From Gemmatimonadota bacterium (lineage in GTDB: Bacteria; Gemmatimonadota; Gemmatimonadetes; Longimicrobiales; Gaopeijiaceae), in assembly GCA_040882465.1 (NCBI GenBank), contig JBBEBG010000039.1:1-57247 (forward strand): a DNA stretch of 57,247 nt, given 5' to 3'. This document shows positions 1 to 57,247 of the stretch, piece after piece. The translations under genes were made by a program, and so were the position numbers. Under the pieces are notes generated by a model. The model did no database searches and was not told the origin of the DNA. It saw only the letters and a program-made list of their open reading frames with translations. Position 1 is the first letter of the stretch. Every line of letters begins with the position of its first letter.

Positions 1-1
1 A

Positions 2-76
2 CAGGCCCTCATCGTGAACGCGGCGTACAACCTCCTCCGGATGGTCCGGCTCGAGTTGTGCGCCCGGGCCGCCTGA
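2..76 (+). CDS. 3' end of a transposase-like gene (cut by the window edge)
   Basis: Only the last 24 codons are present before a TGA stop. The C-terminal stretch AAYNLLRMVRL resembles the end of IS4/IS5-type DDE transposases, which often finish with an 'AAYNLVR' helix. No start, catalytic residues or terminal inverted repeat can be seen, so the family is uncertain. If the assignment holds, an insertion sequence ends at or just after the left edge of the window. Confidence 0.45.
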   Translation, partial: QALIVNAAYNLLRMVRLELCARAA

Positions 77-315
77 GGAGTTGTGCAGAGGCCGAAAGCC
101 CTGTTCGCGGGGCTCCGAGAGGCCCCGATCGGAGGCCATCCAGGGCCTGGTCGCGTCGTTCGCGCGCATCTCGATCCGCTCAAGAGCTCCGTCAGTCCAT
201 CGACGACTGTTTTTTCAGCGTCCTGCTAAGTTCAGCGAGTGGTAGCATTCGCGATTCGTCCTCCGCTTCTCGCTCGAGTGCCCTGACGTGCCGGCAAACC
301 CATAGGAGATGACCG
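77..315. other. intergenic stretch, no gene seen
   Basis: About 240 bases between the transposase-like tail and the first complete gene. I see no tRNA, clear terminator or convincing coding frame. It may include the outer end of the insertion sequence, but I could not recognise a terminal inverted repeat. Confidence 0.4.
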
Positions 316-789
316 ATGATGACTTCGACGACAATGCGCATGACGGTCTTCTTGGCCGCTGTCGCCTTCTCAGCCTGCAGCGATCAGTCGACGGATCCGG
401 CGGTTGAACGATGCGAGGCACAGACCGCCTCCCTCTTGCCCACCGTCACCACGGGGTCATCGGTGATCTTCAACTGGGAACCTCAGTGCGGCGTCATGAT
501 GCTGGGCGTGGAACCGCCGGATTCCGCTCAGGACAGCAGCGATCGTTGGTTCATATGGACGGACGAACAGACATGGGGCTCACCCGAGCAGGCGAACCTC
601 ATCTTCCCGCCGGTCACGTACGGCATTCGGCCCGCGGCATCCCCCAATTCCAACGGGCCTGAGCCGCTCTTGGCTGGCCGCGAATACGATCTGATACTGT
701 GGCGGCAGCTGCCGATGGGACGGACCGATCAGTGCCTCAACGACTCAGGTACGGCGTGTCTGGTAACGTTGTATACCTTTGTCCGGTGA
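316..789 (+). CDS. small predicted lipoprotein, function unknown
   Basis: A 157-residue protein with a signal peptide (MMTSTTMRMTVFLAAVAFSAC) ending in a lipobox-like FSAC, so Cys21 is probably lipidated and the protein exported. A good ribosome site (AGGAG, 7 bases upstream) supports this start; the next codon is also ATG. Mature cysteines at about residues 33, 58 and near the end could form disulfides. I recognise no family. It stands alone, with about 430 bases of apparently non-coding DNA downstream. Confidence 0.65.
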   Translation: MMTSTTMRMTVFLAAVAFSACSDQSTDPAVERCEAQTASLLPTVTTGSSVIFNWEPQCGVMMLGVEPPDSAQDSSDRWFIWTDEQTWGSPEQANLIFPPVTYGIRPAASPNSNGPEPLLAGREYDLILWRQLPMGRTDQCLNDSGTACLVTLYTFVR

Positions 790-1224
790 CGGTCGGAGCT
801 CCGGCGATTCCTTCACATGGACCTTCTTCACCGCGCGGACGACCGGAGCTTCCCCTCCAGGCCCCGCTTCTCACGCCCCCGCGCGGCTCCCCCGCAGGCC
901 GAGCTCTCCTTCGATCGGACGCCCGCGTTCGACCCGTTCGATCCCGAGCTCATCCCCGAGCTCGACTTCGACCAGTCCCCGCGGGATCACTGGCACGCCT
1001 GACCTCGGGACGCCTGACCTCTCCTCTCCTCGGAGCTCCGCTCCGCGTTCGGTCACCATCGCCCCTTCTCCCATCCTCCCGGCTCATCCGGACATCGGAC
1101 CACGGACCACCCCGTCCGGGCCCCGCGGCGCGCCTCTTCACTTGCCAAGCCTCCTCGTGTTTTTTCGCCTTCGAAGGTTTCTTCGGCATGGAAATCGCTC
1201 CCTCGTGCCCCGTGGAAGGCGACG
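790..1224. other. 435-base region without a confident gene
   Basis: Short GC-rich frames exist on both strands and none is convincing. The best candidate is minus-strand 1189-950: a GAGGGAG ribosome site precedes a lysine-rich start (MPKKPSKAKKHEEAWQVKRR), but the frame soon becomes arginine/glycine-rich and low in complexity, as if frameshifted. A plus-strand frame at 817-1002 is rich in Asp, Glu and Pro. The short repeat 'gacgcctgacctc' occurs near 1000-1022. This may be decayed coding DNA. Confidence 0.35.
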
Positions 1225-3402
1225 TTACGAAAGCCGGAGGGGAAGGGTGCGGAGCCTCTGTCCCGTGAGCGCGAAAACCGCATTCGCGACGGCCGGTGCG
1301 ATCGGCGGCACACCGGGTTCCCCGAGCCCGCCCATCGGGGCGTCCGAATCCAGGAAGGCGACGTTTACCTGCGGGGCGTTGGCGAGCCGGATCATCTCGT
1401 AGTCGGGGAAGCTGCGTTGCTCGACAGCCCCGCCCCGCACAGTGATCTCGTGGAAGAGGGCCGCGGAGAGGCCGAAGATGATTCCACCCTCGATCTGGGC
1501 CACGGCCTGATCCGGATTCACGACGAGTCCGCAATCCACCGCGGCGTCCACGCGGTACACGCGGATGGCGCCATTCGCGTCCAACCCGACCTCTCCGACT
1601 TCCGCCACGACCGTGCCGAACGACTGTACGATGGCGATCCCCCGTGCGCGTCCCTCCGGTGGAGCACTCCCCCACCCCGCCATCTCCGCGGCTCGCTCCA
1701 GAACGGCCCGATGGCGTGGCTCATCGTTGAGGAGGGATCGGCGATACTCGAAGGGATCTTCTCCCGCGGCGCTCGCAAGCTCGTCCACGAAGGACTCCAT
1801 GAAGAAGCCGTGCTGCGACGAGGCCACCGAGCGCCAGGAGCCGGTCCGGAGGTGCCTCGGCGGATCCACGGCCCGGATGTCCAGATTCTCGATCGCATAG
1901 GCTGGTGTCGCCGCCGAACTGTCCATGAGCCGCGACCCGGTGAAGAGATGGCTCCACCGGAGCGGACGGCCGTTCGCGTCCAACTCTCCCCGCATCCGCG
2001 AAAGCACGGTCGGACGATAGTACCCGTGCTGCATGTCTTCCTCGCGACTCCAGATCAACTTCACCGCGCGAGGAGAGACCGCCTGGGCGATCTTCACCGC
2101 CTGCTCGACGTAGTCGAAGGTTCCGGGGAGCCGGCGCCCGAAGCCACCCCCGAGGTGCAGGTTGTGCATGAGGACGTCGTCCGCATCGATCCCCGCGGCG
2201 GCCGCCGCCGCCCGGCGCGCATTCAGGGGATCCTGCGTCCCAGCCCACACTTCGAGGCGGCCTTCCTCGAAACGCGCTGTCGCGCACATCGGCTCCATCG
2301 TGGCGTGCGCGAGATAGGGGACGCGGTACTCCGCGGAAACCGTGCGCGTGGCTCCGGGCACAGTCTCGTCCGTACCTTCCGCATCCAGCGCCGCCGCGTG
2401 ATTGGCGTAAATTCGCTCGCTGTCCACCGCTCCGACCCCGCCGTCCGAGAAGTCCGGGGTGAGCGCGCGGAGCCCTTGGGTCGCCTGCCAATAGCCGTCC
2501 GCGACAACCGCCACCGCATTTTCCAACTGGACGACCTCGCGTACTCCGGCCACCGCCATGGCCGGAGCTGGATCCACGCCGCGTAGAACGCCGCCTGGAA
2601 TCGGCGCGGCGACGATCGCGGCATACCACATGTCGGGGAGCGCAACGTCGATGCCGAATTGGGCATTCCCGGTCACCTTGTCCGGAATGTCCCTCCTCTG
2701 CGTGGGCGTTCCGACGAGGCGGTACTCCGCTCGGGACTTGAGCGGCGGATGTCGAGGTACATCGAGCGCGGCGGCCTCGGTCGCGAGCTCGCCATACGTC
2801 GCGCTGCGACCGGAAGGCCCATGAGTGATCCGCGAATCGCGCGCCGTGAGCTCTTCGGTCGTCACGTCGAAGCGCCTCGCCGCGGCTTCCAGGAGCATGA
2901 CCTTCGCCGTCGCTCCCGCGACGCGCATCCCGAACTGTCCGGTCGCGCGCGTGCTCGTGCTTCCCCCGGTCATCTGCAGGTCCGCGATTCCCGCGACCTT
3001 GTAGGCCCCGAAGTCGAGCGCCCGTTCGAGCCACCGCGGCACCTCGAGCCCGAATTCCTCCGCGAAAGCGCGGAAGAGATAGCCATTCGCGAAGACGTCG
3101 TCGGCCGGAGCTTCCTCGATCCGCACCCGGCTCCAATCGGCCTCGAGCTCTTCGGCGAGCATCATCGCGAGCCCTGTCACCGCTCCCTGCCCCATCTCGC
3201 AGTGGGGAATGACGACGACGACATCATTGTCGGGAGTGATCTTGATCCAGGTCGTCAGGCGCTCGCCCTCGCCCCCTCCCGTACGATCCGGAAGGCTGCG
3301 AAGGCGGTTCGGCGCGAAGACGATTCCCCCCACGCCGAGGACGAGTCCGCCCCCGACGACAGTTCCGGCCCCGATGAAGGCGCGCCGCGTCCACTTACCC
3401 AT
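1225..3402 (-). CDS. molybdopterin-binding oxidoreductase large subunit (IorB-like, xanthine dehydrogenase family)
   Basis: A 725-residue protein with an N-terminal twin-arginine signal (Arg6-Arg7 before a hydrophobic stretch), so it is probably exported folded with its cofactor. The molybdopterin-binding motif GGGFGRR lies at residues 418-424, and a C-terminal GGLGEPG carries the conserved catalytic-type glutamate near residue 695. Length and motifs fit the beta subunit of isoquinoline 1-oxidoreductase and related aldehyde or N-heterocycle hydroxylases. It overlaps the upstream iron-sulfur subunit by 8 bases, so the two are translated together. The substrate cannot be told; the isoquinoline name is only the family label. 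Confidence 0.9.
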
Positions 3403-3862
3403 TGGAGGGCTCCGGGGACGGGGCGATCGCGCGGATCGCGCGCCGTACGCGCACGTACGTTCCGCAGCGGCAGATGTTGCTCACCGCCGCTTCCATCTCT
3501 TCGTCGGTCGGCGCGGGGTTTTCCGCGAGGAGCGCGGCCACCGCCATAATGAGGCCGGACTGGCAGTAGCCACATTGGGGCACCTGATGCTCGATCCAGG
3601 CTGCTTGCACCGGATGAAGGCCGTCGGCCGGCGCTAGCCCTTCGATCGTCGTGACGCTTCGCCCGGCGACCGATCCCGTCGTCAGTACGCACGACCGAAC
3701 GGGGGCGCCGTCGAGATGCACCATGCACGCGCCGCAGGCGCCTATGCCGCAGCCGAATTTCGTGCCGGTGAGGGCGGCCTGCTCCCGAATGGCCCAAAGG
3801 AGGGGCATCGCCGGATCCACGTCGAGCGTGACCGGCCGGCCATTCAGCGTGAATTCGATCAT
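3395..3862 (-). CDS. (2Fe-2S)-binding small subunit of the molybdopterin oxidoreductase (IorA-like)
   Basis: A 155-residue electron-transfer subunit. A plant-type ferredoxin cluster is ligated by Cys38, Cys43, Cys46 and Cys58 (CGIGACGAC then C), and the second cluster by Cys97, Cys100, Cys131 and Cys133 (CGYC...CRC), as in all xanthine-dehydrogenase-family small subunits. The start MIEFTLNG is chosen because the domain begins there; the open frame upstream is not protein-like. It shares ATGGGTAA with the large-subunit start. No FAD subunit or cytochrome partner is next to it. The PQQ dehydrogenase gene ends about 100 bases upstream. Confidence 0.9.
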
Positions 3863-3965
3863 CTCAGGAAAACCCTTTGCCGCGAATGCCATCGCAACCG
3901 GCCACGGGATTCCCCAGTTCAAGCGCTCCGGCCCGCCCACTGTGGTGGGCGGACCGGAGTCTCGA

Positions 3966-6035
3966 CTACGGAAGGGCCAGCGTCGCCAGCCCGGTCTGGA
4001 GCTGGAGGACCACGTACTGTTTCCCTTCGTGCATATAGCTCGACATCCCGTATCGAGGGAGACCGGGAAGCTCGACCGCCGCCAACCTCTTCCCCGTCCG
4101 CTTGTCGATCGCGAAGAGGTGCGGCGTGTCATCGGCCGTCTGGCCCGAGGCCATGAGGAGGGTCGGCGTCGCGACCATCGCGGAGTGTCCGGCGCGCCCG
4201 CGGTTCGCCATCACGCCTTGCACTCCCTGAAGAAGCGGGTGATTCGCAATCCGATCCTGCGCCGCCTGCGACGCATCCCCGTTCGGGATCGTCCAGAGAT
4301 GCTCGCCCGTGTTCAGGTCGATCGCGACGATGCGGCCATCGGGTCCCTTCCAGATCGGGAGACCTTCGAGCGTGCCACCCCCGCCAAACCCGAGCGTCGT
4401 GGCCACGGCCACGTATTGCGAGAGCGTCTTGCCGGATTGGGTCGGACCGTCCATCGGCGATCCGTCACCTGGCCTCACCTGGAGCCGGAAGCACTGGCTC
4501 TGCGAGGTGATGAAGATCACGCCTTCGACGGGATCCGCGACCTGTGCGCCCGTAATGTTTGCGCCCCCTGCCCCGCCTGGGCAGTTCCATGCCGCCCCCG
4601 CGGGATCGTCGTCCGCCGTCGGCGGATTGAAGGGCGGATTAAAGAGGTTGTTCTCTTCGGCGACTCGAAGCGCCGCCTGGTAGATCTCGGGCGTGTAGTC
4701 GATCAGGTGCTCCGGTGCCCTCCCCTGCAGGTCGAAGGGCGCCGGGCGGGTCGGGAAGGGCTGCGTCGCCGAAAGCTGCTCTCCCGGCACTCGCGACTGC
4801 GGAACCGGGCGCTCCTCGATCGGCCAGAGCGGCTCGCCGGTCTCGCGGTTGAAGACGTAGAGAAATGCCTGCTTCGTCGCCTGCGCGACGATCGGCACCG
4901 TCTCGCCGTTAATCTCCACGTCCATCAGGATCGGCGCCGCCGGATTGTCGTAATTCCAGACGTCGTGGTGCACCATCTGGAAGTGCCAGCGCCGCTCCCC
5001 GGTTTCGACATCGAGGGCGATCAGGCTCGTTCCATAAAGATTGTCGCCGGGTCGATGGCCGCCGTAATAGTCGATCGTCGCCGGATTCGTCGGAATGTAG
5101 ACCAGCCCGAGCTCCGGATCGGCAGACATCGGTGCCCACGAAGAGACGTCTCCCGTCCACTGCCAGGCATCGTTCTCCCAGGTCTCGTGCCCCGACTCGC
5201 CGGGGCGCGGAATGACGTGGAACTTCCACTTGAGCTCGCCCGTGCGCGCGTCGTACGCGAGGATGTCGCCCGGAACGTTCTCCACGCGGGTCTGGAGGTA
5301 GCCCTGCTCGGCGGAGTTTCCGACGATCACGACGTCGTTCACGACAATGGGTGGAGAGGAAGTCGTGATGAAGCCGAGCTCCTGGGGGATCCCCATGTAG
5401 GGGTCGTAATCGCCCTCATAGGCCTCCCACGGACCCCATCCCTCGATCAGGTCGGCGATCATGTCCACGCTCCCCGACTCGGGGAACCCTTCGATCGGGA
5501 CCCCCTCACCCCAATTCTCCAGGGGGCGTCCCGTCTCTGCGTCGAGGGCGTGGAGGAAAAATCCGGGCGTCGTGATATAGACCACGCCTCGCCCGTCCAC
5601 CTCGGCGTACGCCACGCCCTTCCCGTACCCCTGCCGCATCGAGTACTCCCACCGATGCGTGTTCGGCTCCGTGAAGCTCCAGAGGAGCTCTCCCGTCGCG
5701 GGATCGAGCGCCACCACGTGCCGGCGACTCCCCGTCACCGTGATCAGCTTGCCGTCCACGTAGCTCGGCGTCGCGCGCGGCGTGTTCGACCCGAAGCTCG
5801 CCGAGCTCCACTCCCAGGCGACTTCGAGCTGTTCGAAGTTCTCGGCGTTGATCTGGTCCACGGGCAGGTAGCGCGTGTGCCAGGCGTCGCCACCCAGGTA
5901 GGTCCACTGTCCGTTTTCGACGCCGGGTCCCTGGGCAGTCACGGTGTGCGCGGTAGAGAGCAAACCGGCCAGCACCAGAGGAAGCGCGAAAAGCACTGAA
6001 AGCGGACTGCCGGCTCGACTGGAGACGAACTTCAT
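3966..6035 (-). CDS. PQQ-dependent (quinoprotein) alcohol/glucose dehydrogenase-like, periplasmic
   Basis: About 689 residues. The start MKFVSS is preceded by CAGGAG; an in-frame extension upstream looks non-coding. It has a signal peptide (hydrophobic stretch ending near AHTVTAQ), then an eight-bladed quinoprotein propeller with recurring DPATGE/DLNTGE/NRETGE turns that mark PQQ-binding blades. The [10 protein letters not shown] segment is typical of the PQQ membrane/soluble dehydrogenase group. No CxxCH haem motif is present, so electrons must leave through a separate carrier. It lies upstream of the molybdopterin dehydrogenase genes on the same strand, suggesting a periplasmic oxidation cluster. 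Substrate unknown. Confidence 0.88.
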
Positions 6036-6170
6036 CGGGGCGACTCCTGAGGGGGACGCATGGAGAACTGGTATAGGGACTCGACTCTTGTACACCGGCC
6101 TGACCTTATGGATCGAGCGGCGGGTTCGCAATCGCCGCCCAACCGCGGTGGGGAGGAGGTAGTGCCCCGA

Positions 6171-6566
6171 TCAGACGACCCGATCGATCCCGGGGATCGT
6201 GTCGAAGGCGCGATCGAAAGTCAGGATGCGTGAGATTCGCCGGCGCACCATGACCGCGGCGTGGATTGCATCGCGTGCTGAGGCGGCGGCCAAACCATCC
6301 AGGATCCGTTTCGCTCGTTCGATGTCCTCGAGTTCTACAGAAAAGACCTCATCCGCCACCCCGAGCAAAACGTCGAAGGCCGGCTGTATGGCCTCCCTTC
6401 GCTCGATCGCGACGTACCGGTGCAGAATCTCCTGGAGGACTTCGGCGCTCGTCACCAGGCGCTCCCCCCGGGCGATCGCCCGTTCGAGCAGATGCTGCGC
6501 GTCCGACTTGTGCGGGTGGGGAGCGCCCACCAGGTACATCGGGACGTTGGAGTCGACGAAGATCAC
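6171..6566 (-). CDS. PIN-domain toxin (VapC-like RNase)
   Basis: 131 residues, starting at GTG and overlapping the antitoxin stop as GTGA. The PIN fold is shown by the N-terminal [12 protein letters not shown] (first acidic residue), a central glutamate in [13 protein letters not shown], and late acidic residues in [10 protein letters not shown] and LTFDRAFD. Family members are Mg-dependent ribonucleases held inactive by the cognate antitoxin. The target RNA cannot be told from sequence. Confidence 0.87.
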
Positions 6567-6814
6567 GATCCCCCGACGTATCCCTGCTCGATCTCGCGGA
6601 GCATCTGCTCGATGTCGGCGGTGGGAAAGCCATGTCGGGCGGCGAAACGAACGGCTGCCAGCTTCTTCGCGGCATCCGTCTCGGGTTCCGATGCCCGCGA
6701 CTCGGCCAGGGAGCGACGCACCCATTCGGAGAGCGTCAGCCCCTGCCGCTGGGCGGACCGCTTGATCTCGCGGTATTCCTTCTCGCTGAAGACGACCTGA
6801 AGACGCTTGCTCAT
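6563..6814 (-). CDS. ribbon-helix-helix antitoxin of the PIN toxin
   Basis: 83 residues from the chosen start [19 protein letters not shown]. The first ~45 residues look like a CopG/MetJ-type ribbon-helix-helix domain (beta strand, then [13 protein letters not shown]). The acidic C-terminus should wrap the toxin. An alternative GTG start six codons upstream (6832) would lie inside the repeat at 6818-6846, which fits better as an operator; hence the downstream ATG. Stop and toxin start overlap by 4 bases. Confidence 0.82.
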
Positions 6815-6817
6815 GCC

Positions 6818-6846
6818 TTGAGTATGTTTCACTCAATAGCTTGAGT
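6818..6846. promoter_or_regulatory. operator-like inverted repeats before the toxin-antitoxin genes
   Basis: The plus strand reads TTGAGT-7-ACTCAA-4-TTGAGT: three copies of one half-site in alternating orientation ending 4 bases before the antitoxin ATG. Such short palindromes are bound by ribbon-helix-helix antitoxins for autoregulation. The assignment to this antitoxin is inference. The arsC stop lies at the outer edge. Confidence 0.6.
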
Positions 6847-7364
6847 CAATGCTCGCTCGCTTCGTCCTTCCCCTTCCCGATTTCGTCGAGTCTCTGCTTG
6901 AGGCTCATCTTGTCGAGTGACCGCGTCGGGAGGTTTACGAAGAGCGAGATTCGGTTGTGCAGGGATCGCATGGTCTCCGCAAACGCCAACTGACGTTCCG
7001 CTTCGTTCCCCTTCACCGACGCTGGATCGGGAAGGCCCCAGTGCGCCGTCGCCGGGTGGCCCGGCCAGATCGGGCACACTTCGTTGGCCGCGTCGTCGCA
7101 CACTGTGAAGACGAAATCCATCTCGGGAGCGCCGGGCTTGGCGAACTCCTCCCAACTCTTCGAGCGCAGTCCTCCCGTCGGGTAGTTCTGGTTCTTCAGT
7201 CTCCGGAGGGCGTCCGGATGCACCTCGCCCCTCGGCTGGCTCCCCGCCGAATAAGCACGGAAGCGGCCCCGGCCGACGCGATTCAGAATGCTCTCCGCGA
7301 TGATGGAACGCGCGGAGTTCCCCGTGCAGAGGAAAAGCACGTTATAGATCTTTTCGTCCGTCAT
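6846..7364 (-). CDS. arsC: arsenate reductase, low-molecular-weight phosphatase type
   Basis: 172 residues. The phosphate-loop nucleophile motif C-x5-R is Cys13-TGNSA-Arg19, and the redox relay cysteines are Cys89 and Cys97, as in thioredoxin-coupled ArsC (arsenate to arsenite). The late LPDP at about 111-114 carries the general acid Asp. It follows arsM after about 64 bases on the same strand, so arsenite made here can feed the methyltransferase. Family members are cytoplasmic. Confidence 0.93.
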   Translation of the reverse strand: MTDEKIYNVLFLCTGNSARSIIAESILNRVGRGRFRAYSAGSQPRGEVHPDALRRLKNQNYPTGGLRSKSWEEFAKPGAPEMDFVFTVCDDAANEVCPIWPGHPATAHWGLPDPASVKGNEAERQLAFAETMRSLHNRISLFVNLPTRSLDKMSLKQRLDEIGKGKDEASEH

Positions 7365-7428
7365 GCGTCGCCGCCTCTCACATTCGATGTCATTCCGACG
7401 TCGGTCCGGGACCGCCCGGTACTGGTTT

Positions 7429-8250
7429 TCAAACCGCCGGCTTCCGCGCCCGGACGAAGGCGGAAATCAGTCGGCCCTCCACGTCGGCGGCGATCGCATC
7501 CGCTTCCAGGCCGGCGTCGCCGAGCAGCTGCCTCGCATCCTCGAAGTCGTACACGCGCGTCGGCTCGAGACTCGGGTTCTCGAATCCCACTTCGCGGAGA
7601 AGCCCTTCGAATTCCTTCTCCTCGAGCGCGCCCGCCACGCATCCCACCCAGAGCTCCATGCTCCGCCGCACCTCGGTGGGAATCTCGCCGCGCACGACCA
7701 CGTCGGAGACGGCGAAGCGTCCGCCCGGCTTCAGGACGCGAAAGGCCTCCTGGAGCACCTGCCGCTTGTCGGTCGAGAGGTTGATCACGCAGTTGCTGAT
7801 GATCACGTCTACACTCTCGTTCGGAAGTGGGATGCTCTCGATGTCGCCCTTGAGGAACTCGACGTTGGTGGCACCCGCGGCCGCGGCGTTCTTTCGCGCG
7901 AGCGCGAGCATCTCGTCCGTCATGTCGAGCCCGTAGGCCTTTCCCGTGGGGCCGACCCTCTTGGCCGAGAGGAGGACATCGATCCCTCCTCCGCTTCCGA
8001 GGTCGAGAACGACTTCCCCTTCGTTCAGCTCCGCGAGGGCCGTCGGATTTCCACATCCGAGCGAGGCGAGGACCGCCTGTTCCGGGAGGGATGCCGTGGT
8101 CACCTCGTCGTAGAGGTCGCTCGTGATCGGATCCTTCGCTTCGCCTCCGCAGCAGGAAGTGCCGCAGCACGACCCTTTTTCTCCGGATGCCGCGCGCTGC
8201 GCCGCCTCTCCGTACTTTTCCCGCACGATGGCCTTCGTTTCCTGCGACAT
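7429..8250 (-). CDS. arsM: arsenite S-adenosylmethionine methyltransferase
   Basis: 273 residues. The SAM motif [12 protein letters not shown] lies at 81-92, and the conserved ArsM cysteines are Cys66, Cys154 (SNCVINL) and Cys204 (VGCVAG). Extra N-terminal CC pairs (28-29, 33-34) probably help bind As(III). It methylates arsenite to methylated, partly volatile forms. The strong ribosome site AGGAGG lies 4 bases before the ATG. An ArsR-like operator lies immediately upstream, so induction by arsenite separate from arsR is likely. Confidence 0.93.
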
Positions 8251-8262
8251 GACTCCTCCTAT

Positions 8263-8278
8263 ATCAATCTGCGTTGAT
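8263..8278 (-). promoter_or_regulatory. second ArsR-type operator, in front of arsM
   Basis: The plus strand reads ATCAAT-CTGC-GTTGAT, the same design (ATCAAy-4-rTTGAT) as the box in the arsR promoter, with one mismatch in a half-site. It lies 13 bases before the arsM start and directly after the arsR terminator, so arsM-arsC probably has its own ArsR-controlled promoter. Promoter hexamers here are not clear. Confidence 0.7.
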
Positions 8279-8288
8279 GTAATCCCGG

Positions 8289-8319
8289 AAAAAAAATGCG
8301 GGGTCCTGTGCCTGCCCCG
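8289..8319 (-). terminator. rho-independent terminator after arsR
   Basis: Read on the minus strand: CGGGG, 11-base loop, CCCCG, then CA and a run of eight T. It begins a few bases after the arsR stop and separates arsR from arsM. Confidence 0.65.
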
Positions 8320-8323
8320 GTCA

Positions 8324-8680
8324 CTAACAGCAAGACGCGTCTTTGGGGGGCGTCTGGAGCCGCGCCTTCGGCTGAGCCGACCGCCACTCTTCCCTCGGCA
8401 TCGTGTCGCCCAGGAACGCCCTCATTCCCTCGAGCGCTTCCGGCACCAGCGAGTAATAGACCCACCGTCCGTCTCGCCGGTCATTGACGACCTCCGCCTC
8501 CTTCAGCTTCCGGAGGTGAAAAGAAAGCCGGGACTGTCCCGCCCCCCCAAGCGCGGCCTGGAGCTCGCAGACGCAGCGCTCACCATCCGACAGCAGCCGC
8601 ACGATCTCGAAGCGCGTTTCCTCGGCGACGGCCTGAAGCTGCCGAAGCACGAGGCTGGAATTGGGGGACTTGGTGGTCAT
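8324..8680 (-). CDS. arsR: ArsR/SmtB-family arsenic-responsive repressor
   Basis: 118 residues with a winged helix-turn-helix (RLSFHLRKLK recognition helix about 51-60). The metalloid site is the classical CVC in ERCVCEL (Cys36, Cys38); a C-terminal Cys117-Cys118 pair is also seen. It represses the ars promoters until As(III) binds. It reads toward arsM and arsC, has a palindrome in its own promoter, and is followed by a terminator, so it is probably transcribed alone and autoregulated. Confidence 0.93.
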   Translation of the reverse strand: MTTKSPNSSLVLRQLQAVAEETRFEIVRLLSDGERCVCELQAALGGAGQSRLSFHLRKLKEAEVVNDRRDGRWVYYSLVPEALEGMRAFLGDTMPREEWRSAQPKARLQTPPKDASCC

Positions 8681-8689
8681 GAGGAAGAT

Positions 8690-8717
8690 GATATATCAAC
8701 TGATGTTGATACGTCAA
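8690..8717 (-). promoter_or_regulatory. arsR promoter with ArsR operator in the spacer
   Basis: On the minus strand TTGACG (8717-8712) and TATATC (8695-8690) are 16 bases apart. The spacer holds the palindrome ATCAAC-TGAT-GTTGAT (8695-8710), a typical ArsR box, so bound repressor would block RNA polymerase. The ATG is 10 bases after the -10 hexamer, giving a very short leader. Confidence 0.75.
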
Positions 8718-8884
8718 GGGAGGCTCCCCCGAGTGAGAGCCGCCCTCGGGACCGCCGTGAGAGCCACCTGTCCACAGGGCCCCCGGAATCGGCGTTCAAC
8801 GCTCCCGGTCCCTCACCTGTAGAGGACTCAAGACGGGCTCACCGCCCCTCGAAGTTAGGTGGCCAACCATCCAAGGGGGATCTC

Positions 8885-10033
8885 ATGGCCCGTATTCGCA
8901 TGGCTCCAACTCTCGCCGCCCTCGCGGCCGCCCTGACTCTCCTTCCCGCTTGTTCCGCCGGACCGGGGGTCGACGGGGGGGAGGCGAACGGCATTGAGCC
9001 CGAATTCGCGGCGCTCCAGGCACGAGGGGCGATCGGGATGGGAGTGGACCAGTACGCCTCAACCCATCTCTTCGATGCCCTCCCGGACGGCGGGCGCATC
9101 GAGTTCCAGTTCAACGGGGACGATCCCGAGGAGATCGCCACGATTCGCCGGCACCTCCAGGAGATTCAGGTCGCCTTCGCGGCCGGGGACTTCAGCACTC
9201 CGGCCTTCGTACACGCGCAGAATGTGCCCGGAACGGACGTCATGGCGGCCCGGAAGGAGCACATCGGGTACGTCTACAACGAGCTCCCTCGGGGCGGTGA
9301 ACTACGGCTAGTCACGAGCGACCCCGAGGCCCTCGAGGCGATCCGCGTCTTCATGGCCTTTCAGCGGGACGATCACCGGGCGGAAGGGGTGGACCATGCG
9401 ACGATGGATCACTCCACCATGGATCACTCGGCGATGGGAGCCGGTGCCGCCGCCGCGGGCGGGATGAGCCATGAAACGGGCGCCCAAGGGGCGTCGGATC
9501 AGGCCGCCATGGATCGGACCGCGCATCACCTGGAGATGGGGGGCGGGGACGTTGCCTTCGCGGCGGACATGGACATCATCCATGAACTCGTGACCAACAA
9601 TCGGGCCATCACCCGAACGGTCGAGCATCTTCCGAACGGGATCCGGACCCTGACGGAGTCAACGAGCCCAGCTGTGGCCGGATTCATCTCCGCGCACGTC
9701 GCCAGCATGGAGCGGCGCCTCGAGGCGGGTGAGCTCTTCAACCTCTTCAGCGAGACGATCCCCGTCCTCTTCGAGAACTACGATCAGATTCATTCCACCT
9801 TCGAGTACGGTGCGAGGGGCGTGGCGGTGATCCAGACCTCCGAGAACCCGGAGATCGTGCAGGCCCTTCAGGCCCACGCCGCCGAGGTGACCGAGCTGGT
9901 GGACGAGGGGATGATCGCGATGATGCGCGGGATGATGTCGGACGGCTCGCAGGGGATGATGGGTGGCATGATGGAGGGGACCACGGGCGGGATGCCGGGC
10001 CCGGAAACGATGCCGGAGGGGCGCCAGCCCTGA
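8885..10033 (+). CDS. His/Met-rich lipoprotein, probably metal-binding
   Basis: 382 residues. Signal peptide with lipobox LLPAC (Cys23), so exported and lipidated. A segment at 170-184 repeats MDH-[AS]-[TA] (HATMDHSTMDHSAM), and the last ~40 residues are methionine-rich (MMRGMM, GMMGGMM). Such His/Met clusters bind Cu(I)/Ag(I) in periplasmic proteins. Between them, residues 225-345 form a helical domain of unknown family. The start is set by AAGGGGGA 5-6 bases upstream. It is followed after 18 bases by an ECF sigma factor and lies divergent from arsR, so a role in metal handling is likely; which metal is unknown. Confidence 0.75.
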   Translation: MARIRMAPTLAALAAALTLLPACSAGPGVDGGEANGIEPEFAALQARGAIGMGVDQYASTHLFDALPDGGRIEFQFNGDDPEEIATIRRHLQEIQVAFAAGDFSTPAFVHAQNVPGTDVMAARKEHIGYVYNELPRGGELRLVTSDPEALEAIRVFMAFQRDDHRAEGVDHATMDHSTMDHSAMGAGAAAAGGMSHETGAQGASDQAAMDRTAHHLEMGGGDVAFAADMDIIHELVTNNRAITRTVEHLPNGIRTLTESTSPAVAGFISAHVASMERRLEAGELFNLFSETIPVLFENYDQIHSTFEYGARGVAVIQTSENPEIVQALQAHAAEVTELVDEGMIAMMRGMMSDGSQGMMGGMMEGTTGGMPGPETMPEGRQP

Positions 10034-10051
10034 CCCCAAGAGGGAGAATGA

Positions 10052-10666
10052 ATGGCGGGAGGGGGAGCCGGGTCGCGGTCGGGTGGAGGGGACCTTCCTC
10101 CCGGAGAGGATTCCGACGAGGCGCTCGTCCGAGCGGTTCGGAACGGGGACCGGGATGCGCTCGAGACGCTCGTTCGACGCTACCTCCGCCCCGTGCACGC
10201 GGTGGCAGCCTCCTTCTTCGCCGAGCCGGAGGAGGTGGAGGACACGGCACAGGAGACATTTCTCCGGGCCCTGGGGGCGCTCGATGGGTACGATCCCCGC
10301 CGCCCCTTCGCCCCCTGGCTCTATCAGATTGCACGCAATGTGGCACGGAACCGGCTCGCTGCCCGGGCCCGGTGGAAGCTGGAGGAACTCCCCTTGGGAG
10401 GGATGGAAAGTCCCGATCCGGGTCCGGAGGTGGAGATGGAGCGGACCGAAGCGCGAGACCGGGTGGTAGCCGGCCTGATGCGGCTCCCGGAGCAGCGGAG
10501 GACAGCCTTCAGACTCGTGGACGTGGAGGAAATGTCCGCGGAGGACGCGGGACGCATCATGGGACTCACCCCGGGTACGGTGCGATCCCATGTGCATCAT
10601 GCGCGAAGGGAGTTGAGGAAGGCGCTGGGCGAGTACGCCGAAGCCCCACGAGAGGGAGGAGGGTGA
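10052..10666 (+). CDS. ECF-family RNA polymerase sigma factor
   Basis: 204 residues. Region 2 runs about 22-95 (EALVRAVRNGDRDALETLV, then DTAQETFLRAL and PWLYQIARNVARNRL) and region 4 about 135-195, with the helix-turn-helix GRIMGLTPGTVRSHVHHAR. There is no region 3, as in all ECF sigmas. It sits between the His/Met-rich lipoprotein and a one-span membrane protein, in the place where ECF sigmas are controlled by a membrane anti-sigma factor. Confidence 0.92.
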   Translation: MAGGGAGSRSGGGDLPPGEDSDEALVRAVRNGDRDALETLVRRYLRPVHAVAASFFAEPEEVEDTAQETFLRALGALDGYDPRRPFAPWLYQIARNVARNRLAARARWKLEELPLGGMESPDPGPEVEMERTEARDRVVAGLMRLPEQRRTAFRLVDVEEMSAEDAGRIMGLTPGTVRSHVHHARRELRKALGEYAEAPREGGG

Positions 10667-10670
10667 CCGC

Positions 10671-11138
10671 ATGAGCCATCGTACACAGTCGGATGAGGAG
10701 GCGGGTGCCCCGCTCCCGCTCCCGCGCGATTGGTTGCCGGAGGCACATCCGCCCGCGGAGGACCCCGCCTGGGAGGGGAAGATTGCCCGGATCCTAGCTG
10801 CCGCCGATCCCGAGCTCGTTCGGCGAACGGACGGGATCCGCCCAGCCGCCCTCCCCCGGTGGACTGAAGTGGGAGAATGGTGGCGGCCCGCCCTGGCACT
10901 GGCGGCCGGGGCGGCAGCACTCTTCTTCGTGGTGGACCGTTCCACCCCCTCCCTGGGGGGGGCGCCCCTCGACGCGATCGCGCTGACGCTCGTGGCCGCC
11001 GAAGGGGATCCGGCGGCGCTCTGGCGGAGCCTGGGCGAGCGAGCCGATCCCGTGCTCGCCCACGTCGCGATGGAGGATCACGACGCCTTCGTCGATCCGG
11101 CGGGCCCCCGTACCCCTGCGGATGGAGAGATCCGATGA
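10671..11138 (+). CDS. membrane anti-sigma-factor-like protein
   Basis: 155 residues: a cytoplasmic-type N-terminus of about 75 residues, one transmembrane helix (about 76-93, PALALAAGAAALFFVV) and an exported C-terminal part of about 60 residues. No zinc anti-sigma HxxxCxxC motif is present. It starts 2 bases after the sigma stop region (spacing under 5 bases) and overlaps the next gene as ATGA. Position, size and topology suggest it holds the ECF sigma at the membrane; sequence similarity alone would not show this. Confidence 0.6.
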   Translation: MSHRTQSDEEAGAPLPLPRDWLPEAHPPAEDPAWEGKIARILAAADPELVRRTDGIRPAALPRWTEVGEWWRPALALAAGAAALFFVVDRSTPSLGGAPLDAIALTLVAAEGDPAALWRSLGERADPVLAHVAMEDHDAFVDPAGPRTPADGEIR

Positions 11139-11566
11139 CCATGTCCAAAGGGTGGGTTCGCATGCGGGCCGCCGGAACGGTCCTTCTCCTCCTCCTGTCT
11201 GGAGCCGTAGTGGGGATCGCGGTGGACCGACTTTGGTTTTCCGCCCCCGTGACCAGTGCGGAGGCGATGCCGCTGACCGTGGACGCGATGGCGGCACAGC
11301 TTGGGCTGTCGGCCGGCGAAGAGGCGCGGCTGACCGCGCTTTTGGACACTTTGAATGCAGAGATGGCCGGCGCGATGGCCGGAGGTTCCGAGGCCCTCAT
11401 GACCGCAACCCACGCCGCGCACCTCCGCATCGAAGCCTCCCTCCCGCCGGAGGCCCGATCGGCCTTCCATGCCTGGATGCGTGAGCAGCACCAGCGCATG
11501 ATGCTGCGCATGCATCAGGGTGCTTTGGTACCGGAGGCCATGGATTCCGGCGTGATGCACCCCTAA
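11135..11566 (+). CDS. membrane-anchored periplasmic sensor, CnrX/ZraP/Spy-like heavy-metal resistance protein
   Basis: 143 residues: a transmembrane anchor at about 12-31, then a helical periplasmic domain. The pattern LGLSAGEEARL...LPPEARSAFHAWM matches the two LTxxQ-like helical hairpins of the heavy-metal-resistance/CpxP-Spy fold. The last helix is metal-ligand-rich (HAWMREQHQRMMLRMHQ, 112-128), like the His/Met sites of CnrX. It overlaps the anti-sigma-like gene by 4 bases. Sigma, membrane partner and sensor together parallel CnrH-CnrY-CnrX of Cupriavidus; the equivalence is inference. Confidence 0.72.
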   Translation: MTMSKGWVRMRAAGTVLLLLLSGAVVGIAVDRLWFSAPVTSAEAMPLTVDAMAAQLGLSAGEEARLTALLDTLNAEMAGAMAGGSEALMTATHAAHLRIEASLPPEARSAFHAWMREQHQRMMLRMHQGALVPEAMDSGVMHP

Positions 11567-11741
11567 GTCGGGATCCTCCTGGAGGGTGGTCGATGCGGCG
11601 ATCGCGAAAGCCGGCGCACGCTATGGGACGGAACGGGCGTTGTAACCGTGCGGGCGGCGCGCGGTGTGCTCCCGTCCGATATATTTCCGCACCGTGCAGA
11701 TACCGAGGTCGCGCTCGAAGTGACCTCATGAGGAGGTCGGC

Positions 11742-14009
11742 ATGTTCGACGTCATAGGCTTTCATGCCTACCCGTTGCTCTTTGCCGTCCTGTTGACAGC
11801 CCCCGCACCTGCCATGACCGATGTCGATAACCCGGTCGAGGCTCGTCTCGGCACTCCGGCTGAGATCGAGTGGCTGGAGGTCGACATGTCGCGCCGCGAG
11901 CTCCGTGTTTCCGAAGGCACTACTGTGGAAGTGAGGGGAAGTGGTAGCCTTCAATTCCGAAATGGGCGACGCGTCATCGAATTTCCGGAGTCCCTCATCG
12001 TATTGATCGACGGCGCCGAGGTCGCGGGGTCTGGAACAGCCGAGGCCGGCGCGGAGGTCGTATTGATCTCGGAGAGCGGTGAGATCCGCTGGACGCTGCG
12101 GCAGGCGTTCAGCATCCCTCGCGAAGAGGGGACGACAATTTCCGACGACGATCCAGAGGCGACGGCTGCCATCGAGACCATCGAGCAGATCCAGTTCTTC
12201 CTGCGGGTCGGAACCGACGGAGTCACGACGTTCTTCCACCCGACCGACCAGGATGTGAGCCGTGCGGAACCACGCCGTCCGGACCCTTGGCCCCCCGCTC
12301 GGGCCGCGCGACACGTGGCTGTGCGGTCGGAGCTCGACACATATTTCGCGCGCTTGGCACAGTTCGGATTTTCCGGCACGGTGTCATTCGCCGAAGGCGA
12401 CGACCTCGTCTTCGCCGATGCTTACGGGCTGGCGGATCGCGAGGACCGAAGACCCTTCCTGCCGTCGACAATCCTCACGATCGGATCCATCACCAAGTCC
12501 TTCACGGCGGCTGCCGTGCTCAAGCTCCAGGACATGGGGCTCCTGGCGGTGGCGGATGCGATCACCGTCTATCTGGACGACGTGCCCGCGGACAAACAGG
12601 AGATTACGCTCCACCAGTTGCTGACGCACACATCTGGGCTGAAACGCAACGGCCTGGAGGGCGGTGATCTGAACCTCGAAGCCACTCGCGATGCCGTCCT
12701 GAGAGATGTTCTCCGGAGTGAACTTCTGTCACCTCCCGGCGCCGCGTACAGCTACTCCAACGTCGGATACTCGCTTCTCGCAGTCATCGTCGAGAACGCT
12801 TTGGGGCTCTCATACGAGGAATTCGTTTATCGGTACCTGCTCGTCCCTTCCGGCATGTTCCGCACGGGATACCTCCTGCCGTCCTATCGATCCGAAGAGC
12901 TGGCTGCGGGTTATCTCGACGGAGAGCGCCTGGATCCCGTGATTCGCCTGCCCATGCTCGCAGATGGGCCGACGTGGAACCTGAGGGGCAACGGCGGGCT
13001 GCACTCGGACAGCTACGATATGTTCCGGTGGTTCGTCGCATTGCGGTCCTACAAAGTGTTGTCGACCGACGCTCTGAACGCCATGACCGAGGCCCACGTG
13101 GACCAGGGGGACGGGAATCTGTTCTACGGCTATGGGTTGGATGTCGGAAGAACCTCCGTTGGGACGCGCGAACTCTCGCACCGCGGAGGCAATGGCTACT
13201 TCTCGGCCGCGTTCCACTGGCTTCCGGATGAAGACTACATGTTCTTCATCGGATCGAACGCCGCCTCTCAGGTCAACATGACTCGCCTGTCGGGGACGGT
13301 GAAATCCATCCTTCTGGGGGAGCCCTATGCGCTGCCCCCACTCCTGGCCTCCGTACCGGCTGCGACGCTGCGCGAGTATGAGGGGAGCTACCTCTTCCTC
13401 GAAGGCGACAGCGTGGTCGTGACGCACGTGGACGGCGCCCTCGTACTTCGCGGCAGCGGCGACTACGGTATTCAGGCTGTGCTGGGCGGCACAAGAACGC
13501 TGGCCGATGCTCAGGTTGAAGGGCTGGCGCAGCGGTCGCTGGCCCTGCTCGAAGCCGAGTTCAGGGGTGATTTCGAGCCCAAGTACGAGGCCATGGGAGG
13601 AACTACGTCAATCCTGGATCTCGAGCGCTATCACCAGTACGATCGGGAGAATTGGGACGATCAGTTCGGACCCCTCGAGCGGATCGATATCGCGGCGGCC
13701 GCCGGGGAAGCAGATGAAGTCGAGATCGTCGTTCGGCTGAATTTCATGCGAGGAGCCGGGGCCCAGATCCATACCTGGCGGGAGGAGCGGCTCGCGAACA
13801 TCTCGGTTATCCCCGATTGGAGGGAATTCGACTTCAGCCGGACCGTCTTCCCCATCTCGGACACAGAATTCGAATCATTCACGACCGGCTCGGCGATTCG
13901 GGCCATGATTCGGATCGAGCGAGAGGATCAGGCGCTGGACGCCGCTCGCTCCATCGTCTTTCCTCTGCATCCAGATACGCCGCGCGCGCAACCTGCCTCG
14001 GGGGGGTGA
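11742..14009 (+). CDS. exported serine hydrolase (class C beta-lactamase/penicillin-binding fold) with N- and C-terminal extensions
   Basis: 755 residues. Signal peptide (cleavage near PAPAMT), then about 165 residues of a beta-rich region (FecR-like phrases such as VSEGTTVEVRGSG), then the serine hydrolase domain from about 195 to 520. The active site is visible: Ser249-x-x-Lys252 (SITK), Tyr338-Ser-Asn340 and HRGG near 480. The C-terminal 230 residues match the lipocalin-like tail common in environmental ClassC homologues. It is probably a peptidase or esterase in the periplasm; a true beta-lactamase role is not implied. A GAGGAGG ribosome site precedes the start. Confidence 0.85.
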   Translation: MFDVIGFHAYPLLFAVLLTAPAPAMTDVDNPVEARLGTPAEIEWLEVDMSRRELRVSEGTTVEVRGSGSLQFRNGRRVIEFPESLIVLIDGAEVAGSGTAEAGAEVVLISESGEIRWTLRQAFSIPREEGTTISDDDPEATAAIETIEQIQFFLRVGTDGVTTFFHPTDQDVSRAEPRRPDPWPPARAARHVAVRSELDTYFARLAQFGFSGTVSFAEGDDLVFADAYGLADREDRRPFLPSTILTIGSITKSFTAAAVLKLQDMGLLAVADAITVYLDDVPADKQEITLHQLLTHTSGLKRNGLEGGDLNLEATRDAVLRDVLRSELLSPPGAAYSYSNVGYSLLAVIVENALGLSYEEFVYRYLLVPSGMFRTGYLLPSYRSEELAAGYLDGERLDPVIRLPMLADGPTWNLRGNGGLHSDSYDMFRWFVALRSYKVLSTDALNAMTEAHVDQGDGNLFYGYGLDVGRTSVGTRELSHRGGNGYFSAAFHWLPDEDYMFFIGSNAASQVNMTRLSGTVKSILLGEPYALPPLLASVPAATLREYEGSYLFLEGDSVVVTHVDGALVLRGSGDYGIQAVLGGTRTLADAQVEGLAQRSLALLEAEFRGDFEPKYEAMGGTTSILDLERYHQYDRENWDDQFGPLERIDIAAAAGEADEVEIVVRLNFMRGAGAQIHTWREERLANISVIPDWREFDFSRTVFPISDTEFESFTTGSAIRAMIRIEREDQALDAARSIVFPLHPDTPRAQPASGG

Positions 14010-14046
14010 GTCTCGGGGGAGCTGGCCCTATTTTTCGCGGTGATCA

Positions 14047-14130
14047 CGGAGGCGGAGGGACTCGAACCCCCAAGGGCTTGCGCCCGCCGCATTTCGAGTG
14101 CGGTGCCTTACCAGTTAGGACTACGCCTCC
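14047..14130 (-). tRNA. tRNA-Ser(CGA), copy 1
   Basis: 84 bases. The acceptor GGAGGCG pairs with CGCCTCC, discriminator G. The anticodon loop CTCGAAA gives CGA (codon UCG), and the long variable arm is typical of serine tRNAs. It is identical to the copy at 15260-15343, and the flank just before the 5' end shares TCCGAGGTAACA. CCA is not encoded. It stands about 1.1 kb away from the main array. Confidence 0.93.
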
Positions 14131-14629
14131 GGGAGCTGTTACCTCGGAGGCCGATCAGTGGTTCTTGGGTCAGGACGCGGAGGTCTGCGGCGGAGGATTC
14201 CGGTGAACGGAGAGCCCGCGTCGTGCCAGTCATCACGGCACGAAGCCGATCTCCGTGAGGGCTGCGATGTACTGGGGATCCTCGCTGAGGAGCCGGTCTA
14301 TGCTCGGCCTTCGGAGGCGGCGCGCAGGTGCGGGAATCCCATTGCGAACCGTTGACTCGAGGGCAACCGGAGCGCGCTCCTGGGTTCCGTGCGGGCACCC
14401 TCTCCCAGTCCGCATCGCCTCGGGCGCCCGTCGCAGGGGTCGACGGTATCCTCGGCCATCGAGATGTCGTCGGGGTCCAGCACCAGCTCCAGGTACGGTT
14501 GTGGCTGGCCCATTTGAATGAGCCGATGAACGGGAAGTCCCTATCGATTCCGCGGTGATTGCGTACGAGCACCCTTTCGAAGTACCGTTTTGTGCGGATG
14601 TCAAACCCCGACTTGACCCGGAGGCACCT
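14131..14629. other. 500-base stretch between tRNA-Ser copy 1 and a small lipoprotein gene
   Basis: No intact gene is convincing. Minus-strand frames contain protein-like pieces in different frames (one ending SIDRLLSEDPQYIAALTEIG at 14233, another from 14513 with PYLELVLDPDDISMAEDTVD), which would suit a small gene broken by a frameshift. This is weak evidence. Confidence 0.3.
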
Positions 14630-15019
14630 ATGCGCGCCACTCGATCCCGTTGGGTCGGATGCGCACTGCTAGTCATGTTCGCGACCGCAGCATGCGCCAG
14701 CGCCGGAACGACAGGCGATACGAACCCGGGAACCGATGCGCCCAGGGAGGGCTCGAGCATCCTGATTCTGAACTCGACTCCCGGTGGCAGCGTGGTCACT
14801 GCCTACATCGTGCCACAGGGCGGGGCCCCAGAGCCCCTCGGCACCATCGATCCGGGCCGCCAGAGAGAGTTCCCGTTCGACGGACCTACGGGGAGCTATC
14901 GGCTCCGCCTGATCGGCTCTCGAGGTGAGCAGTTGAGCGACTCGTTCCAGTTCTATGCGAACTCCGAAGCTCGCTGGGACGCCGGAACGAGTACACGCGT
15001 CCGGGTCAGCGGCAACTGA
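14630..15019 (+). CDS. small predicted lipoprotein between two identical tRNA-Ser genes
   Basis: 129 residues. Start ATG with GGAGG 5 bases upstream; signal peptide and lipobox (TAACASAG, Cys near residue 22). The mature part looks like a small beta-sandwich (ILILNSTPGGSVVTAYIVP, then GSYRLRLIGSRGEQ), similar in style to PEGA-type or surface beta domains. No family is recognised. It is the only intact gene in the interval flanked by the two tRNA-Ser(CGA) copies. Confidence 0.65.
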   Translation: MRATRSRWVGCALLVMFATAACASAGTTGDTNPGTDAPREGSSILILNSTPGGSVVTAYIVPQGGAPEPLGTIDPGRQREFPFDGPTGSYRLRLIGSRGEQLSDSFQFYANSEARWDAGTSTRVRVSGN

Positions 15020-15259
15020 CGGGTCTTGCGCGATGGGGCGCCCCTCGCGGAGGTCGTTCAGGATGGATGTAGTGTCGCCTGGTGGAGCCACCCACCGCTT
15101 CTCGGCACTCGCGACATCCGCGCCGGATGGGTGTGGGTATGGATCTCCTGGAGCCAGCCTCTGGCACCGGCAGGCACGGTCCAGAAACGACGACGCCCCC
15201 GATCCTGCGAGGGACACCGAGGGCTGAGAAGCCGTGGGGTACTTCAGTCTCTGCGGAAG

Positions 15260-15343
15260 CGGAGGCGGAGGGACTCGAACCCCCAAGGGCTTGCGCCCGC
15301 CGCATTTCGAGTGCGGTGCCTTACCAGTTAGGACTACGCCTCC
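15260..15343 (-). tRNA. tRNA-Ser(CGA), copy 2
   Basis: Identical base for base to the 14047-14130 copy, with acceptor GGAGGCG/CGCCTCC, anticodon CGA and a long variable arm. It is the last gene of the minus-strand tRNA array. The 12 bases TCCGAGGTAACA, four bases before the shared 5' end region, are also shared, so the duplication includes a little leader sequence. Confidence 0.93.
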
Positions 15344-15379
15344 GGGGCATGTTACCTCGGAACGTGGTCGGGGGTCCTT

Positions 15380-15453
15380 CAGTCGGGGCGCCCGGATTAG
15401 CTCCGCTGCGCTCCGCAGATCGGGGCGAACACGATCTTGCTCTTCGATACCAG
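15380..15453 (-). repeat. tail module after tRNA-Pro(CGG) ending in a copy of the tRNA 3' strand
   Basis: Reading on the minus strand from the tRNA 3' end, about 52 spacer bases are followed by a second exact copy (15398-15380) of the 19 bases AATCCGGGCGCCCCGACTG that end the tRNA (15469-15451). The spacer contains TATCGAAGAGCAAGA and GATCTGCG-GAG-CGCAG, a stable hairpin, then GGAGCTAATCC. The same module follows tRNA-Pro(GGG) at 17668-17811, with the tail adapted to that tRNA. The period is 71 bases. Confidence 0.85.
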
Positions 15454-15527
15454 TCGGGGCGCCCGGATTCGAACCGGGGACCTCTGCGACCCGAACGCAG
15501 CGCTCTACCGGACTGAGCCACGCCCCG
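15454..15527 (-). tRNA. tRNA-Pro(CGG)
   Basis: 74 bases. Acceptor CGGGGCG/CGCCCCG, discriminator A; anticodon loop TTCGGGT gives CGG (codon CCG). CCA is not encoded. The last 16 bases plus 3 flanking bases are repeated 71 bases downstream. Confidence 0.94.
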
Positions 15528-15585
15528 GGGTCTTTTGCATCCTTACCCAATCCCATCCGAACTCCGTCCAGACCATGCCGTCGAG

Positions 15586-15669
15586 CGGACGGGGTGGGAT
15601 TCGAACCCACGCGGGCTTGCACCCACACGATTTCCAATCGTGCGCCTTAAGCCACTCGGCCACCCGTCC
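15586..15669 (-). tRNA. tRNA-Ser(GGA)
   Basis: 84 bases with a long variable arm. Acceptor GGACGGG/CCCGTCC, discriminator G; loop TTGGAAA gives anticodon GGA (codons UCC/UCU). Confidence 0.94.
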
Positions 15670-15701
15670 GAATCCCCTATACCGTCGAATCTTGCCACGT
15701 A

Positions 15702-15787
15702 CGGAGGGGGTGGGATTCGAACCCACGCGGGCCTTTCGGCCCAACGCCTTAGCAGGGCGCCGCCTTAAGCCACTCGGCCACCCCTCC
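15702..15787 (-). tRNA. tRNA-Ser(GCT)
   Basis: 86 bases with a long variable arm (GGGCCGAAAGGCCC). Acceptor GGAGGGG/CCCCTCC, discriminator G; loop CTGCTAA gives GCT (codons AGC/AGU). Confidence 0.94.
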
Positions 15788-15792
15788 TCCAG

Positions 15793-15865
15793 TTGCCCCT
15801 CCTGGGTTCGAACCAGGACTCTCCTGATCCAGAGTCAGGCGTGTTGCCAATTACACCAAGGGGCA
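15793..15865 (-). tRNA. tRNA-Gln(CTG)
   Basis: 73 bases. Acceptor TGCCCCT/AGGGGCA, discriminator A; loop CTCTGGA gives CTG (codon CAG). The U1-A72 pair is normal for glutamine tRNA. Only 5 bases separate it from tRNA-Ser(GCT), so the two are co-transcribed. Confidence 0.94.
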
Positions 15866-15887
15866 ATAACCGCGCTCCGTGTCGGAG

Positions 15888-15960
15888 AGCCACCAGTCGG
15901 ATTCGAACCGACGACCCCGTCATTACGAATGACGTGCTCTACCGACTGAGCTATGGTGGC
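15888..15960 (-). tRNA. tRNA-Thr(CGT)
   Basis: 73 bases. Acceptor GCCACCA/TGGTGGC; loop TTCGTAA gives CGT (codon ACG); discriminator T. Confidence 0.93.
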
Positions 15961-15968
15961 GTAGAGTA

Positions 15969-16041
15969 TGGAGCCGAGGGGAGTCGAACCCCTGACCTCT
16001 GCAGTGCGATTGCAGCGCTCTCCCAACTGAGCTACGGCCCC
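15969..16041 (-). tRNA. tRNA-Ala(CGC)
   Basis: 73 bases. Acceptor GGGGCCG/CGGCTCC, with the G3-U70 pair that marks alanine identity; loop ATCGCAC gives CGC (codon GCG); discriminator A. Confidence 0.94.
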
Positions 16042-16061
16042 GAGGCGGGAATTCCGGAAAG

Positions 16062-16135
16062 TGGGCGCGAGAGGAGTCGAACCTCTGACCTCTACGATGT
16101 CAACGTAGCGCTCTAACCAACTGAGCTACGCGCCC
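16062..16135 (-). tRNA. tRNA-Val(GAC)
   Basis: 74 bases. Acceptor GGGCGCG/CGCGCCC, discriminator A; loop TTGACAT gives GAC (codons GUC/GUU). Confidence 0.94.
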
Positions 16136-16173
16136 TCAATTGCCTTTGACGATTGCCCTCGAAGCGAGGTGAG

Positions 16174-16247
16174 TGCGCCCGGAGGGATTCGAACCCCCGA
16201 CCTCTTGATCCGTAGTCAAGCGCTCTATCCATCTGAGCTACGGGCGC
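16174..16247 (-). tRNA. tRNA-Arg(ACG)
   Basis: 74 bases. Acceptor GCGCCCG/CGGGCGC, discriminator A; loop CTACGGA gives ACG. The A34 is expected to become inosine, reading CGU/CGC/CGA. Confidence 0.94.
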
Positions 16248-16271
16248 CCAACCCCCTGCTTCCCCTTCTCA

Positions 16272-16355
16272 TGCCCACGACAGGACTCGAACCTGTACGC
16301 CGTTTCCGGCACTGGTCCCTCAAACCAGCCTGTCTACCAATTCCAGCACGTGGGC
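16272..16355 (-). tRNA. tRNA-Leu(GAG)
   Basis: 84 bases with a long variable arm. Acceptor GCCCACG/CGTGGGC, discriminator A; loop TTGAGGG gives GAG (codons CUC/CUU). Confidence 0.94.
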
Positions 16356-16385
16356 GACACTCATTAGACCGATCCCACAGAGCAG

Positions 16386-16469
16386 TGCTCGAGGGGGGAC
16401 TCGAACCCCCACAGGGTTACCCCCACAGGATCCTGAATCCTGCGCGTCTACCAATTCCGCCACCCGAGC
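16386..16469 (-). tRNA. tRNA-Leu(CAG)
   Basis: 84 bases with a long variable arm. Acceptor GCTCGGG/CTCGAGC (one G-U pair), discriminator A; loop TTCAGGA gives CAG (codon CUG). Confidence 0.94.
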
Positions 16470-16486
16470 TCCAGATCACTCTGGAG

Positions 16487-16559
16487 TGGAGCCGAGGGGA
16501 ATCGAACCCCTGACCTCCTGAATGCCATTCAGGCGCTCTCCCAACTGAGCTACGGCCCC
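16487..16559 (-). tRNA. tRNA-Ala(GGC)
   Basis: 73 bases. Acceptor GGGGCCG/CGGCTCC with G3-U70, discriminator A; loop ATGGCAT gives GGC (codons GCC/GCU). Outside the anticodon arm it is nearly identical to tRNA-Ala(CGC) at 15969. Confidence 0.94.
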
Positions 16560-16596
16560 TTCACCGACCACGACCCGAAGTTGTCAAACAGCGCTA

Positions 16597-16670
16597 CGGG
16601 GCTGACGGGACTCGAACCCGCGGCCTCCGGTGTGACAGACCGGCACTCTAACCAACTGAGCTACAGCCCC
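16597..16670 (-). tRNA. tRNA-Asp(GTC)
   Basis: 74 bases. Acceptor GGGGCTG/CAGCCCC; discriminator G as expected for aspartate; loop CTGTCAC gives GTC. Confidence 0.94.
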
Positions 16671-16702
16671 CAACCCTGCGCCGGACCAGCCGGCTCCAGC
16701 AA

Positions 16703-16774
16703 CGCCCCCACGGGGAATCGAACCCCGATCGCCACCTTGAAAGAGTGGTGTCCTAGCCGTTAGACGATGAGGGC
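16703..16774 (-). tRNA. tRNA-Glu(TTC)
   Basis: 72 bases. Acceptor GCCCTCA/TGGGGGC (one U-G pair), discriminator G; loop CTTTCAA gives TTC (codons GAA/GAG). Confidence 0.94.
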
Positions 16775-16848
16775 TCGAGCCTTCGTCGCTTTCGAGATCC
16801 CGAGCCACCGTTCGATCCCGACACACGGCGGCCTCCCACCTCTCTTCA

Positions 16849-16921
16849 CAGGCCCGGAGGGACTCGAACCCCCAACCCCCGGTTTTGGAGACCGGTGCTC
16901 TACCAGTTGAGCTACGGACCT
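16849..16921 (-). tRNA. tRNA-Trp(CCA)
   Basis: 73 bases. Acceptor AGGTCCG/CGGGCCT, discriminator G; loop CTCCAAA gives CCA (codon UGG). Confidence 0.94.
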
Positions 16922-16962
16922 CTATCTACCCTACGGAGCCCGAGGGCTCTTTTCTTGCCGAG

Positions 16963-17035
16963 TGGCCAGGGACGGAATCGAACCGCCGACACCACGATTT
17001 TCAGTCGTGTGCTCTACCAACTGAGCTACCTGGCC
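16963..17035 (-). tRNA. tRNA-Phe(GAA)
   Basis: 73 bases. Acceptor GGCCAGG/CCTGGCC, discriminator A; loop CTGAAAA gives GAA. A hairpin followed by six T on the same strand stops only 2 bases before its 5' end. Confidence 0.94.
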
Positions 17036-17037
17036 AG

Positions 17038-17067
17038 AAAAAACGCCCGAGCCAGGCGGCGCGGGCG
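17038..17067 (-). terminator. terminator-like hairpin directly upstream of tRNA-Phe
   Basis: On the minus strand CGCCCG, 12-base loop, CGGGCG and TTTTTT. By form it is a rho-independent terminator for transcripts coming from tRNA-fMet. It abuts the 5' end of tRNA-Phe, which leaves no obvious room for a tRNA-Phe promoter downstream of it. Confidence 0.55.
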
Positions 17068-17341
17068 GTTTCACCTTCGAAAGAGTCTGGTCCAGCTCTA
17101 TCGACGTGTCCCGCCCGTTCCGAACGGCGATTCGGACCAGGTGTCAGCCACGAGCCACGTTCGCGCGCGATGCGATCCCAGGACCACGACCCCTCCGATT
17201 CTCTTTTGGCGAACCGTCGAGCGGGCGGCTCGGTCCTCGGCGGGCCCCTCGGGTCCGTCGGTTCGGTTCCCCCCAAGGGCAGACCGGCCCTCCCACAAGT
17301 GGAAACGCCGCCCGAGGCGGCGCTCCCCTACCCACTCGAAA
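17068..17341. other. spacer between tRNA-Phe and tRNA-fMet, no gene seen
   Basis: No tRNA or convincing coding frame. On the minus strand, 18 bases after tRNA-fMet, a hairpin GCCGCC-TCG-GGCGGC followed by GTTTCC (about 17305-17323) could terminate the fMet transcript weakly. Confidence 0.45.
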
Positions 17342-17415
<74 letters not shown>

Positions 17416-17427
17416 ACAAGGACCCCA

Positions 17428-17456
17428 AGTATACCCCTGGGTTTCGGGGGTGTCAA
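17428..17456 (-). promoter_or_regulatory. strong sigma-70-type promoter of tRNA-fMet
   Basis: On the minus strand TTGACA (17456-17451), a 17-base spacer and TATACT (17433-17428), which is nearly consensus. The -10 ends 12 bases before the tRNA 5' end. Confidence 0.88.
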
Positions 17457-17554
17457 CCCTGAATGAGCCCTGTGAACGACGAGGAGGAAAGGGCCGATCT
17501 TCCAAGTGGGAGAAGCATTTCCGGAAGTGCGAAGAGGACGCGGATCGCGCGAAC

Positions 17555-17583
17555 TTGAGCGCATCGCGAGAACCCGGTTAGAT
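17555..17583 (+). promoter_or_regulatory. promoter of tRNA-Pro(GGG)
   Basis: TTGAGC (17555-17560), a 17-base spacer and TTAGAT (17578-17583), 10 bases before the tRNA. It is arranged back-to-back with the tRNA-fMet promoter. Confidence 0.72.
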
Positions 17584-17593
17584 TCACCCGCCT

Positions 17594-17667
17594 CGGGACG
17601 TGGCGCAGCCCGGTAGCGCACCTGAATGGGGTTCAGGGGGTCGCCGGTTCGAATCCGGCCGTCCCGA
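17594..17667 (+). tRNA. tRNA-Pro(GGG)
   Basis: 74 bases, the only tRNA on the plus strand. Acceptor CGGGACG/CGTCCCG, discriminator A; loop ATGGGGT gives GGG (codons CCC/CCU). CCA is not encoded. Its 3' strand is repeated twice downstream. Confidence 0.95.
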
Positions 17668-17811
17668 TTGATGGACGATCCGAGAAGGTATACGGACGGA
17701 TCACCGGAGCGAAAGCGAAAGTAATCCGGCCGTCCCGATTGTTATCGAAGACCAAGACTGGAATGCCGCAGGATCTGCGAAGCGAAGCGCAGCTAATCCG
17801 GCCGTCCCGAT
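17668..17811 (+). repeat. two tail modules after tRNA-Pro(GGG), each ending in a copy of the tRNA 3' strand
   Basis: The 19 bases AATCCGGCCGTCCCGATTG that end the tRNA (17652-17670) recur exactly at 17723-17741, and their first 17 at 17795-17811: periods 71 and 72. Between copies, the second module has TATCGAAGACCAAGA and GGAT-CTGCG-8-CGCAG-CTA-ATCC, a strong hairpin nearly identical to the module after tRNA-Pro(CGG). The first module is more diverged (GGATCACCGGAGCGAAAGCG). The design recalls the rtT repeats after E. coli tyrT. Confidence 0.85.
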
Positions 17812-17850
17812 ATGGAAAGGTCCGATGGGGCATCGCTCCATCGGGCCTCT

Positions 17851-18954
17851 CTAGTTCATCCCCAACTCCTCGAAGCGCTGGTTCCCGATCCGGTAGAATC
17901 GCCAGTCCTTGTAATCGAAGTGCCACCATTCCGCCTCATAGACCGCGAATCCCTCCGCCTCCATGGCGAGCCGAAGAAGCGCGCGGGACCAACGCTGCCG
18001 CATCGTTCCCCCGGGATAGGCCGCAAACGACCGGGGGGAGAACTCGTCATAACCTCCGGGCATGTCCACGGACGCCCCAGTCGCAAGATCATAGAGGGTG
18101 AGGTCCACGGCTCCGCCACGATTGTGGCGCGAGCCTCCCGTTGGATTCGCCACGAATGTGCGGAGTTCGGGAGGCGTGGCGTCCCAAAACATCCGCGTGA
18201 CGTACCAGGGGCGGTAGCCATCGAAGATCATGAGACCGTACCCCAGGGTTCCCAACCACCGATGGGCCCGCACGAGCGCCTCCGCCGCCGGCCTCTGTAG
18301 GAAGGCGCGCGGGCTGGAATAAAACTGGTCGCCCATGAAGTTGTTCGTGGTGGCGTATCGGATATCCAGAGCGATGGTGGGCTCCACCTCGGTCAGCTCG
18401 ACGAGATCCGCTTCACGAAACTCTCCCTCCTCCAGTGGGGGCTCGGCCGCCAGAGCCTCGACGCGAAGCTCGACCACCGGTCGCACCGGATCGATACGGA
18501 AACCTTCCCCGGTTTCACCCCCGAGAGTGAGGCGTGAAAGGACCCGGCCCTCGGAAAGAATCCCCAAGATGGCTCCCTCTCGCGCCCATCGGATCACGAC
18601 CGGAGTGTCCATGCCCGTGACGACCAGGAGAGTATCCTCTTCGAGTCGCATGGCGCTGCGCTCCCCGCCCCAGCGCAGGTACTTGAGCTCTCCGCCGTCC
18701 TCCATCAGCGACACGGTGTCCGGTCCCGCCGCGTACTCGCCGATCAGGGGTCGCCAGGATTCGGGAATATCGGGCGGTGGCTGGAGAGTGACAGAGGCGG
18801 CAACCGAGGCACTCGATGCGGGGCCACCTCCCTCCTCTTCCACACCGCCCCTCGAGGCTGTCTCGAGGCCGCACCCCGTGGCGAGACCGGCCAGAAGGCC
18901 GGCGAGCATTACAAAACCCTGGAACGATCCCAAAAAATGTGACCCGGTTCGCAT
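17851..18954 (-). CDS. D-alanyl-D-alanine dipeptidase (VanX/DdpX family), exported, with N-terminal extension
   Basis: 367 residues. Signal peptide with a possible lipobox (GLATGC near residue 28), a ~150-residue beta-type region of unknown fold, then the M15D peptidase domain from about 185. Zinc ligands and catalytic residues are visible: SRHNRGGAVD with His277 and Asp284, and EWWH with Glu342 and His345. The family cleaves D-Ala-D-Ala; VanX does so in vancomycin resistance, while DdpX-type enzymes recycle wall dipeptide. No VanH/VanA genes are nearby, so wall turnover is more likely. The N-terminal domain is unusual for the family. Confidence 0.85.
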   Translation of the reverse strand: MRTGSHFLGSFQGFVMLAGLLAGLATGCGLETASRGGVEEEGGGPASSASVAASVTLQPPPDIPESWRPLIGEYAAGPDTVSLMEDGGELKYLRWGGERSAMRLEEDTLLVVTGMDTPVVIRWAREGAILGILSEGRVLSRLTLGGETGEGFRIDPVRPVVELRVEALAAEPPLEEGEFREADLVELTEVEPTIALDIRYATTNNFMGDQFYSSPRAFLQRPAAEALVRAHRWLGTLGYGLMIFDGYRPWYVTRMFWDATPPELRTFVANPTGGSRHNRGGAVDLTLYDLATGASVDMPGGYDEFSPRSFAAYPGGTMRQRWSRALLRLAMEAEGFAVYEAEWWHFDYKDWRFYRIGNQRFEELGMN

Positions 18955-18960
18955 CCGTAA

Positions 18961-19641
18961 CTACCGCAGGAAGAAGGGCGGATAGTCGTCGTAGAGGAGG
19001 AGCAGGTACCCCTCGAGTCTCGAATTCCACCGAAGCACGCCCACCCCGTAGTCGTAGATGCCCCGGGGGTAGTTGCCCGTGAAAAGGATCGCGAACCAGG
19101 CCGCGATCGAGGTAAAGAACCAACCGATTCCGAGAAACCAAACCGCCAGGATGTGCGGAATCGCCAGGAGGAGCCGGAAACCGACAGTCAGGCGATTCCG
19201 TGGGAGGGTCGGAAGGTCGACTTCGAACTCCGCGGGATAGTCGCCCTCCCCGAACGGGGGATACTCGTCTCGGAGAAGGGTCGTGTACGCGACGGCGCGC
19301 ACGCGCCACCGAATATAAAACTCGCAGAAACCGCGAAGCCCTTCGGGTTGTTTTCCGGTAAAGACGATCGCGAACCACGAAATCACCGCCGCCACCGTCG
19401 CCGCCAGACCGATGAGTCCGCCGCCGCCGCCGCCCGCGCTGGCACTACCGTCCTCGCCGGGCTGGGACGCCGACCACGAGAGCGCCGCGCCGAGGGGTCC
19501 CCCCACCAGGATGAGATGGGGGATGGCGAGGATGATTCGGAACGCCGTGGTGAGGCGATTCCGTCTTTCCGTCATGGGAACAACCTCGACTGCAGCCGGA
19601 TAAACGGCCCCGCTTGGACTCCCTCCTCCAGGTCCGTTCAC
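18961..19641 (-). CDS. membrane protein with two DUF4389 repeats
   Basis: About 226 residues. The phrase RNRLT-x-FR-hydrophobic-LAIPH occurs twice (first at about 24-40, second in the C-terminal half), each followed by a transmembrane segment, WFA and FTGxxP, which is the DUF4389 signature. The GTG start is chosen because GGAGG lies 8 bases upstream and because the domain's YPA opening lies before the first in-frame ATG. It ends 7 bases before the dipeptidase start region on the same strand, so the two are an operon. Function unknown. Confidence 0.78.
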   Translation of the reverse strand: MNGPGGGSPSGAVYPAAVEVVPMTERRNRLTTAFRIILAIPHLILVGGPLGAALSWSASQPGEDGSASAGGGGGGLIGLAATVAAVISWFAIVFTGKQPEGLRGFCEFYIRWRVRAVAYTTLLRDEYPPFGEGDYPAEFEVDLPTLPRNRLTVGFRLLLAIPHILAVWFLGIGWFFTSIAAWFAILFTGNYPRGIYDYGVGVLRWNSRLEGYLLLLYDDYPPFFLR

Positions 19642-19870
19642 GATCGCCACCCTCCGCAGGAAGAATCCGACCTCGCCCGATGCCGCGCTCAAAGATGCGC
19701 CCCACGCGTCCACGGTGCCATCTCGGTGCCGTGGTGCGAATACTCTACGTGCGCAGGAACCTCTCTCCTTCAGATCGGGTTTCACTTCTCGCGCACGGCC
19801 TGCGTCAGAATTCTCACCGTTTCGCCGCGCGCCTCACCCTTCATCCCGGCTTCCCGTGTCCGGTGGCTTG

Positions 19871-21595
19871 ATGCGCCGATCCACCTTCGGATCCATCGCC
19901 GCCCTCACCCTGACCCTCGCAGGGTGTGACTCGGCTCCCACCGACCCCGGCCTCGGCCCTGACGGCCAGGCCATTCCCACGACCTGCGAAGAATCCAACA
20001 CCGCGACCCTCCAAATCGGCGAGACGGCCGAGTTTATCGGGCCGCATGCACGTTTCTTCTGCGTTCACGGGGACGACGAGAGCCAGCTGGATTACGTGAT
20101 GACCATGCATGCCGCGGGGACGTCGGCCGTAACGGTCGGCGCTGAAGTGAACGGGACCGTGGCCCCGAGGAGCTCGCCGTCACCCGTCCCCACCCAGGAA
20201 GTCCGGTCCCCGTCCGCCCCCGACGACGCCTTTCACATCGCACTCAGGGAACGCGAAGTGCGCGAGCTGTCCGGACTCATTGGCGCGACCCGGTCTCCCG
20301 GCGACCTCGCGCCCGCAGCTCCCGCGGCCGTCCCCTTCGTTGGAGACATGCTCGTCCTGAACGCACAGGCCAACGCGGGGGGACTATCCGACGGCGCGTG
20401 CGGGATCCCGCTTCATGTGACCGCTCGCGTCGAGGTCGTGTCGGCCCGGGCGATCGTCGTCGCGGACGTGGCGAACCCCGGAGGCGGGTTCACCACATCC
20501 GATTATCGGCGTTATGCCGCGCAGTTCGACACGCTCCTCGCTCCGCTGGCCGAGGCGCATTTCGGACCCGCGACCGACATTGATGCAAACGGCCGCACGA
20601 TTCTCCTCTTCACGCGCGAAGTCAACCGACTGACGCTCCACAATGCGAATTCCTTCACCGCGGGGTTTTTCTTCGCTCGGGATCTTTTTCCCCGACAGCG
20701 GCCGGCGGATGGGCGCCTCGGCGAATGCACGCATTCCAACGAAGCCGAGATCCTCTATCTCCTCGTCCCCGATCCATCCGGCACGATCAATGGGAATGTC
20801 CGGTCCCGGTCCGAGGTGGATCAGTCCACCCCGGCGACGATCATCCACGAGTACCAGCATCTGATCAACGCCGGCCGCCGCCTGCATGTGAATCGGCTTT
20901 CGAGCGAGTTCTGGGCCGAAGAACCCTGGCTTAACGAGGGACTGTCGCATGTGGCTGAAGAGCTTCTCTTTTTTCGGGCATCCGGGCTCGCGCCGCGGAC
21001 GAACATCGGGCGAAATGCGCTTACCCTCGGTGGGTTTCGAGCCTCCCTCGCGCTCGAGCGGCACCAGCGGAACAACTTCCTCCGCTTCTTCGACTTCCTC
21101 GAGCGCCCCGAGTCACGAGGGCCCTACGACGTCACATTGACCCTGGAGTCGCGTGGCGCGGCATGGAGCTTTCTCCGCTATCTCGCGGACCGGTCCCCGA
21201 ACGACGCCGCGTTTTTGTTCGACCTCGTGGATTCCCGCACACGAGGCCTCGCCAATCTCGTCGAAGTCCTGGGAGGGAGCGCTGTCCTCTTCGACCGGCT
21301 TTCGGACTGGCGCATCGCGATCTATGGGGACGGCCGGGTCTTCGGATTGGCCGAAAGGCACCGCGATCTGAGCTGGGATCTGCCCTCGATTCATGGGCAA
21401 CTCGGCTCCGGAAGTTATCCGATCCGTTCCGTGACGATGTCTTCTGGCGTGGCGGTCGATCGAACACTCGTCCCCGGAGGTGCCGCGTACCTCCGCTTCG
21501 CGGCGGAACCCGGAGTCACCGCGACGGTGGATCTTCTTTCGAACGGCTCCCTCCCGCCAGGGACGCTTCGCGCGACCGTCCTTCGCACGCGCTGA
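19871..21595 (+). CDS. lipoprotein zinc metalloprotease, M30 (hyicolysin)-like
   Basis: 574 residues. Lipobox LTLAGC (Cys19). The zinc motif is H326-E327-Y-Q-H330 (TIIHEYQHLIN), followed 26 residues later by WLNEGLSH with Glu356 as a likely third ligand, as in gluzincins of the M30 type. The N-terminal ~300 residues include a Cys-containing beta region; the C-terminal ~60 residues are beta-rich. Family members act outside the cytoplasm on proteins. It is divergent from the DUF4389 gene and probably has its own promoter. Confidence 0.72.
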   Translation: MRRSTFGSIAALTLTLAGCDSAPTDPGLGPDGQAIPTTCEESNTATLQIGETAEFIGPHARFFCVHGDDESQLDYVMTMHAAGTSAVTVGAEVNGTVAPRSSPSPVPTQEVRSPSAPDDAFHIALREREVRELSGLIGATRSPGDLAPAAPAAVPFVGDMLVLNAQANAGGLSDGACGIPLHVTARVEVVSARAIVVADVANPGGGFTTSDYRRYAAQFDTLLAPLAEAHFGPATDIDANGRTILLFTREVNRLTLHNANSFTAGFFFARDLFPRQRPADGRLGECTHSNEAEILYLLVPDPSGTINGNVRSRSEVDQSTPATIIHEYQHLINAGRRLHVNRLSSEFWAEEPWLNEGLSHVAEELLFFRASGLAPRTNIGRNALTLGGFRASLALERHQRNNFLRFFDFLERPESRGPYDVTLTLESRGAAWSFLRYLADRSPNDAAFLFDLVDSRTRGLANLVEVLGGSAVLFDRLSDWRIAIYGDGRVFGLAERHRDLSWDLPSIHGQLGSGSYPIRSVTMSSGVAVDRTLVPGGAAYLRFAAEPGVTATVDLLSNGSLPPGTLRATVLRTR

Positions 21596-21758
21596 GCGGG
21601 GCATTCATGCGCACCCATACACTTTCGAGCACTAATATCACCGCTCTTTCCCGATTATCGGATTTCCGTCGAATTGACACCCGCATCACTTTTTCTTTGA
21701 TTGACTCTCCCTGTCATAGTCGAAGGGCCTCAAACAACTCACAGGAGGTAATTCCAGA

Positions 21759-22139
21759 ATGACGAAGAAGGATGAAAAGATCCTCGCGCTGATGGAAACC
21801 GAGCTGGGAAAGAACCCGAAGGCCGCCACGCAAGACCTGTTCGATAAGGCGAAGGCGATAGACTCCGCGGTAGGCAAACTTTCGCTGCGTCAGTTCCATG
21901 CCCGCTATCCGCTTCAGATCAAGCGGAGGCGGAAGCGGGGCCGTCCGCGCCGCAAAGTCGCGGGAGTGACCCGACGCCGTGGAAGAAGCGCCGCTAAGAG
22001 TGGACGCGACGGACTTCGCGCCGTGTTCCTCCGGTTCGCCGAGGATCTGACGGCAGCGGAGGATCGCCGCAATCTGGTCAAGGTTCTCGCGAACGTGGAT
22101 CAGTATGTGGACGATGCGGTGAAGGCCGCTCGGGCATAG
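21759..22139 (+). CDS. small basic protein with an AT-hook-like motif
   Basis: 126 residues with an excellent ribosome site (AGGAGG, 8 bases upstream). The first 50 residues are helical and charged (KILALMETELGKNPKAATQDLFDKAK). The centre is strongly basic with an AT-hook-like RGRPRRK (about residues 60-66) and further arginine runs. The C-terminal 40 residues form an acidic/neutral helix that may oligomerise. It may be a nucleoid-associated or DNA-bridging protein; I recognise no named family. It lies 65 bases upstream of the YhaO-like nuclease on the same strand. Confidence 0.65.
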   Translation: MTKKDEKILALMETELGKNPKAATQDLFDKAKAIDSAVGKLSLRQFHARYPLQIKRRRKRGRPRRKVAGVTRRRGRSAAKSGRDGLRAVFLRFAEDLTAAEDRRNLVKVLANVDQYVDDAVKAARA

Positions 22140-22204
22140 CTTCTTCGCGACCCTAGTTCAGTTTTCTCCGCGCCGGGGGCGCGGGTCGCGGCCGGGTGGG
22201 TTTC

Positions 22205-23458
22205 ATGCGATTCTTGCACCTCGCGGACGTCCATCTCGATACCGCCTTCGCCAGCCGTTCGCGTGAGATCGCCGCGGAGCTGAGAAAGGCTTCGCGCGCG
22301 GCGTTCGAGGGTGCGGTCGAAACCGCGGTCCGGGAGCGGGTGGACGCCCTTCTGATCGCGGGGGATCTCTTCGACGGGGAACGGCTCACCGTCGAGACGG
22401 AACATTTTCTCCATGAGACGCTGAGTCGTCTCCGCACGTCCGGGATCCAGGTTGTTTACGCGACGGGGAATCATGACCCGGGCGGCGCCGCCGGCCCGGC
22501 GTCCCTGGTTCGGTGGCCCGATAATGTCAGCCTGATCCAGGGACCCGAGCCGGTCACCGTCGAGATCCTACGCGAGGGAGAGCCGGTCGGGCTCGTAACC
22601 GGGGTGGGCCACGCTTCAGCGCATGTCACCGATGACCTGTCGCGGCGTTTTCCCCTCCCTCACCGGGGTCCCCCGCACGTCGCCCTGCTCCACACCCAGG
22701 TGAGGGGTTCCGCAGGGGGGGAAGGACACGAACCGTACGCCCCCTCCGATCTCGCCCACCTGAGCACCGCGGGATACGACTACTGGGCCTTGGGGCACGT
22801 ACACCTTCGTCAGACGCTCTCCGACGACCCCCCGACTCACTATCCGGGAAATCCGCAGGGCCGAAACCCCCGGGAAACGGGCGCGAAGGGTGCTCTCCTC
22901 GTGGACCTTTCCCGCAAAGAGTCGCCGCGTGTGGACTTCATCGAGCTCGGCCCCGTGCGTTGGGAGACGCTCCGCGTGAAGGACTTCGAGGGGGAAGGAC
23001 ACGTGCCCGCCCTCGCGCGGCGGCTGGAGCGGGAGTGGCGCGCGGCGCGCCAGAACGACGCCGGGCGCCCGGGGACACGCTGGATCGCCCGCATCGAGCT
23101 CGAGGGTCCATCCCCGCTCCACCGCCAGCTCGCGACCGGAGAGACGCTCGCAGAACTCAGAGACGCCCTCGTGTCCACCGTCGGACTCCTCGACGCGGAA
23201 GTTCGTTCGAGTGGCGTCCGGTCGCTCGAGCGCGTCGAAGATTACGTGCGGCGGGACGACGTGCTCGGTGAGACGCTCCGTCTCGTGCGCGACCTGGCGT
23301 CGTCGTCGGGCGCGTCCCCCGCCGAGGCTCTGGGACTCTCCAGGGACCTGTTGGCGACACAGGTGGACGCGCTCCAGCTCGACGACTACCTCCGCGAGCT
23401 CCTCGCCTCCGGGGACGCCCTACTTCTCGACGCCCTCCTGCGCTCCGCGGACCGGTGA
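22205..23458 (+). CDS. DNA repair exonuclease, SbcD/Mre11-family (YhaO-like)
   Basis: 417 residues. All five calcineurin-type phosphoesterase motifs are intact: DVHLD (Asp8, His10), AGDLFD, TGNHDPG, LLHTQV and GHVHL. It should therefore bind two metal ions and act as a DNA nuclease. The C-terminal 150 residues form a helical partner-binding region. The start MRFLHLAD is chosen because the motif begins there. It overlaps the next gene as GTGA. The pair matches the YhaO-YhaN arrangement and is the active counterpart to the degenerate fusion at 47434-49719. Confidence 0.9.
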   Translation: MRFLHLADVHLDTAFASRSREIAAELRKASRAAFEGAVETAVRERVDALLIAGDLFDGERLTVETEHFLHETLSRLRTSGIQVVYATGNHDPGGAAGPASLVRWPDNVSLIQGPEPVTVEILREGEPVGLVTGVGHASAHVTDDLSRRFPLPHRGPPHVALLHTQVRGSAGGEGHEPYAPSDLAHLSTAGYDYWALGHVHLRQTLSDDPPTHYPGNPQGRNPRETGAKGALLVDLSRKESPRVDFIELGPVRWETLRVKDFEGEGHVPALARRLEREWRAARQNDAGRPGTRWIARIELEGPSPLHRQLATGETLAELRDALVSTVGLLDAEVRSSGVRSLERVEDYVRRDDVLGETLRLVRDLASSSGASPAEALGLSRDLLATQVDALQLDDYLRELLASGDALLLDALLRSADR

Positions 23459-25824
23459 GATTCGTACGCGTCGCGGTCACTCGGTTCGGACCGCTCTCGG
23501 AGTTCGAGCCCGGTGCCGGGTCGCCCCTTCCCGGCCTCGTGATCGTCCTCGGGCCAAACGAAGCGGGGAAGTCGACCTTTCATCGGGTCCTCACTTCGCT
23601 GATCCATGGGATCTATCCCGCAACGCGCGATCAGAATCCCTTCACGCCGTGGAAGGGCGGCGACATCGAGATCGGGGGGACGATCGCCCTCGACAGCGGC
23701 GAAGAGTGGGAGGTTCAGCGCCGGCTTCTGAGCACGCCGAGAGGGCACCTGGTCCGCGGCGGGGCCACCGATCCGCTCGACAATCGCAGCCTCCCCTGCG
23801 CCAGTCATGTGAGCTCGGCGATCTATTCGCAGGTGTACGCGATCGGGCTCGCCGATCTGGCCGGAGTCGAGCGCGAGCCCTGGGACGCCGTGCGGGACCA
23901 CCTCATCGTCGGAATGGGGAGCGACGACTTGCGCGCGCCCCGCGAGGTCGCGGAGGAGCTGAACGCGCGGGCAGCGAGTCTCTGGCGGCCGACGAGAAAG
24001 GGGAATTCGCGTCACCGGGAGCTCGAAGCCGAGATGAAGGAGCTTCGGAGTCGGCGCGACGACGCCCTGAAGCGCGACCGACGCCAGCGAGAGGCGCTCG
24101 GTCGGGCTCTCGCACTCGATCGAACCCTCGACGAGCTGCGCAGGGAGAAGGTCGCGGCGGCAGCCCGTGTCGAGCGACTCCGGACGCTCGTCCCCCTCCG
24201 GGTGCGGCTGGAGCGCTTGGACCGGATGGAAGCGCCGCTCGGTCCGATCGAGGGGCTCCGGGAGCTCCCGCGAGACCCCGCGGCTCGGCTCCGGGAGCTC
24301 CACGATCGGGCGGAAGCGGAGAGGCGCCGCGCGGAAGAGCGCGAGGCCATGGACGGCCGGCTGCGGGAGGCCGGGCAGCCGCTCTTCGACGCACTTCCCG
24401 CGGACGACGAAGAACTGGCCACCTTCGGACAGCGAGTGGCAGCGGTCCCTCTCACGCTCCTCGACGAAAGGATCGCGGGGCTCGAGGATGAAACGGGGCG
24501 GATACGCGCTCTCGAGGAGCGACTCGAGGAGCTTTCGGGCCGGGCCCCGCAGCCGCCGGAAGCGATCCCGAAGATCGGCTTCCTCCTCGGCGCCCTGGCG
24601 CTCGGCATCCTGACGGCCGCGCTCGCCCTCCGAGACCCAATTTTCGGAATCGCGGGAGGGGTTTTCCTGATCGTTTCGACCGCACTCATCGCACGCGCGC
24701 TCGAACTGAGGGCTCGGCGGGTCGGGCTCCGCGAAGCGCACGAAGCCGAAGTGCGCAATCTCCAGAGCCGCCTCCCGAGCGCCCAGCGCGCGCGCGATGA
24801 ACGGGAGAAAGGAGTTCGCGAGCTACTCGAGCCGCTCTCCCTGAGCACGTCGGCACGGGAGCTCCAGGGACGTCGGCTCGTCTCCGATCTCGAGCGGCTC
24901 GCGGGACTTTTCCGAGAGCGCTCGGAGCGGGGTCGCCCCAGGGAAGTGCGGGCCGAGGCGGAGCTCCAGGCCTTCCTGGCGGCGCTCCGGCGGGCCGGCG
25001 GAAGCGCCGATGCCGACGGGGCGGAACGGGTCGCCGCGCGGATCATCGAGATGGAAAAGGTGGACCGGGCGCGCGAAGAGCTGGAGGGAGACGCCGGCGA
25101 GATCGAGGTATTGCGCGACAAGATCCAGGAGGCCGAGCGCGACGGAGAGGTGTGGGTCGAGGTCCCGGAACGGCTCGCCGGGGCGGAAGCCGAGGTCGAA
25201 GAAATCGATTCGCGGATGCAGCGGGCACGTGACGAGCAGACGGCCTTTCGCCGGGATGCCGCGCACGACGCGAAGGACGAGACAGTGGATCTCGTGGACA
25301 GCCACATCGAAGAGGTCCGCGAGCAGATGCGTACCGCCGAACGGGAGCGGGATCGCCTCTTCGTCCTGGCACGGCTTCTCGAGAGGGCCGAAGCGACCTT
25401 CCGCGAAACCCACCAGCCGGAGCTCCTCCGCCGTGCCGAGCGCCACCTCGCACGGATCACGGGAGGGCGGTACGCGCGCATTCTCACGGGAAGAGGAGAC
25501 GATCCGAACGCTCTCCACCTGCACGCGAATCACCTTCCCCACCCGACGCCGGTGGAGTCCCCCCTCTCGACCGGAACGCGCGAACAGGTCTACCTCGCGC
25601 TTCGCCTCGCCATCGTGGACCATCTGGACGAAGGGAAGGAGACCCTCCCCCTCCTTCTCGACGAGATCTTGGTGAACTGGGATCCCGAGAGGCGCCAGCG
25701 CGTCCTGGATCTGCTCGTCGAGCTCTCTCGGAGCCGCCAGATCTTCCTCTTCACCTGCCATCCCCACCTCGCGGGGGAGGTCGCGCGCGCGGGGGGCCGC
25801 GTGATCGAGCTCCCGGCCCCGTGA
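23455..25824 (+). CDS. Rad50/SbcC-like AAA ATPase (YhaN-like) with a central membrane-type segment
   Basis: 789 residues, GTG start. Walker A GPNEAGKST lies at 33-41; long coiled coils occupy about 170-370 and 420-650; the C-terminal lobe has LSTGTREQVYLALRLAI (signature) and LPLLLDEILVNWD (Walker B and D-loop). Two hydrophobic stretches at about 375-420 (IGFLLGALALGILTAAL and IFGIAGGVFLIVSTALI) interrupt the coil where SbcC has its zinc hook, and no CxxC is present. YhaN family members share such a hydrophobic hinge. It should couple ATP hydrolysis to the upstream nuclease. Confidence 0.88.
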   Translation: MRFVRVAVTRFGPLSEFEPGAGSPLPGLVIVLGPNEAGKSTFHRVLTSLIHGIYPATRDQNPFTPWKGGDIEIGGTIALDSGEEWEVQRRLLSTPRGHLVRGGATDPLDNRSLPCASHVSSAIYSQVYAIGLADLAGVEREPWDAVRDHLIVGMGSDDLRAPREVAEELNARAASLWRPTRKGNSRHRELEAEMKELRSRRDDALKRDRRQREALGRALALDRTLDELRREKVAAAARVERLRTLVPLRVRLERLDRMEAPLGPIEGLRELPRDPAARLRELHDRAEAERRRAEEREAMDGRLREAGQPLFDALPADDEELATFGQRVAAVPLTLLDERIAGLEDETGRIRALEERLEELSGRAPQPPEAIPKIGFLLGALALGILTAALALRDPIFGIAGGVFLIVSTALIARALELRARRVGLREAHEAEVRNLQSRLPSAQRARDEREKGVRELLEPLSLSTSARELQGRRLVSDLERLAGLFRERSERGRPREVRAEAELQAFLAALRRAGGSADADGAERVAARIIEMEKVDRAREELEGDAGEIEVLRDKIQEAERDGEVWVEVPERLAGAEAEVEEIDSRMQRARDEQTAFRRDAAHDAKDETVDLVDSHIEEVREQMRTAERERDRLFVLARLLERAEATFRETHQPELLRRAERHLARITGGRYARILTGRGDDPNALHLHANHLPHPTPVESPLSTGTREQVYLALRLAIVDHLDEGKETLPLLLDEILVNWDPERRQRVLDLLVELSRSRQIFLFTCHPHLAGEVARAGGRVIELPAP

Positions 25825-26711
25825 ACGCGGACGGCGCCGGAGGGGAATTGGGCGCGGCGCGTGTGGCCCCACCCGACCCGGCGCTCCATGTGGTCACGCG
25901 GGGAAAAGGAGATCCCCCCCTCGTTCTCGTGCACGGCTTCGGGGCGCACGGTCATTTCTGGCGCCACTGGAGGCCCTGGCTCGAATCCCGCCACCGGACG
26001 CACACGTTGGATCTTCTCGGCGCGGGGCTCTCTCCCGCCCCTCCGGCCGCGGACTATTCCCCGGCCGCGCAGGCATCGCGCGTGGCGGCACTCGTGAGGG
26101 ACCTGGGCGGACCGGCCCCGGTCATGATCGGGCACTCCCTCGGAGCCGGCGTCGCACTTCTCGCCACGCTCCTCCTTCGAGACGCAGGATCGAGCGCCGC
26201 GCCGCGCGCCCTCGTCCTCGTGAGCGGCGCCGTGTACCCCCAGCGCCTTCCGCCCTACATCTCCCTGGCGAGAATCCCGGGGCTTCGCTGGCTATTCCTG
26301 GTTGCACCGCCCCCGCGACCCCTCCTGCGACTCGGGATCCGAGGGATCGTGCGAAAAAAAGAGAGCGTCAATGCGGAGCAGGTCGAAGGATACCGCGAGC
26401 CGCTTCGAAGCCTGGCGCGCCGGCGGGCGTTGGTACGCGGGGCCGGCCAGCTGGACCTCGAAGCGGGCGCCGCGCTGGCGCGCCGGGTTCCTGAGGTCGA
26501 CCTCCCCACCCTTCTGATCTGGGGAGCCGAGGATCCGGTTGTTCCCGTTGCGCACGCAGAGCGGCTCGCGCGTGAGCTGCCCGATGCCGAGCTCGTCCTC
26601 CTTCCGGGAATCGGCCATCTCCCCCCGGAGGAAGATCCTGAGAGGTCGGTGGAGCCGGTCCTCGCCTTCCTCAGTTCCCTCCGCTCCCCGCGCGGCGACG
26701 CTCCGCGATGA
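25821..26711 (+). CDS. alpha/beta hydrolase
   Basis: 296 residues, GTG start overlapping the YhaN stop. HGFGAHG forms the oxyanion region (39-45), the nucleophile is Ser106 in GHSLG, and the likely triad partners are Asp in WGAEDPVVP (about 247) and His in GIGHLPPEE. Substrate unknown. Although translationally linked to the DNA-repair pair, it is probably a metabolic enzyme. Its last 41 bases overlap the 3' end of the opposite-strand glycosyltransferase. Confidence 0.85.
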   Translation: MNADGAGGELGAARVAPPDPALHVVTRGKGDPPLVLVHGFGAHGHFWRHWRPWLESRHRTHTLDLLGAGLSPAPPAADYSPAAQASRVAALVRDLGGPAPVMIGHSLGAGVALLATLLLRDAGSSAAPRALVLVSGAVYPQRLPPYISLARIPGLRWLFLVAPPPRPLLRLGIRGIVRKKESVNAEQVEGYREPLRSLARRRALVRGAGQLDLEAGAALARRVPEVDLPTLLIWGAEDPVVPVAHAERLARELPDAELVLLPGIGHLPPEEDPERSVEPVLAFLSSLRSPRGDAPR

Positions 26712-27429
26712 GGGTGAAGAGCATCTTCTTCCCCGCTCGAAAAGACCCTGAGAGGCTCCCGGAGACCTTCGAGCGCCCGGCGGCACGAGGGCGGTGAGGC
26801 ACCTCGACCTCGCAAACGCGAATCCCGAGGTGATGGGCCCGGAGCTGCATCTGCACCGTCCAACCCCAGTCTCGATCGTCCATCCCGAGCCGAACGAGGG
26901 CGGAGTGACGAATCGCGCGGAAGGGTCCGAGATCTCTAGCCCGTACGCCGTGGAGCAGGCGCATCCCCAGGAGGACGAGCCTGTTCCCCATCCGAGCGTG
27001 GAGGGGAACGGCGCTCGCCCCGCCCGAGGGAGGTGCCGTCCGGATTCCCACGACGAGGTCCGCCTTTCCGGATCGGATGGGCGCGAGGAGGCGGTCGAGG
27101 GCAGCGGGATCGTCGCTCTGGTCGCCGTCGAGGAAGACGAGGACCTCGGGGGGTCGCAAGGCGAGATGACACATCCCCGCAAGGCATGCCGCTCCGTACC
27201 CGCGGCGAGGCTCGAGGACGACTTCCGCGCCTCCTTCTCTTGCCACGCGGGCCGTCCCATCCGTCGAGCCGTTGTCCACGACGACGATTCGCCCGATCCC
27301 GAGGGCACGAAGTGAAGCGAGGACTCCGGGGAGGGCCTCTTCTTCGTTCAGCGCCGGAATGAGCGCCGCGACTCCGTCGTTTCGGGACCCGCCCCGGCGC
27401 GCGACCGGTCCCGGATCAGGGGGACGCAA
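26671..27429 (-). CDS. family 2 glycosyltransferase (dolichyl-phosphate-sugar synthase-like)
   Basis: 252 residues. The GT-A fold is shown by ALIPALNEEEALP, VVDNGSTDGT (nucleotide Asp) and FLDGDQSDDP (metal-binding DxD). There is no transmembrane domain. The start is a TTG that overlaps the end of the upstream glycosyltransferase by 14 bases; no better start lies before the ALIPALNEE strand. It may transfer a sugar to a lipid carrier or polysaccharide. Confidence 0.83.
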   Translation of the reverse strand: MRPPDPGPVARRGGSRNDGVAALIPALNEEEALPGVLASLRALGIGRIVVVDNGSTDGTARVAREGGAEVVLEPRRGYGAACLAGMCHLALRPPEVLVFLDGDQSDDPAALDRLLAPIRSGKADLVVGIRTAPPSGGASAVPLHARMGNRLVLLGMRLLHGVRARDLGPFRAIRHSALVRLGMDDRDWGWTVQMQLRAHHLGIRVCEVEVPHRPRAAGRSKVSGSLSGSFRAGKKMLFTLIAERRRAGSGGN

Positions 27430-28918
27430 CGGTGCTCAATTCGCCCCGGACCGATTCGGGACGCGTCCGCTCCGGCGACGCGAGGTGCCGGACTCGGTCC
27501 CGGAGCTCGCCGAACGCCAGCCACCCGTATCCCAGGCCGAAGAGGAGGATGAAGGGAAGCGCCATGTAGAGTCCCGCACGGAGCGCCACGACCGCCGAGG
27601 CGCTCATCCAGGCCGTGAGGATCAGCTTGGCAGCGAGATCGGCGCCGCGCGACGGGTTCGAGTACCGCTTCGTGCCGGTCCCCCGCTTGGGTGTGCGGTG
27701 GAAGGGGTCTCCTCCCCGTCCGCGGATTCCCCGAAACACCGCGCCGGACACGGTGGCGGTCAGGCCGATCCCGAGCGCCATCGTGAGGAGGGCGGTCGGA
27801 ACCAGGGTGATCCAGGGGCGCTCCCGGCGGCGCCCAGCCGCGCAGTAGAAGACGAGGAAGGAGAGGGTTGCCCCCGCGAAGACCAAAAGATCGAGGGGAA
27901 GGGCCGGATCGAGGGCGAGTGCCTCCCAGGCGAGCGAAGAGGGGAGGAGGAGGAGGGCGAAGAGCAGCGTGAGCGGATGAGCGAGATGCCCGAAGAGGTG
28001 GAAGACCGCCTCGATCTTCACCGCGAAGGGCCAGGGCCCACGAAGGAGCACGGGGAGGAGTTTCCGCCCGGTCTCGATCCCCCCCTGGGACCACCGCTTC
28101 TGCTGCACCTCGAGCGCCCGGACTTCCTCCGGGAGTTCGGCCGGAACGCCGATCGCCGGCCGAAAGACGAAGCGCCACCCCTTCATCTGTGCCCGGTAGC
28201 TCGCGTCCAGATCCTCGGTGAGCGTATCGCACGACCAGCCACCTGCCTCCTCGAGTGCCGCGCGGCGCCACATCCCGGCCGTGCCGTTGAAGCTCATGAA
28301 GCGCCCACCAGCCCAGCGCCCCCCCTGCTCGAAGAAGAAGTGCGCGTCGAGGAGGAGCGCCTGGCATCGTGTCAGCGGGGAGCGGTCTTCATTCAGGTGA
28401 TCCCAGCGGGCCTGCACCATCCCGACCCCGGGGTCGTCGAGGGGTCCGAGAAGCCTGTGGATCAGGTCGGGCCCCGGAACGAAGTCCGCATCGAGGATGA
28501 GGATGAACTCTCCTCGGGCACGCTCGAGCCCGTGCGCGAGCGCCCCCGCCTTGAACCCGATCCGCGAACCGCGCCGGAGCTGCTCGATTCGCACGCCCCG
28601 TTCCCGCCAGAACTCTGCACGCCGCCGCCCGAGCTCCGTCGTCTCATCGGTGGAGTCGTCGAGGAGCTGGATGTCGAGGAGATCTTTCGGATAGTCCAGG
28701 GAGGCGGCGGCGTCTACGAGGCGCTCGATGACGCCGGCCTCGTTGTACACGGGGAGCTGGACAGTCACTCGGGGGAGAGGCCCCTTCCAGCGCTCGCGTT
28801 CCGGCCGCTCCCGGCGCGCGAGAAGCAGGAGAAAGCTTCGATGGAGCGCCATCGGAAGGAGAAGCCCCAACGTAGCGATCGTCAAAAAAAGGACGATCCA
28901 GGCGAGCCACTGAGGCAT
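27416..28918 (-). CDS. membrane processive glycosyltransferase, GT2 (cellulose-synthase-like)
   Basis: 500 residues. One N-terminal transmembrane helix; a cytoplasmic GT2 domain with VQLPVYNE, LDDSTD, LDADF (DxD), TEDLD and QQKRW (the Q-x-x-RW motif of processive enzymes); then four or five C-terminal transmembrane helices. Homologues make beta-linked polysaccharide or glycolipids. Together with the following GT2 gene it probably builds a cell-surface glycan. It is divergent from sucA. Confidence 0.88.
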   Translation of the reverse strand: MPQWLAWIVLFLTIATLGLLLPMALHRSFLLLLARRERPERERWKGPLPRVTVQLPVYNEAGVIERLVDAAASLDYPKDLLDIQLLDDSTDETTELGRRRAEFWRERGVRIEQLRRGSRIGFKAGALAHGLERARGEFILILDADFVPGPDLIHRLLGPLDDPGVGMVQARWDHLNEDRSPLTRCQALLLDAHFFFEQGGRWAGGRFMSFNGTAGMWRRAALEEAGGWSCDTLTEDLDASYRAQMKGWRFVFRPAIGVPAELPEEVRALEVQQKRWSQGGIETGRKLLPVLLRGPWPFAVKIEAVFHLFGHLAHPLTLLFALLLLPSSLAWEALALDPALPLDLLVFAGATLSFLVFYCAAGRRRERPWITLVPTALLTMALGIGLTATVSGAVFRGIRGRGGDPFHRTPKRGTGTKRYSNPSRGADLAAKLILTAWMSASAVVALRAGLYMALPFILLFGLGYGWLAFGELRDRVRHLASPERTRPESVRGELSTVASP

Positions 28919-29115
28919 ATCGCCGGTTCCTCGTCAGGATGGGGGTGGGTGCCGACACCCCAAGTTGTCCGGCGCCAGCGGTTCGGGAAAGTCCCGCAAC
29001 TCGGGTTCTCCCGTCGTGCGAGAAATGCGATACCTTAAGGACCGTGCACTGTATCCCGCCCCCTGCCGCGAAAATCACCGTCCGCTAGGCCATCGGAAGA
29101 CCCGAAGCCGGAACG

Positions 29116-32001
29116 ATGTCCATTTCGAAGCTCTTCGACGGATACAACGCCGGGTACGCGCAGGACCTCTACGAGCGGTATGCACGAAATCCCGACTCCG
29201 TACCGGAGGAGTGGAAGGAGATCTTCTCCGGCAGGATCGAGGAGCTGATCGCCGACGGGCTGATCACGCCGGACGCCCTTCGCGACAATGGACTCGGGAG
29301 CGCTCCGCCATCGGCCGCACTGCCGTCCTCCCCGGTGGAACCGCCGCCGAGCGCGATCCCCTCCCCCGAGGCTCCGCCGGTTCGCCGGCCCGAGCCGCGT
29401 CTCGAAGAAGAAGGGGCCGATCGCCGGCGCCTCCTTCCTCGGATCGCCCGCGCGGCCTTCCTCATCCAGGCCTTCCGGAACCACGGCCATCAACTGGCTC
29501 GGCTGGATCCGCTCGGTTCGGAGCCCCCGGGACACCCCCAGCTCGACCCCGCGTTTTTCGGAACCTCGATGGAGGATCTCGCCGCGATCCCGACCTCGCT
29601 CGTGCTGGAAGAGGGCGGGGACGAACCGCTCTCGCAGGCCCTGCAACGACTCCGCGAGATCTACTGCGGCTCGATCGGATTCCAGTTCGAGCATCTGGAG
29701 GATCCGGCCAAGGTGCGTTGGCTCTGGAAGGAGGTGGAATCGGGGCGGCACGCTCAGCCCCTCGGGCAGGAAGCGCGACTCGCGCTCCTGCACAGACTCT
29801 CCCAAGTGGAGGGGTTCGAACGCTTTCTCCACCGCGCCTACCTCGGACAGAAGCGCTTCTCGATCGAAGGGAATGACATGCTCCTTCCGATGCTCGACCT
29901 CGCGATCGAACGCGCCGCCGCATCCGGCGGCCGCCGGGTCGTGCTCGGGATGGCGCATCGTGGACGCCTGAACGTCCTTCATCACATCGTCGGGGTCTCG
30001 GACACCTCCATCCTCCGCGAGTTCGAGGAAACGGCGCGGGCCGAGGCCGCCCCATCCCACGTTCCGACCGGGACCGGGGACGTGAAATACCACCACGGCG
30101 CGGGAGGCGAATACGAGCTCCGCGACGGATCGAAGATCGCGGTGTCCCTTGCGCCGAACCCGAGCCACCTCGAGTTCGTGAACCCGGTCGTCATGGGGAT
30201 GGCCCGGGCCCTCCAATTCGCGGGGCCCGGACGCGGCGCCCGGCTGGAAGCTTCGGCCGTGGTGCCCATCCTCATTCACGGCGATGCCGCGTTCGCGGCG
30301 GAAGGGATCGTCGCCGAGTCGCTCAACCTTGCGCGGCTCCGCGGCTACACGGTCGGAGGCACCGTTCATATCATCGTCAACAACCAGGTGGGGTTCACGA
30401 CCAACCCCGAAGACGGGCGCTCGACGCGTTACGCCTCGGATCTCGCGAAGGGTTACGACCTTCCGGTCCTCCACGTGAACGCGGACGATCCCGAGGCATG
30501 CCTCGCCTCGGTCCGCCTGGCGATCGCGTTCCGCGAAAAATTCCACGACGACGTGGTCATCGACCTCGTGGGATACCGGCGGTATGGGCACAACGAGGGA
30601 GACGAGCCGTCCTACACCCAGCCCCTCCTCTACGCCCGCATCGCCGACCACCCGACCGTCCGCACGCAATGGGCATCCCGCCTCGTGTCGGATGAGACGC
30701 TTTCCTCCGCCGAGGCCGAAGAGATCGAGGACGCCGTGGCTCACCGGCTGCGCGCGGCGCAGGAAGAGGTGGAAGCAGAGGAGAGCAGAGCACATACACT
30801 TCCCGCCACACCGGCGGAAGCGGAGCCGGAGCCCCCGGAGACCGCGGTTCCGCTGGAGCACCTCGTGCAGGTGAACGCCGGCACGGTCGCCGTCCCCGGC
30901 GAGTTCACCCTCCATCCGAAGCTCAAGCGACAACTCGAGCATCGTCGCTCCGACTTCGCCGCGGACAGGGCGGTGGATTGGGCGCACGCGGAGGCGCTCG
31001 CGCTCGGATCCATCCTGAGCGAGAACGTCGCGATCCGCCTGACGGGCCAGGATACGGAGCGTGGGACCTTTTCCCAGCGGCATCTCGTCCTCCACGACGT
31101 GGAAACCGGCGCGGAGGTCACTCCCCTCGCCGAGTTCGGCGAGGGTCGCTTCGAGATCTACAATTCCCCGCTTTCCGAGGCGGCGGCGCTCGGCTTCGAA
31201 TACGGCGCCTCCGTGGCGGCGCCCGAGACCTTCGTGCTCTGGGAAGCACAGTTCGGCGACTTCGTGAATGCGGCGCAAGTGATCGTTGACCAGTTCATCG
31301 CATCGGGACGCGCGAAATGGGGTCAACAATCGCGCCTCACACTCCTCCTCCCTCACGGTTACGAAGGGCAGGGCCCGGAGCACTCCTCCGCGCGGTTGGA
31401 GCGTTTCCTCCAGCTGGCCGCCGAAGAGAACATCCGGGTGGCGTACCCGACGACACCGGCTCAGTACTTTCATCTCGTCCGGCGCCAGGCGCTCGGAATC
31501 CCGATGCGCCCCCTCGTCATCCTGACCCCGAAGAGCCTCCTTCGGCACCCGCGTGCGGTGTCGTCCGTCGCCGAGCTCACCCGCTCCTCCTTCCGCACGA
31601 TCCTTCCCGAGGAATCCCCTCCGGGAGACCCGAAAGAAGTGACTCGCCTGATCCTCTGCTCGGGAAAGATTTACTACGACCTGGTCGGGGTGGAGGGGCG
31701 CGCGGAGCTCCGTCAGGTCGCGGTGGGACGGATCGAAGGGCTCTACCCTTTCCCGGCCATGGGTCTCACCGCCCTGGTGGGCTTGTATCCGAAGCTCGAA
31801 GAGGTCGTCTGGGTCCAGGAGGAACCGCGCAATATGGGCGCTCTCGCCTACATCGGACCGAGACTCAGGGGCGGGATCCCGCGGGACGTCGCGCTCCGGC
31901 ACGTTTCGCGCCCCGAGCGGGCCAGCCCCGCGGAAGGGAAAAACAGGAACCACCGGCTCCAACAGGAGCGAATCGTACGGGAAGCGCTCGGAGTGGAATG
32001 A
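29116..32001 (+). CDS. sucA: 2-oxoglutarate dehydrogenase E1 component
   Basis: 961 residues, a normal length. The N-terminus (KLFDGYNAGYAQDLYERY) and basic segment, HRGRLNVL, the thiamine-diphosphate motif GDAAFAAEG...NNQVGFTT and the late EEPRNMGA are all present. It decarboxylates 2-oxoglutarate in the citric acid cycle and passes the succinyl group to E2. No E2 (sucB) or E3 gene follows; the next gene is convergent, so these must lie elsewhere. About 200 bases upstream presumably carry its promoter, but I see no clear hexamers. Confidence 0.96.
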   Translation: MSISKLFDGYNAGYAQDLYERYARNPDSVPEEWKEIFSGRIEELIADGLITPDALRDNGLGSAPPSAALPSSPVEPPPSAIPSPEAPPVRRPEPRLEEEGADRRRLLPRIARAAFLIQAFRNHGHQLARLDPLGSEPPGHPQLDPAFFGTSMEDLAAIPTSLVLEEGGDEPLSQALQRLREIYCGSIGFQFEHLEDPAKVRWLWKEVESGRHAQPLGQEARLALLHRLSQVEGFERFLHRAYLGQKRFSIEGNDMLLPMLDLAIERAAASGGRRVVLGMAHRGRLNVLHHIVGVSDTSILREFEETARAEAAPSHVPTGTGDVKYHHGAGGEYELRDGSKIAVSLAPNPSHLEFVNPVVMGMARALQFAGPGRGARLEASAVVPILIHGDAAFAAEGIVAESLNLARLRGYTVGGTVHIIVNNQVGFTTNPEDGRSTRYASDLAKGYDLPVLHVNADDPEACLASVRLAIAFREKFHDDVVIDLVGYRRYGHNEGDEPSYTQPLLYARIADHPTVRTQWASRLVSDETLSSAEAEEIEDAVAHRLRAAQEEVEAEESRAHTLPATPAEAEPEPPETAVPLEHLVQVNAGTVAVPGEFTLHPKLKRQLEHRRSDFAADRAVDWAHAEALALGSILSENVAIRLTGQDTERGTFSQRHLVLHDVETGAEVTPLAEFGEGRFEIYNSPLSEAAALGFEYGASVAAPETFVLWEAQFGDFVNAAQVIVDQFIASGRAKWGQQSRLTLLLPHGYEGQGPEHSSARLERFLQLAAEENIRVAYPTTPAQYFHLVRRQALGIPMRPLVILTPKSLLRHPRAVSSVAELTRSSFRTILPEESPPGDPKEVTRLILCSGKIYYDLVGVEGRAELRQVAVGRIEGLYPFPAMGLTALVGLYPKLEEVVWVQEEPRNMGALAYIGPRLRGGIPRDVALRHVSRPERASPAEGKNRNHRLQQERIVREALGVE

Positions 32002-32040
32002 GACTTCCCTGACCGGAGCGACGCTTTGCCGGCAGGGGTG

Positions 32041-33033
32041 TCAGCGCTCGTCCCAGTCGAGGAGGAGCTTCCCGAAGCTTTCGTTCGCTTCCATCCGGCG
32101 ATGGGCCTCCGCCGCCTCCGCCGCGGGGTACACCTGATCTACGACTGGGCGCAAGAGTCCCCGTTCGAAGAGGGGGACGATCGTGCGTTCGAACTCACGC
32201 GCGAGGCGGATCTTCTCCTCGACGGGGCGCGCGCGAAGGACCGTCCCCCGGAGGAGTGCCCGCTTCCTCATGAGCTTCCGCAGGTCCATCGTTCCCTTCA
32301 TTCCCCCCGGAACGCCCACGACGATCCAGCGACCCCCCGTCGCGAGCGCGTCGAGATTTCCCTCGATGTATGGCGCACCCACCAGGTCGAGGATGAGGTC
32401 CACTCCGCCTTCCCCGGCGAGCTCCCGCACCTCGGCGGCCCAGTCGCTTCCCTCCCCCGCGACGACGCCGAGATCGAGGCCGAGGGCCAGCGCCCGGTCC
32501 ACCTTGTCCGCGGTGCGGGAGGTCCCGATGGTCCGGGCGCCGAACGCGCGGCAGAGCTGGAGCGCTGCGGTCCCCACGCCGCTTCCGACGGCGTGGATGA
32601 GCACCGTTTCTCCGGCCTGGAGCCCCCCCTGGAGGACCAGGGCGTCCCACGCCGTGAAAAAGACCTCGGGAATCGCTCCGGCGCGCGTGAGGTCCATCCC
32701 ATCGGGGACACGAACGGTCGCGCGTTCGGGGACAACCACGGCTTCCGCGTACCCGGACCCGCCCAGGATCCCCATGACGGGATCTCCCACCCGGCGGAGG
32801 AGGCACTCCGGCCCGACTTCCTCGACGATCCCGGCGAACTCGAGTCCCGGGATGTCCTGCGGTTCGCCTGGAGGGGCGGGATAACGTCCCATCCGTTGGA
32901 GGAGATCGGCGCGGTTGATGCCGGAACTGCGCACCCGGGCCCGGACCCGGTCCCCCAGGACGGGTGGAAGTGGACGCTCGGCGAGGCGCAGGACTTCGGG
33001 CCCCCCCGGCTCGCGGATCTCGACCACCTTCAT
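32041..33033 (-). CDS. NAD(P)H:quinone oxidoreductase, zinc-less MDR family (PIG3-like)
   Basis: 330 residues. The start MKVVEIREPGG has GGAGGAGG upstream. NRADLLQRMGRYP and PGLEFAG are typical of quinone oxidoreductases, and the dinucleotide site is HAVGSGVGTAALQL. Structural and catalytic zinc cysteines are absent, as expected. It reduces quinones with NADPH. Convergent with sucA, 39 bases apart. Confidence 0.88.
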   Translation of the reverse strand: MKVVEIREPGGPEVLRLAERPLPPVLGDRVRARVRSSGINRADLLQRMGRYPAPPGEPQDIPGLEFAGIVEEVGPECLLRRVGDPVMGILGGSGYAEAVVVPERATVRVPDGMDLTRAGAIPEVFFTAWDALVLQGGLQAGETVLIHAVGSGVGTAALQLCRAFGARTIGTSRTADKVDRALALGLDLGVVAGEGSDWAAEVRELAGEGGVDLILDLVGAPYIEGNLDALATGGRWIVVGVPGGMKGTMDLRKLMRKRALLRGTVLRARPVEEKIRLAREFERTIVPLFERGLLRPVVDQVYPAAEAAEAHRRMEANESFGKLLLDWDER

Positions 33034-33134
33034 TCGTTCGCCTCCTCCCATTGCGTGGCGCCGGACGCCCCCCAAGGTTTCGCCTCGGTTGGCCCAGGTC
33101 CACGCCAGGATACCCGCACCCTCACCACGCCGCC

Positions 33135-33926
33135 ATGCCGGACTCCCTGCCCTTTCCATTCCCCCTCGAGCGTCCGCTCGTCTTCCTCGATCTGGAGACG
33201 ACCGGACTCCGAATCGGGACCGACCGGATCATCGAGCTCGCGGTCATCCGGCTTTCGCCGAACGGCGACGTATTTGAAAAGGTCCGCCGCTTCAACCCGG
33301 AGATGCCGATCCCCCCGGAAGCGACCGCGGTGCACGGGATCACCGACGCCGACGTCGCGCACGAAACGCCCTTCCCCGCCCGTGCGCGGAGCTTGTCCGA
33401 GCTCCTGGAGCCGTGCGACCTCGCCGGTTTCAACATCCGCCGCTTCGACCTTCCCATCCTCCTCGCCGAGTTCCGGCGAGCCGGCGTTCCCTTCGACGTG
33501 GAAGGGCGGAGACTGCTCGACGTCCAGATGATCTTTCACCGCGAGGAACCGCGCGACCTCTCGGCAGCGGTGCGTTTCTACCTCCATCGAGAGCTGGAGG
33601 AAGCCCACTCCGCACTCGCGGATATCCGCGCGACAGCCGCAGTGCTGGCAGCCCAACTCGAGCGTTATCCGCACATCCCGCGGGACCTGGAAGGATTGGA
33701 TCGGTACTGTGACGAAGTGCGCCCCTTCGAGACCGAGGTGGACCAGTGGTTCCAGCGGACGGCCGACCGCGGGTTCGTCTTTCGGCGAGGAAAACACAAG
33801 GGCCGTCCGATTGCCGAAGTCGCTCTGAGCGAGCCCGACTACCTACGCTGGATGCTCTCTGCGGAGCAAATGGACGACAGTGTCAGGGAGGTCGTGCGCG
33901 GCGCGTTGTCCGGAGGCGCCGGCTAG
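33135..33926 (+). CDS. DnaQ-like 3'-5' exonuclease with C-terminal DUF3820-type domain
   Basis: 263 residues. The DEDDh motifs are visible: FLDLETTG (Asp/Glu), NIRRFDLP (Asp) and HSALADIRAT (His, Asp). The C-terminal ~70 residues (FVFRRGKHKGRPIAEVALSEPDYLRWM) form the small domain found in many stand-alone bacterial exonucleases of this type. Probably acts in DNA proofreading or repair, or RNA turnover. Its stop overlaps the end of the convergent pabC by 4 bases. Confidence 0.87.
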   Translation: MPDSLPFPFPLERPLVFLDLETTGLRIGTDRIIELAVIRLSPNGDVFEKVRRFNPEMPIPPEATAVHGITDADVAHETPFPARARSLSELLEPCDLAGFNIRRFDLPILLAEFRRAGVPFDVEGRRLLDVQMIFHREEPRDLSAAVRFYLHRELEEAHSALADIRATAAVLAAQLERYPHIPRDLEGLDRYCDEVRPFETEVDQWFQRTADRGFVFRRGKHKGRPIAEVALSEPDYLRWMLSAEQMDDSVREVVRGALSGGAG

Positions 33927-34741
33927 CGGCCGATCTCTTTTCGCACGACTTCGCGAAACATGCGTGAGAGGAGGGTGAAGGTCGGCCCGGGTCGCCCCTC
34001 CCCGACCCTCGCTCCCTCCACTTCGATGACGGGGACCACTTCGCGTAGCGAAGAGGAGAGGAGGATTTCCGAGAGCTCCACGAGCTCTTCGGGATGAATC
34101 CCCCGTTCTTCCACCGTGAGTCCGGCACCCCGAGCCACTTCCAGGAGGACACCCCGGGTGATCCCCGGGAGCGCGCCCGCCTCTAGCCCCGGCGCGACGA
34201 ATGTCGTGCCCCGCACCGCGAAGAGGTTCGAGGCCGACCCCTCGACGATCAGGCCTCGGGCGTTGCGGAGGAGCGCTTCGTCGGCGCCCAGGCCCTTCGC
34301 GAGGCGAAGGGCCTGAATCCGCTCCAGGTAACCGATCGCTTTGTGCCCGCTCGTGAGGGCGTGTTCGTCGAGGCGGCCGAAGAGGCGCGCGCGGACTCCC
34401 GCGGCGGCGCCGGCCACCTCCGGCCCGATCGCGCGCACTGAAATGAAGAGGCGTGACCGTGGCTCCGGCGGCGGGGCGAGCCCGACGCCCGCCCCACGCG
34501 TCAGCGTGATACGGAGCGCCCCATCGGGTCCGTCGAAGGCGGCGATCCCGGCGGCCACCCGCTCCCGGAGCGAGTCCGGCATGGGAAAACCGAGCGCCGC
34601 AGCCGAGGCATCGAGGCGGCGGAGATGGGACTCGAGACGAAACGGGTGTCCCCTGTAAATGCGCACTGTCTCGAAGAGCCCGTCGCCGAGGAGGAGTCCG
34701 CGATCGTCCGCCGGGACGACCTCCGGGTCGAAGGCGCTCAC
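33923..34741 (-). CDS. pabC: 4-amino-4-deoxychorismate lyase (PLP, class IV)
   Basis: 272 residues, GTG start overlapping the pabA stop as GTGA. The class IV PLP fold is shown by LLLGDGLFETVR at the N-terminus, the Schiff-base lysine in SGHKAIGYLER and VEGSASNLFAV. It converts aminodeoxychorismate to 4-aminobenzoate for folate. The branched-chain aminotransferase family is the alternative; the pabB-pabA-pabC context decides for PabC. Confidence 0.87.
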   Translation of the reverse strand: MSAFDPEVVPADDRGLLLGDGLFETVRIYRGHPFRLESHLRRLDASAAALGFPMPDSLRERVAAGIAAFDGPDGALRITLTRGAGVGLAPPPEPRSRLFISVRAIGPEVAGAAAGVRARLFGRLDEHALTSGHKAIGYLERIQALRLAKGLGADEALLRNARGLIVEGSASNLFAVRGTTFVAPGLEAGALPGITRGVLLEVARGAGLTVEERGIHPEELVELSEILLSSSLREVVPVIEVEGARVGEGRPGPTFTLLSRMFREVVRKEIGR

Positions 34742-35367
34742 GACCCGCCACCGGCGGAGGTACTCTCCTCGCGGCGGCGGGCCGCGCCCGCTCCCTCCGG
34801 CGAGCCCAACGCGAGGAAGTTCTCGAAGATCGTCTGACCGACGGGAGTGAGCACCGACTCGGGGTGGAATTGTACGCCCCACACTGGATGGGTTCGATGC
34901 CGCAGGGCCATGATTTCGCCGGCGCGGGTCCGGGCCGCGACGGAGAAGGTGTCCGGGAGATCGCCGGCGCGGACCGCGAGGGAGTGGTAGAGTCCAGCGG
35001 GAAAAGGCGAAGGGAGACCGGCCAGGATTCCCTCCCCCGCGTGGAAGATCTCCGCGGCTCTCCCGTGCGCCGGATCCAAAGCGGGAACGAGTGACGCCCC
35101 GTACGCCGCGGCGACCGCCTGGTGACCGAGGCAGATTCCGAGGATGGGCACCCGGCCCTCCAAAACGCGCACGAGCTCCACGCTGATCCCAGCCTCCGCG
35201 GGGGTGCAGGGCCCGGGCGAAAGCACGACGCGCGACGGGACACGGGCCACCGCCTCCGCCACGGTGAGCGCATCGCTCCGCACGACTTCGACCTCCGCGC
35301 CGAGCTCCCGGAAGGAACGCGCGACGTTGAACACGAAGGAGTCGTAATTGTCGAGCAGGAGGATCAC
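34738..35367 (-). CDS. pabA: aminodeoxychorismate synthase glutaminase subunit
   Basis: 209 residues, GTG start 4 bases after the pabB stop. Class I glutamine amidotransferase: ILLLDNYDSF, SPGPCTPAEAG, GICLGHQ with the nucleophile Cys, and FHPES with the catalytic His. It supplies ammonia to PabB. In many bacteria the same protein also serves TrpE; trpE in this window (43807) has no glutaminase beside it, so PabA may be shared. Confidence 0.92.
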   Translation of the reverse strand: MILLLDNYDSFVFNVARSFRELGAEVEVVRSDALTVAEAVARVPSRVVLSPGPCTPAEAGISVELVRVLEGRVPILGICLGHQAVAAAYGASLVPALDPAHGRAAEIFHAGEGILAGLPSPFPAGLYHSLAVRAGDLPDTFSVAARTRAGEIMALRHRTHPVWGVQFHPESVLTPVGQTIFENFLALGSPEGAGAARRREESTSAGGGS

Positions 35368-35371
35368 CGTC

Positions 35372-36829
35372 TCATCCCCATCCGGGGGAGATCGCCTGAA
35401 GGAAGGCCCGCGCCTTGTCCTCCGTTTCCGCCCACTCGGCTTCCGGATTCGAAGCGAGGGTGATCCCACCCCCCGTCCCATAGTGCGCCCGGCCGTCGCG
35501 CAGCACCGCCGTCCGGATCGCCACCGAGAGCTCCGCATCACCGTGGAATCCGAGGATCCCCAGTGCGCCGGTGTACACTCCTCGTCGCACCGGTTCCAAC
35601 TCGCGAAGGATTTCCATCGCGCGGATTTTCGGGGCGCCGGTGACACTCCCTCCGGGGAATGTCGCTCGAAGCAGGTCCATGATCGTCTTGTCGGGTCCGA
35701 GACGGCCGGTCACGGTGGAGACGAGATGGTGCACGGTCGGGTGCGTCTCCACGGTGGCGAGCCGGGAGACGGCGATCGAACCCGGGAGCGAAACGCGAGA
35801 GAGGTCGTTTCGGAGGAGATCCACGATCATCACGTTTTCGGCGCGGTCCTTGTCGCTCCCTGCGAGGTCGCGCCGAAGGACCTCGTCTTCCTCGGTGGTT
35901 CTCCCGCGCGGGCGCGTCCCCTTGATCGGCGAGGTCGCAATGCCGCGGCCTCGAAGCGAAAGGAAGAGCTCCGGGGAAATCGAAGCCACTTCCGCGTCTC
36001 CGCAATCCAGGTAGGCCGCGTAAGGGGCAGGGCTCGCCTCCACCATCGCCCCGTAAAGCTCCGTTCCGGACATCGCGGTCTGGACCGTGAGCCGCCGCGT
36101 CAGATTCGCCTGGAAGAGGTCCCCGGCGCGAATGTATTCCCGAATCCTCTCGACGCCGGCCAGGAAGGCATCCCGCTCGAGGGAAGAGGTCCCGGGCGCG
36201 ACCGGAGAGGGCGCCCTCGACTTCGAGCCCTCCATCGAGCGCGAGGCGGCCCCCGGCACTCTTACTCGCTCCGCGAGCCGCTCGAGCCGCGCGACGGTCT
36301 CTTCCTTCGTCCGACCGGGAAGGACGGACGCGACGGCCGCGCACGACCCCCGGTTCCGATCCCATACGACCGCCGAGTCGTAAACGCCGAACCAGGCATC
36401 GGGGATTCCGAGGTCGTTCGGACGGGAGGGAGGGAGGTGTTCCAGATAGTCCCCCGCCTCGTAGCCGAGGAACCCGATGACGCCGCCGGCGAAGGAAACG
36501 CCGTCCGAGGGCGGCGGCATGTGCCAGCGGGCAAGGAGGAAGTCCAGACCCGCGAAGGGGTCGGCGAGGGGCTCAGCATCCTCCATCGCCCCCGTCCCCG
36601 CGACCCGTGTCCTCCCTCCGGAGGACCGGAGCACGGCGATCGGGTCGGCCGCGACGAAAGAAAAGGTCCCCTCTTCTCCGGCGCTTTCGAGGAGGACCCG
36701 CCCGGGAAGCCCCGCGAGCCGTTTCAGGGCGTCGGACGGAGCAGGAGGCGAGTCCAGCTCGATCCTGAGGACGACCCCGGGATTGTCGCGCCCAAATGGG
36801 GTTCCAAGGCGGGAAGAGGGGACGTTCAT
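35372..36829 (-). CDS. pabB: aminodeoxychorismate synthase component I
   Basis: 485 residues. The chorismate-binding domain carries PIKGTRPRG, with the lysine that PabB uses as a nucleophile (TrpE has Ala there: PIAGT). Other motifs are FQANLTRR, DLLRNDL, FPGGSVTGAPK and YTGALG. It turns chorismate and ammonia into aminodeoxychorismate. First gene of the pabB-pabA-pabC operon, divergent from a small membrane gene with about 140 bases between. Confidence 0.93.
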   Translation of the reverse strand: MNVPSSRLGTPFGRDNPGVVLRIELDSPPAPSDALKRLAGLPGRVLLESAGEEGTFSFVAADPIAVLRSSGGRTRVAGTGAMEDAEPLADPFAGLDFLLARWHMPPPSDGVSFAGGVIGFLGYEAGDYLEHLPPSRPNDLGIPDAWFGVYDSAVVWDRNRGSCAAVASVLPGRTKEETVARLERLAERVRVPGAASRSMEGSKSRAPSPVAPGTSSLERDAFLAGVERIREYIRAGDLFQANLTRRLTVQTAMSGTELYGAMVEASPAPYAAYLDCGDAEVASISPELFLSLRGRGIATSPIKGTRPRGRTTEEDEVLRRDLAGSDKDRAENVMIVDLLRNDLSRVSLPGSIAVSRLATVETHPTVHHLVSTVTGRLGPDKTIMDLLRATFPGGSVTGAPKIRAMEILRELEPVRRGVYTGALGILGFHGDAELSVAIRTAVLRDGRAHYGTGGGITLASNPEAEWAETEDKARAFLQAISPGWG

Positions 36830-36969
36830 CGGCGGATCCTACCGGAGCTTCAGGGGGTGCAGCAAGGCGCGCCGCGCGGTATCCTTCCCTTTCCCGGTCC
36901 GGACCGGTCCCCCGCGCGGGGCTTGTCCACCCGCTCCCGCGCCTCGCGCACACTTGCACAGGGAAACCC

Positions 36970-37374
36970 ATGCTCACCGGACTGCTCCACGCGCACTCGG
37001 GCCTTAGATACCTGATCCTCATCGCGGGAGTCGTGGCTTTCGCTTACTCTCTCTTCGCGGTACTGACGCGCCGCCCGTACGACCGGGGTCTCCGGGCGAC
37101 AGGCGCGTCCTTCGCCGGGCTCCTGCACCTCCAGGTCCTCCTCGGCTTCATCATGATCGTCTCGGGAGAATTTTATTCGGCGCTGATCGGCCACATCTTC
37201 ATGATGTTCTTCGCGGCGGTGACGGCCCAGGTCCCCGTCTCCGTCATGCGCCGCCGGCCGCCCGAGGCGCGAACCGCACTCCCCCACCTGATCGCCGTGA
37301 CGATCGCGGGGGTGCTCATTTGGGGAGGGGTCAGGGCGATCGGCCGGGGGGTCCTCACCTCCACGGTCTTTTAG
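36970..37374 (+). CDS. small four-helix membrane protein, unknown function
   Basis: 134 residues with four predicted membrane helices (about 10-28, 46-66, 72-92, 108-126). The first helix begins MLTGLLHAHSGLRYLILIAG and histidines recur at helix ends (LLHAHSGLR, LLHLQ, LIGHIF), which could be haem or metal ligands. The pattern resembles small cytochrome-b561-like or DUF-type proteins of Bacteroidota, but the match is not secure. It is 12 bases upstream of the patatin gene, probably one operon. Confidence 0.7.
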   Translation: MLTGLLHAHSGLRYLILIAGVVAFAYSLFAVLTRRPYDRGLRATGASFAGLLHLQVLLGFIMIVSGEFYSALIGHIFMMFFAAVTAQVPVSVMRRRPPEARTALPHLIAVTIAGVLIWGGVRAIGRGVLTSTVF

Positions 37375-37385
37375 CGGGACGGCGG

Positions 37386-38660
37386 ATGGCGCAGACGGGA
37401 GCGCTCACGGGCGGGACAGACCCGGAGCCTGGCCCGCTGGGGCTCGTGATGGGAGGCGGGGGCGCACGCGCCGCCTACCAGGTTGGGTTTCTTCGAGCAC
37501 TCGCCCGGGCCGTGCCCGATCTCGAGGTCCCCATCATCACCGGCGTCAGCGCGGGGGCCATCAATGCCGCCCACCTCGCCGCCCACTCCGGGACCTTCCG
37601 CGAGGCAGTCGAGGACCTCGCCAAGCTCTGGGAGTCGCTGACGATGGAGCAGGTCTTCCGCATCTCCCCGGGTCGGCTCAGTTGGAACGTGATGCGGTGG
37701 GGAATGCAGCTCGTCTCGGGAGGGCTCGGCGGCCCGCCGAAGGTCCGTGGGCTCGTGGACACCGCGCCCCTCCGCACCTTTCTCGAGACGGCACTGGGAG
37801 TGACCGAAGGCCGTATTCCGGGAATCGACGAAAAGGCCCGCGCGGGTCGCCTCCGGGCCGTCGCCATCAGCACGTCGTCTTATTCGACCGGACAGTCGGT
37901 GACCTGGGTGCAGGGAAGCGCGGCGTGCGAATGGCTTCGCCCCCAGCGCCGGGGAAAGCTCTCCGAGATCGGGGTGGATCACGTCATGGCCTCCGCGGCC
38001 CTCCCCCTTTTTTTTCCGGCGGTCCAGATCGGGAACGAGTGGTACGGAGACGGCGGGATCCGCCTCTCCGCTCCTCTTTCACCGGCTCTCCATCTCGGAG
38101 CGAAGCGCATCCTCGCGATCTCGACGCGATTCCGGCGGCTCCCGCGCGAAGAAGAAGATCCCGCGATCCACCAATATCCGCCGCCGGCACAGGTCATCGG
38201 CTCGTTAATGAACTCCGTTTTCCTCGACCTCCTCGACCAGGACGCGTGGCGGGTCGAGTTGATGAACGACCTCCTCCGCCGCATGGAGCCCGAGGCGAGG
38301 GGGGACCTGCAGGTGGTGCGGCTCCTGACCCTTCGCCCTTCCAGGGACCTCGGGCGGCTGGCCGGTGACTTCGAGTTGGGGCTTCCCCGGACCTTCCGCT
38401 TCCTTGTCCGCGGGCTGGGAACGCGTCAGACGAAGAGCCCCGACCTCCTCTCTTTCCTTCTCTTTCAGCCCGAATACCTCCGCATTCTCCTCGAGATCGG
38501 GGAGCAGGACGGCGAGGCCCGGATTGGAGAGATCGAAGAGCTGGTTCGGGGCGAGTCCCGGGGGGAGAAGGGAACGGTCGCGGCCGGGACCCTTACCTCG
38601 TCCCCCCAACTCGCCGAAGGAGAATCTCCACCTCCGCACCCCCCCCTTCGCGATTCCTGA
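37386..38660 (+). CDS. patatin-like phospholipase
   Basis: 424 residues. Glycine-rich oxyanion loop GGGGARAAYQVG near 22-33, nucleophile Ser in GVSAGAINA and catalytic Asp in DGGIRLSAP, giving the Ser-Asp dyad of RssA/patatin lipases. It should hydrolyse acyl esters of lipids near the inner membrane. Its last 68 bases overlap the convergent kinase-like gene, and the final ~25 residues are low-complexity and proline-rich. Confidence 0.87.
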   Translation: MAQTGALTGGTDPEPGPLGLVMGGGGARAAYQVGFLRALARAVPDLEVPIITGVSAGAINAAHLAAHSGTFREAVEDLAKLWESLTMEQVFRISPGRLSWNVMRWGMQLVSGGLGGPPKVRGLVDTAPLRTFLETALGVTEGRIPGIDEKARAGRLRAVAISTSSYSTGQSVTWVQGSAACEWLRPQRRGKLSEIGVDHVMASAALPLFFPAVQIGNEWYGDGGIRLSAPLSPALHLGAKRILAISTRFRRLPREEEDPAIHQYPPPAQVIGSLMNSVFLDLLDQDAWRVELMNDLLRRMEPEARGDLQVVRLLTLRPSRDLGRLAGDFELGLPRTFRFLVRGLGTRQTKSPDLLSFLLFQPEYLRILLEIGEQDGEARIGEIEELVRGESRGEKGTVAAGTLTSSPQLAEGESPPPHPPLRDS

Positions 38661-39420
38661 GGGTCAGGGTCGCGTCCTGCTTGGCGAGGACCTTTCGGGC
38701 ATGGGTGAGGCCCAGACCCAGCGCGTCGCGATCCGTGGTCCAGAACGGCTCGAAGGCGCGGTAGAGGGCGTCGGGGGTGAATCCGGGCCCTCGATCCCGC
38801 ACGAAGAGCTTGACCCGGTCTCCCGCCGACTCCGCGACGACTTCCACGGTGCTCCCCTTCCCGAAGCGACCCGCATTGGCGAGAAGGAGGTAGAGCGCGT
38901 CCTTGAACGCCTCCGGCGCGACGTGGGCGGCGAGGACCTCGGCGGGGGCACTGAATTTCACCGGGACTCCAGTGTCGAGCGCAAACTCCCGCGTCACCGC
39001 CTGCACGATGGCTCCCAGATTCTCCGTGCCGGGCACCTCGCCTTTCCGGTCCTTCGCGAAAAAAGCGAGATCCTCGAGCGCATTCGTCGCGTCGTCCAGG
39101 CGGGCTCCGCCCTCCGGCCTCGCGCGCGCAGCCTGGAGGGGTGCGAGGACCGCCTCCTCGAGGTAGCGAAACAGCCCGCGGATTGCTGCGTCCGGGTCGC
39201 CGGCCTCGGAAGGTCGTCCCGCACCGCGGGAGATCGCCGCACGGAGCTTCGCGACCTCCGGCGGGTCTTCCGCCTGAGCGGCTGCCGAAACGCCGGCACC
39301 TTCCGCCTCCCGCACGAGGCGCTCCACGGCGCGCCCGAGTCGCCCGTCGCCTCCCCGTGTGAGGAGGATGATCACCACCACGACGAGGAGCGCGACGAGG
39401 ACCCAGGGGAGCCAGGTCAT
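38593..39420 (-). CDS. membrane histidine-kinase-like ATPase (no phosphoacceptor histidine seen)
   Basis: 275 residues. One N-terminal transmembrane helix (4-22, WLPWVLVALLVVVVIIL), a helical linker, then an HATPase_c domain with the N box (LYLLLANAGRF), G1 (VRDRGPGF), F (FEPFWTTD) and G2 (GLGLTHARKVL). The dimerisation helix region (about 85-130) has no HELRxPL-like histidine, and no response regulator is adjacent. Its ATG overlaps the peroxiredoxin stop. It may be a degenerate kinase or may use another phosphorelay partner. Confidence 0.75.
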   Translation of the reverse strand: MTWLPWVLVALLVVVVIILLTRGGDGRLGRAVERLVREAEGAGVSAAAQAEDPPEVAKLRAAISRGAGRPSEAGDPDAAIRGLFRYLEEAVLAPLQAARARPEGGARLDDATNALEDLAFFAKDRKGEVPGTENLGAIVQAVTREFALDTGVPVKFSAPAEVLAAHVAPEAFKDALYLLLANAGRFGKGSTVEVVAESAGDRVKLFVRDRGPGFTPDALYRAFEPFWTTDRDALGLGLTHARKVLAKQDATLTLRNREGGGAEVEILLRRVGGTR

Positions 39421-39905
39421 GGCGTACCCGCCCGGATCGCGGCGACGACCTCGTTCGCGTGTCCTTCAGGATCCACTCGCCGCCACACCTTCCGCACGAT
39501 TCCGGATTCGTCGATGAAAAAAGTGCTCCGCTCGACTCCCCAGTAAGTGTTGCCGTACATCATCTTCTCCCTCCAGACGCCGTAGTCTTCCGCGACGGAA
39601 TGATCCTCGTCCGCCAGGAGCGGAAAGTTGAGTCCGAGCTTATCTCGAAAGTCCGCGTGAGACGGGACCGGATCGGGGGAGACGCCGAGGACGGAGACCC
39701 CCTCGTTCGACAGCCCCGGTAGGGCATCCCGGAAGTCGCACGCTTCTTTCGTACACCCGGGGGTATCGTCCTTTGGATAGAAGTAGAGGACGACGCGCCG
39801 TCCCCGGAATTCGGAAATCCGAACCCTCCCGCCGTCGTCCGCCGGGAGCTCGAAGTCGGGTGCGAGGTCTCCCTCCATCGGCTCTGCCACGGGATCCCCA
39901 CCCAA
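39417..39905 (-). CDS. bcp: peroxiredoxin, PrxQ/BCP type
   Basis: 162 residues. Peroxidatic Cys in DDTPGCTKEACDFRD with the resolving Cys five positions later, the classical atypical 2-Cys BCP arrangement. It reduces peroxides with thioredoxin. It overlaps the kinase-like gene by 4 bases; that coupling is unusual and may point to an oxidative-stress input. Confidence 0.93.
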   Translation of the reverse strand: MGGDPVAEPMEGDLAPDFELPADDGGRVRISEFRGRRVVLYFYPKDDTPGCTKEACDFRDALPGLSNEGVSVLGVSPDPVPSHADFRDKLGLNFPLLADEDHSVAEDYGVWREKMMYGNTYWGVERSTFFIDESGIVRKVWRRVDPEGHANEVVAAIRAGTP

Positions 39906-39909
39906 TCCG

Positions 39910-40632
39910 CTAGTTGGGGTCCGGGCATGATGGCGCCGGCACCCGTCGAGCCTCGTTCGAGAGTGTCCCTTCCTCGATCGACCAGAGGCAACGGAGGTGG
40001 CCCCGGGCCCGGCATTCGGGATGCGTCACCCTGGCCTGGACCTTTTCGTACGCCTCGAGCACGGCCTGGGAAAACCCGGTGACGAGCGCACATGCCCCGC
40101 CTCCCGGGTCCCCCTCCAAAAGCACGTCATGCACGGCCTCGAGCCGAAACGAAGGGCCCGCGGACTTCACGAGAGCCCCTCCGAACAGAGCGCGGAGGCG
40201 GGCCTGTGTGCGCCGCCGCGCCAGCCCGAGCACCATTTTCGGGGGCAGAATACGCCGCCATGCGGGAGCTCCGTCAACCGCCGTCAGGGAGCGCCCCACT
40301 TCCTGAAACACCTCGTCCGAGTCGGGGCGGCGCGTGACAAGCCGGATCAGATCGGTCACCTCCGCCTCGGGAATCCTGCGTCCGCGCTTCGCTTCCTGCT
40401 GGTAACGGTAGATCTGCGAGCGGACGACCCCCGAGAGCCCGAAGCGCCGCGGAAGGGTCTCGGTCACATTCTCGTCGTCGAGCACTTCTCCCGGGCGATC
40501 GTGATCGCGCAGGGCTTCCAGGAGGGCGAGCGCCACCCGGGCGTGCACACGGCGTCCGCGCGATTTCATAAGGTCGGAGACGACGGTGGAGTTCGACTCG
40601 GTTGCCGAGGTAGATCTGAGCTCTGCTGCCAT
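39910..40632 (-). CDS. unknown cytoplasmic protein with V4R-like cysteine-containing C-terminus
   Basis: 240 residues. The N-terminal 40% is basic and helical, with a region (RRFGLSGVVRSQIYRYQQEA) that could bind DNA. The C-terminal half ends ARVTHPECRARGHLRCLWSI, a Cys-x7-Cys pattern with flanks that resemble the V4R/4-vinyl-reductase or haem-NO-like small-molecule-binding fold. If so, it may be a ligand-sensing regulator. Neither half is a secure match. The start MAAELRS is chosen because the frame upstream overlaps a promoter and leader of the opposite strand. Confidence 0.6.
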   Translation of the reverse strand: MAAELRSTSATESNSTVVSDLMKSRGRRVHARVALALLEALRDHDRPGEVLDDENVTETLPRRFGLSGVVRSQIYRYQQEAKRGRRIPEAEVTDLIRLVTRRPDSDEVFQEVGRSLTAVDGAPAWRRILPPKMVLGLARRRTQARLRALFGGALVKSAGPSFRLEAVHDVLLEGDPGGGACALVTGFSQAVLEAYEKVQARVTHPECRARGHLRCLWSIEEGTLSNEARRVPAPSCPDPN

Positions 40633-40797
40633 GATCCGGACGGAGGAGTGGCGATCGCGGTCGGTGGAATCTGGTCCCGCCGGGGGGCGACGGCAACGAC
40701 TTGACATCGCCCTGATGTCCCGAACACGGACCCCGGTGAGCCCGGCCCGGGCTCGTGGGAAGCCCGCCGTCGCTTTCTCATGGTGCCGGCGCTCACC

Positions 40798-40826
40798 TTG
40801 AAAATCGGGCCGATTCGCCCCATATT
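40798..40826 (+). promoter_or_regulatory. promoter for the structured leader/small RNA
   Basis: TTGAAA (40798-40803), a 17-base spacer and CATATT (40821-40826). It lies in the otherwise non-coding gap between the divergent unknown gene and the ECF sigma gene. Confidence 0.55.
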
Positions 40827-40833
40827 TGTTCTT

Positions 40834-40918
40834 GATCGTCGCGTGGATGCACGATTCCCCTTTCTCCGGGGCAAACGACACTCAAAGGGCCCGTGCGGAC
40901 GGTACGGTGCCCTTTTTT
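40834..40918 (+). ncRNA. candidate structured leader or small RNA ending in an intrinsic terminator, upstream of an ECF sigma gene
   Basis: From the predicted start (about 40834) the RNA would hold a hairpin ATCGT-11-ACGAT (40835-40855), a short CCCC-7-GGGG stem (857-871), and a strong terminator: AAAGGGC-CCGT, 9-base loop, ACGG-T-GCCCTTT, ending in six T (40884-40918). It finishes 52 bases before the sigma-factor ATG. It is either an 85-base small RNA or an attenuator controlling that gene. The region 40633-40797 upstream holds nothing else I can name. Confidence 0.5.
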
Positions 40919-40970
40919 GTCCCCTCCCACGCCGCGGTCGCATTCACCCCCACGAGGAATTCCCACGGAC

Positions 40971-41615
40971 ATGTCCGAGCTCTCTACAGACCGGCACGAA
41001 GCCCCTCACCCCGACGCCGCGGCCGCGCACCGCGGACTCGACGAGTTGAGCGATGAGGAGCTGGTCACAGCCCATCTGGACGGCCGTCCCGGGGCCTTTC
41101 AGGAGCTCTTCGATCGTTATCGGGACCGACTCGTCCATTTCATCACCCGCAAAACAGGCGATTCGGATCGCGCACAGGATCTCGTCCAGGAGGCGTTCAT
41201 CCGGGTTACCCGCCACCTGCACCGCTTCGACACGAGCAAGAAGTTCTCGACCTGGATCTACACGATTGCGAGCAATCTTTCGAAAAACGAGCTCCGGAAC
41301 CGCTCCCGCAGCCCGCTCGTCCTTTTCCAGAAGCTCACGAACAACTGGGACGACGACCATCGCCCGCTCCAGTTCGAGGACGCGAGCATGCGCCCCGACG
41401 ACCTCTACCGCAAGCGCTTTCTCCAGCGCATCGTCGAAGACACGGTGGAAAAACTTCCCGAGCACCACCGCCTCGTCTTCCGGCTCCGTGAGCTGGAGGG
41501 GAAGAGCTACGAGGAGATCTCCGAGATCACGGGCGTGAACCTCGGTACGGTCAAGAGCCGCCTCCATCGGGCGCGGAACTCCTTCGCTCAGAGGATCGAG
41601 CACCTCCTGAACTGA
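40971..41615 (+). CDS. ECF-family RNA polymerase sigma factor
   Basis: 214 residues. Region 2 contains AFQELFDRYRDRLVHFI, QDLVQEAFIRVTRHL and KFSTWIYTIASNLSKNEL; region 4 has EKLPEHHRLVFRLRELEGKSYEEISEITGVNLGT (split here at about 150-190) with the helix-turn-helix TVKSRLHRAR. The group resembles the RpoE-like ECF sigmas. No anti-sigma gene is adjacent; the next gene encodes a coiled-coil protein. A leader with a terminator precedes it. Confidence 0.92.
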   Translation: MSELSTDRHEAPHPDAAAAHRGLDELSDEELVTAHLDGRPGAFQELFDRYRDRLVHFITRKTGDSDRAQDLVQEAFIRVTRHLHRFDTSKKFSTWIYTIASNLSKNELRNRSRSPLVLFQKLTNNWDDDHRPLQFEDASMRPDDLYRKRFLQRIVEDTVEKLPEHHRLVFRLRELEGKSYEEISEITGVNLGTVKSRLHRARNSFAQRIEHLLN

Positions 41616-41650
41616 AGAGGTCACGGCCGTAGTCCACCTGCCGACCTTTC

Positions 41651-42100
41651 ATGTTCGAAGCTCTTCGGGAAGCCTTCCGTCAGGCCGTCGAGAACTTCCG
41701 GGAAGAGCTGGGGCGCGACGAGGCCCCAGGCGCGCTCGCCCGCATCCACCGCACGCTCTCTCGGGAGCTTTCCCGAGCCGAAGGGCGGCTCCGCTCGCTC
41801 GAATCCGATCTGGAGAAGGTTCGGAAAGAGGCCCACGCCGAAGCGAATGAGGCCGCAGTTTGCCTCCGCCGGGAGGAGCTGGCCGTCCGGATCGACGATC
41901 TGGAGACGGCGCGAGTCGCCCGGGAGTATGCTGGGCGCCACCTCCGCCGCCAGGAGATCCTCGAGGAAAAGGGGCGGGTCCTCGCCACCGAGCTCCATGA
42001 CCGCCGCGACGAGCTCATGGACATGAAGGCGCGTCTCGGTGAGCTCCTTGCCGACTCCGACGGGGCGCCCGGGGTGGCCGGGCTCGGGGACCCGGGATAA
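41651..42100 (+). CDS. coiled-coil protein, unknown
   Basis: 149 residues, almost all charged heptad-like helix (LSRELSRAEGRLRSLESDLEKVRKEA; RREELAVRIDDLETARVAREYAGRH), loosely like PspA/IM30 fragments. No signal peptide. It starts 35 bases after the sigma factor stop and may be part of its operon, possibly as a regulator or envelope protein. No family recognised. Confidence 0.65.
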   Translation: MFEALREAFRQAVENFREELGRDEAPGALARIHRTLSRELSRAEGRLRSLESDLEKVRKEAHAEANEAAVCLRREELAVRIDDLETARVAREYAGRHLRRQEILEEKGRVLATELHDRRDELMDMKARLGELLADSDGAPGVAGLGDPG

Positions 42101-42177
42101 ATTTCCCGCGCGAACGATCGGGTGGCTCGGGGGGATCTTGCAGCCGGGCACAGTTGGACGCTCAAGCCGGGTGGACC

Positions 42178-42456
42178 ATGGAAAATTGGATCGGGGTTGG
42201 GATCTGGATCGTCCTGGGGGCGGTCATCGGCCTTGTGATGAAGGTCTTGAAGCGGGGTGGTGCGGACCGCCCAGGACACACGGCCATTCTCGCCATTTTC
42301 GGTGCCTTCGGCGCGGTGGTCGGCGGGATGCTCGGCGTCGGCTCGTTCCAGTTCGAGGACCCGAGGGCCCTGAGCATCGGCGGGATGGCCGGCGCGGTCT
42401 TCCTGAGCGCGCTCCTCACCTGGATCTACCGTTGGGGCACTCGCGCCCTGATCTGA
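42178..42456 (+). CDS. small membrane protein, GlsB/YeaQ/YmgE-like
   Basis: 92 residues with three hydrophobic segments and glycine-zipper character (GAVIGLVMKVL, IFGAFGAVVGGMLGVG, GGMAGAVFLSALLTW). Size and GG-rich helices match the transglycosylase-associated/GlsB stress family. The next gene probably starts inside its 3' end. Confidence 0.65.
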   Translation: MENWIGVGIWIVLGAVIGLVMKVLKRGGADRPGHTAILAIFGAFGAVVGGMLGVGSFQFEDPRALSIGGMAGAVFLSALLTWIYRWGTRALI

Positions 42457-43790
42457 CGCCGCACGTCGCCCGGTTTCGGGACGAGCTTTTCGAATTCCTC
42501 CGGATCCCTTCGGTGAGCGCCCGCGCCGAGCGCGGGGGCGATACACGCCGGGCCGCCGAGTGGGTCGCCGAGGCGCTCCAGCGCGCCGGCCTGGAGGCCG
42601 AAGTCGCCGAAACGGGCGGCCACCCGGTCGCTCTCGGAGAATGGCGCGGGGCCGGCCCTGGCGCACCGACCCTCCTCGTTTACGGACACTACGACGTCCA
42701 GCCGGCGGAGCCCCTCGAACTCTGGACTTCCGCGCCCTTCGAGCCGGAGCTGCGCGACGGGCGCATCTACGCGCGGGGCGCCGCCGACGACAAGGGACAG
42801 GTTTTTCTCCACCTGAAGGCGCTGGAGCTCCTCCTGGCCGACGGCGGGACTCTCCCGGTCAACGTCGTTGTCCTGATCGAAGGCGAGGAGGAGATCGCCT
42901 CGCCCAATCTTCTCACTTTCGTGGAATCAAATCGCGAGCGGCTCGCCGCGGACGCGGTGCTCGTCTCGGACACGGCCATGTTCGCGCCCGGAGTCCCCGC
43001 TCTCGTGATCTCCCTTCGAGGGCTCGCTTACTTCGAGCTCCGCGTCCGGGGCACCCGTGCAGACCTCCACTCGGGGACCTACGGTGGCGCGGTTCCGAAT
43101 GCCGCGGCCATCCTCGTCGAGATCCTCTCCACCCTGCACGACGCCCACGGCCACATCCTGATTCCGGAGTTTTACGATCGGGTCGCGGAGTGGGAGAGCG
43201 AGGCGCTTCACCGCCTGCGCGAGCTCCCCTTCGACGACGAGACGTTTCGTGAGGAGGCCGGAGCGATCGCGCTCTCCGGAGAGGCGGGTTACTCGACGCT
43301 CGAGAGGCTCTGGACGCGCCCGACCTGCGAGGTGAACGGCCTTCTCGCCGGATACACGGGCGAGGGGGCGAAAACCGTCCTTCCGTCACACGCGCTGGCG
43401 AAGGTGAGCTTCCGGCTCGTTCCGGATCAGGACCCGAAGGAGGTCGAGCGGCTTTTCCGGGCGCACGTCGCGCGCGTCGCTCCCGCGGAGGTGGAGGTCG
43501 AGGTCGTGCCGCTGCACGGGGGAAGACCCTGGCGCGCCAGCACCGAGGGGCCCGTCTTCGAAGCGGCCCGGGGGGCGCTGGCCAGCGTTTACGGGAAGGA
43601 GCCGGTCCTCATAGGCGACGGCGCTTCGATCCCGATCGTCGCCGGCTTCGAGCGCGTCCTGGGGACTCGCTGCGTCCTCATGGGATTCGGATACCCGGGC
43701 GCGAATCTGCACGCCCCCGACGAATGGTTTCCCGACGCGCAGATCGAGAAGGGGATCGCCTCGCTTTTGGAGTTCTACCGGCGGCTCTGA
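42432..43790 (+). CDS. M20-family metallopeptidase (dipeptidase, CNDP2-like)
   Basis: About 452 residues. Zinc-site motifs YGHYDVQP (His, Asp), ARGAADDKGQ (bridging Asp), EGEEEI (catalytic Glu) and a dimerisation/lid domain with LHSGTYGGAVPN; a late HAPDEW supplies the last His. Start uncertain: no ATG lies near the beginning of the domain, and the in-frame TTG chosen overlaps the preceding gene by 25 bases. A CTG at 42450 is an alternative. It hydrolyses dipeptides or acylated amino acids in the cytoplasm. Confidence 0.85.
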   Translation: MGHSRPDLTPHVARFRDELFEFLRIPSVSARAERGGDTRRAAEWVAEALQRAGLEAEVAETGGHPVALGEWRGAGPGAPTLLVYGHYDVQPAEPLELWTSAPFEPELRDGRIYARGAADDKGQVFLHLKALELLLADGGTLPVNVVVLIEGEEEIASPNLLTFVESNRERLAADAVLVSDTAMFAPGVPALVISLRGLAYFELRVRGTRADLHSGTYGGAVPNAAAILVEILSTLHDAHGHILIPEFYDRVAEWESEALHRLRELPFDDETFREEAGAIALSGEAGYSTLERLWTRPTCEVNGLLAGYTGEGAKTVLPSHALAKVSFRLVPDQDPKEVERLFRAHVARVAPAEVEVEVVPLHGGRPWRASTEGPVFEAARGALASVYGKEPVLIGDGASIPIVAGFERVLGTRCVLMGFGYPGANLHAPDEWFPDAQIEKGIASLLEFYRRL

Positions 43791-43806
43791 CGAGCCCGCT
43801 CCGGGA

Positions 43807-45309
43807 TCACTCCTCCGGATGCCCCACCATGACCCCTGCGCGAAGGAGGGCGCGCGCCTTGTTCAGCGTCTCCTCATACTCCGTTGCGGGATCGGAGTCG
43901 GCGACGATCCCGGCACCGGCCTGCACGAAGGCGCGCCCGTCCACGGCGAGAACGGTGCGGATCGCGATGGCGGTATCCATCGTCATTCCGCCGTACCCGA
44001 GATAACCCACCGCTCCGGCATAGGGGCCACGGCGCGTGGGCTCGAGTTCCTCGATGATCTCCATCGCGCGGATCTTCGGCGCACCGGAAACGGTCCCCGC
44101 GGGAAAACATGCGCGCAGCACGTCCATCGCCCCGAGCCCCTCCTTCAACTCGCCTTCGACCTGAGAGCAAATGTGCATCACGTGAGAGTAGCGCTCGACC
44201 GCCATGAGCTCGGGGACGCGCACCGTCCCGAAACGGGCGACGCGTCCCACGTCATTACGTCCGAGGTCCACGAGCATTCGGTGCTCGGCAAGCTCCTTCT
44301 CGTCAGCGAGGAGGTCGAGCTCGAGGGCGCGGTCTTCCGCCTCATCGCGTCCCCGGCGACGCGTCCCCGCGATCGGGCGCACCGTGATGGTCCCTCGGTC
44401 CACCCGGGTCAGAACTTCCGGGGAAGCGCCCACGAGGCGCACGCCATCCAGCTCGATGTAAAAGAGGTAAGGGGAAGGATTCAGCGAGCGGAGTGCGCGG
44501 TAGAGTTCGAAGGGCGAGCCGTCGAGCTTCATCCCGAGCCTCTGGCTGAGCACGACCTGGAAGGCGTCCCCGGCCAGGATGTATTCGCGGATCCGTGCGA
44601 CCGCCGCCTCGTATTCCGCCCTTGTCATCGTACTCTCGAAGGGAGGATCCTCCGGCGGCTCGGCGCGGAGGACCAGAGGGGGCGGGGGCGACCCTGCGTT
44701 CAGGCGCTCCACGACCCCGGCGATCGCCTCTTCCGCCTTCCGGTATCGCACGCGCAACTCGGCTTCCGAGAGGCCCGGCTCCACTTCGACGGCCCGGATC
44801 GCCATCGCCCGCCCGAGCAGGTTGTCTATGGCGAGAACCATGTCCGTGAAGATCAGCTCGGCGTCCGGAATCCCGAGGTCGTCGCGCGCCAGCTCGGGGA
44901 GACGCTCCACCTGGCGGATCACATCGTAGCCGAAATAACCGACCGCCCCTCCCCAGAAGCGGGGAAGGCCGGGGACGGGCGCGGGGACGCGGTCGCGCAG
45001 GCGCGCGTCGAGATCGGCGAGGGGATCCGTCGTTTCGACCTCCTCCCAACCCTTCCCTGGGGTCCACCAGGAAACTGCATTCCCTTTGAGCCGCCAGGCC
45101 GCCGCGGGCTCCGTTCCGAGAAAAGTGTACCGGGCCCACTTCTCCCCTCCGACCACCGACTCGAGGAGGAATCCGAAAGGCGGCCGCGCGAGCTTCTGAT
45201 AGGCCGTGACGGCGGTCTCGGTGTCGAAGAGGAAGTCGCCCCGCACGGGCACGATCCTGGCCGTGCGCGCGTAGTTCGCGAACTCTTCGAAGGAAGGGAT
45301 GAGCTTCAT
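43807..45309 (-). CDS. trpE: anthranilate synthase component I
   Basis: 500 residues. Chorismate-binding domain with PIAGTRRRG (Ala, not the PabB Lys, so TrpE), AFQVVLSQRL, DLGRNDVGRV, FPAGTVSGAPK and YAGAVGYLGYGG. It makes anthranilate for tryptophan. The N-terminal LLES followed by WARYTFLG includes the feedback tryptophan-binding region. No trpG or other trp gene is adjacent, so the glutaminase may be PabA (34738) or encoded elsewhere. Divergent from the HyuA gene. Confidence 0.94.
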   Translation of the reverse strand: MKLIPSFEEFANYARTARIVPVRGDFLFDTETAVTAYQKLARPPFGFLLESVVGGEKWARYTFLGTEPAAAWRLKGNAVSWWTPGKGWEEVETTDPLADLDARLRDRVPAPVPGLPRFWGGAVGYFGYDVIRQVERLPELARDDLGIPDAELIFTDMVLAIDNLLGRAMAIRAVEVEPGLSEAELRVRYRKAEEAIAGVVERLNAGSPPPPLVLRAEPPEDPPFESTMTRAEYEAAVARIREYILAGDAFQVVLSQRLGMKLDGSPFELYRALRSLNPSPYLFYIELDGVRLVGASPEVLTRVDRGTITVRPIAGTRRRGRDEAEDRALELDLLADEKELAEHRMLVDLGRNDVGRVARFGTVRVPELMAVERYSHVMHICSQVEGELKEGLGAMDVLRACFPAGTVSGAPKIRAMEIIEELEPTRRGPYAGAVGYLGYGGMTMDTAIAIRTVLAVDGRAFVQAGAGIVADSDPATEYEETLNKARALLRAGVMVGHPEE

Positions 45310-45403
45310 GAGGGAACGAAAGTTGACGGGCGGCGGGGCGATCCGGTAGCTCGGAAGGGGTTTCGCGAACCGGAGGGCGGGAATGTCCCCAGGTGAGGAG
45401 ATA

Positions 45404-47392
45404 ATGTCAACGTCGCTCCTGGCGATCGATACCGGAGGGACCTTCACGGACCTGCTTCTCTTCCACGAGGGGTCCCTCACCGCCCTGAAACTTCCTTCGA
45501 CCCCCGCGGACCCCGCGGAGGCCGTCCTCGCGGGAATCCGGCGCATCCTCGCGGAACGAGCGGCGGAAGAGCTCCTCCTCTCCGGGGACCTCGAGATCGT
45601 CCACGGGTCGACCGCCGCCACGAACGCCCTCCTCGAGCGGAAAGGTGCGCGCGTCTTCCTCGTGACGAATTCCGGGTTCGAGGACGTGCTCGAGATCGGA
45701 CGCCAGGACCGCCCCCAACTTTATGCCCTCGTCGGGCATCGGCCGCCGCCTCTGGTGGACCGCGACCACCGACTCGGAGTCTCAGGGCGACTCGGCGCGG
45801 ACGGATCGGAAATCGAGCCCCTGGACCCCGACGAGCTCGCAGCCCTCCCGCCCCGACTCTCGGCCGCCGAGTCGGTCGCGGTCGTGCTGCTGCACAGCTA
45901 CGCGAACCCCATGCACGAGGAGGCCGTCGGTCTGGCCCTCGAACCGATCTCGGTCCCCCTTTCCATTTCTTCGAAAATCCTCCCCGAGTTTCGCGAATTC
46001 GAACGGACCTCCACGACGGTCGCGAATGCTTACATCGCACCGCTGATGAGGCGGTATCTCGAACGTCTCGCACGCGAAACCGGCGGCGGACGCATCCGTA
46101 TCATGGGATCGAACGGCGGCGCTCTTCCGCTCGCGCGCGCCGCGACGGAACCCGTGCATACAATACTCTCGGGGCCGGCGGGGGGCGTCGTCGCCGCGCT
46201 CGAATGGGGGCGACGTTGCGGGAAGGAGCGCCTCCTCTCCTTCGACATGGGCGGGACCTCCACCGACGTGAGCCTCATTCCCGGATCGCTCCTCCACACG
46301 CGGGAGGGACGGGTCGGGGGGATCCCGATTGCGATTCCCCTCCTCGACATCCACACGGTCGGCGCGGGGGGCGGTTCGATCGCCCGCGTGGACCCCGGCG
46401 GGGCGCTCCGCGTCGGGCCGGAAAGCGCCGGAGCCGTCCCCGGCCCGATCGCTTATGGAGACGGTGGAGCAGAGGTGACGGTCACCGACGCGCACCTCTG
46501 GCTGGGGCGACTGCCGTCCGCCAGCCTGGCCGGGGGCCGGCGACTCCTGGACCGGACGGCGGTCGCGGCCCCGCTGGCGGAGCTGGCCCGGGAAGCGGGT
46601 ACCTCTCCGGACCAGGTCGCGGAGGGGGTGGTCGAAGTCGCAAACACCGCAATGGAGGGAGCCCTTCGCGTGATCTCGGTCGAGCGGGGGGTCGATGTCT
46701 CCGACTTCACCCTCGTCGCCTTCGGAGGGGCCGCAGGCCTCCACGCCGCCGAGCTCGCCGATCGCCTCGGGGTCGAAGGGGTCCTCGTGCCGCCGGCGCC
46801 GGGGCTCTTTTCCGCTTTCGGAATGCTCGTTGCGCCAAACCTCCGGGAGCGCCAGCGAACCGTTCTCGTTTCCTCTGAAGAGTCGGGGAGCGGCGAGGAG
46901 GTCGAGAGGATCCTTGCGGAACTCGAAGAGGGGGCGATGGAGGAGATGCTTCGGGAGGGCGCGCCTCGGGACCGGCTCACGTCCCGCCGGTGGGTGGACG
47001 CCCGGTACCGCGATCAGAGCTTCGAGCTCCGCGTCCCGGCGGTTCAATGGGCGACTCGCTTCCAGGAGGCGCACGAGGCGCGATATGGGTACCGGCGCGA
47101 GGGTGTCCTGGTGGAGGCGGTGACGCTCCGGGTTCAGGTGGAGTCCCCCGGCGCGGAGATCGCCACAGCCACCCTGCGGGAGCCGGAAACCGCGGCAGGC
47201 GCCGCACACACCACGGTCTTCTGGAGGGGGGAGAAGATCGAGGCTGCCGTGGTCGCGCGCGGGAGTCTCGAGGAGGACCGGGCCATCGCCGGGCCCGCCA
47301 TCGTCACCGAATACAGCGCGACGACCTGGTGTCCCCCCGGGTGGCGGATCCGGCGCGACACGCTCGGTGCACTCCACCTGTCGCGGAACTGA
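45404..47392 (+). CDS. hydantoinase/oxoprolinase A-type ATPase subunit (HyuA)
   Basis: 662 residues. The actin-like ATPase signatures are LLAIDTGGTFTDLLLF at the N-terminus, HGSTAATNALLERKGARV and FDMGGTSTDVSL. The family opens 5-oxoproline, hydantoins or related rings, or carboxylates acetone, with a HyuB partner. No HyuB gene is next to it. The start MSTSLLAID is preceded by GAGGAG; an in-frame ATG at 45383 has its own GGAGG and is an alternative. Convergent with the fusion-nuclease gene. Confidence 0.87.
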   Translation: MSTSLLAIDTGGTFTDLLLFHEGSLTALKLPSTPADPAEAVLAGIRRILAERAAEELLLSGDLEIVHGSTAATNALLERKGARVFLVTNSGFEDVLEIGRQDRPQLYALVGHRPPPLVDRDHRLGVSGRLGADGSEIEPLDPDELAALPPRLSAAESVAVVLLHSYANPMHEEAVGLALEPISVPLSISSKILPEFREFERTSTTVANAYIAPLMRRYLERLARETGGGRIRIMGSNGGALPLARAATEPVHTILSGPAGGVVAALEWGRRCGKERLLSFDMGGTSTDVSLIPGSLLHTREGRVGGIPIAIPLLDIHTVGAGGGSIARVDPGGALRVGPESAGAVPGPIAYGDGGAEVTVTDAHLWLGRLPSASLAGGRRLLDRTAVAAPLAELAREAGTSPDQVAEGVVEVANTAMEGALRVISVERGVDVSDFTLVAFGGAAGLHAAELADRLGVEGVLVPPAPGLFSAFGMLVAPNLRERQRTVLVSSEESGSGEEVERILAELEEGAMEEMLREGAPRDRLTSRRWVDARYRDQSFELRVPAVQWATRFQEAHEARYGYRREGVLVEAVTLRVQVESPGAEIATATLREPETAAGAAHTTVFWRGEKIEAAVVARGSLEEDRAIAGPAIVTEYSATTWCPPGWRIRRDTLGALHLSRN

Positions 47393-47433
47393 GGCCGGGT
47401 CGCCGGTCCTCCGCTCGACCGGCCCCCTCCCGG

Positions 47434-49719
47434 TCATCCCTCCTCGGGGATCGAAAGTCCAGGGGAACCCGAAGGAATCCGGCGCACGATCCAGCGCCCC
47501 CGCCCGTCCAGGGTGAGCTCGAGGACCCGCGCCATGCGCTCGGGGAGATTCTCCGCCACGGAGGGCGGCGCGACGACGAGGGCGAGGGCCCCTTCGGGGA
47601 CGCGCTCCGCAACGACTTCAATCGCGGCCGAAGCCAACGGTTCGCCCCCATGCCCGCCGAGCTCGGTCAGGAGCAGGGGGCCCGGCTCACCCGCGCTCCC
47701 CTCCCCAGACTCCCACGCAGAGAAGCGGATCGCGAAACGAAGGGCCGTGAGATCCGTCCCTTCCGGCACCTCTTCCCGCCCCCCCGCGCCCACGGCCAGG
47801 AGGCGCCCCTCTCGCACCCGCACCCCCGAGATCCGTCCCTCCGTCATGGAGGAAAGGAGGTTCGCGGTCCTGCGCAGAACGGCGCGTGCTCCGGGGAGCG
47901 CCTCCAGTGCAGGTCCGCCGGTCGTTCCAGCTGCGCCGGGCCTCTCAAAGCCCTCGCGGGGCGGCGACTCTCGACCGGCGGCGTGGTGCTCGCGGGCGCG
48001 CTGGACCCGCTCGGCTTCTTCTTCGACGCGCGCGTGGAGTCGGAGCGAGTTCTCCTCCATCGCCTGAAGCTCCTTCGGCTTCTCGTCGAGCTGCGCACGC
48101 CTCTTCTTCCACCACTTCCCGTCCTGAATGACCGCTTCCATCTCGTCGGAAAGGGTGGCCATAAGCCGTCCCGCTTCCGATCCGAGCGGCCGTCCGCAGG
48201 TGGGGCAGCGGCTCTCCTCACCCCGGGCTTCGAGAAGGCGGATGCGATTCTTCAGCTCACGCGCCCGGTCGCGGTAGTCGAGGAGTTTGGTATCGGCTTC
48301 CTGGCGGTCGCGCGCCCACTCGAGCGTTCGGGCCTCCAGGTCCCCGGTCGCCTCGATGGAATCCGCACGCAGCTCCGTGAGAGCGTTCGCCATGGCGGCG
48401 ACGCCCGCCTCCGGCGGCTCCGCGAGGCCATCTCCCGGCAACGCGGCTCCAATTTGTGGCGGCGCCGGCGCCCGGTGGACCAGGATCGCGCGCAGGAGCT
48501 CCGCCGGATCGCCATCGGGGAGTGTGGGGAACGGGATGGTCCCGTCCCCGACCCGAAGGACTTCCAACGCAGGGAGTGGCGGGTAGCCCCCGTCCGCCGA
48601 TTCGTCCGGCCCGCGCAGCGCCCGGACGATCCGCGTCCGGTCCGCCTCCGTCGGGGCGGTGAGGAGGACGACTCCGAATCCGAGGGGAACCTCGGTCGGC
48701 ACTCCCTCCTCGGAAACGCCGAAGCGGAGGGCGAATGTCTCGGAGCCCCGGGGAGAACGCCGCGTCGCAGCCGGAGCGCTCTCTCCGAGAAGGTGGAACT
48801 CCGCGAAGGCCGCCCTCCCTCGGATCGCGGAGAGAAGCCCCTCCGAGACGCCGTCCCCGGGGGCGAGGACATCCCCCCGGAGGCGGATCCGGACGATCCT
48901 TCCTTCCGTGCCCCCCGGGATTCCCTCGAGGAGCTCGCGAAGCCTTCGTGTGCCGGTATCCGGATCGGAGGAGGAAACGCGGACCGGCGCGAGGTCCACG
49001 ACGGGGCGCCCGGGAACCGGGTGAAACTCCGTCGTCCCGCCCTCCAGGTCGAAGCTGAGGAAGCCACGCTCCTCGGTCGCCTGGTGCCAGGGGTTCCGCC
49101 CGGGACGCTCGAGCGCCCCGGCCGACCAGGCGTTTGGGGCCCAACGCATGGCTTCGTGGGGTCCGCCGACGGCGATGTAGCTCCACTCCGCGGGTCTTAC
49201 GGGCAACGCCGAAGGAGCGTCGGTCACCCGGCCCCGAATGACGAGAATGTTCCAGCGGGCGCCGGGGTCCGGACGAAGCGCGGGAAAGGGTGGGTCCAGA
49301 ATCGCCCGTTGAGGAACGAGCAACACATGGATCCCCGCCTCGCGGAAGCGCACCGCTCTCGGCGCACCCGCCGCCGCCTCGACGCCGGGAAGGCCGTCCA
49401 GGACCGCGAGGGGTCCCGGATCGGCCGGATTCCGCGGGGTGTCGCGTTCGCCCGCGATCGCGAGGAGCTGGGTCGCGGGCAGGTGAGAGCGAAGGATGCC
49501 GAGCCCTCGCTGAAGGGCGAGGTACGCGGTGTTCGGGGGATCTGGGCGATCGAAGAGATCGCCGGAGAGGAGGACCAGGTCGGGCGCCAGGCGGACGATC
49601 TCCTGAACCGCCCAGCGGAAGGCCCCGGCCAGATCCCGCTCCCGAAGATTCCACCCCCTCTCGGCGCGGGGGAAGGCCCGGAAGCCGAGATGGAGGTCGG
49701 AGAGGTGGACGAGGCGCAC
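47434..49719 (-). CDS. Mre11/SbcD-like plus Rad50-like single-chain fusion with degenerate active sites and a CxxC zinc hook
   Basis: 761 residues. Residues 1-240 follow the Mre11/SbcD plan: SDLHLG (Asp8, His10) and SGDLFDR (Asp54) are intact. GNHD is GERD (90-93), the motif IV His is Arg162 (VIRGRV), and GHxH reads GGPH (185-188). Residues 340-370 resemble the first Rad50 strand, but the P-loop is TAPTEADR (no GKS/T). Coiled coils at about 440-500 and 515-590 flank CPTC (505-508), the Rad50 hook motif. The C-terminal lobe has GTDLTALRFAIRF (655-666, like the YhaN signature), LLLTE in place of LLLDE (682-686), and a final strand. It looks like a structural DNA-end protein rather than an active enzyme. 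Neighbours are metabolic. Confidence 0.75.
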   Translation of the reverse strand: MRLVHLSDLHLGFRAFPRAERGWNLRERDLAGAFRWAVQEIVRLAPDLVLLSGDLFDRPDPPNTAYLALQRGLGILRSHLPATQLLAIAGERDTPRNPADPGPLAVLDGLPGVEAAAGAPRAVRFREAGIHVLLVPQRAILDPPFPALRPDPGARWNILVIRGRVTDAPSALPVRPAEWSYIAVGGPHEAMRWAPNAWSAGALERPGRNPWHQATEERGFLSFDLEGGTTEFHPVPGRPVVDLAPVRVSSSDPDTGTRRLRELLEGIPGGTEGRIVRIRLRGDVLAPGDGVSEGLLSAIRGRAAFAEFHLLGESAPAATRRSPRGSETFALRFGVSEEGVPTEVPLGFGVVLLTAPTEADRTRIVRALRGPDESADGGYPPLPALEVLRVGDGTIPFPTLPDGDPAELLRAILVHRAPAPPQIGAALPGDGLAEPPEAGVAAMANALTELRADSIEATGDLEARTLEWARDRQEADTKLLDYRDRARELKNRIRLLEARGEESRCPTCGRPLGSEAGRLMATLSDEMEAVIQDGKWWKKRRAQLDEKPKELQAMEENSLRLHARVEEEAERVQRAREHHAAGRESPPREGFERPGAAGTTGGPALEALPGARAVLRRTANLLSSMTEGRISGVRVREGRLLAVGAGGREEVPEGTDLTALRFAIRFSAWESGEGSAGEPGPLLLTELGGHGGEPLASAAIEVVAERVPEGALALVVAPPSVAENLPERMARVLELTLDGRGRWIVRRIPSGSPGLSIPEEG

Positions 49720-49758
49720 CGTCCTCCTAAAGGCCTTCGGGACGCGCCGCGGGGGCGG

Positions 49759-50241
49759 TCACGGTTCGAAGGTTCCGTACTCTCCCCGAAAGAAGAGAAG
49801 GGGCGAACCGGTCTCGTCGGCCCCGAAGGCAAGAACTTCGCCGATCAGGATCGTGTGATCCCCCGCGTCCACGGGCTTCCAGAGCGCGCACTCCAACCAG
49901 GCGAGGGGGTCGGGGAGGAAAGGGACACCGCCGAGGGAACGGCGCAACTCGAGCTCTCTGAAGCGCTCCCCGGGCACCTCCGCGGAGAAACGGCGAGCGA
50001 GGGCCTCCTGCTGCCCCCGGAGGACCGAGATTCCGAACCGGCGCGTCTCGAGAATCGCCGCGAGAGAGGCGGATCCCCGGTCGAGGCAGACCAGAACGAG
50101 TGGCGGTCGCAGGGAAACCGAGGCCATCGAATTGGCCGTGAGGCCCACCGGAGCTCCGGCGGCGCCCGCCCCCGTGACGACCGTGACTCCCGTGGTGAAG
50201 TGCCCCAGCACGCTTCGGAACGAATCGCTTGGGTCGGCCAT
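49759..50241 (-). CDS. flavin reductase-like FMN-binding protein
   Basis: 160 residues. VLGHFTTGVTVVTG, GLTANSMASVSLRPPLVLVCL and GDHTILIGEVLAF are the strands of the flavin reductase domain that bind FMN. It supplies reduced flavin to a monooxygenase or acts alone; no monooxygenase gene is adjacent. It lies 39 bases upstream of the fusion-nuclease gene on the same strand, so the two may be co-transcribed. Confidence 0.9.
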   Translation of the reverse strand: MADPSDSFRSVLGHFTTGVTVVTGAGAAGAPVGLTANSMASVSLRPPLVLVCLDRGSASLAAILETRRFGISVLRGQQEALARRFSAEVPGERFRELELRRSLGGVPFLPDPLAWLECALWKPVDAGDHTILIGEVLAFGADETGSPLLFFRGEYGTFEP

Positions 50242-50371
50242 CCCCCTCCTTCCGATGGACCGGCGGACCTTTGCGCTCCACTTTCCGCTCGGGTAACTTC
50301 ATGACTCGGGCCTTTCCCGCTCCCGACCAGTGTTCGGAAGTCGCTCGCGGCCGCCCCACCCCGGAAACACC

Positions 50372-51415
50372 ATGCACGCCAAGGGATTTCCCTCCTTCCT
50401 CGTGCCCGTGATGATAATCGCGAGCTCCGGGTGCGACAACGTGGAGTTCGGGGGGTTCCAACTGGAGCTCCAGGCGCCGGCTCCGGCGCAGGGCATGCCC
50501 ACCCAAATCGTTCTGCCGGACTCCCTTCCCACTCCTCTCGCCCCGATCCAGACCGGTCCGGTCCTCTACCTGGTGGAGCGGGGCGAAGGGTCCGAAGCAT
50601 CGCTCGTCGCCGTCGCCTCCTTCACAGACGAAGGGTACGAGCCCCTCCCCGACTCCGAGGAAGTGCCGGAGATGGTGGAGCGGTTCGCGATCGGCCGCTT
50701 CGAGCGTGCGACCGAATTCGTCCTTCTCTCCCGGGGCGCCCGCGCGGGGACCTTCATCGCGGACGGCTTCGCGGCAGCGGACGAGTCGACCTGCCGCCTT
50801 CGCCCCAGCGCGAGCGGGAGGGTCGAGATCCGCCCCGAGGCTTCGGGGGAACGCCGCTTCCTGGCGGTTGCGAAGGACGACCTTTTTGCGGTCGGGCTAG
50901 AATCGGCCGCCGAATCCGCGCCCCTCCCCGCCTCGCCCGGTATGGCGGCGCTCGATCCCGGATCCGTCACCGCCGCGCAGATCGCGATCCCGGCCATGAA
51001 CGTCCCTTGGCCCGCCTCCATTCCGGGCGCCCGCCGGGACCTCCAACCACTCGTATTCGACGGCGGCGCGACGCAGGGGCTCGCAGCTTCCTTCGTTTAC
51101 GGCGGCGAGATGGACATCGGCCCCGAAGTCCCGGTCGCTTATGGCCTCTTCATCGCCTCGGCCCCCGTGGGCACGCGTTACGAACCCATCGTGGCCTGGT
51201 ACCAGCGAGTCGGGCAGGACGGAAAGGCGTTCGCCCGGCTGCTCGGGGCGCACGATCTGCAAGGGGCCGGCGCCCCGGACCTCCTCCTCGAGGTCTTCGG
51301 CGAAGAAGCGCGGTGGCTCGCCCTACTGGGAACGCGCGAAGGCGAGTGGTCCATGCTCTACCAGGATCCCTGCGGCGTGCCGGCCGCTCGGGGAGGGATC
51401 CGGACCTTCCGCTGA
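50372..51415 (+). CDS. predicted lipoprotein next to the BtuFCD-type importer, unknown function
   Basis: 347 residues. Signal peptide with lipobox (IIASSGC, Cys near 21). The body is beta-rich without a recognised domain; two or three further cysteines could form disulfides. Its stop overlaps the start of the binding-protein gene (TGATG), so it is translationally linked to the ABC importer and may be an accessory lipoprotein of it. Confidence 0.68.
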   Translation: MHAKGFPSFLVPVMIIASSGCDNVEFGGFQLELQAPAPAQGMPTQIVLPDSLPTPLAPIQTGPVLYLVERGEGSEASLVAVASFTDEGYEPLPDSEEVPEMVERFAIGRFERATEFVLLSRGARAGTFIADGFAAADESTCRLRPSASGRVEIRPEASGERRFLAVAKDDLFAVGLESAAESAPLPASPGMAALDPGSVTAAQIAIPAMNVPWPASIPGARRDLQPLVFDGGATQGLAASFVYGGEMDIGPEVPVAYGLFIASAPVGTRYEPIVAWYQRVGQDGKAFARLLGAHDLQGAGAPDLLLEVFGEEARWLALLGTREGEWSMLYQDPCGVPAARGGIRTFR

Positions 51416-52362
51416 TGCGGCGAATCGCCGCCGCCACACCGATCGCCCGGGAACGCCCCTCGGACCGCCGCTGCCTCGGGAAAGGTCTCTTTCTGGCGGC
51501 CGCGCTTTTGGCCGGCGGGTGCGGCGGATCGGAACAGGAGGGGGCGCGGAGCGATCGAGGGGGACGGGCGACGCCCGAGCCGTCCCAGGGGTTCCCCGTC
51601 ACGGTCCGCGACGACGGGGGGCGCGAGGTCGTCCTCCCGGCTCCCCCGCAGCGCATCATCTCCCTCGTCCCTTCCGCGACGTCGATCCTTCTCGCCCTGG
51701 GCCAGGAGGCGCAGTTCGTCGGACGCACCGACTTCGACGACGAGGCAGCCGTCGCGAGTCTCCCCTCCGTGGGCGGAGGGCTGGGATCTTCGATCGAGAC
51801 CATCGTCTCGCTCCGGCCGGATCTCGTCGTCCGCTTCGAGGCCGGCTCGGACGCCACGACGCCCCGCCGGCTGGACGCCGCCGGAATCCCGCACTTCTCG
51901 ATTCGCCCCAATGGGATCGAAGATGTCATGCGGATTATCGGCCTCCTCGGCCAGGCCGTGGGGGAGGTGGAGGCGGCGGACTCGATTCGCGCCTCCCTCA
52001 GAGACGAGCTCGATGAGGTCGCCCTCCGCGTCGCGGGGGCGCCCCGGCCCCGCGTGGCGATCCTCGGCGGCGATCCGCCTCTCGCCGCAGGGCCCGAGAC
52101 CTTTCTCCACGAGCTGGTCGAGCTCGCCGGTGGAGCAAATGTCTTCGCCGACGCCGGAGCGCTTTACGCTCCCGTGAGTGTGGAGGCCGTTCTCGCTCGC
52201 GATCTGGACCTCCTGCTCGTCTCCGAAGGCACACCGGTCCCACGCGCTTTGGAGGCCATTCCCCTGAGGCGCATTCCCCTGGAGGTCGAGATCCCCGGGC
52301 TGGGGCTGGGCGCATCGGCCCGGATCCTCGCGGGCCTCCTCCATCCGGGCCTCACTCCGTGA
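51415..52362 (+). CDS. ABC transporter substrate-binding lipoprotein (BtuF-like, cobalamin/metal-chelate)
   Basis: 315 residues. Lipobox LLAGGC (Cys about 36). Class III binding-protein pattern: RIISLVPSATSILLALG, VGGGLGSSIETIVSLRPDLVV and the long linker helix (EDVMRIIGLLGQAVG). RIISLVPSATE-type starts are characteristic of BtuF, though siderophore or haem cannot be excluded. It overlaps both neighbours and leads the FCD-type importer. Confidence 0.83.
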   Translation: MRRIAAATPIARERPSDRRCLGKGLFLAAALLAGGCGGSEQEGARSDRGGRATPEPSQGFPVTVRDDGGREVVLPAPPQRIISLVPSATSILLALGQEAQFVGRTDFDDEAAVASLPSVGGGLGSSIETIVSLRPDLVVRFEAGSDATTPRRLDAAGIPHFSIRPNGIEDVMRIIGLLGQAVGEVEAADSIRASLRDELDEVALRVAGAPRPRVAILGGDPPLAAGPETFLHELVELAGGANVFADAGALYAPVSVEAVLARDLDLLLVSEGTPVPRALEAIPLRRIPLEVEIPGLGLGASARILAGLLHPGLTP

Positions 52363-53363
52363 GCCGGACCCGCGGGACCGGAGGAACCGCGGTCGTTCTC
52401 CTCCTCGCGGTCGTGGCGGTCGCCTTCCTCCTGAGCGTCCGCTTCGGGAGCGTGGAGATCACCCTCTCGGAGATCTTCGACGTCTTCGCCGGCCGGGGAT
52501 CGGAGACGAATCACCTCATCGTCACCGAGCTTCGAATCCCGCGCGCGCTCCTCGCCCTTCTCGTAGGGGGCGGACTCGCCCTCGCCGGGGGCGTTTTCCA
52601 GGCCCTTCTCCGCAATCCGCTCGCGGAACCGTACATCATGGGGATTTCGGGAGGGGCGGCGACGGGGGCGGTCCTGGTCCTGGCCGTGGGTTGGGTCACC
52701 ACGGTCTCCTGGGCACTTCCTCTGGCCGCCTTTGCCGGGGCGGCGGTGGCGATCCTCCTCGTCTTCGGGGTGGCACTTTCGGCCGACCGACGAATGGACG
52801 TTCGCGTATTGCTCCTGTCCGGCGTGGTCGTCGGCGCTTTTTTCTCGGCGTGCATCGCTCTCATCTTCGCACTCTCGAACGCCGCCACGCTGCGATCCGC
52901 CGTCATCTGGATGATGGGGAGCCTGGGTGGAGCCAGCTGGCAAACCGTCGCGATCGTCGCGGCCTATACCCTACCCCTGTCGGCCGTGTTGATCGGGCTC
53001 GCCCGCGCACTCGACCTCCTGGCGATCGGCGAGGAGACCGCGCGTTACCTGGGGACGCGAGTCGAGCGAGTGAAACGGACCGCGTACGGGGTCGCCTCCC
53101 TGATCGCGGCCGCCGGGGTCGCCTTCGCGGGAGTCATCGGATTCGTGGGACTGGTGATTCCACACGGTGTCCGAATCATCGTGGGCTCCAACCACCGTCT
53201 TCTCCTTCCGCTTTCCTTTCTCGCCGGGGGCGCGTTCCTCATCCTCGCGGATCTCCTGGCGCGCACCGTGGCCGCCCCCGCCGAGATTCCGATCGGGGTG
53301 ATCACGGCCTTCGTAGGCGTGCCGGCCTTCCTTCTACTCCTTCGGCGGAGCCTGCGAGGGTGA
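52359..53363 (+). CDS. ABC transporter permease, FecCD/BtuC family
   Basis: 334 residues, GTG start in a 4-base overlap. About ten membrane helices; family motifs RIPRALLALLVGGGLALAGGVFQALLRNPLAEPYIMG and GFVGLVIPH are present (quoted in parts; they run from about 58 and from about 255). It forms the dimeric channel for cobalamin or ferric chelates. Confidence 0.92.
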   Translation: MSRTRGTGGTAVVLLLAVVAVAFLLSVRFGSVEITLSEIFDVFAGRGSETNHLIVTELRIPRALLALLVGGGLALAGGVFQALLRNPLAEPYIMGISGGAATGAVLVLAVGWVTTVSWALPLAAFAGAAVAILLVFGVALSADRRMDVRVLLLSGVVVGAFFSACIALIFALSNAATLRSAVIWMMGSLGGASWQTVAIVAAYTLPLSAVLIGLARALDLLAIGEETARYLGTRVERVKRTAYGVASLIAAAGVAFAGVIGFVGLVIPHGVRIIVGSNHRLLLPLSFLAGGAFLILADLLARTVAAPAEIPIGVITAFVGVPAFLLLLRRSLRG

Positions 53364-54136
53364 CCTTCGAGACCCACGATCTGGTCTTCCGATACGGACG
53401 AGGGCGCCCGCCGGCGCTCGACGGAGTGACCCTACGCGTGCCGGCCGGCTCCTTTTACGCGGTGCTCGGCCCGAACGGGTCCGGGAAATCCACCCTCATG
53501 CGAGCGCTCCTCGGGGCAGTCGCGCCCGAATCCGGGAGGGTGATTCTCGACGGTCGCGAGCTGGCCGCCTGGGGCCGGCGGGAGCTCGCGAAGGCGGTCG
53601 GAGCGGTCACCCAGTCGGAGTCGATCGCCTTCCCACTCACGGTGCGCCAGCTCGTGGAGATGGGACGATATCCTCACCTCGGGCCCGTTCGCGGCATGGG
53701 GCGCGACGACCTCGCCGCGGTGGAGCGCGCCCTCGAGCAATGCGACGCACTCGGGTTCGCGGACCGTGACGTGGGCACTTTGTCGGGGGGGGAGTTCCAG
53801 AGGGCGAGAGTCGCCCGTGCGTTGGCACAGGAACCCCGCGCCCTCGTCCTGGACGAACCCACTCAGTCGCTCGATGTGAGGCACGAGATGGAAATTCTGA
53901 GCCTCCTGAGGAAGGCGGCCGCGGGCGGGATGACGATCTTCCTGATCACCCACCATCTCGATGCGGCATCGCGATTCGCGGACCGGCTGCTTCTGATGGA
54001 AGGGGGACGGGTCGCCGCGGAGGGATCGCCGGAGGAAGTTCTCAGGGAAGAGAGCCTAGAGCGGATCTATCACTGGCCGATGTCGGTGCGCCCCGACCCG
54101 ATCACCGGTCACCTTCGCGTGACCCCTCTCGGTTGA
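53360..54136 (+). CDS. ABC transporter ATP-binding protein (BtuD/FecE family)
   Basis: 258 residues, GTG start overlapping the permease stop. Walker A GPNGSGKST (about 36-44), Q-loop VTQSE, signature LSGGE, Walker B ALVLDEPT and switch His in LITHHLD. It drives import through the upstream permease. Last gene of the four-gene operon. Confidence 0.93.
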   Translation: MTFETHDLVFRYGRGRPPALDGVTLRVPAGSFYAVLGPNGSGKSTLMRALLGAVAPESGRVILDGRELAAWGRRELAKAVGAVTQSESIAFPLTVRQLVEMGRYPHLGPVRGMGRDDLAAVERALEQCDALGFADRDVGTLSGGEFQRARVARALAQEPRALVLDEPTQSLDVRHEMEILSLLRKAAAGGMTIFLITHHLDAASRFADRLLLMEGGRVAAEGSPEEVLREESLERIYHWPMSVRPDPITGHLRVTPLG

Positions 54137-54235
54137 CGGCCCCCCCGGGAAGAGAGCGGCCCCATTCGTGTGACCCGCGGCTCCCATCGTGACCTCCTCA
54201 CACCCTCGCATCCCATGCCTCAGATCGCTCAGGCA

Positions 54236-55183
54236 TTATGAGATGGGGTTCACGTTGATGACCACGTACCCGCGCTTGTGTCCCTGCTGCACATAAGCAT
54301 GGGCTTCCACGATCCGGTCCAATGGGTATTCGCGGTCGACGAAGGTGTGGAGCTCGCCCCCGTCAGCCAATGAGGTCAGGAATTGCAGTTCCGCTGTCGT
54401 CATCTTCCCGACTAGATGAGCATGCTTCCGCACGTCGAGACTCTGGCCGGAGGGTGCCAAAAGCCTCCTGGCCAGAGCCGCCGGCAGTTTTCCGACGGCA
54501 TCGAGGACCACATCGAAAGTTTCCGTGCAGGTTTCGAGTTCGTCCCTCGTGTAGTCGATGACCTTGCTCGCCCCCAGGGATCGCACCATGTCAAGATTCC
54601 CCGTGCTGCAAACGCCCGTGACCTCTGCGCCGAAATACCTGGCCAACTGCAAGGCGTACACGCCCACACTTCCCGAAGCTCCGTAAACCAGCACGCTCCG
54701 TCCGGGGCGGATGTCCGCCTTCCTGAGCATGCTCAAAGCCGTGAGTCCGCCCGTGGCGATGCCGGCAGCCGCCTCGGCAAAGCTCATGGAAGCCGGTTTA
54801 TGCACAACGAGACCCTTTCGGACATCCCCGGCGTCCTCGGGCAGGCAGATGTATTCCGCATAGGCACCGAGGGCAAAGCCTGAAAAAGCCAGCACAGCAT
54901 CACCGGGCTTGAATCTGCGGACCGCCTTTCCGACGGCTTCTACCCCACCCGAGAGTTCCATGCCCAGTACTTTGCGCTTCGGCTTCCGGATGCCCATATA
55001 AAGCCTGAAAGGAAGTTGCATCCAGAGAGGGAGAATCGCGCCACGGACTCGAACGTCACCGATATGGCAGGTAGTAGCGTGGATACGGATCAGCACGTCG
55101 TTGTCGAGTGGCGCGGGCTGGGGTAGCTCCGCCTGCTGTAAGACCTCCGGCGGACCGTATCTGGTGCAGATGATCGCTTTCAT
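54236..55183 (-). CDS. zinc-less MDR alcohol dehydrogenase/quinone reductase-like
   Basis: 315 residues. YGPPEVLQQAELPQP opening, NADP-binding VYGASGSVGVYALQLAR and the DVVLDAVG strand are typical of the NAD(P)-dependent MDR group (reticulon-4-interacting/quinone oxidoreductase). No zinc cysteines. Base composition looks less GC-rich in third positions than the surrounding genes, as do the next genes to the right, hinting at a transferred region. About 100 bases without a feature separate it from the importer. Confidence 0.85.
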   Translation of the reverse strand: MKAIICTRYGPPEVLQQAELPQPAPLDNDVLIRIHATTCHIGDVRVRGAILPLWMQLPFRLYMGIRKPKRKVLGMELSGGVEAVGKAVRRFKPGDAVLAFSGFALGAYAEYICLPEDAGDVRKGLVVHKPASMSFAEAAAGIATGGLTALSMLRKADIRPGRSVLVYGASGSVGVYALQLARYFGAEVTGVCSTGNLDMVRSLGASKVIDYTRDELETCTETFDVVLDAVGKLPAALARRLLAPSGQSLDVRKHAHLVGKMTTAELQFLTSLADGGELHTFVDREYPLDRIVEAHAYVQQGHKRGYVVINVNPIS

Positions 55184-55358
55184 CGCATCGCGGTGCCAAA
55201 AAGGGAAACGCGCGAGCTATAAAAATCTCTTGAACGTAACTCGCACGTCGCAACGCCAGCACGTTTCCCGTTGGCCCACGGCGCCCGTGCGCCGTCGCGA
55301 CCAAGCGATCACATCAAAGCAGGAGCACAGTGGCAGGCGAGTGCCATGCCGTCAGCGA

Positions 55359-56318
55359 TCAGTTGCTCCTCGCGGCTATCAATGCCTCTCGATTCGACTC
55401 CAATATCTGACGTGCCGTCGTGCCCTCGCTTCCCGTGATGTCGCGGAAGTGTGTCGAGAGAGTCTCGCCGGACGGTGGGGGCTATGGGAGACTGGCAGCC
55501 TGCTCGGGCGTTGCGATGACGACCTCGATTTCTACGCCCGTGATCTCACTTGCGATCACCGCCAGATCACCGTCGGTGAACCGCGTTGGGCCCGTGATCT
55601 CATAGACACGGTTCTCGTGACCAGGGGTGGTAAGGACCGCTGCCGCCGCCGCTGCGCAGTCCTCCCGGGTCACGTATGCAACGCCCAGGCCGTCCGGCCG
55701 AACGACGACTTGGCCTCGGCGGACCATGGCCGCCGCCGCGCCGATGATGCGGTCACCGTACCACTGGTTCCGTAGCGAGGTCCATGCAACGCCGCTCGCG
55801 CGCAGGTCCGCCTCGGTAATTCGATGGTCCACTGCGATGGGCGACTCGTTTCGATCGGCATCCACAAAAGACGTGTAGACGATGTGACTTACCCCCGCTG
55901 CAACGGCCGCGTCGATTGCGGTCTTCTGGAGCGCCGCACGCTCGGTGGCCACGCGGGGATCCGGATTGCCGCGGGTATTCAGACTGATCATCACCATCCG
56001 ATCCCCTCCTGCGTACGCCGCGGATAGAGACTCCGGCTGTGTGAAGTCTCCGAAGCGAGTGCTCGCCCCCATCGCGGCGTAACGCTCGAGGTCCTCGGGC
56101 GTCCGGCTCACAAGGATCAGATCGCCCGGTGCAACGCCCCGTGCCAGCAGGTCCTCTACAATCAGCCCGCCCAGCTGACCGGAAGCGCCCGAGACGATGA
56201 TCTTAGGGGGCGGCACCTGCTGCGCGGCGCTCGCGGTCGCCACGGACAGGAGGGCTAAAGCCTGGAGGAAGGTGCTACGGACTAGCCCGGCGAGTGCGAT
56301 CGTACTTCTCATCCTCAA
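55359..56318 (-). pseudogene. exported NmrA/QOR2-like NAD(P)-binding protein interrupted by an in-frame TAG
   Basis: The intact frame (56318-55482) gives 278 residues: an unexpected signal peptide (LALLSVATASAAQQ), then an NmrA-type Rossmann domain (IIVSGASGQLGGLIVEDLL, VYTSFVDAD, TEADLRASG, WYGDRI). After ...EQAASLP comes TAG, but the same frame continues for 40 codons to TGA at 55361-55359 and still looks like the family's end (HFRDITGSEG, then QILESNREALIAAR). Relative to homologues about 20 residues also seem missing around the stop. It may be a shortened but working protein, a pseudogene, or a read-through product. A periplasmic NmrA protein is odd. Confidence 0.65.
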
Positions 56319-56460
56319 CTCCGTGAAGAGACGTGGTTATCGGTTTCGATGCGATTTCAGATAACGGTTCAGGGTTGCGATGGAGGCCCAAAGGGCCGGA
56401 ATCGGCAACCCGTTGTTATGCGCTGCAGGGCCTCGTCGACGAGCCAACCCTCGCCGCCAC

Positions 56461-56508
56461 TTGACCGCCGTCCACGCTATGCGCATCATTGTGGTGTACT
56501 TATGCGCA
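56461..56508 (+). promoter_or_regulatory. promoter and repeated operator of the second toxin-antitoxin pair
   Basis: TTGACC (56461-56466), a 17-base spacer and CATCAT (56484-56489). The octamer TATGCGCA occurs at 56478-56485 and again at 56501-56508, one copy overlapping the -10 region and one just before the antitoxin ribosome site, suitable for repression by the antitoxin. Confidence 0.5.
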
Positions 56509-56519
56509 CGGAGGCACCC

Positions 56520-56762
56520 ATGTCCAAACAACGACTCAACATCACGGTCGACCCCGACGTCATTGAGCGGGCTCGTCGGTACACTCAGCGCCACAACACC
56601 AGCATTTCCAGGCTCGTCACCGAGTTCTTGGCTCATCTCCCGGCCGGGGACGAGTTCGAGGAAACCCTGACCCCTACGGTCCGGCGCCTCCTGGGAGTGG
56701 CAAAAGGCGCGGGTGATCGCGAAGACTACCGGCGGCACCTCGTAGAGAAGTACGGCCAATGA
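56520..56762 (+). CDS. antitoxin, DUF6364/ribbon-helix-helix type
   Basis: 80 residues. MSKQRLNITVDPDVIERARRY is a ribbon-helix-helix start, followed by NTSISRLVTEFL. The C-terminus (RRLLGVAKGAGDREDYRRHLVEKYG) matches the tail typical of DUF6364 antitoxins. GGAGG lies 5 bases before this ATG, so it is preferred over the in-frame ATG at 56502. It overlaps the toxin by ATGA. Confidence 0.83.
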   Translation: MSKQRLNITVDPDVIERARRYTQRHNTSISRLVTEFLAHLPAGDEFEETLTPTVRRLLGVAKGAGDREDYRRHLVEKYGQ

Positions 56763-57166
56763 GGCTGCTCCTCGACATTAACGTCCTTTTGGATGTCGTG
56801 CTCGAGCGCGATCCATGGGCCCGGCCCGCAGCGGAACTCCTCGCAGCTCTCGAAACGAACCAGGCCCAAGGCTTCGTCGCGGGCCACACCCTTCCCACAG
56901 TCTACTACGTCGTCGCCAGGAGCCGAGACCGAGACACGGCCATCACGGCCATGCATGACCTTCTCCGCCTTCTCGAAGTGGTCCCGGTCGAAAAACAGGA
57001 CTTCTACCGCGCGCTATCCCTGCCGCTGAACGATTTCGAGGATGCGGTACAAGCCGCCGCCGCGTTCCGAATCGATGCGGAGTACTTGGTCACGCGCAAC
57101 GAACCAGACTTCAAGGGCGCCTCCATCGCCACAGCCACCCCAACCACCATCCTCTCTCTCCTCTGA
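56759..57166 (+). CDS. PIN-domain toxin (VapC-like)
   Basis: 135 residues. Acidic residues of the PIN site: LLLDINVLLDVVLER (Asp6), the NDFEDAVQAAAA segment (Asp/Glu) and LVTRNEPDFKGA (final Asp). The family cleaves RNA with Mg ions. It follows its antitoxin with a 4-base overlap. The remaining 81 bases of the window hold nothing I can identify. Confidence 0.88.
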   Translation: MRLLLDINVLLDVVLERDPWARPAAELLAALETNQAQGFVAGHTLPTVYYVVARSRDRDTAITAMHDLLRLLEVVPVEKQDFYRALSLPLNDFEDAVQAAAAFRIDAEYLVTRNEPDFKGASIATATPTTILSLL

Positions 57167-57247
57167 TCCACGCTCCTCATCACAAGGCCCTGTGGCGGTA
57201 GAGTCGAGCCCGGGCGCCGCGGTGGCAGGTCATGCTTCGATCCGTAG

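Follow-up and report, generated by a model that had tools for sequence, protein, structure and literature searches.

Mre11 and Rad50 form the universal enzyme pair of DNA-break repair. The window analysed here is a stretch of 57,247 nucleotides from the 3.5 Mb genome of a Gemmatimonadota bacterium, and on its reverse strand it carries a gene for a 761-residue protein (47434–49719) in which an Mre11-like and a Rad50-like part, both devoid of their catalytic motifs, are fused into one chain, as the single open reading frame and its homologues indicate. Translation starts at a GTG codon at position 49719, preceded by a perfect Shine–Dalgarno sequence, AGGAGG (49723–49728, reverse strand). Upstream of the fused gene, 39 bases away and in the same orientation, lies a flavin reductase gene (49759–50241, reverse strand) that is possibly co-transcribed with it; other genera also have this reductase gene near the locus, in some cases separated from it by a membrane-protein gene. 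Nearby, a conserved lipoprotein-like gene without a Pfam family (50330–51415, forward strand) runs divergently from the locus and has relatives that recur across families. An earlier note on this DNA had described a single-chain pseudo-Mre11–Rad50 with a kept zinc hook. The homologue survey, the profile–profile comparisons, the AlphaFold models and the selection analysis all agree with that description, and every motif that the note had named (GERD, Arg162, GGPH, TAPTEADR, LLLTE and CPTC) is present where it had placed it. All features of the gene given below lie on the reverse strand.

The Mre11/SbcD phosphoesterase core and its capping domain occupy residues 1–314 (48778–49719), as delimited by hhalign and by an AlphaFold2 model with pLDDT mostly above 85 in this part. 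Metallophos (PF00149) matches the window protein above the Pfam cut-off, and residues 1–297 align with the intact orthologues at E=2e-74 in profile–profile comparison (hhalign). The NCBIfam models for canonical SbcCD score below their cut-offs (32.6 bits against 77.65 for sbcd, TIGR00619; 40.5 against 500 for Mre11_Sulfo), which says little on its own because the intact relatives likewise stay below the curated cut-off of sbcc, TIGR00618. Within this fold the catalytic residues are gone. Asp57 (49549–49551) aligns with the catalytic His52 of P. furiosus Mre11, GERD (residues 90–93; 49441–49452) replaces GNHD and thereby puts Arg92 at the position of the proton donor His85, and Arg162 (49234–49236) replaces the motif IV histidine (P. 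furiosus H173). GGPH (residues 185–188; 49156–49167) stands in place of GHxH, with the metal-1 ligand His188 retained and the metal-2 histidine lost. Both catalytic histidines and the equivalents of N84, H173 and H206 are lost, and the metal-1 ligands D8, H10, D54 and H188 are all kept. The second histidine loss (H52 to Asp57) and the four surviving metal-1 ligands go beyond what the earlier note had reported.

These replacements are shared widely among the relatives. The position of P. furiosus His85 is arginine in 47 of the 48 pseudo sequences and serine in the remaining one, against histidine in 29/29 sequences of the intact outgroup; the His52 position is aspartate in 94% of the pseudo clade and histidine in 100% of the intact sequences. 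The two fixed switches, H57D and H92R in the numbering of the window protein, suggest a putative D57–R92 salt bridge, and L034, L073 and L074 depart from this pairing. Asp8, His10, Asp49 and His208 (P. furiosus numbering), which we take to bind metal 1 in the calcineurin-like superfamily, are complete in 46/48 pseudo sequences, and the set Asn84, His173 and His206, presumably the metal-2 ligands of that superfamily, is complete in none of the 48 against 24 of 29 intact sequences. The surviving metal-1 site could mark a different chemistry, with the protein acting as a mono-metal hydrolase or binding another ligand, and its near-complete conservation, the fixed arginine at the His85 position and the fact that the pseudo-Mre11 is the most constrained part of the protein are what such a reading would lead one to expect. 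However, it is improbable given the loss of N84, H173 and H206, which are metal ligands, and of both catalytic histidines, one of which, His85, makes contact with the phosphate and is required for the known Mre11 chemistry (PMC4996933).

The Rad50-like half has diverged beyond the reach of Pfam. No match to the AAA_23, SMC_N or SbcC Walker-B models was obtained in the window protein or in any of 20 fused relatives, and Rad50_zn_hook is sub-threshold in the window protein, whereas a related intact locus is recognised cleanly, its two genes matching the Mre11 and Rad50 models, those for the P-loop and Walker B among them. Profile–profile comparison (hhalign) with the intact orthologues recovers the hook region at E=7e-35 and the C-lobe at E=4e-11 (probability 97%), in the same domain order as in the intact pairs. 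The C-lobe match bears out the Rad50 origin that had been proposed for the C-terminal half. The N-lobe match is weak and statistically modest (E of about 0.0015), with an aligned block that is the P-loop itself; its score of 23.0 compares with a best of 15.0 among 150 column shuffles. The relic N-lobe (residues 329–370; 48610–48735; AlphaFold2 and hhalign) consists of three strands and a helix, with TAPTEADR (residues 354–361; 48637–48660) at the place expected for the P-loop GPNGAGKS. In the relic C-lobe (residues 611–749; 47473–47889; hhalign and the head model) the signature motif and Walker B have disappeared, and LLLTE (residues 682–686; 47662–47676) replaces the Walker B sequence LLLDE. 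Neither the window protein nor the pseudo clade retains the P-loop, signature and Walker B that characterize Rad50/SbcC. P-loop and Walker B are absent from the expected place in all 48 pseudo sequences, scattered SGGE or VLDEPT pattern matches in this clade fall outside it, and those of the 29 outgroup sequences in which a Rad50 was read keep the P-loop.

Between the two lobes runs a shortened antiparallel coiled coil (residues 438–582; 47974–48408; hhalign and AlphaFold2), predicted as helices 438–502, 513–545 and 549–582, with the zinc hook CPTC at residues 505–508 (48196–48207). A CxxC hook, a putative zinc site, is present in 47/47 members of the pseudo clade that have a Rad50 part. In one subclade (L041, L049, L050 and L092-L096) the hook is altered to CGSC, CGRC, CSAC, CSVC, CSGC or CRSC, and a separate SbcC-like gene was present as well in the three genomes checked there (G022, G025 and G026). 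Zinc affinity is uncertain in this subclade because hooks such as CGSC, CSAC or CSGC take the place of CPxC. The arms around the hook have become short and variable in the family: the P-loop-to-hook and hook-to-signature distances are 375 and 299 residues in 10 of 10 intact pairs measured, and the corresponding arms of the window protein are 151 and 147 residues long. Weak PADLOC matches to Lamassu LmuB (best 8.8e-5) were confined to the coiled coil and hook, and this assignment was rejected.

AlphaFold2 modelled the full chain as a monomer with a pLDDT of 84. Residues 1–314 of the model match Mre11 including its cap (VIA Z 26.9 to MjMre11, rmsd 3.0 over 281 residues). Full-length searches were dominated by Mre11 matches, and the head, that is, the rest after residue 314, was folded and searched alone; this model reached a pLDDT of 80.5, and both of its lobes match P. 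furiosus Rad50 (4ncj; VIA Z 12.9, rmsd 3.9 over 222 residues). The predicted head has the bipartite ABC fold with a coiled-coil insertion, but SMC heads score almost equally, so that the model identifies an ABC/SMC-type head and the assignment to Rad50 rests on sequence. Collectively, the predictions describe a complete Mre11 fold joined to a Rad50-like head.

Homologues were found, at a loose cut-off, in 106 of the 121 genomes of the Gemmatimonadota family to which the window belongs, a family of soil and sediment bacteria. Among these hits, the seven from genus g12 and the one from g26 (G081) are only weak; without them, about 31 of 40 genera carry the gene. Many of the family members are single chains of about 700–930 residues, and others consist of two adjacent open reading frames of about 315–450 and 440–530 residues; the single chain is not essential, because several genera carry the two-frame form. 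Forms with intact motifs are confined to other families of the same order and to further orders of the class, where they are gene pairs encoding about 400 and 815 residues that carry GNHD (or near variants), GHxH, GPNG(A/S)GK(S/T), SGGE and mostly LLxLDEVF. These intact SbcDC-type pairs (for example L054, L056 and L058) share with the fused gene the Mre11 core, the domain order, the hook-proximal sequence CPTCGRPL...VVQDGKWW and the chromosomal slot, but they differ in being two genes with active motifs and long arms. The slot is marked by trpE, DUF2723-like, hydantoinase, lipoprotein-like and flavin reductase genes in varying subsets, and these shared flanking genes make it most likely that the change took place at the original locus and not by transfer.

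In a tree built with the motif columns removed, the dead forms fall into one clade with support 100/100, apart from all intact forms. A fused dead form from a genome whose label places it in a different family of the class (L098, G228) is nested inside this clade, which suggests either a transfer or a classification issue. One locus, L057, branches between the dead and intact clades and combines, in the same slot, a nuclease-dead Mre11 with GDRD and a complete Rad50 ATPase. It may be a half-way intermediate, or it may reflect an independent, parallel loss with fast evolution. Its standing as a true intermediate is uncertain because its genome, G053, belongs to an intact-pair family; that genome has a second, intact SbcCD-type pair elsewhere (L115).

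Fusions of Mre11 and Rad50 have been known since 2011, from Mimivirus (R555), plasmids of Deferribacter and C. kluyveri, and some eukaryotes (PMC3175470). Like these, the window protein has an N-terminal Mre11 and a C-terminal Rad50 part in one chain. In Mimivirus R555 the ATPase motifs are retained along with most of the nuclease residues; one P-loop NTPase segment went unseen in the fusions from Anaerostipes and a Bacillus phage (PMC3175470). The described fusions are sporadic and thought to have spread laterally, whereas the present form has descended vertically, in place, with both activities lost family-wide. Their existence allows for the acquisition from outside of a mobile fusion like those of Mimivirus or the plasmids, but such an origin is highly improbable here: the gene occupies the chromosomal slot of the resident intact pair, the closest relatives found were intact pairs from within the phylum, no phage match was obtained and the plasmid SbcD-type matches were only weak. 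The earlier note's statement that no family of this design had been described therefore does not hold for the fusion as such. It does hold for the doubly inactivated, in-place form, since no family-wide doubly dead Mre11–Rad50 was found in the open-access papers searched; what is new is a conserved pseudo-complex that remained in place and has a traceable active ancestor.

The gene is under purifying selection. Whole-gene dN/dS is 0.15–0.20 in pairs of 86–96% identity and 0.07–0.09 in more distant pairs, for which dS is saturated. By region, the Mre11 part gives 0.06–0.13 in pseudo pairs against 0.13 in one intact pair, and the hook 0.03–0.26 (0.10–0.26 in the low-divergence pairs) against 0.19 in one intact pair. 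The ATPase lobes give 0.14–0.43 in low-divergence pseudo pairs against about 0.04 for intact Rad50, again in one pair. The Mre11 part and the hook are constrained as in the intact pair, and the ATPase-derived lobes show an approximately five-fold relaxation; the loosening of constraint coincides with the loss of catalysis, and constraint persists elsewhere. The loss of every catalytic motif and the splitting of several relatives into two open reading frames could also be expected of a pseudogene in decay or of an error in sequencing, and the earlier note had named recent decay or sequence error as the outcome that would undo its reading. However, the frame is open and the sequence conserved in about 31 genera, dN/dS lies at 0.07–0.20, the new residues are fixed, synteny is conserved and the gene is present in single-contig genomes. 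Neither dN/dS near 1 nor frequent stops appeared in the fused groups tested. Decay and artefact are consequently very unlikely, and we regard it as highly probable that the locus encodes a conserved, catalytically dead derivative of Mre11–Rad50.

The active Mre11–Rad50-like enzyme of the window is encoded by YhaO and YhaN (22205–25824), whose motifs are intact; these are also an Mre11-like and a Rad50-like protein, but they are separate genes and, in the lack of a CxxC in YhaN, have no zinc hook. YhaN occurs in 29 of 40 family genera and is nearly absent from the intact-pair families. Loss of the active pair roughly goes together with having YhaON, and this complex could have assumed the enzymatic work. 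Canonical-type SbcC was found only in G008, G011, G022, G025 and G026 among the surveyed family genomes. In many genomes of the family, the window's included, YhaON and the dead gene share a contig and lie about 20–60 kb apart (for example in G000, G009, G015, G018, G023, G025 and G129); this proximity is probably inherited synteny and possibly a functional neighbourhood. A link to end joining was also considered and dropped: Ku was not found in the window's genome, is patchy across the family and shows no clear association.

The earlier note had proposed that the protein might modulate the active complex. A rival reading developed here is that it is a regulatory or architectural subunit of YhaON, in which the pseudo-Mre11 would form a mixed dimer with YhaO and the protein would supply a hook to YhaN, which has none. 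Besides the proximity on one contig, co-occurrence by genus fits such a role (27 genera with both genes, 4 and 3 with one only and 6 with neither; Fisher p=0.003 with genera counted as independent, kinship ignored). However, this co-occurrence is inherited, the dead gene is present where YhaN and SbcC are both undetected (G005, G019, G029 and G031), and YhaN occurs without it in G007, G016 and G032. The four genomes with neither partner show that the protein is not simply a YhaON subunit; modulation is thus possible but not obligatory, and we consider the subunit explanation unlikely.

Instead, the pseudo-Mre11–Rad50 probably survives as a structural clamp and not as an enzyme, because its shape and its zinc clasp are still protected by evolution. 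The gene descends, most likely in place, from an ordinary SbcDC-type gene pair of the kind still intact at this position in sister families. The family lineage lost both catalytic histidines together with the ligands of the second metal, as well as the P-loop, the signature and Walker B; it also cut the coiled-coil arms by about half and, in many genera, joined the two genes into one chain. The Mre11 fold may have become a module that binds DNA or a protein and probably holds one structural metal at site 1, DNA binding being suggested by the fold. In Rad50 the hook acts as a module for constitutive dimerisation (PMC6969161), and in the present protein it would join two chains constitutively into a compact, ATP-independent dimer, with the hook at one end and the pseudo-Mre11 and relic heads at the other. 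Such a dimer would work as a tether, clamp or scaffold rather than as a nucleotide-gated nuclease, and a hook-dimerised scaffold or tether is the mode of action to which we give slightly better than even chances.

A precedent exists for the structural use of a dead nuclease of this fold. The B-subunits of eukaryotic DNA polymerases are inactivated Mre11-like structural subunits derived from archaeal DP1 (PMC4996933, PMC2669801). They likewise keep a dead phosphoesterase domain for its structure, but with another partner and with neither a Rad50 part nor a hook, and the window protein is not a member of that group. How the work of Mre11–Rad50 is divided between tethering and cutting is a long-standing question that is usually tackled with point mutants. 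Here, evolution has carried out that separation in about 31 genera; intact relatives occupy the same slot, and L057 is a possible half-way form. What remains necessary once catalysis is gone can be read from the retained Mre11 fold, metal-1 site and hook, and the modest size of the protein suits it to structural and tethering assays. We propose tentatively, as something a little short of an even bet, that a whole family has swapped active Mre11–Rad50 for a doubly inactivated, ATP-free, hook-dimerised clamp, a counterpart of the dead polymerase subunits. If true, this would show that the tethering role of Mre11–Rad50 is selectable on its own.
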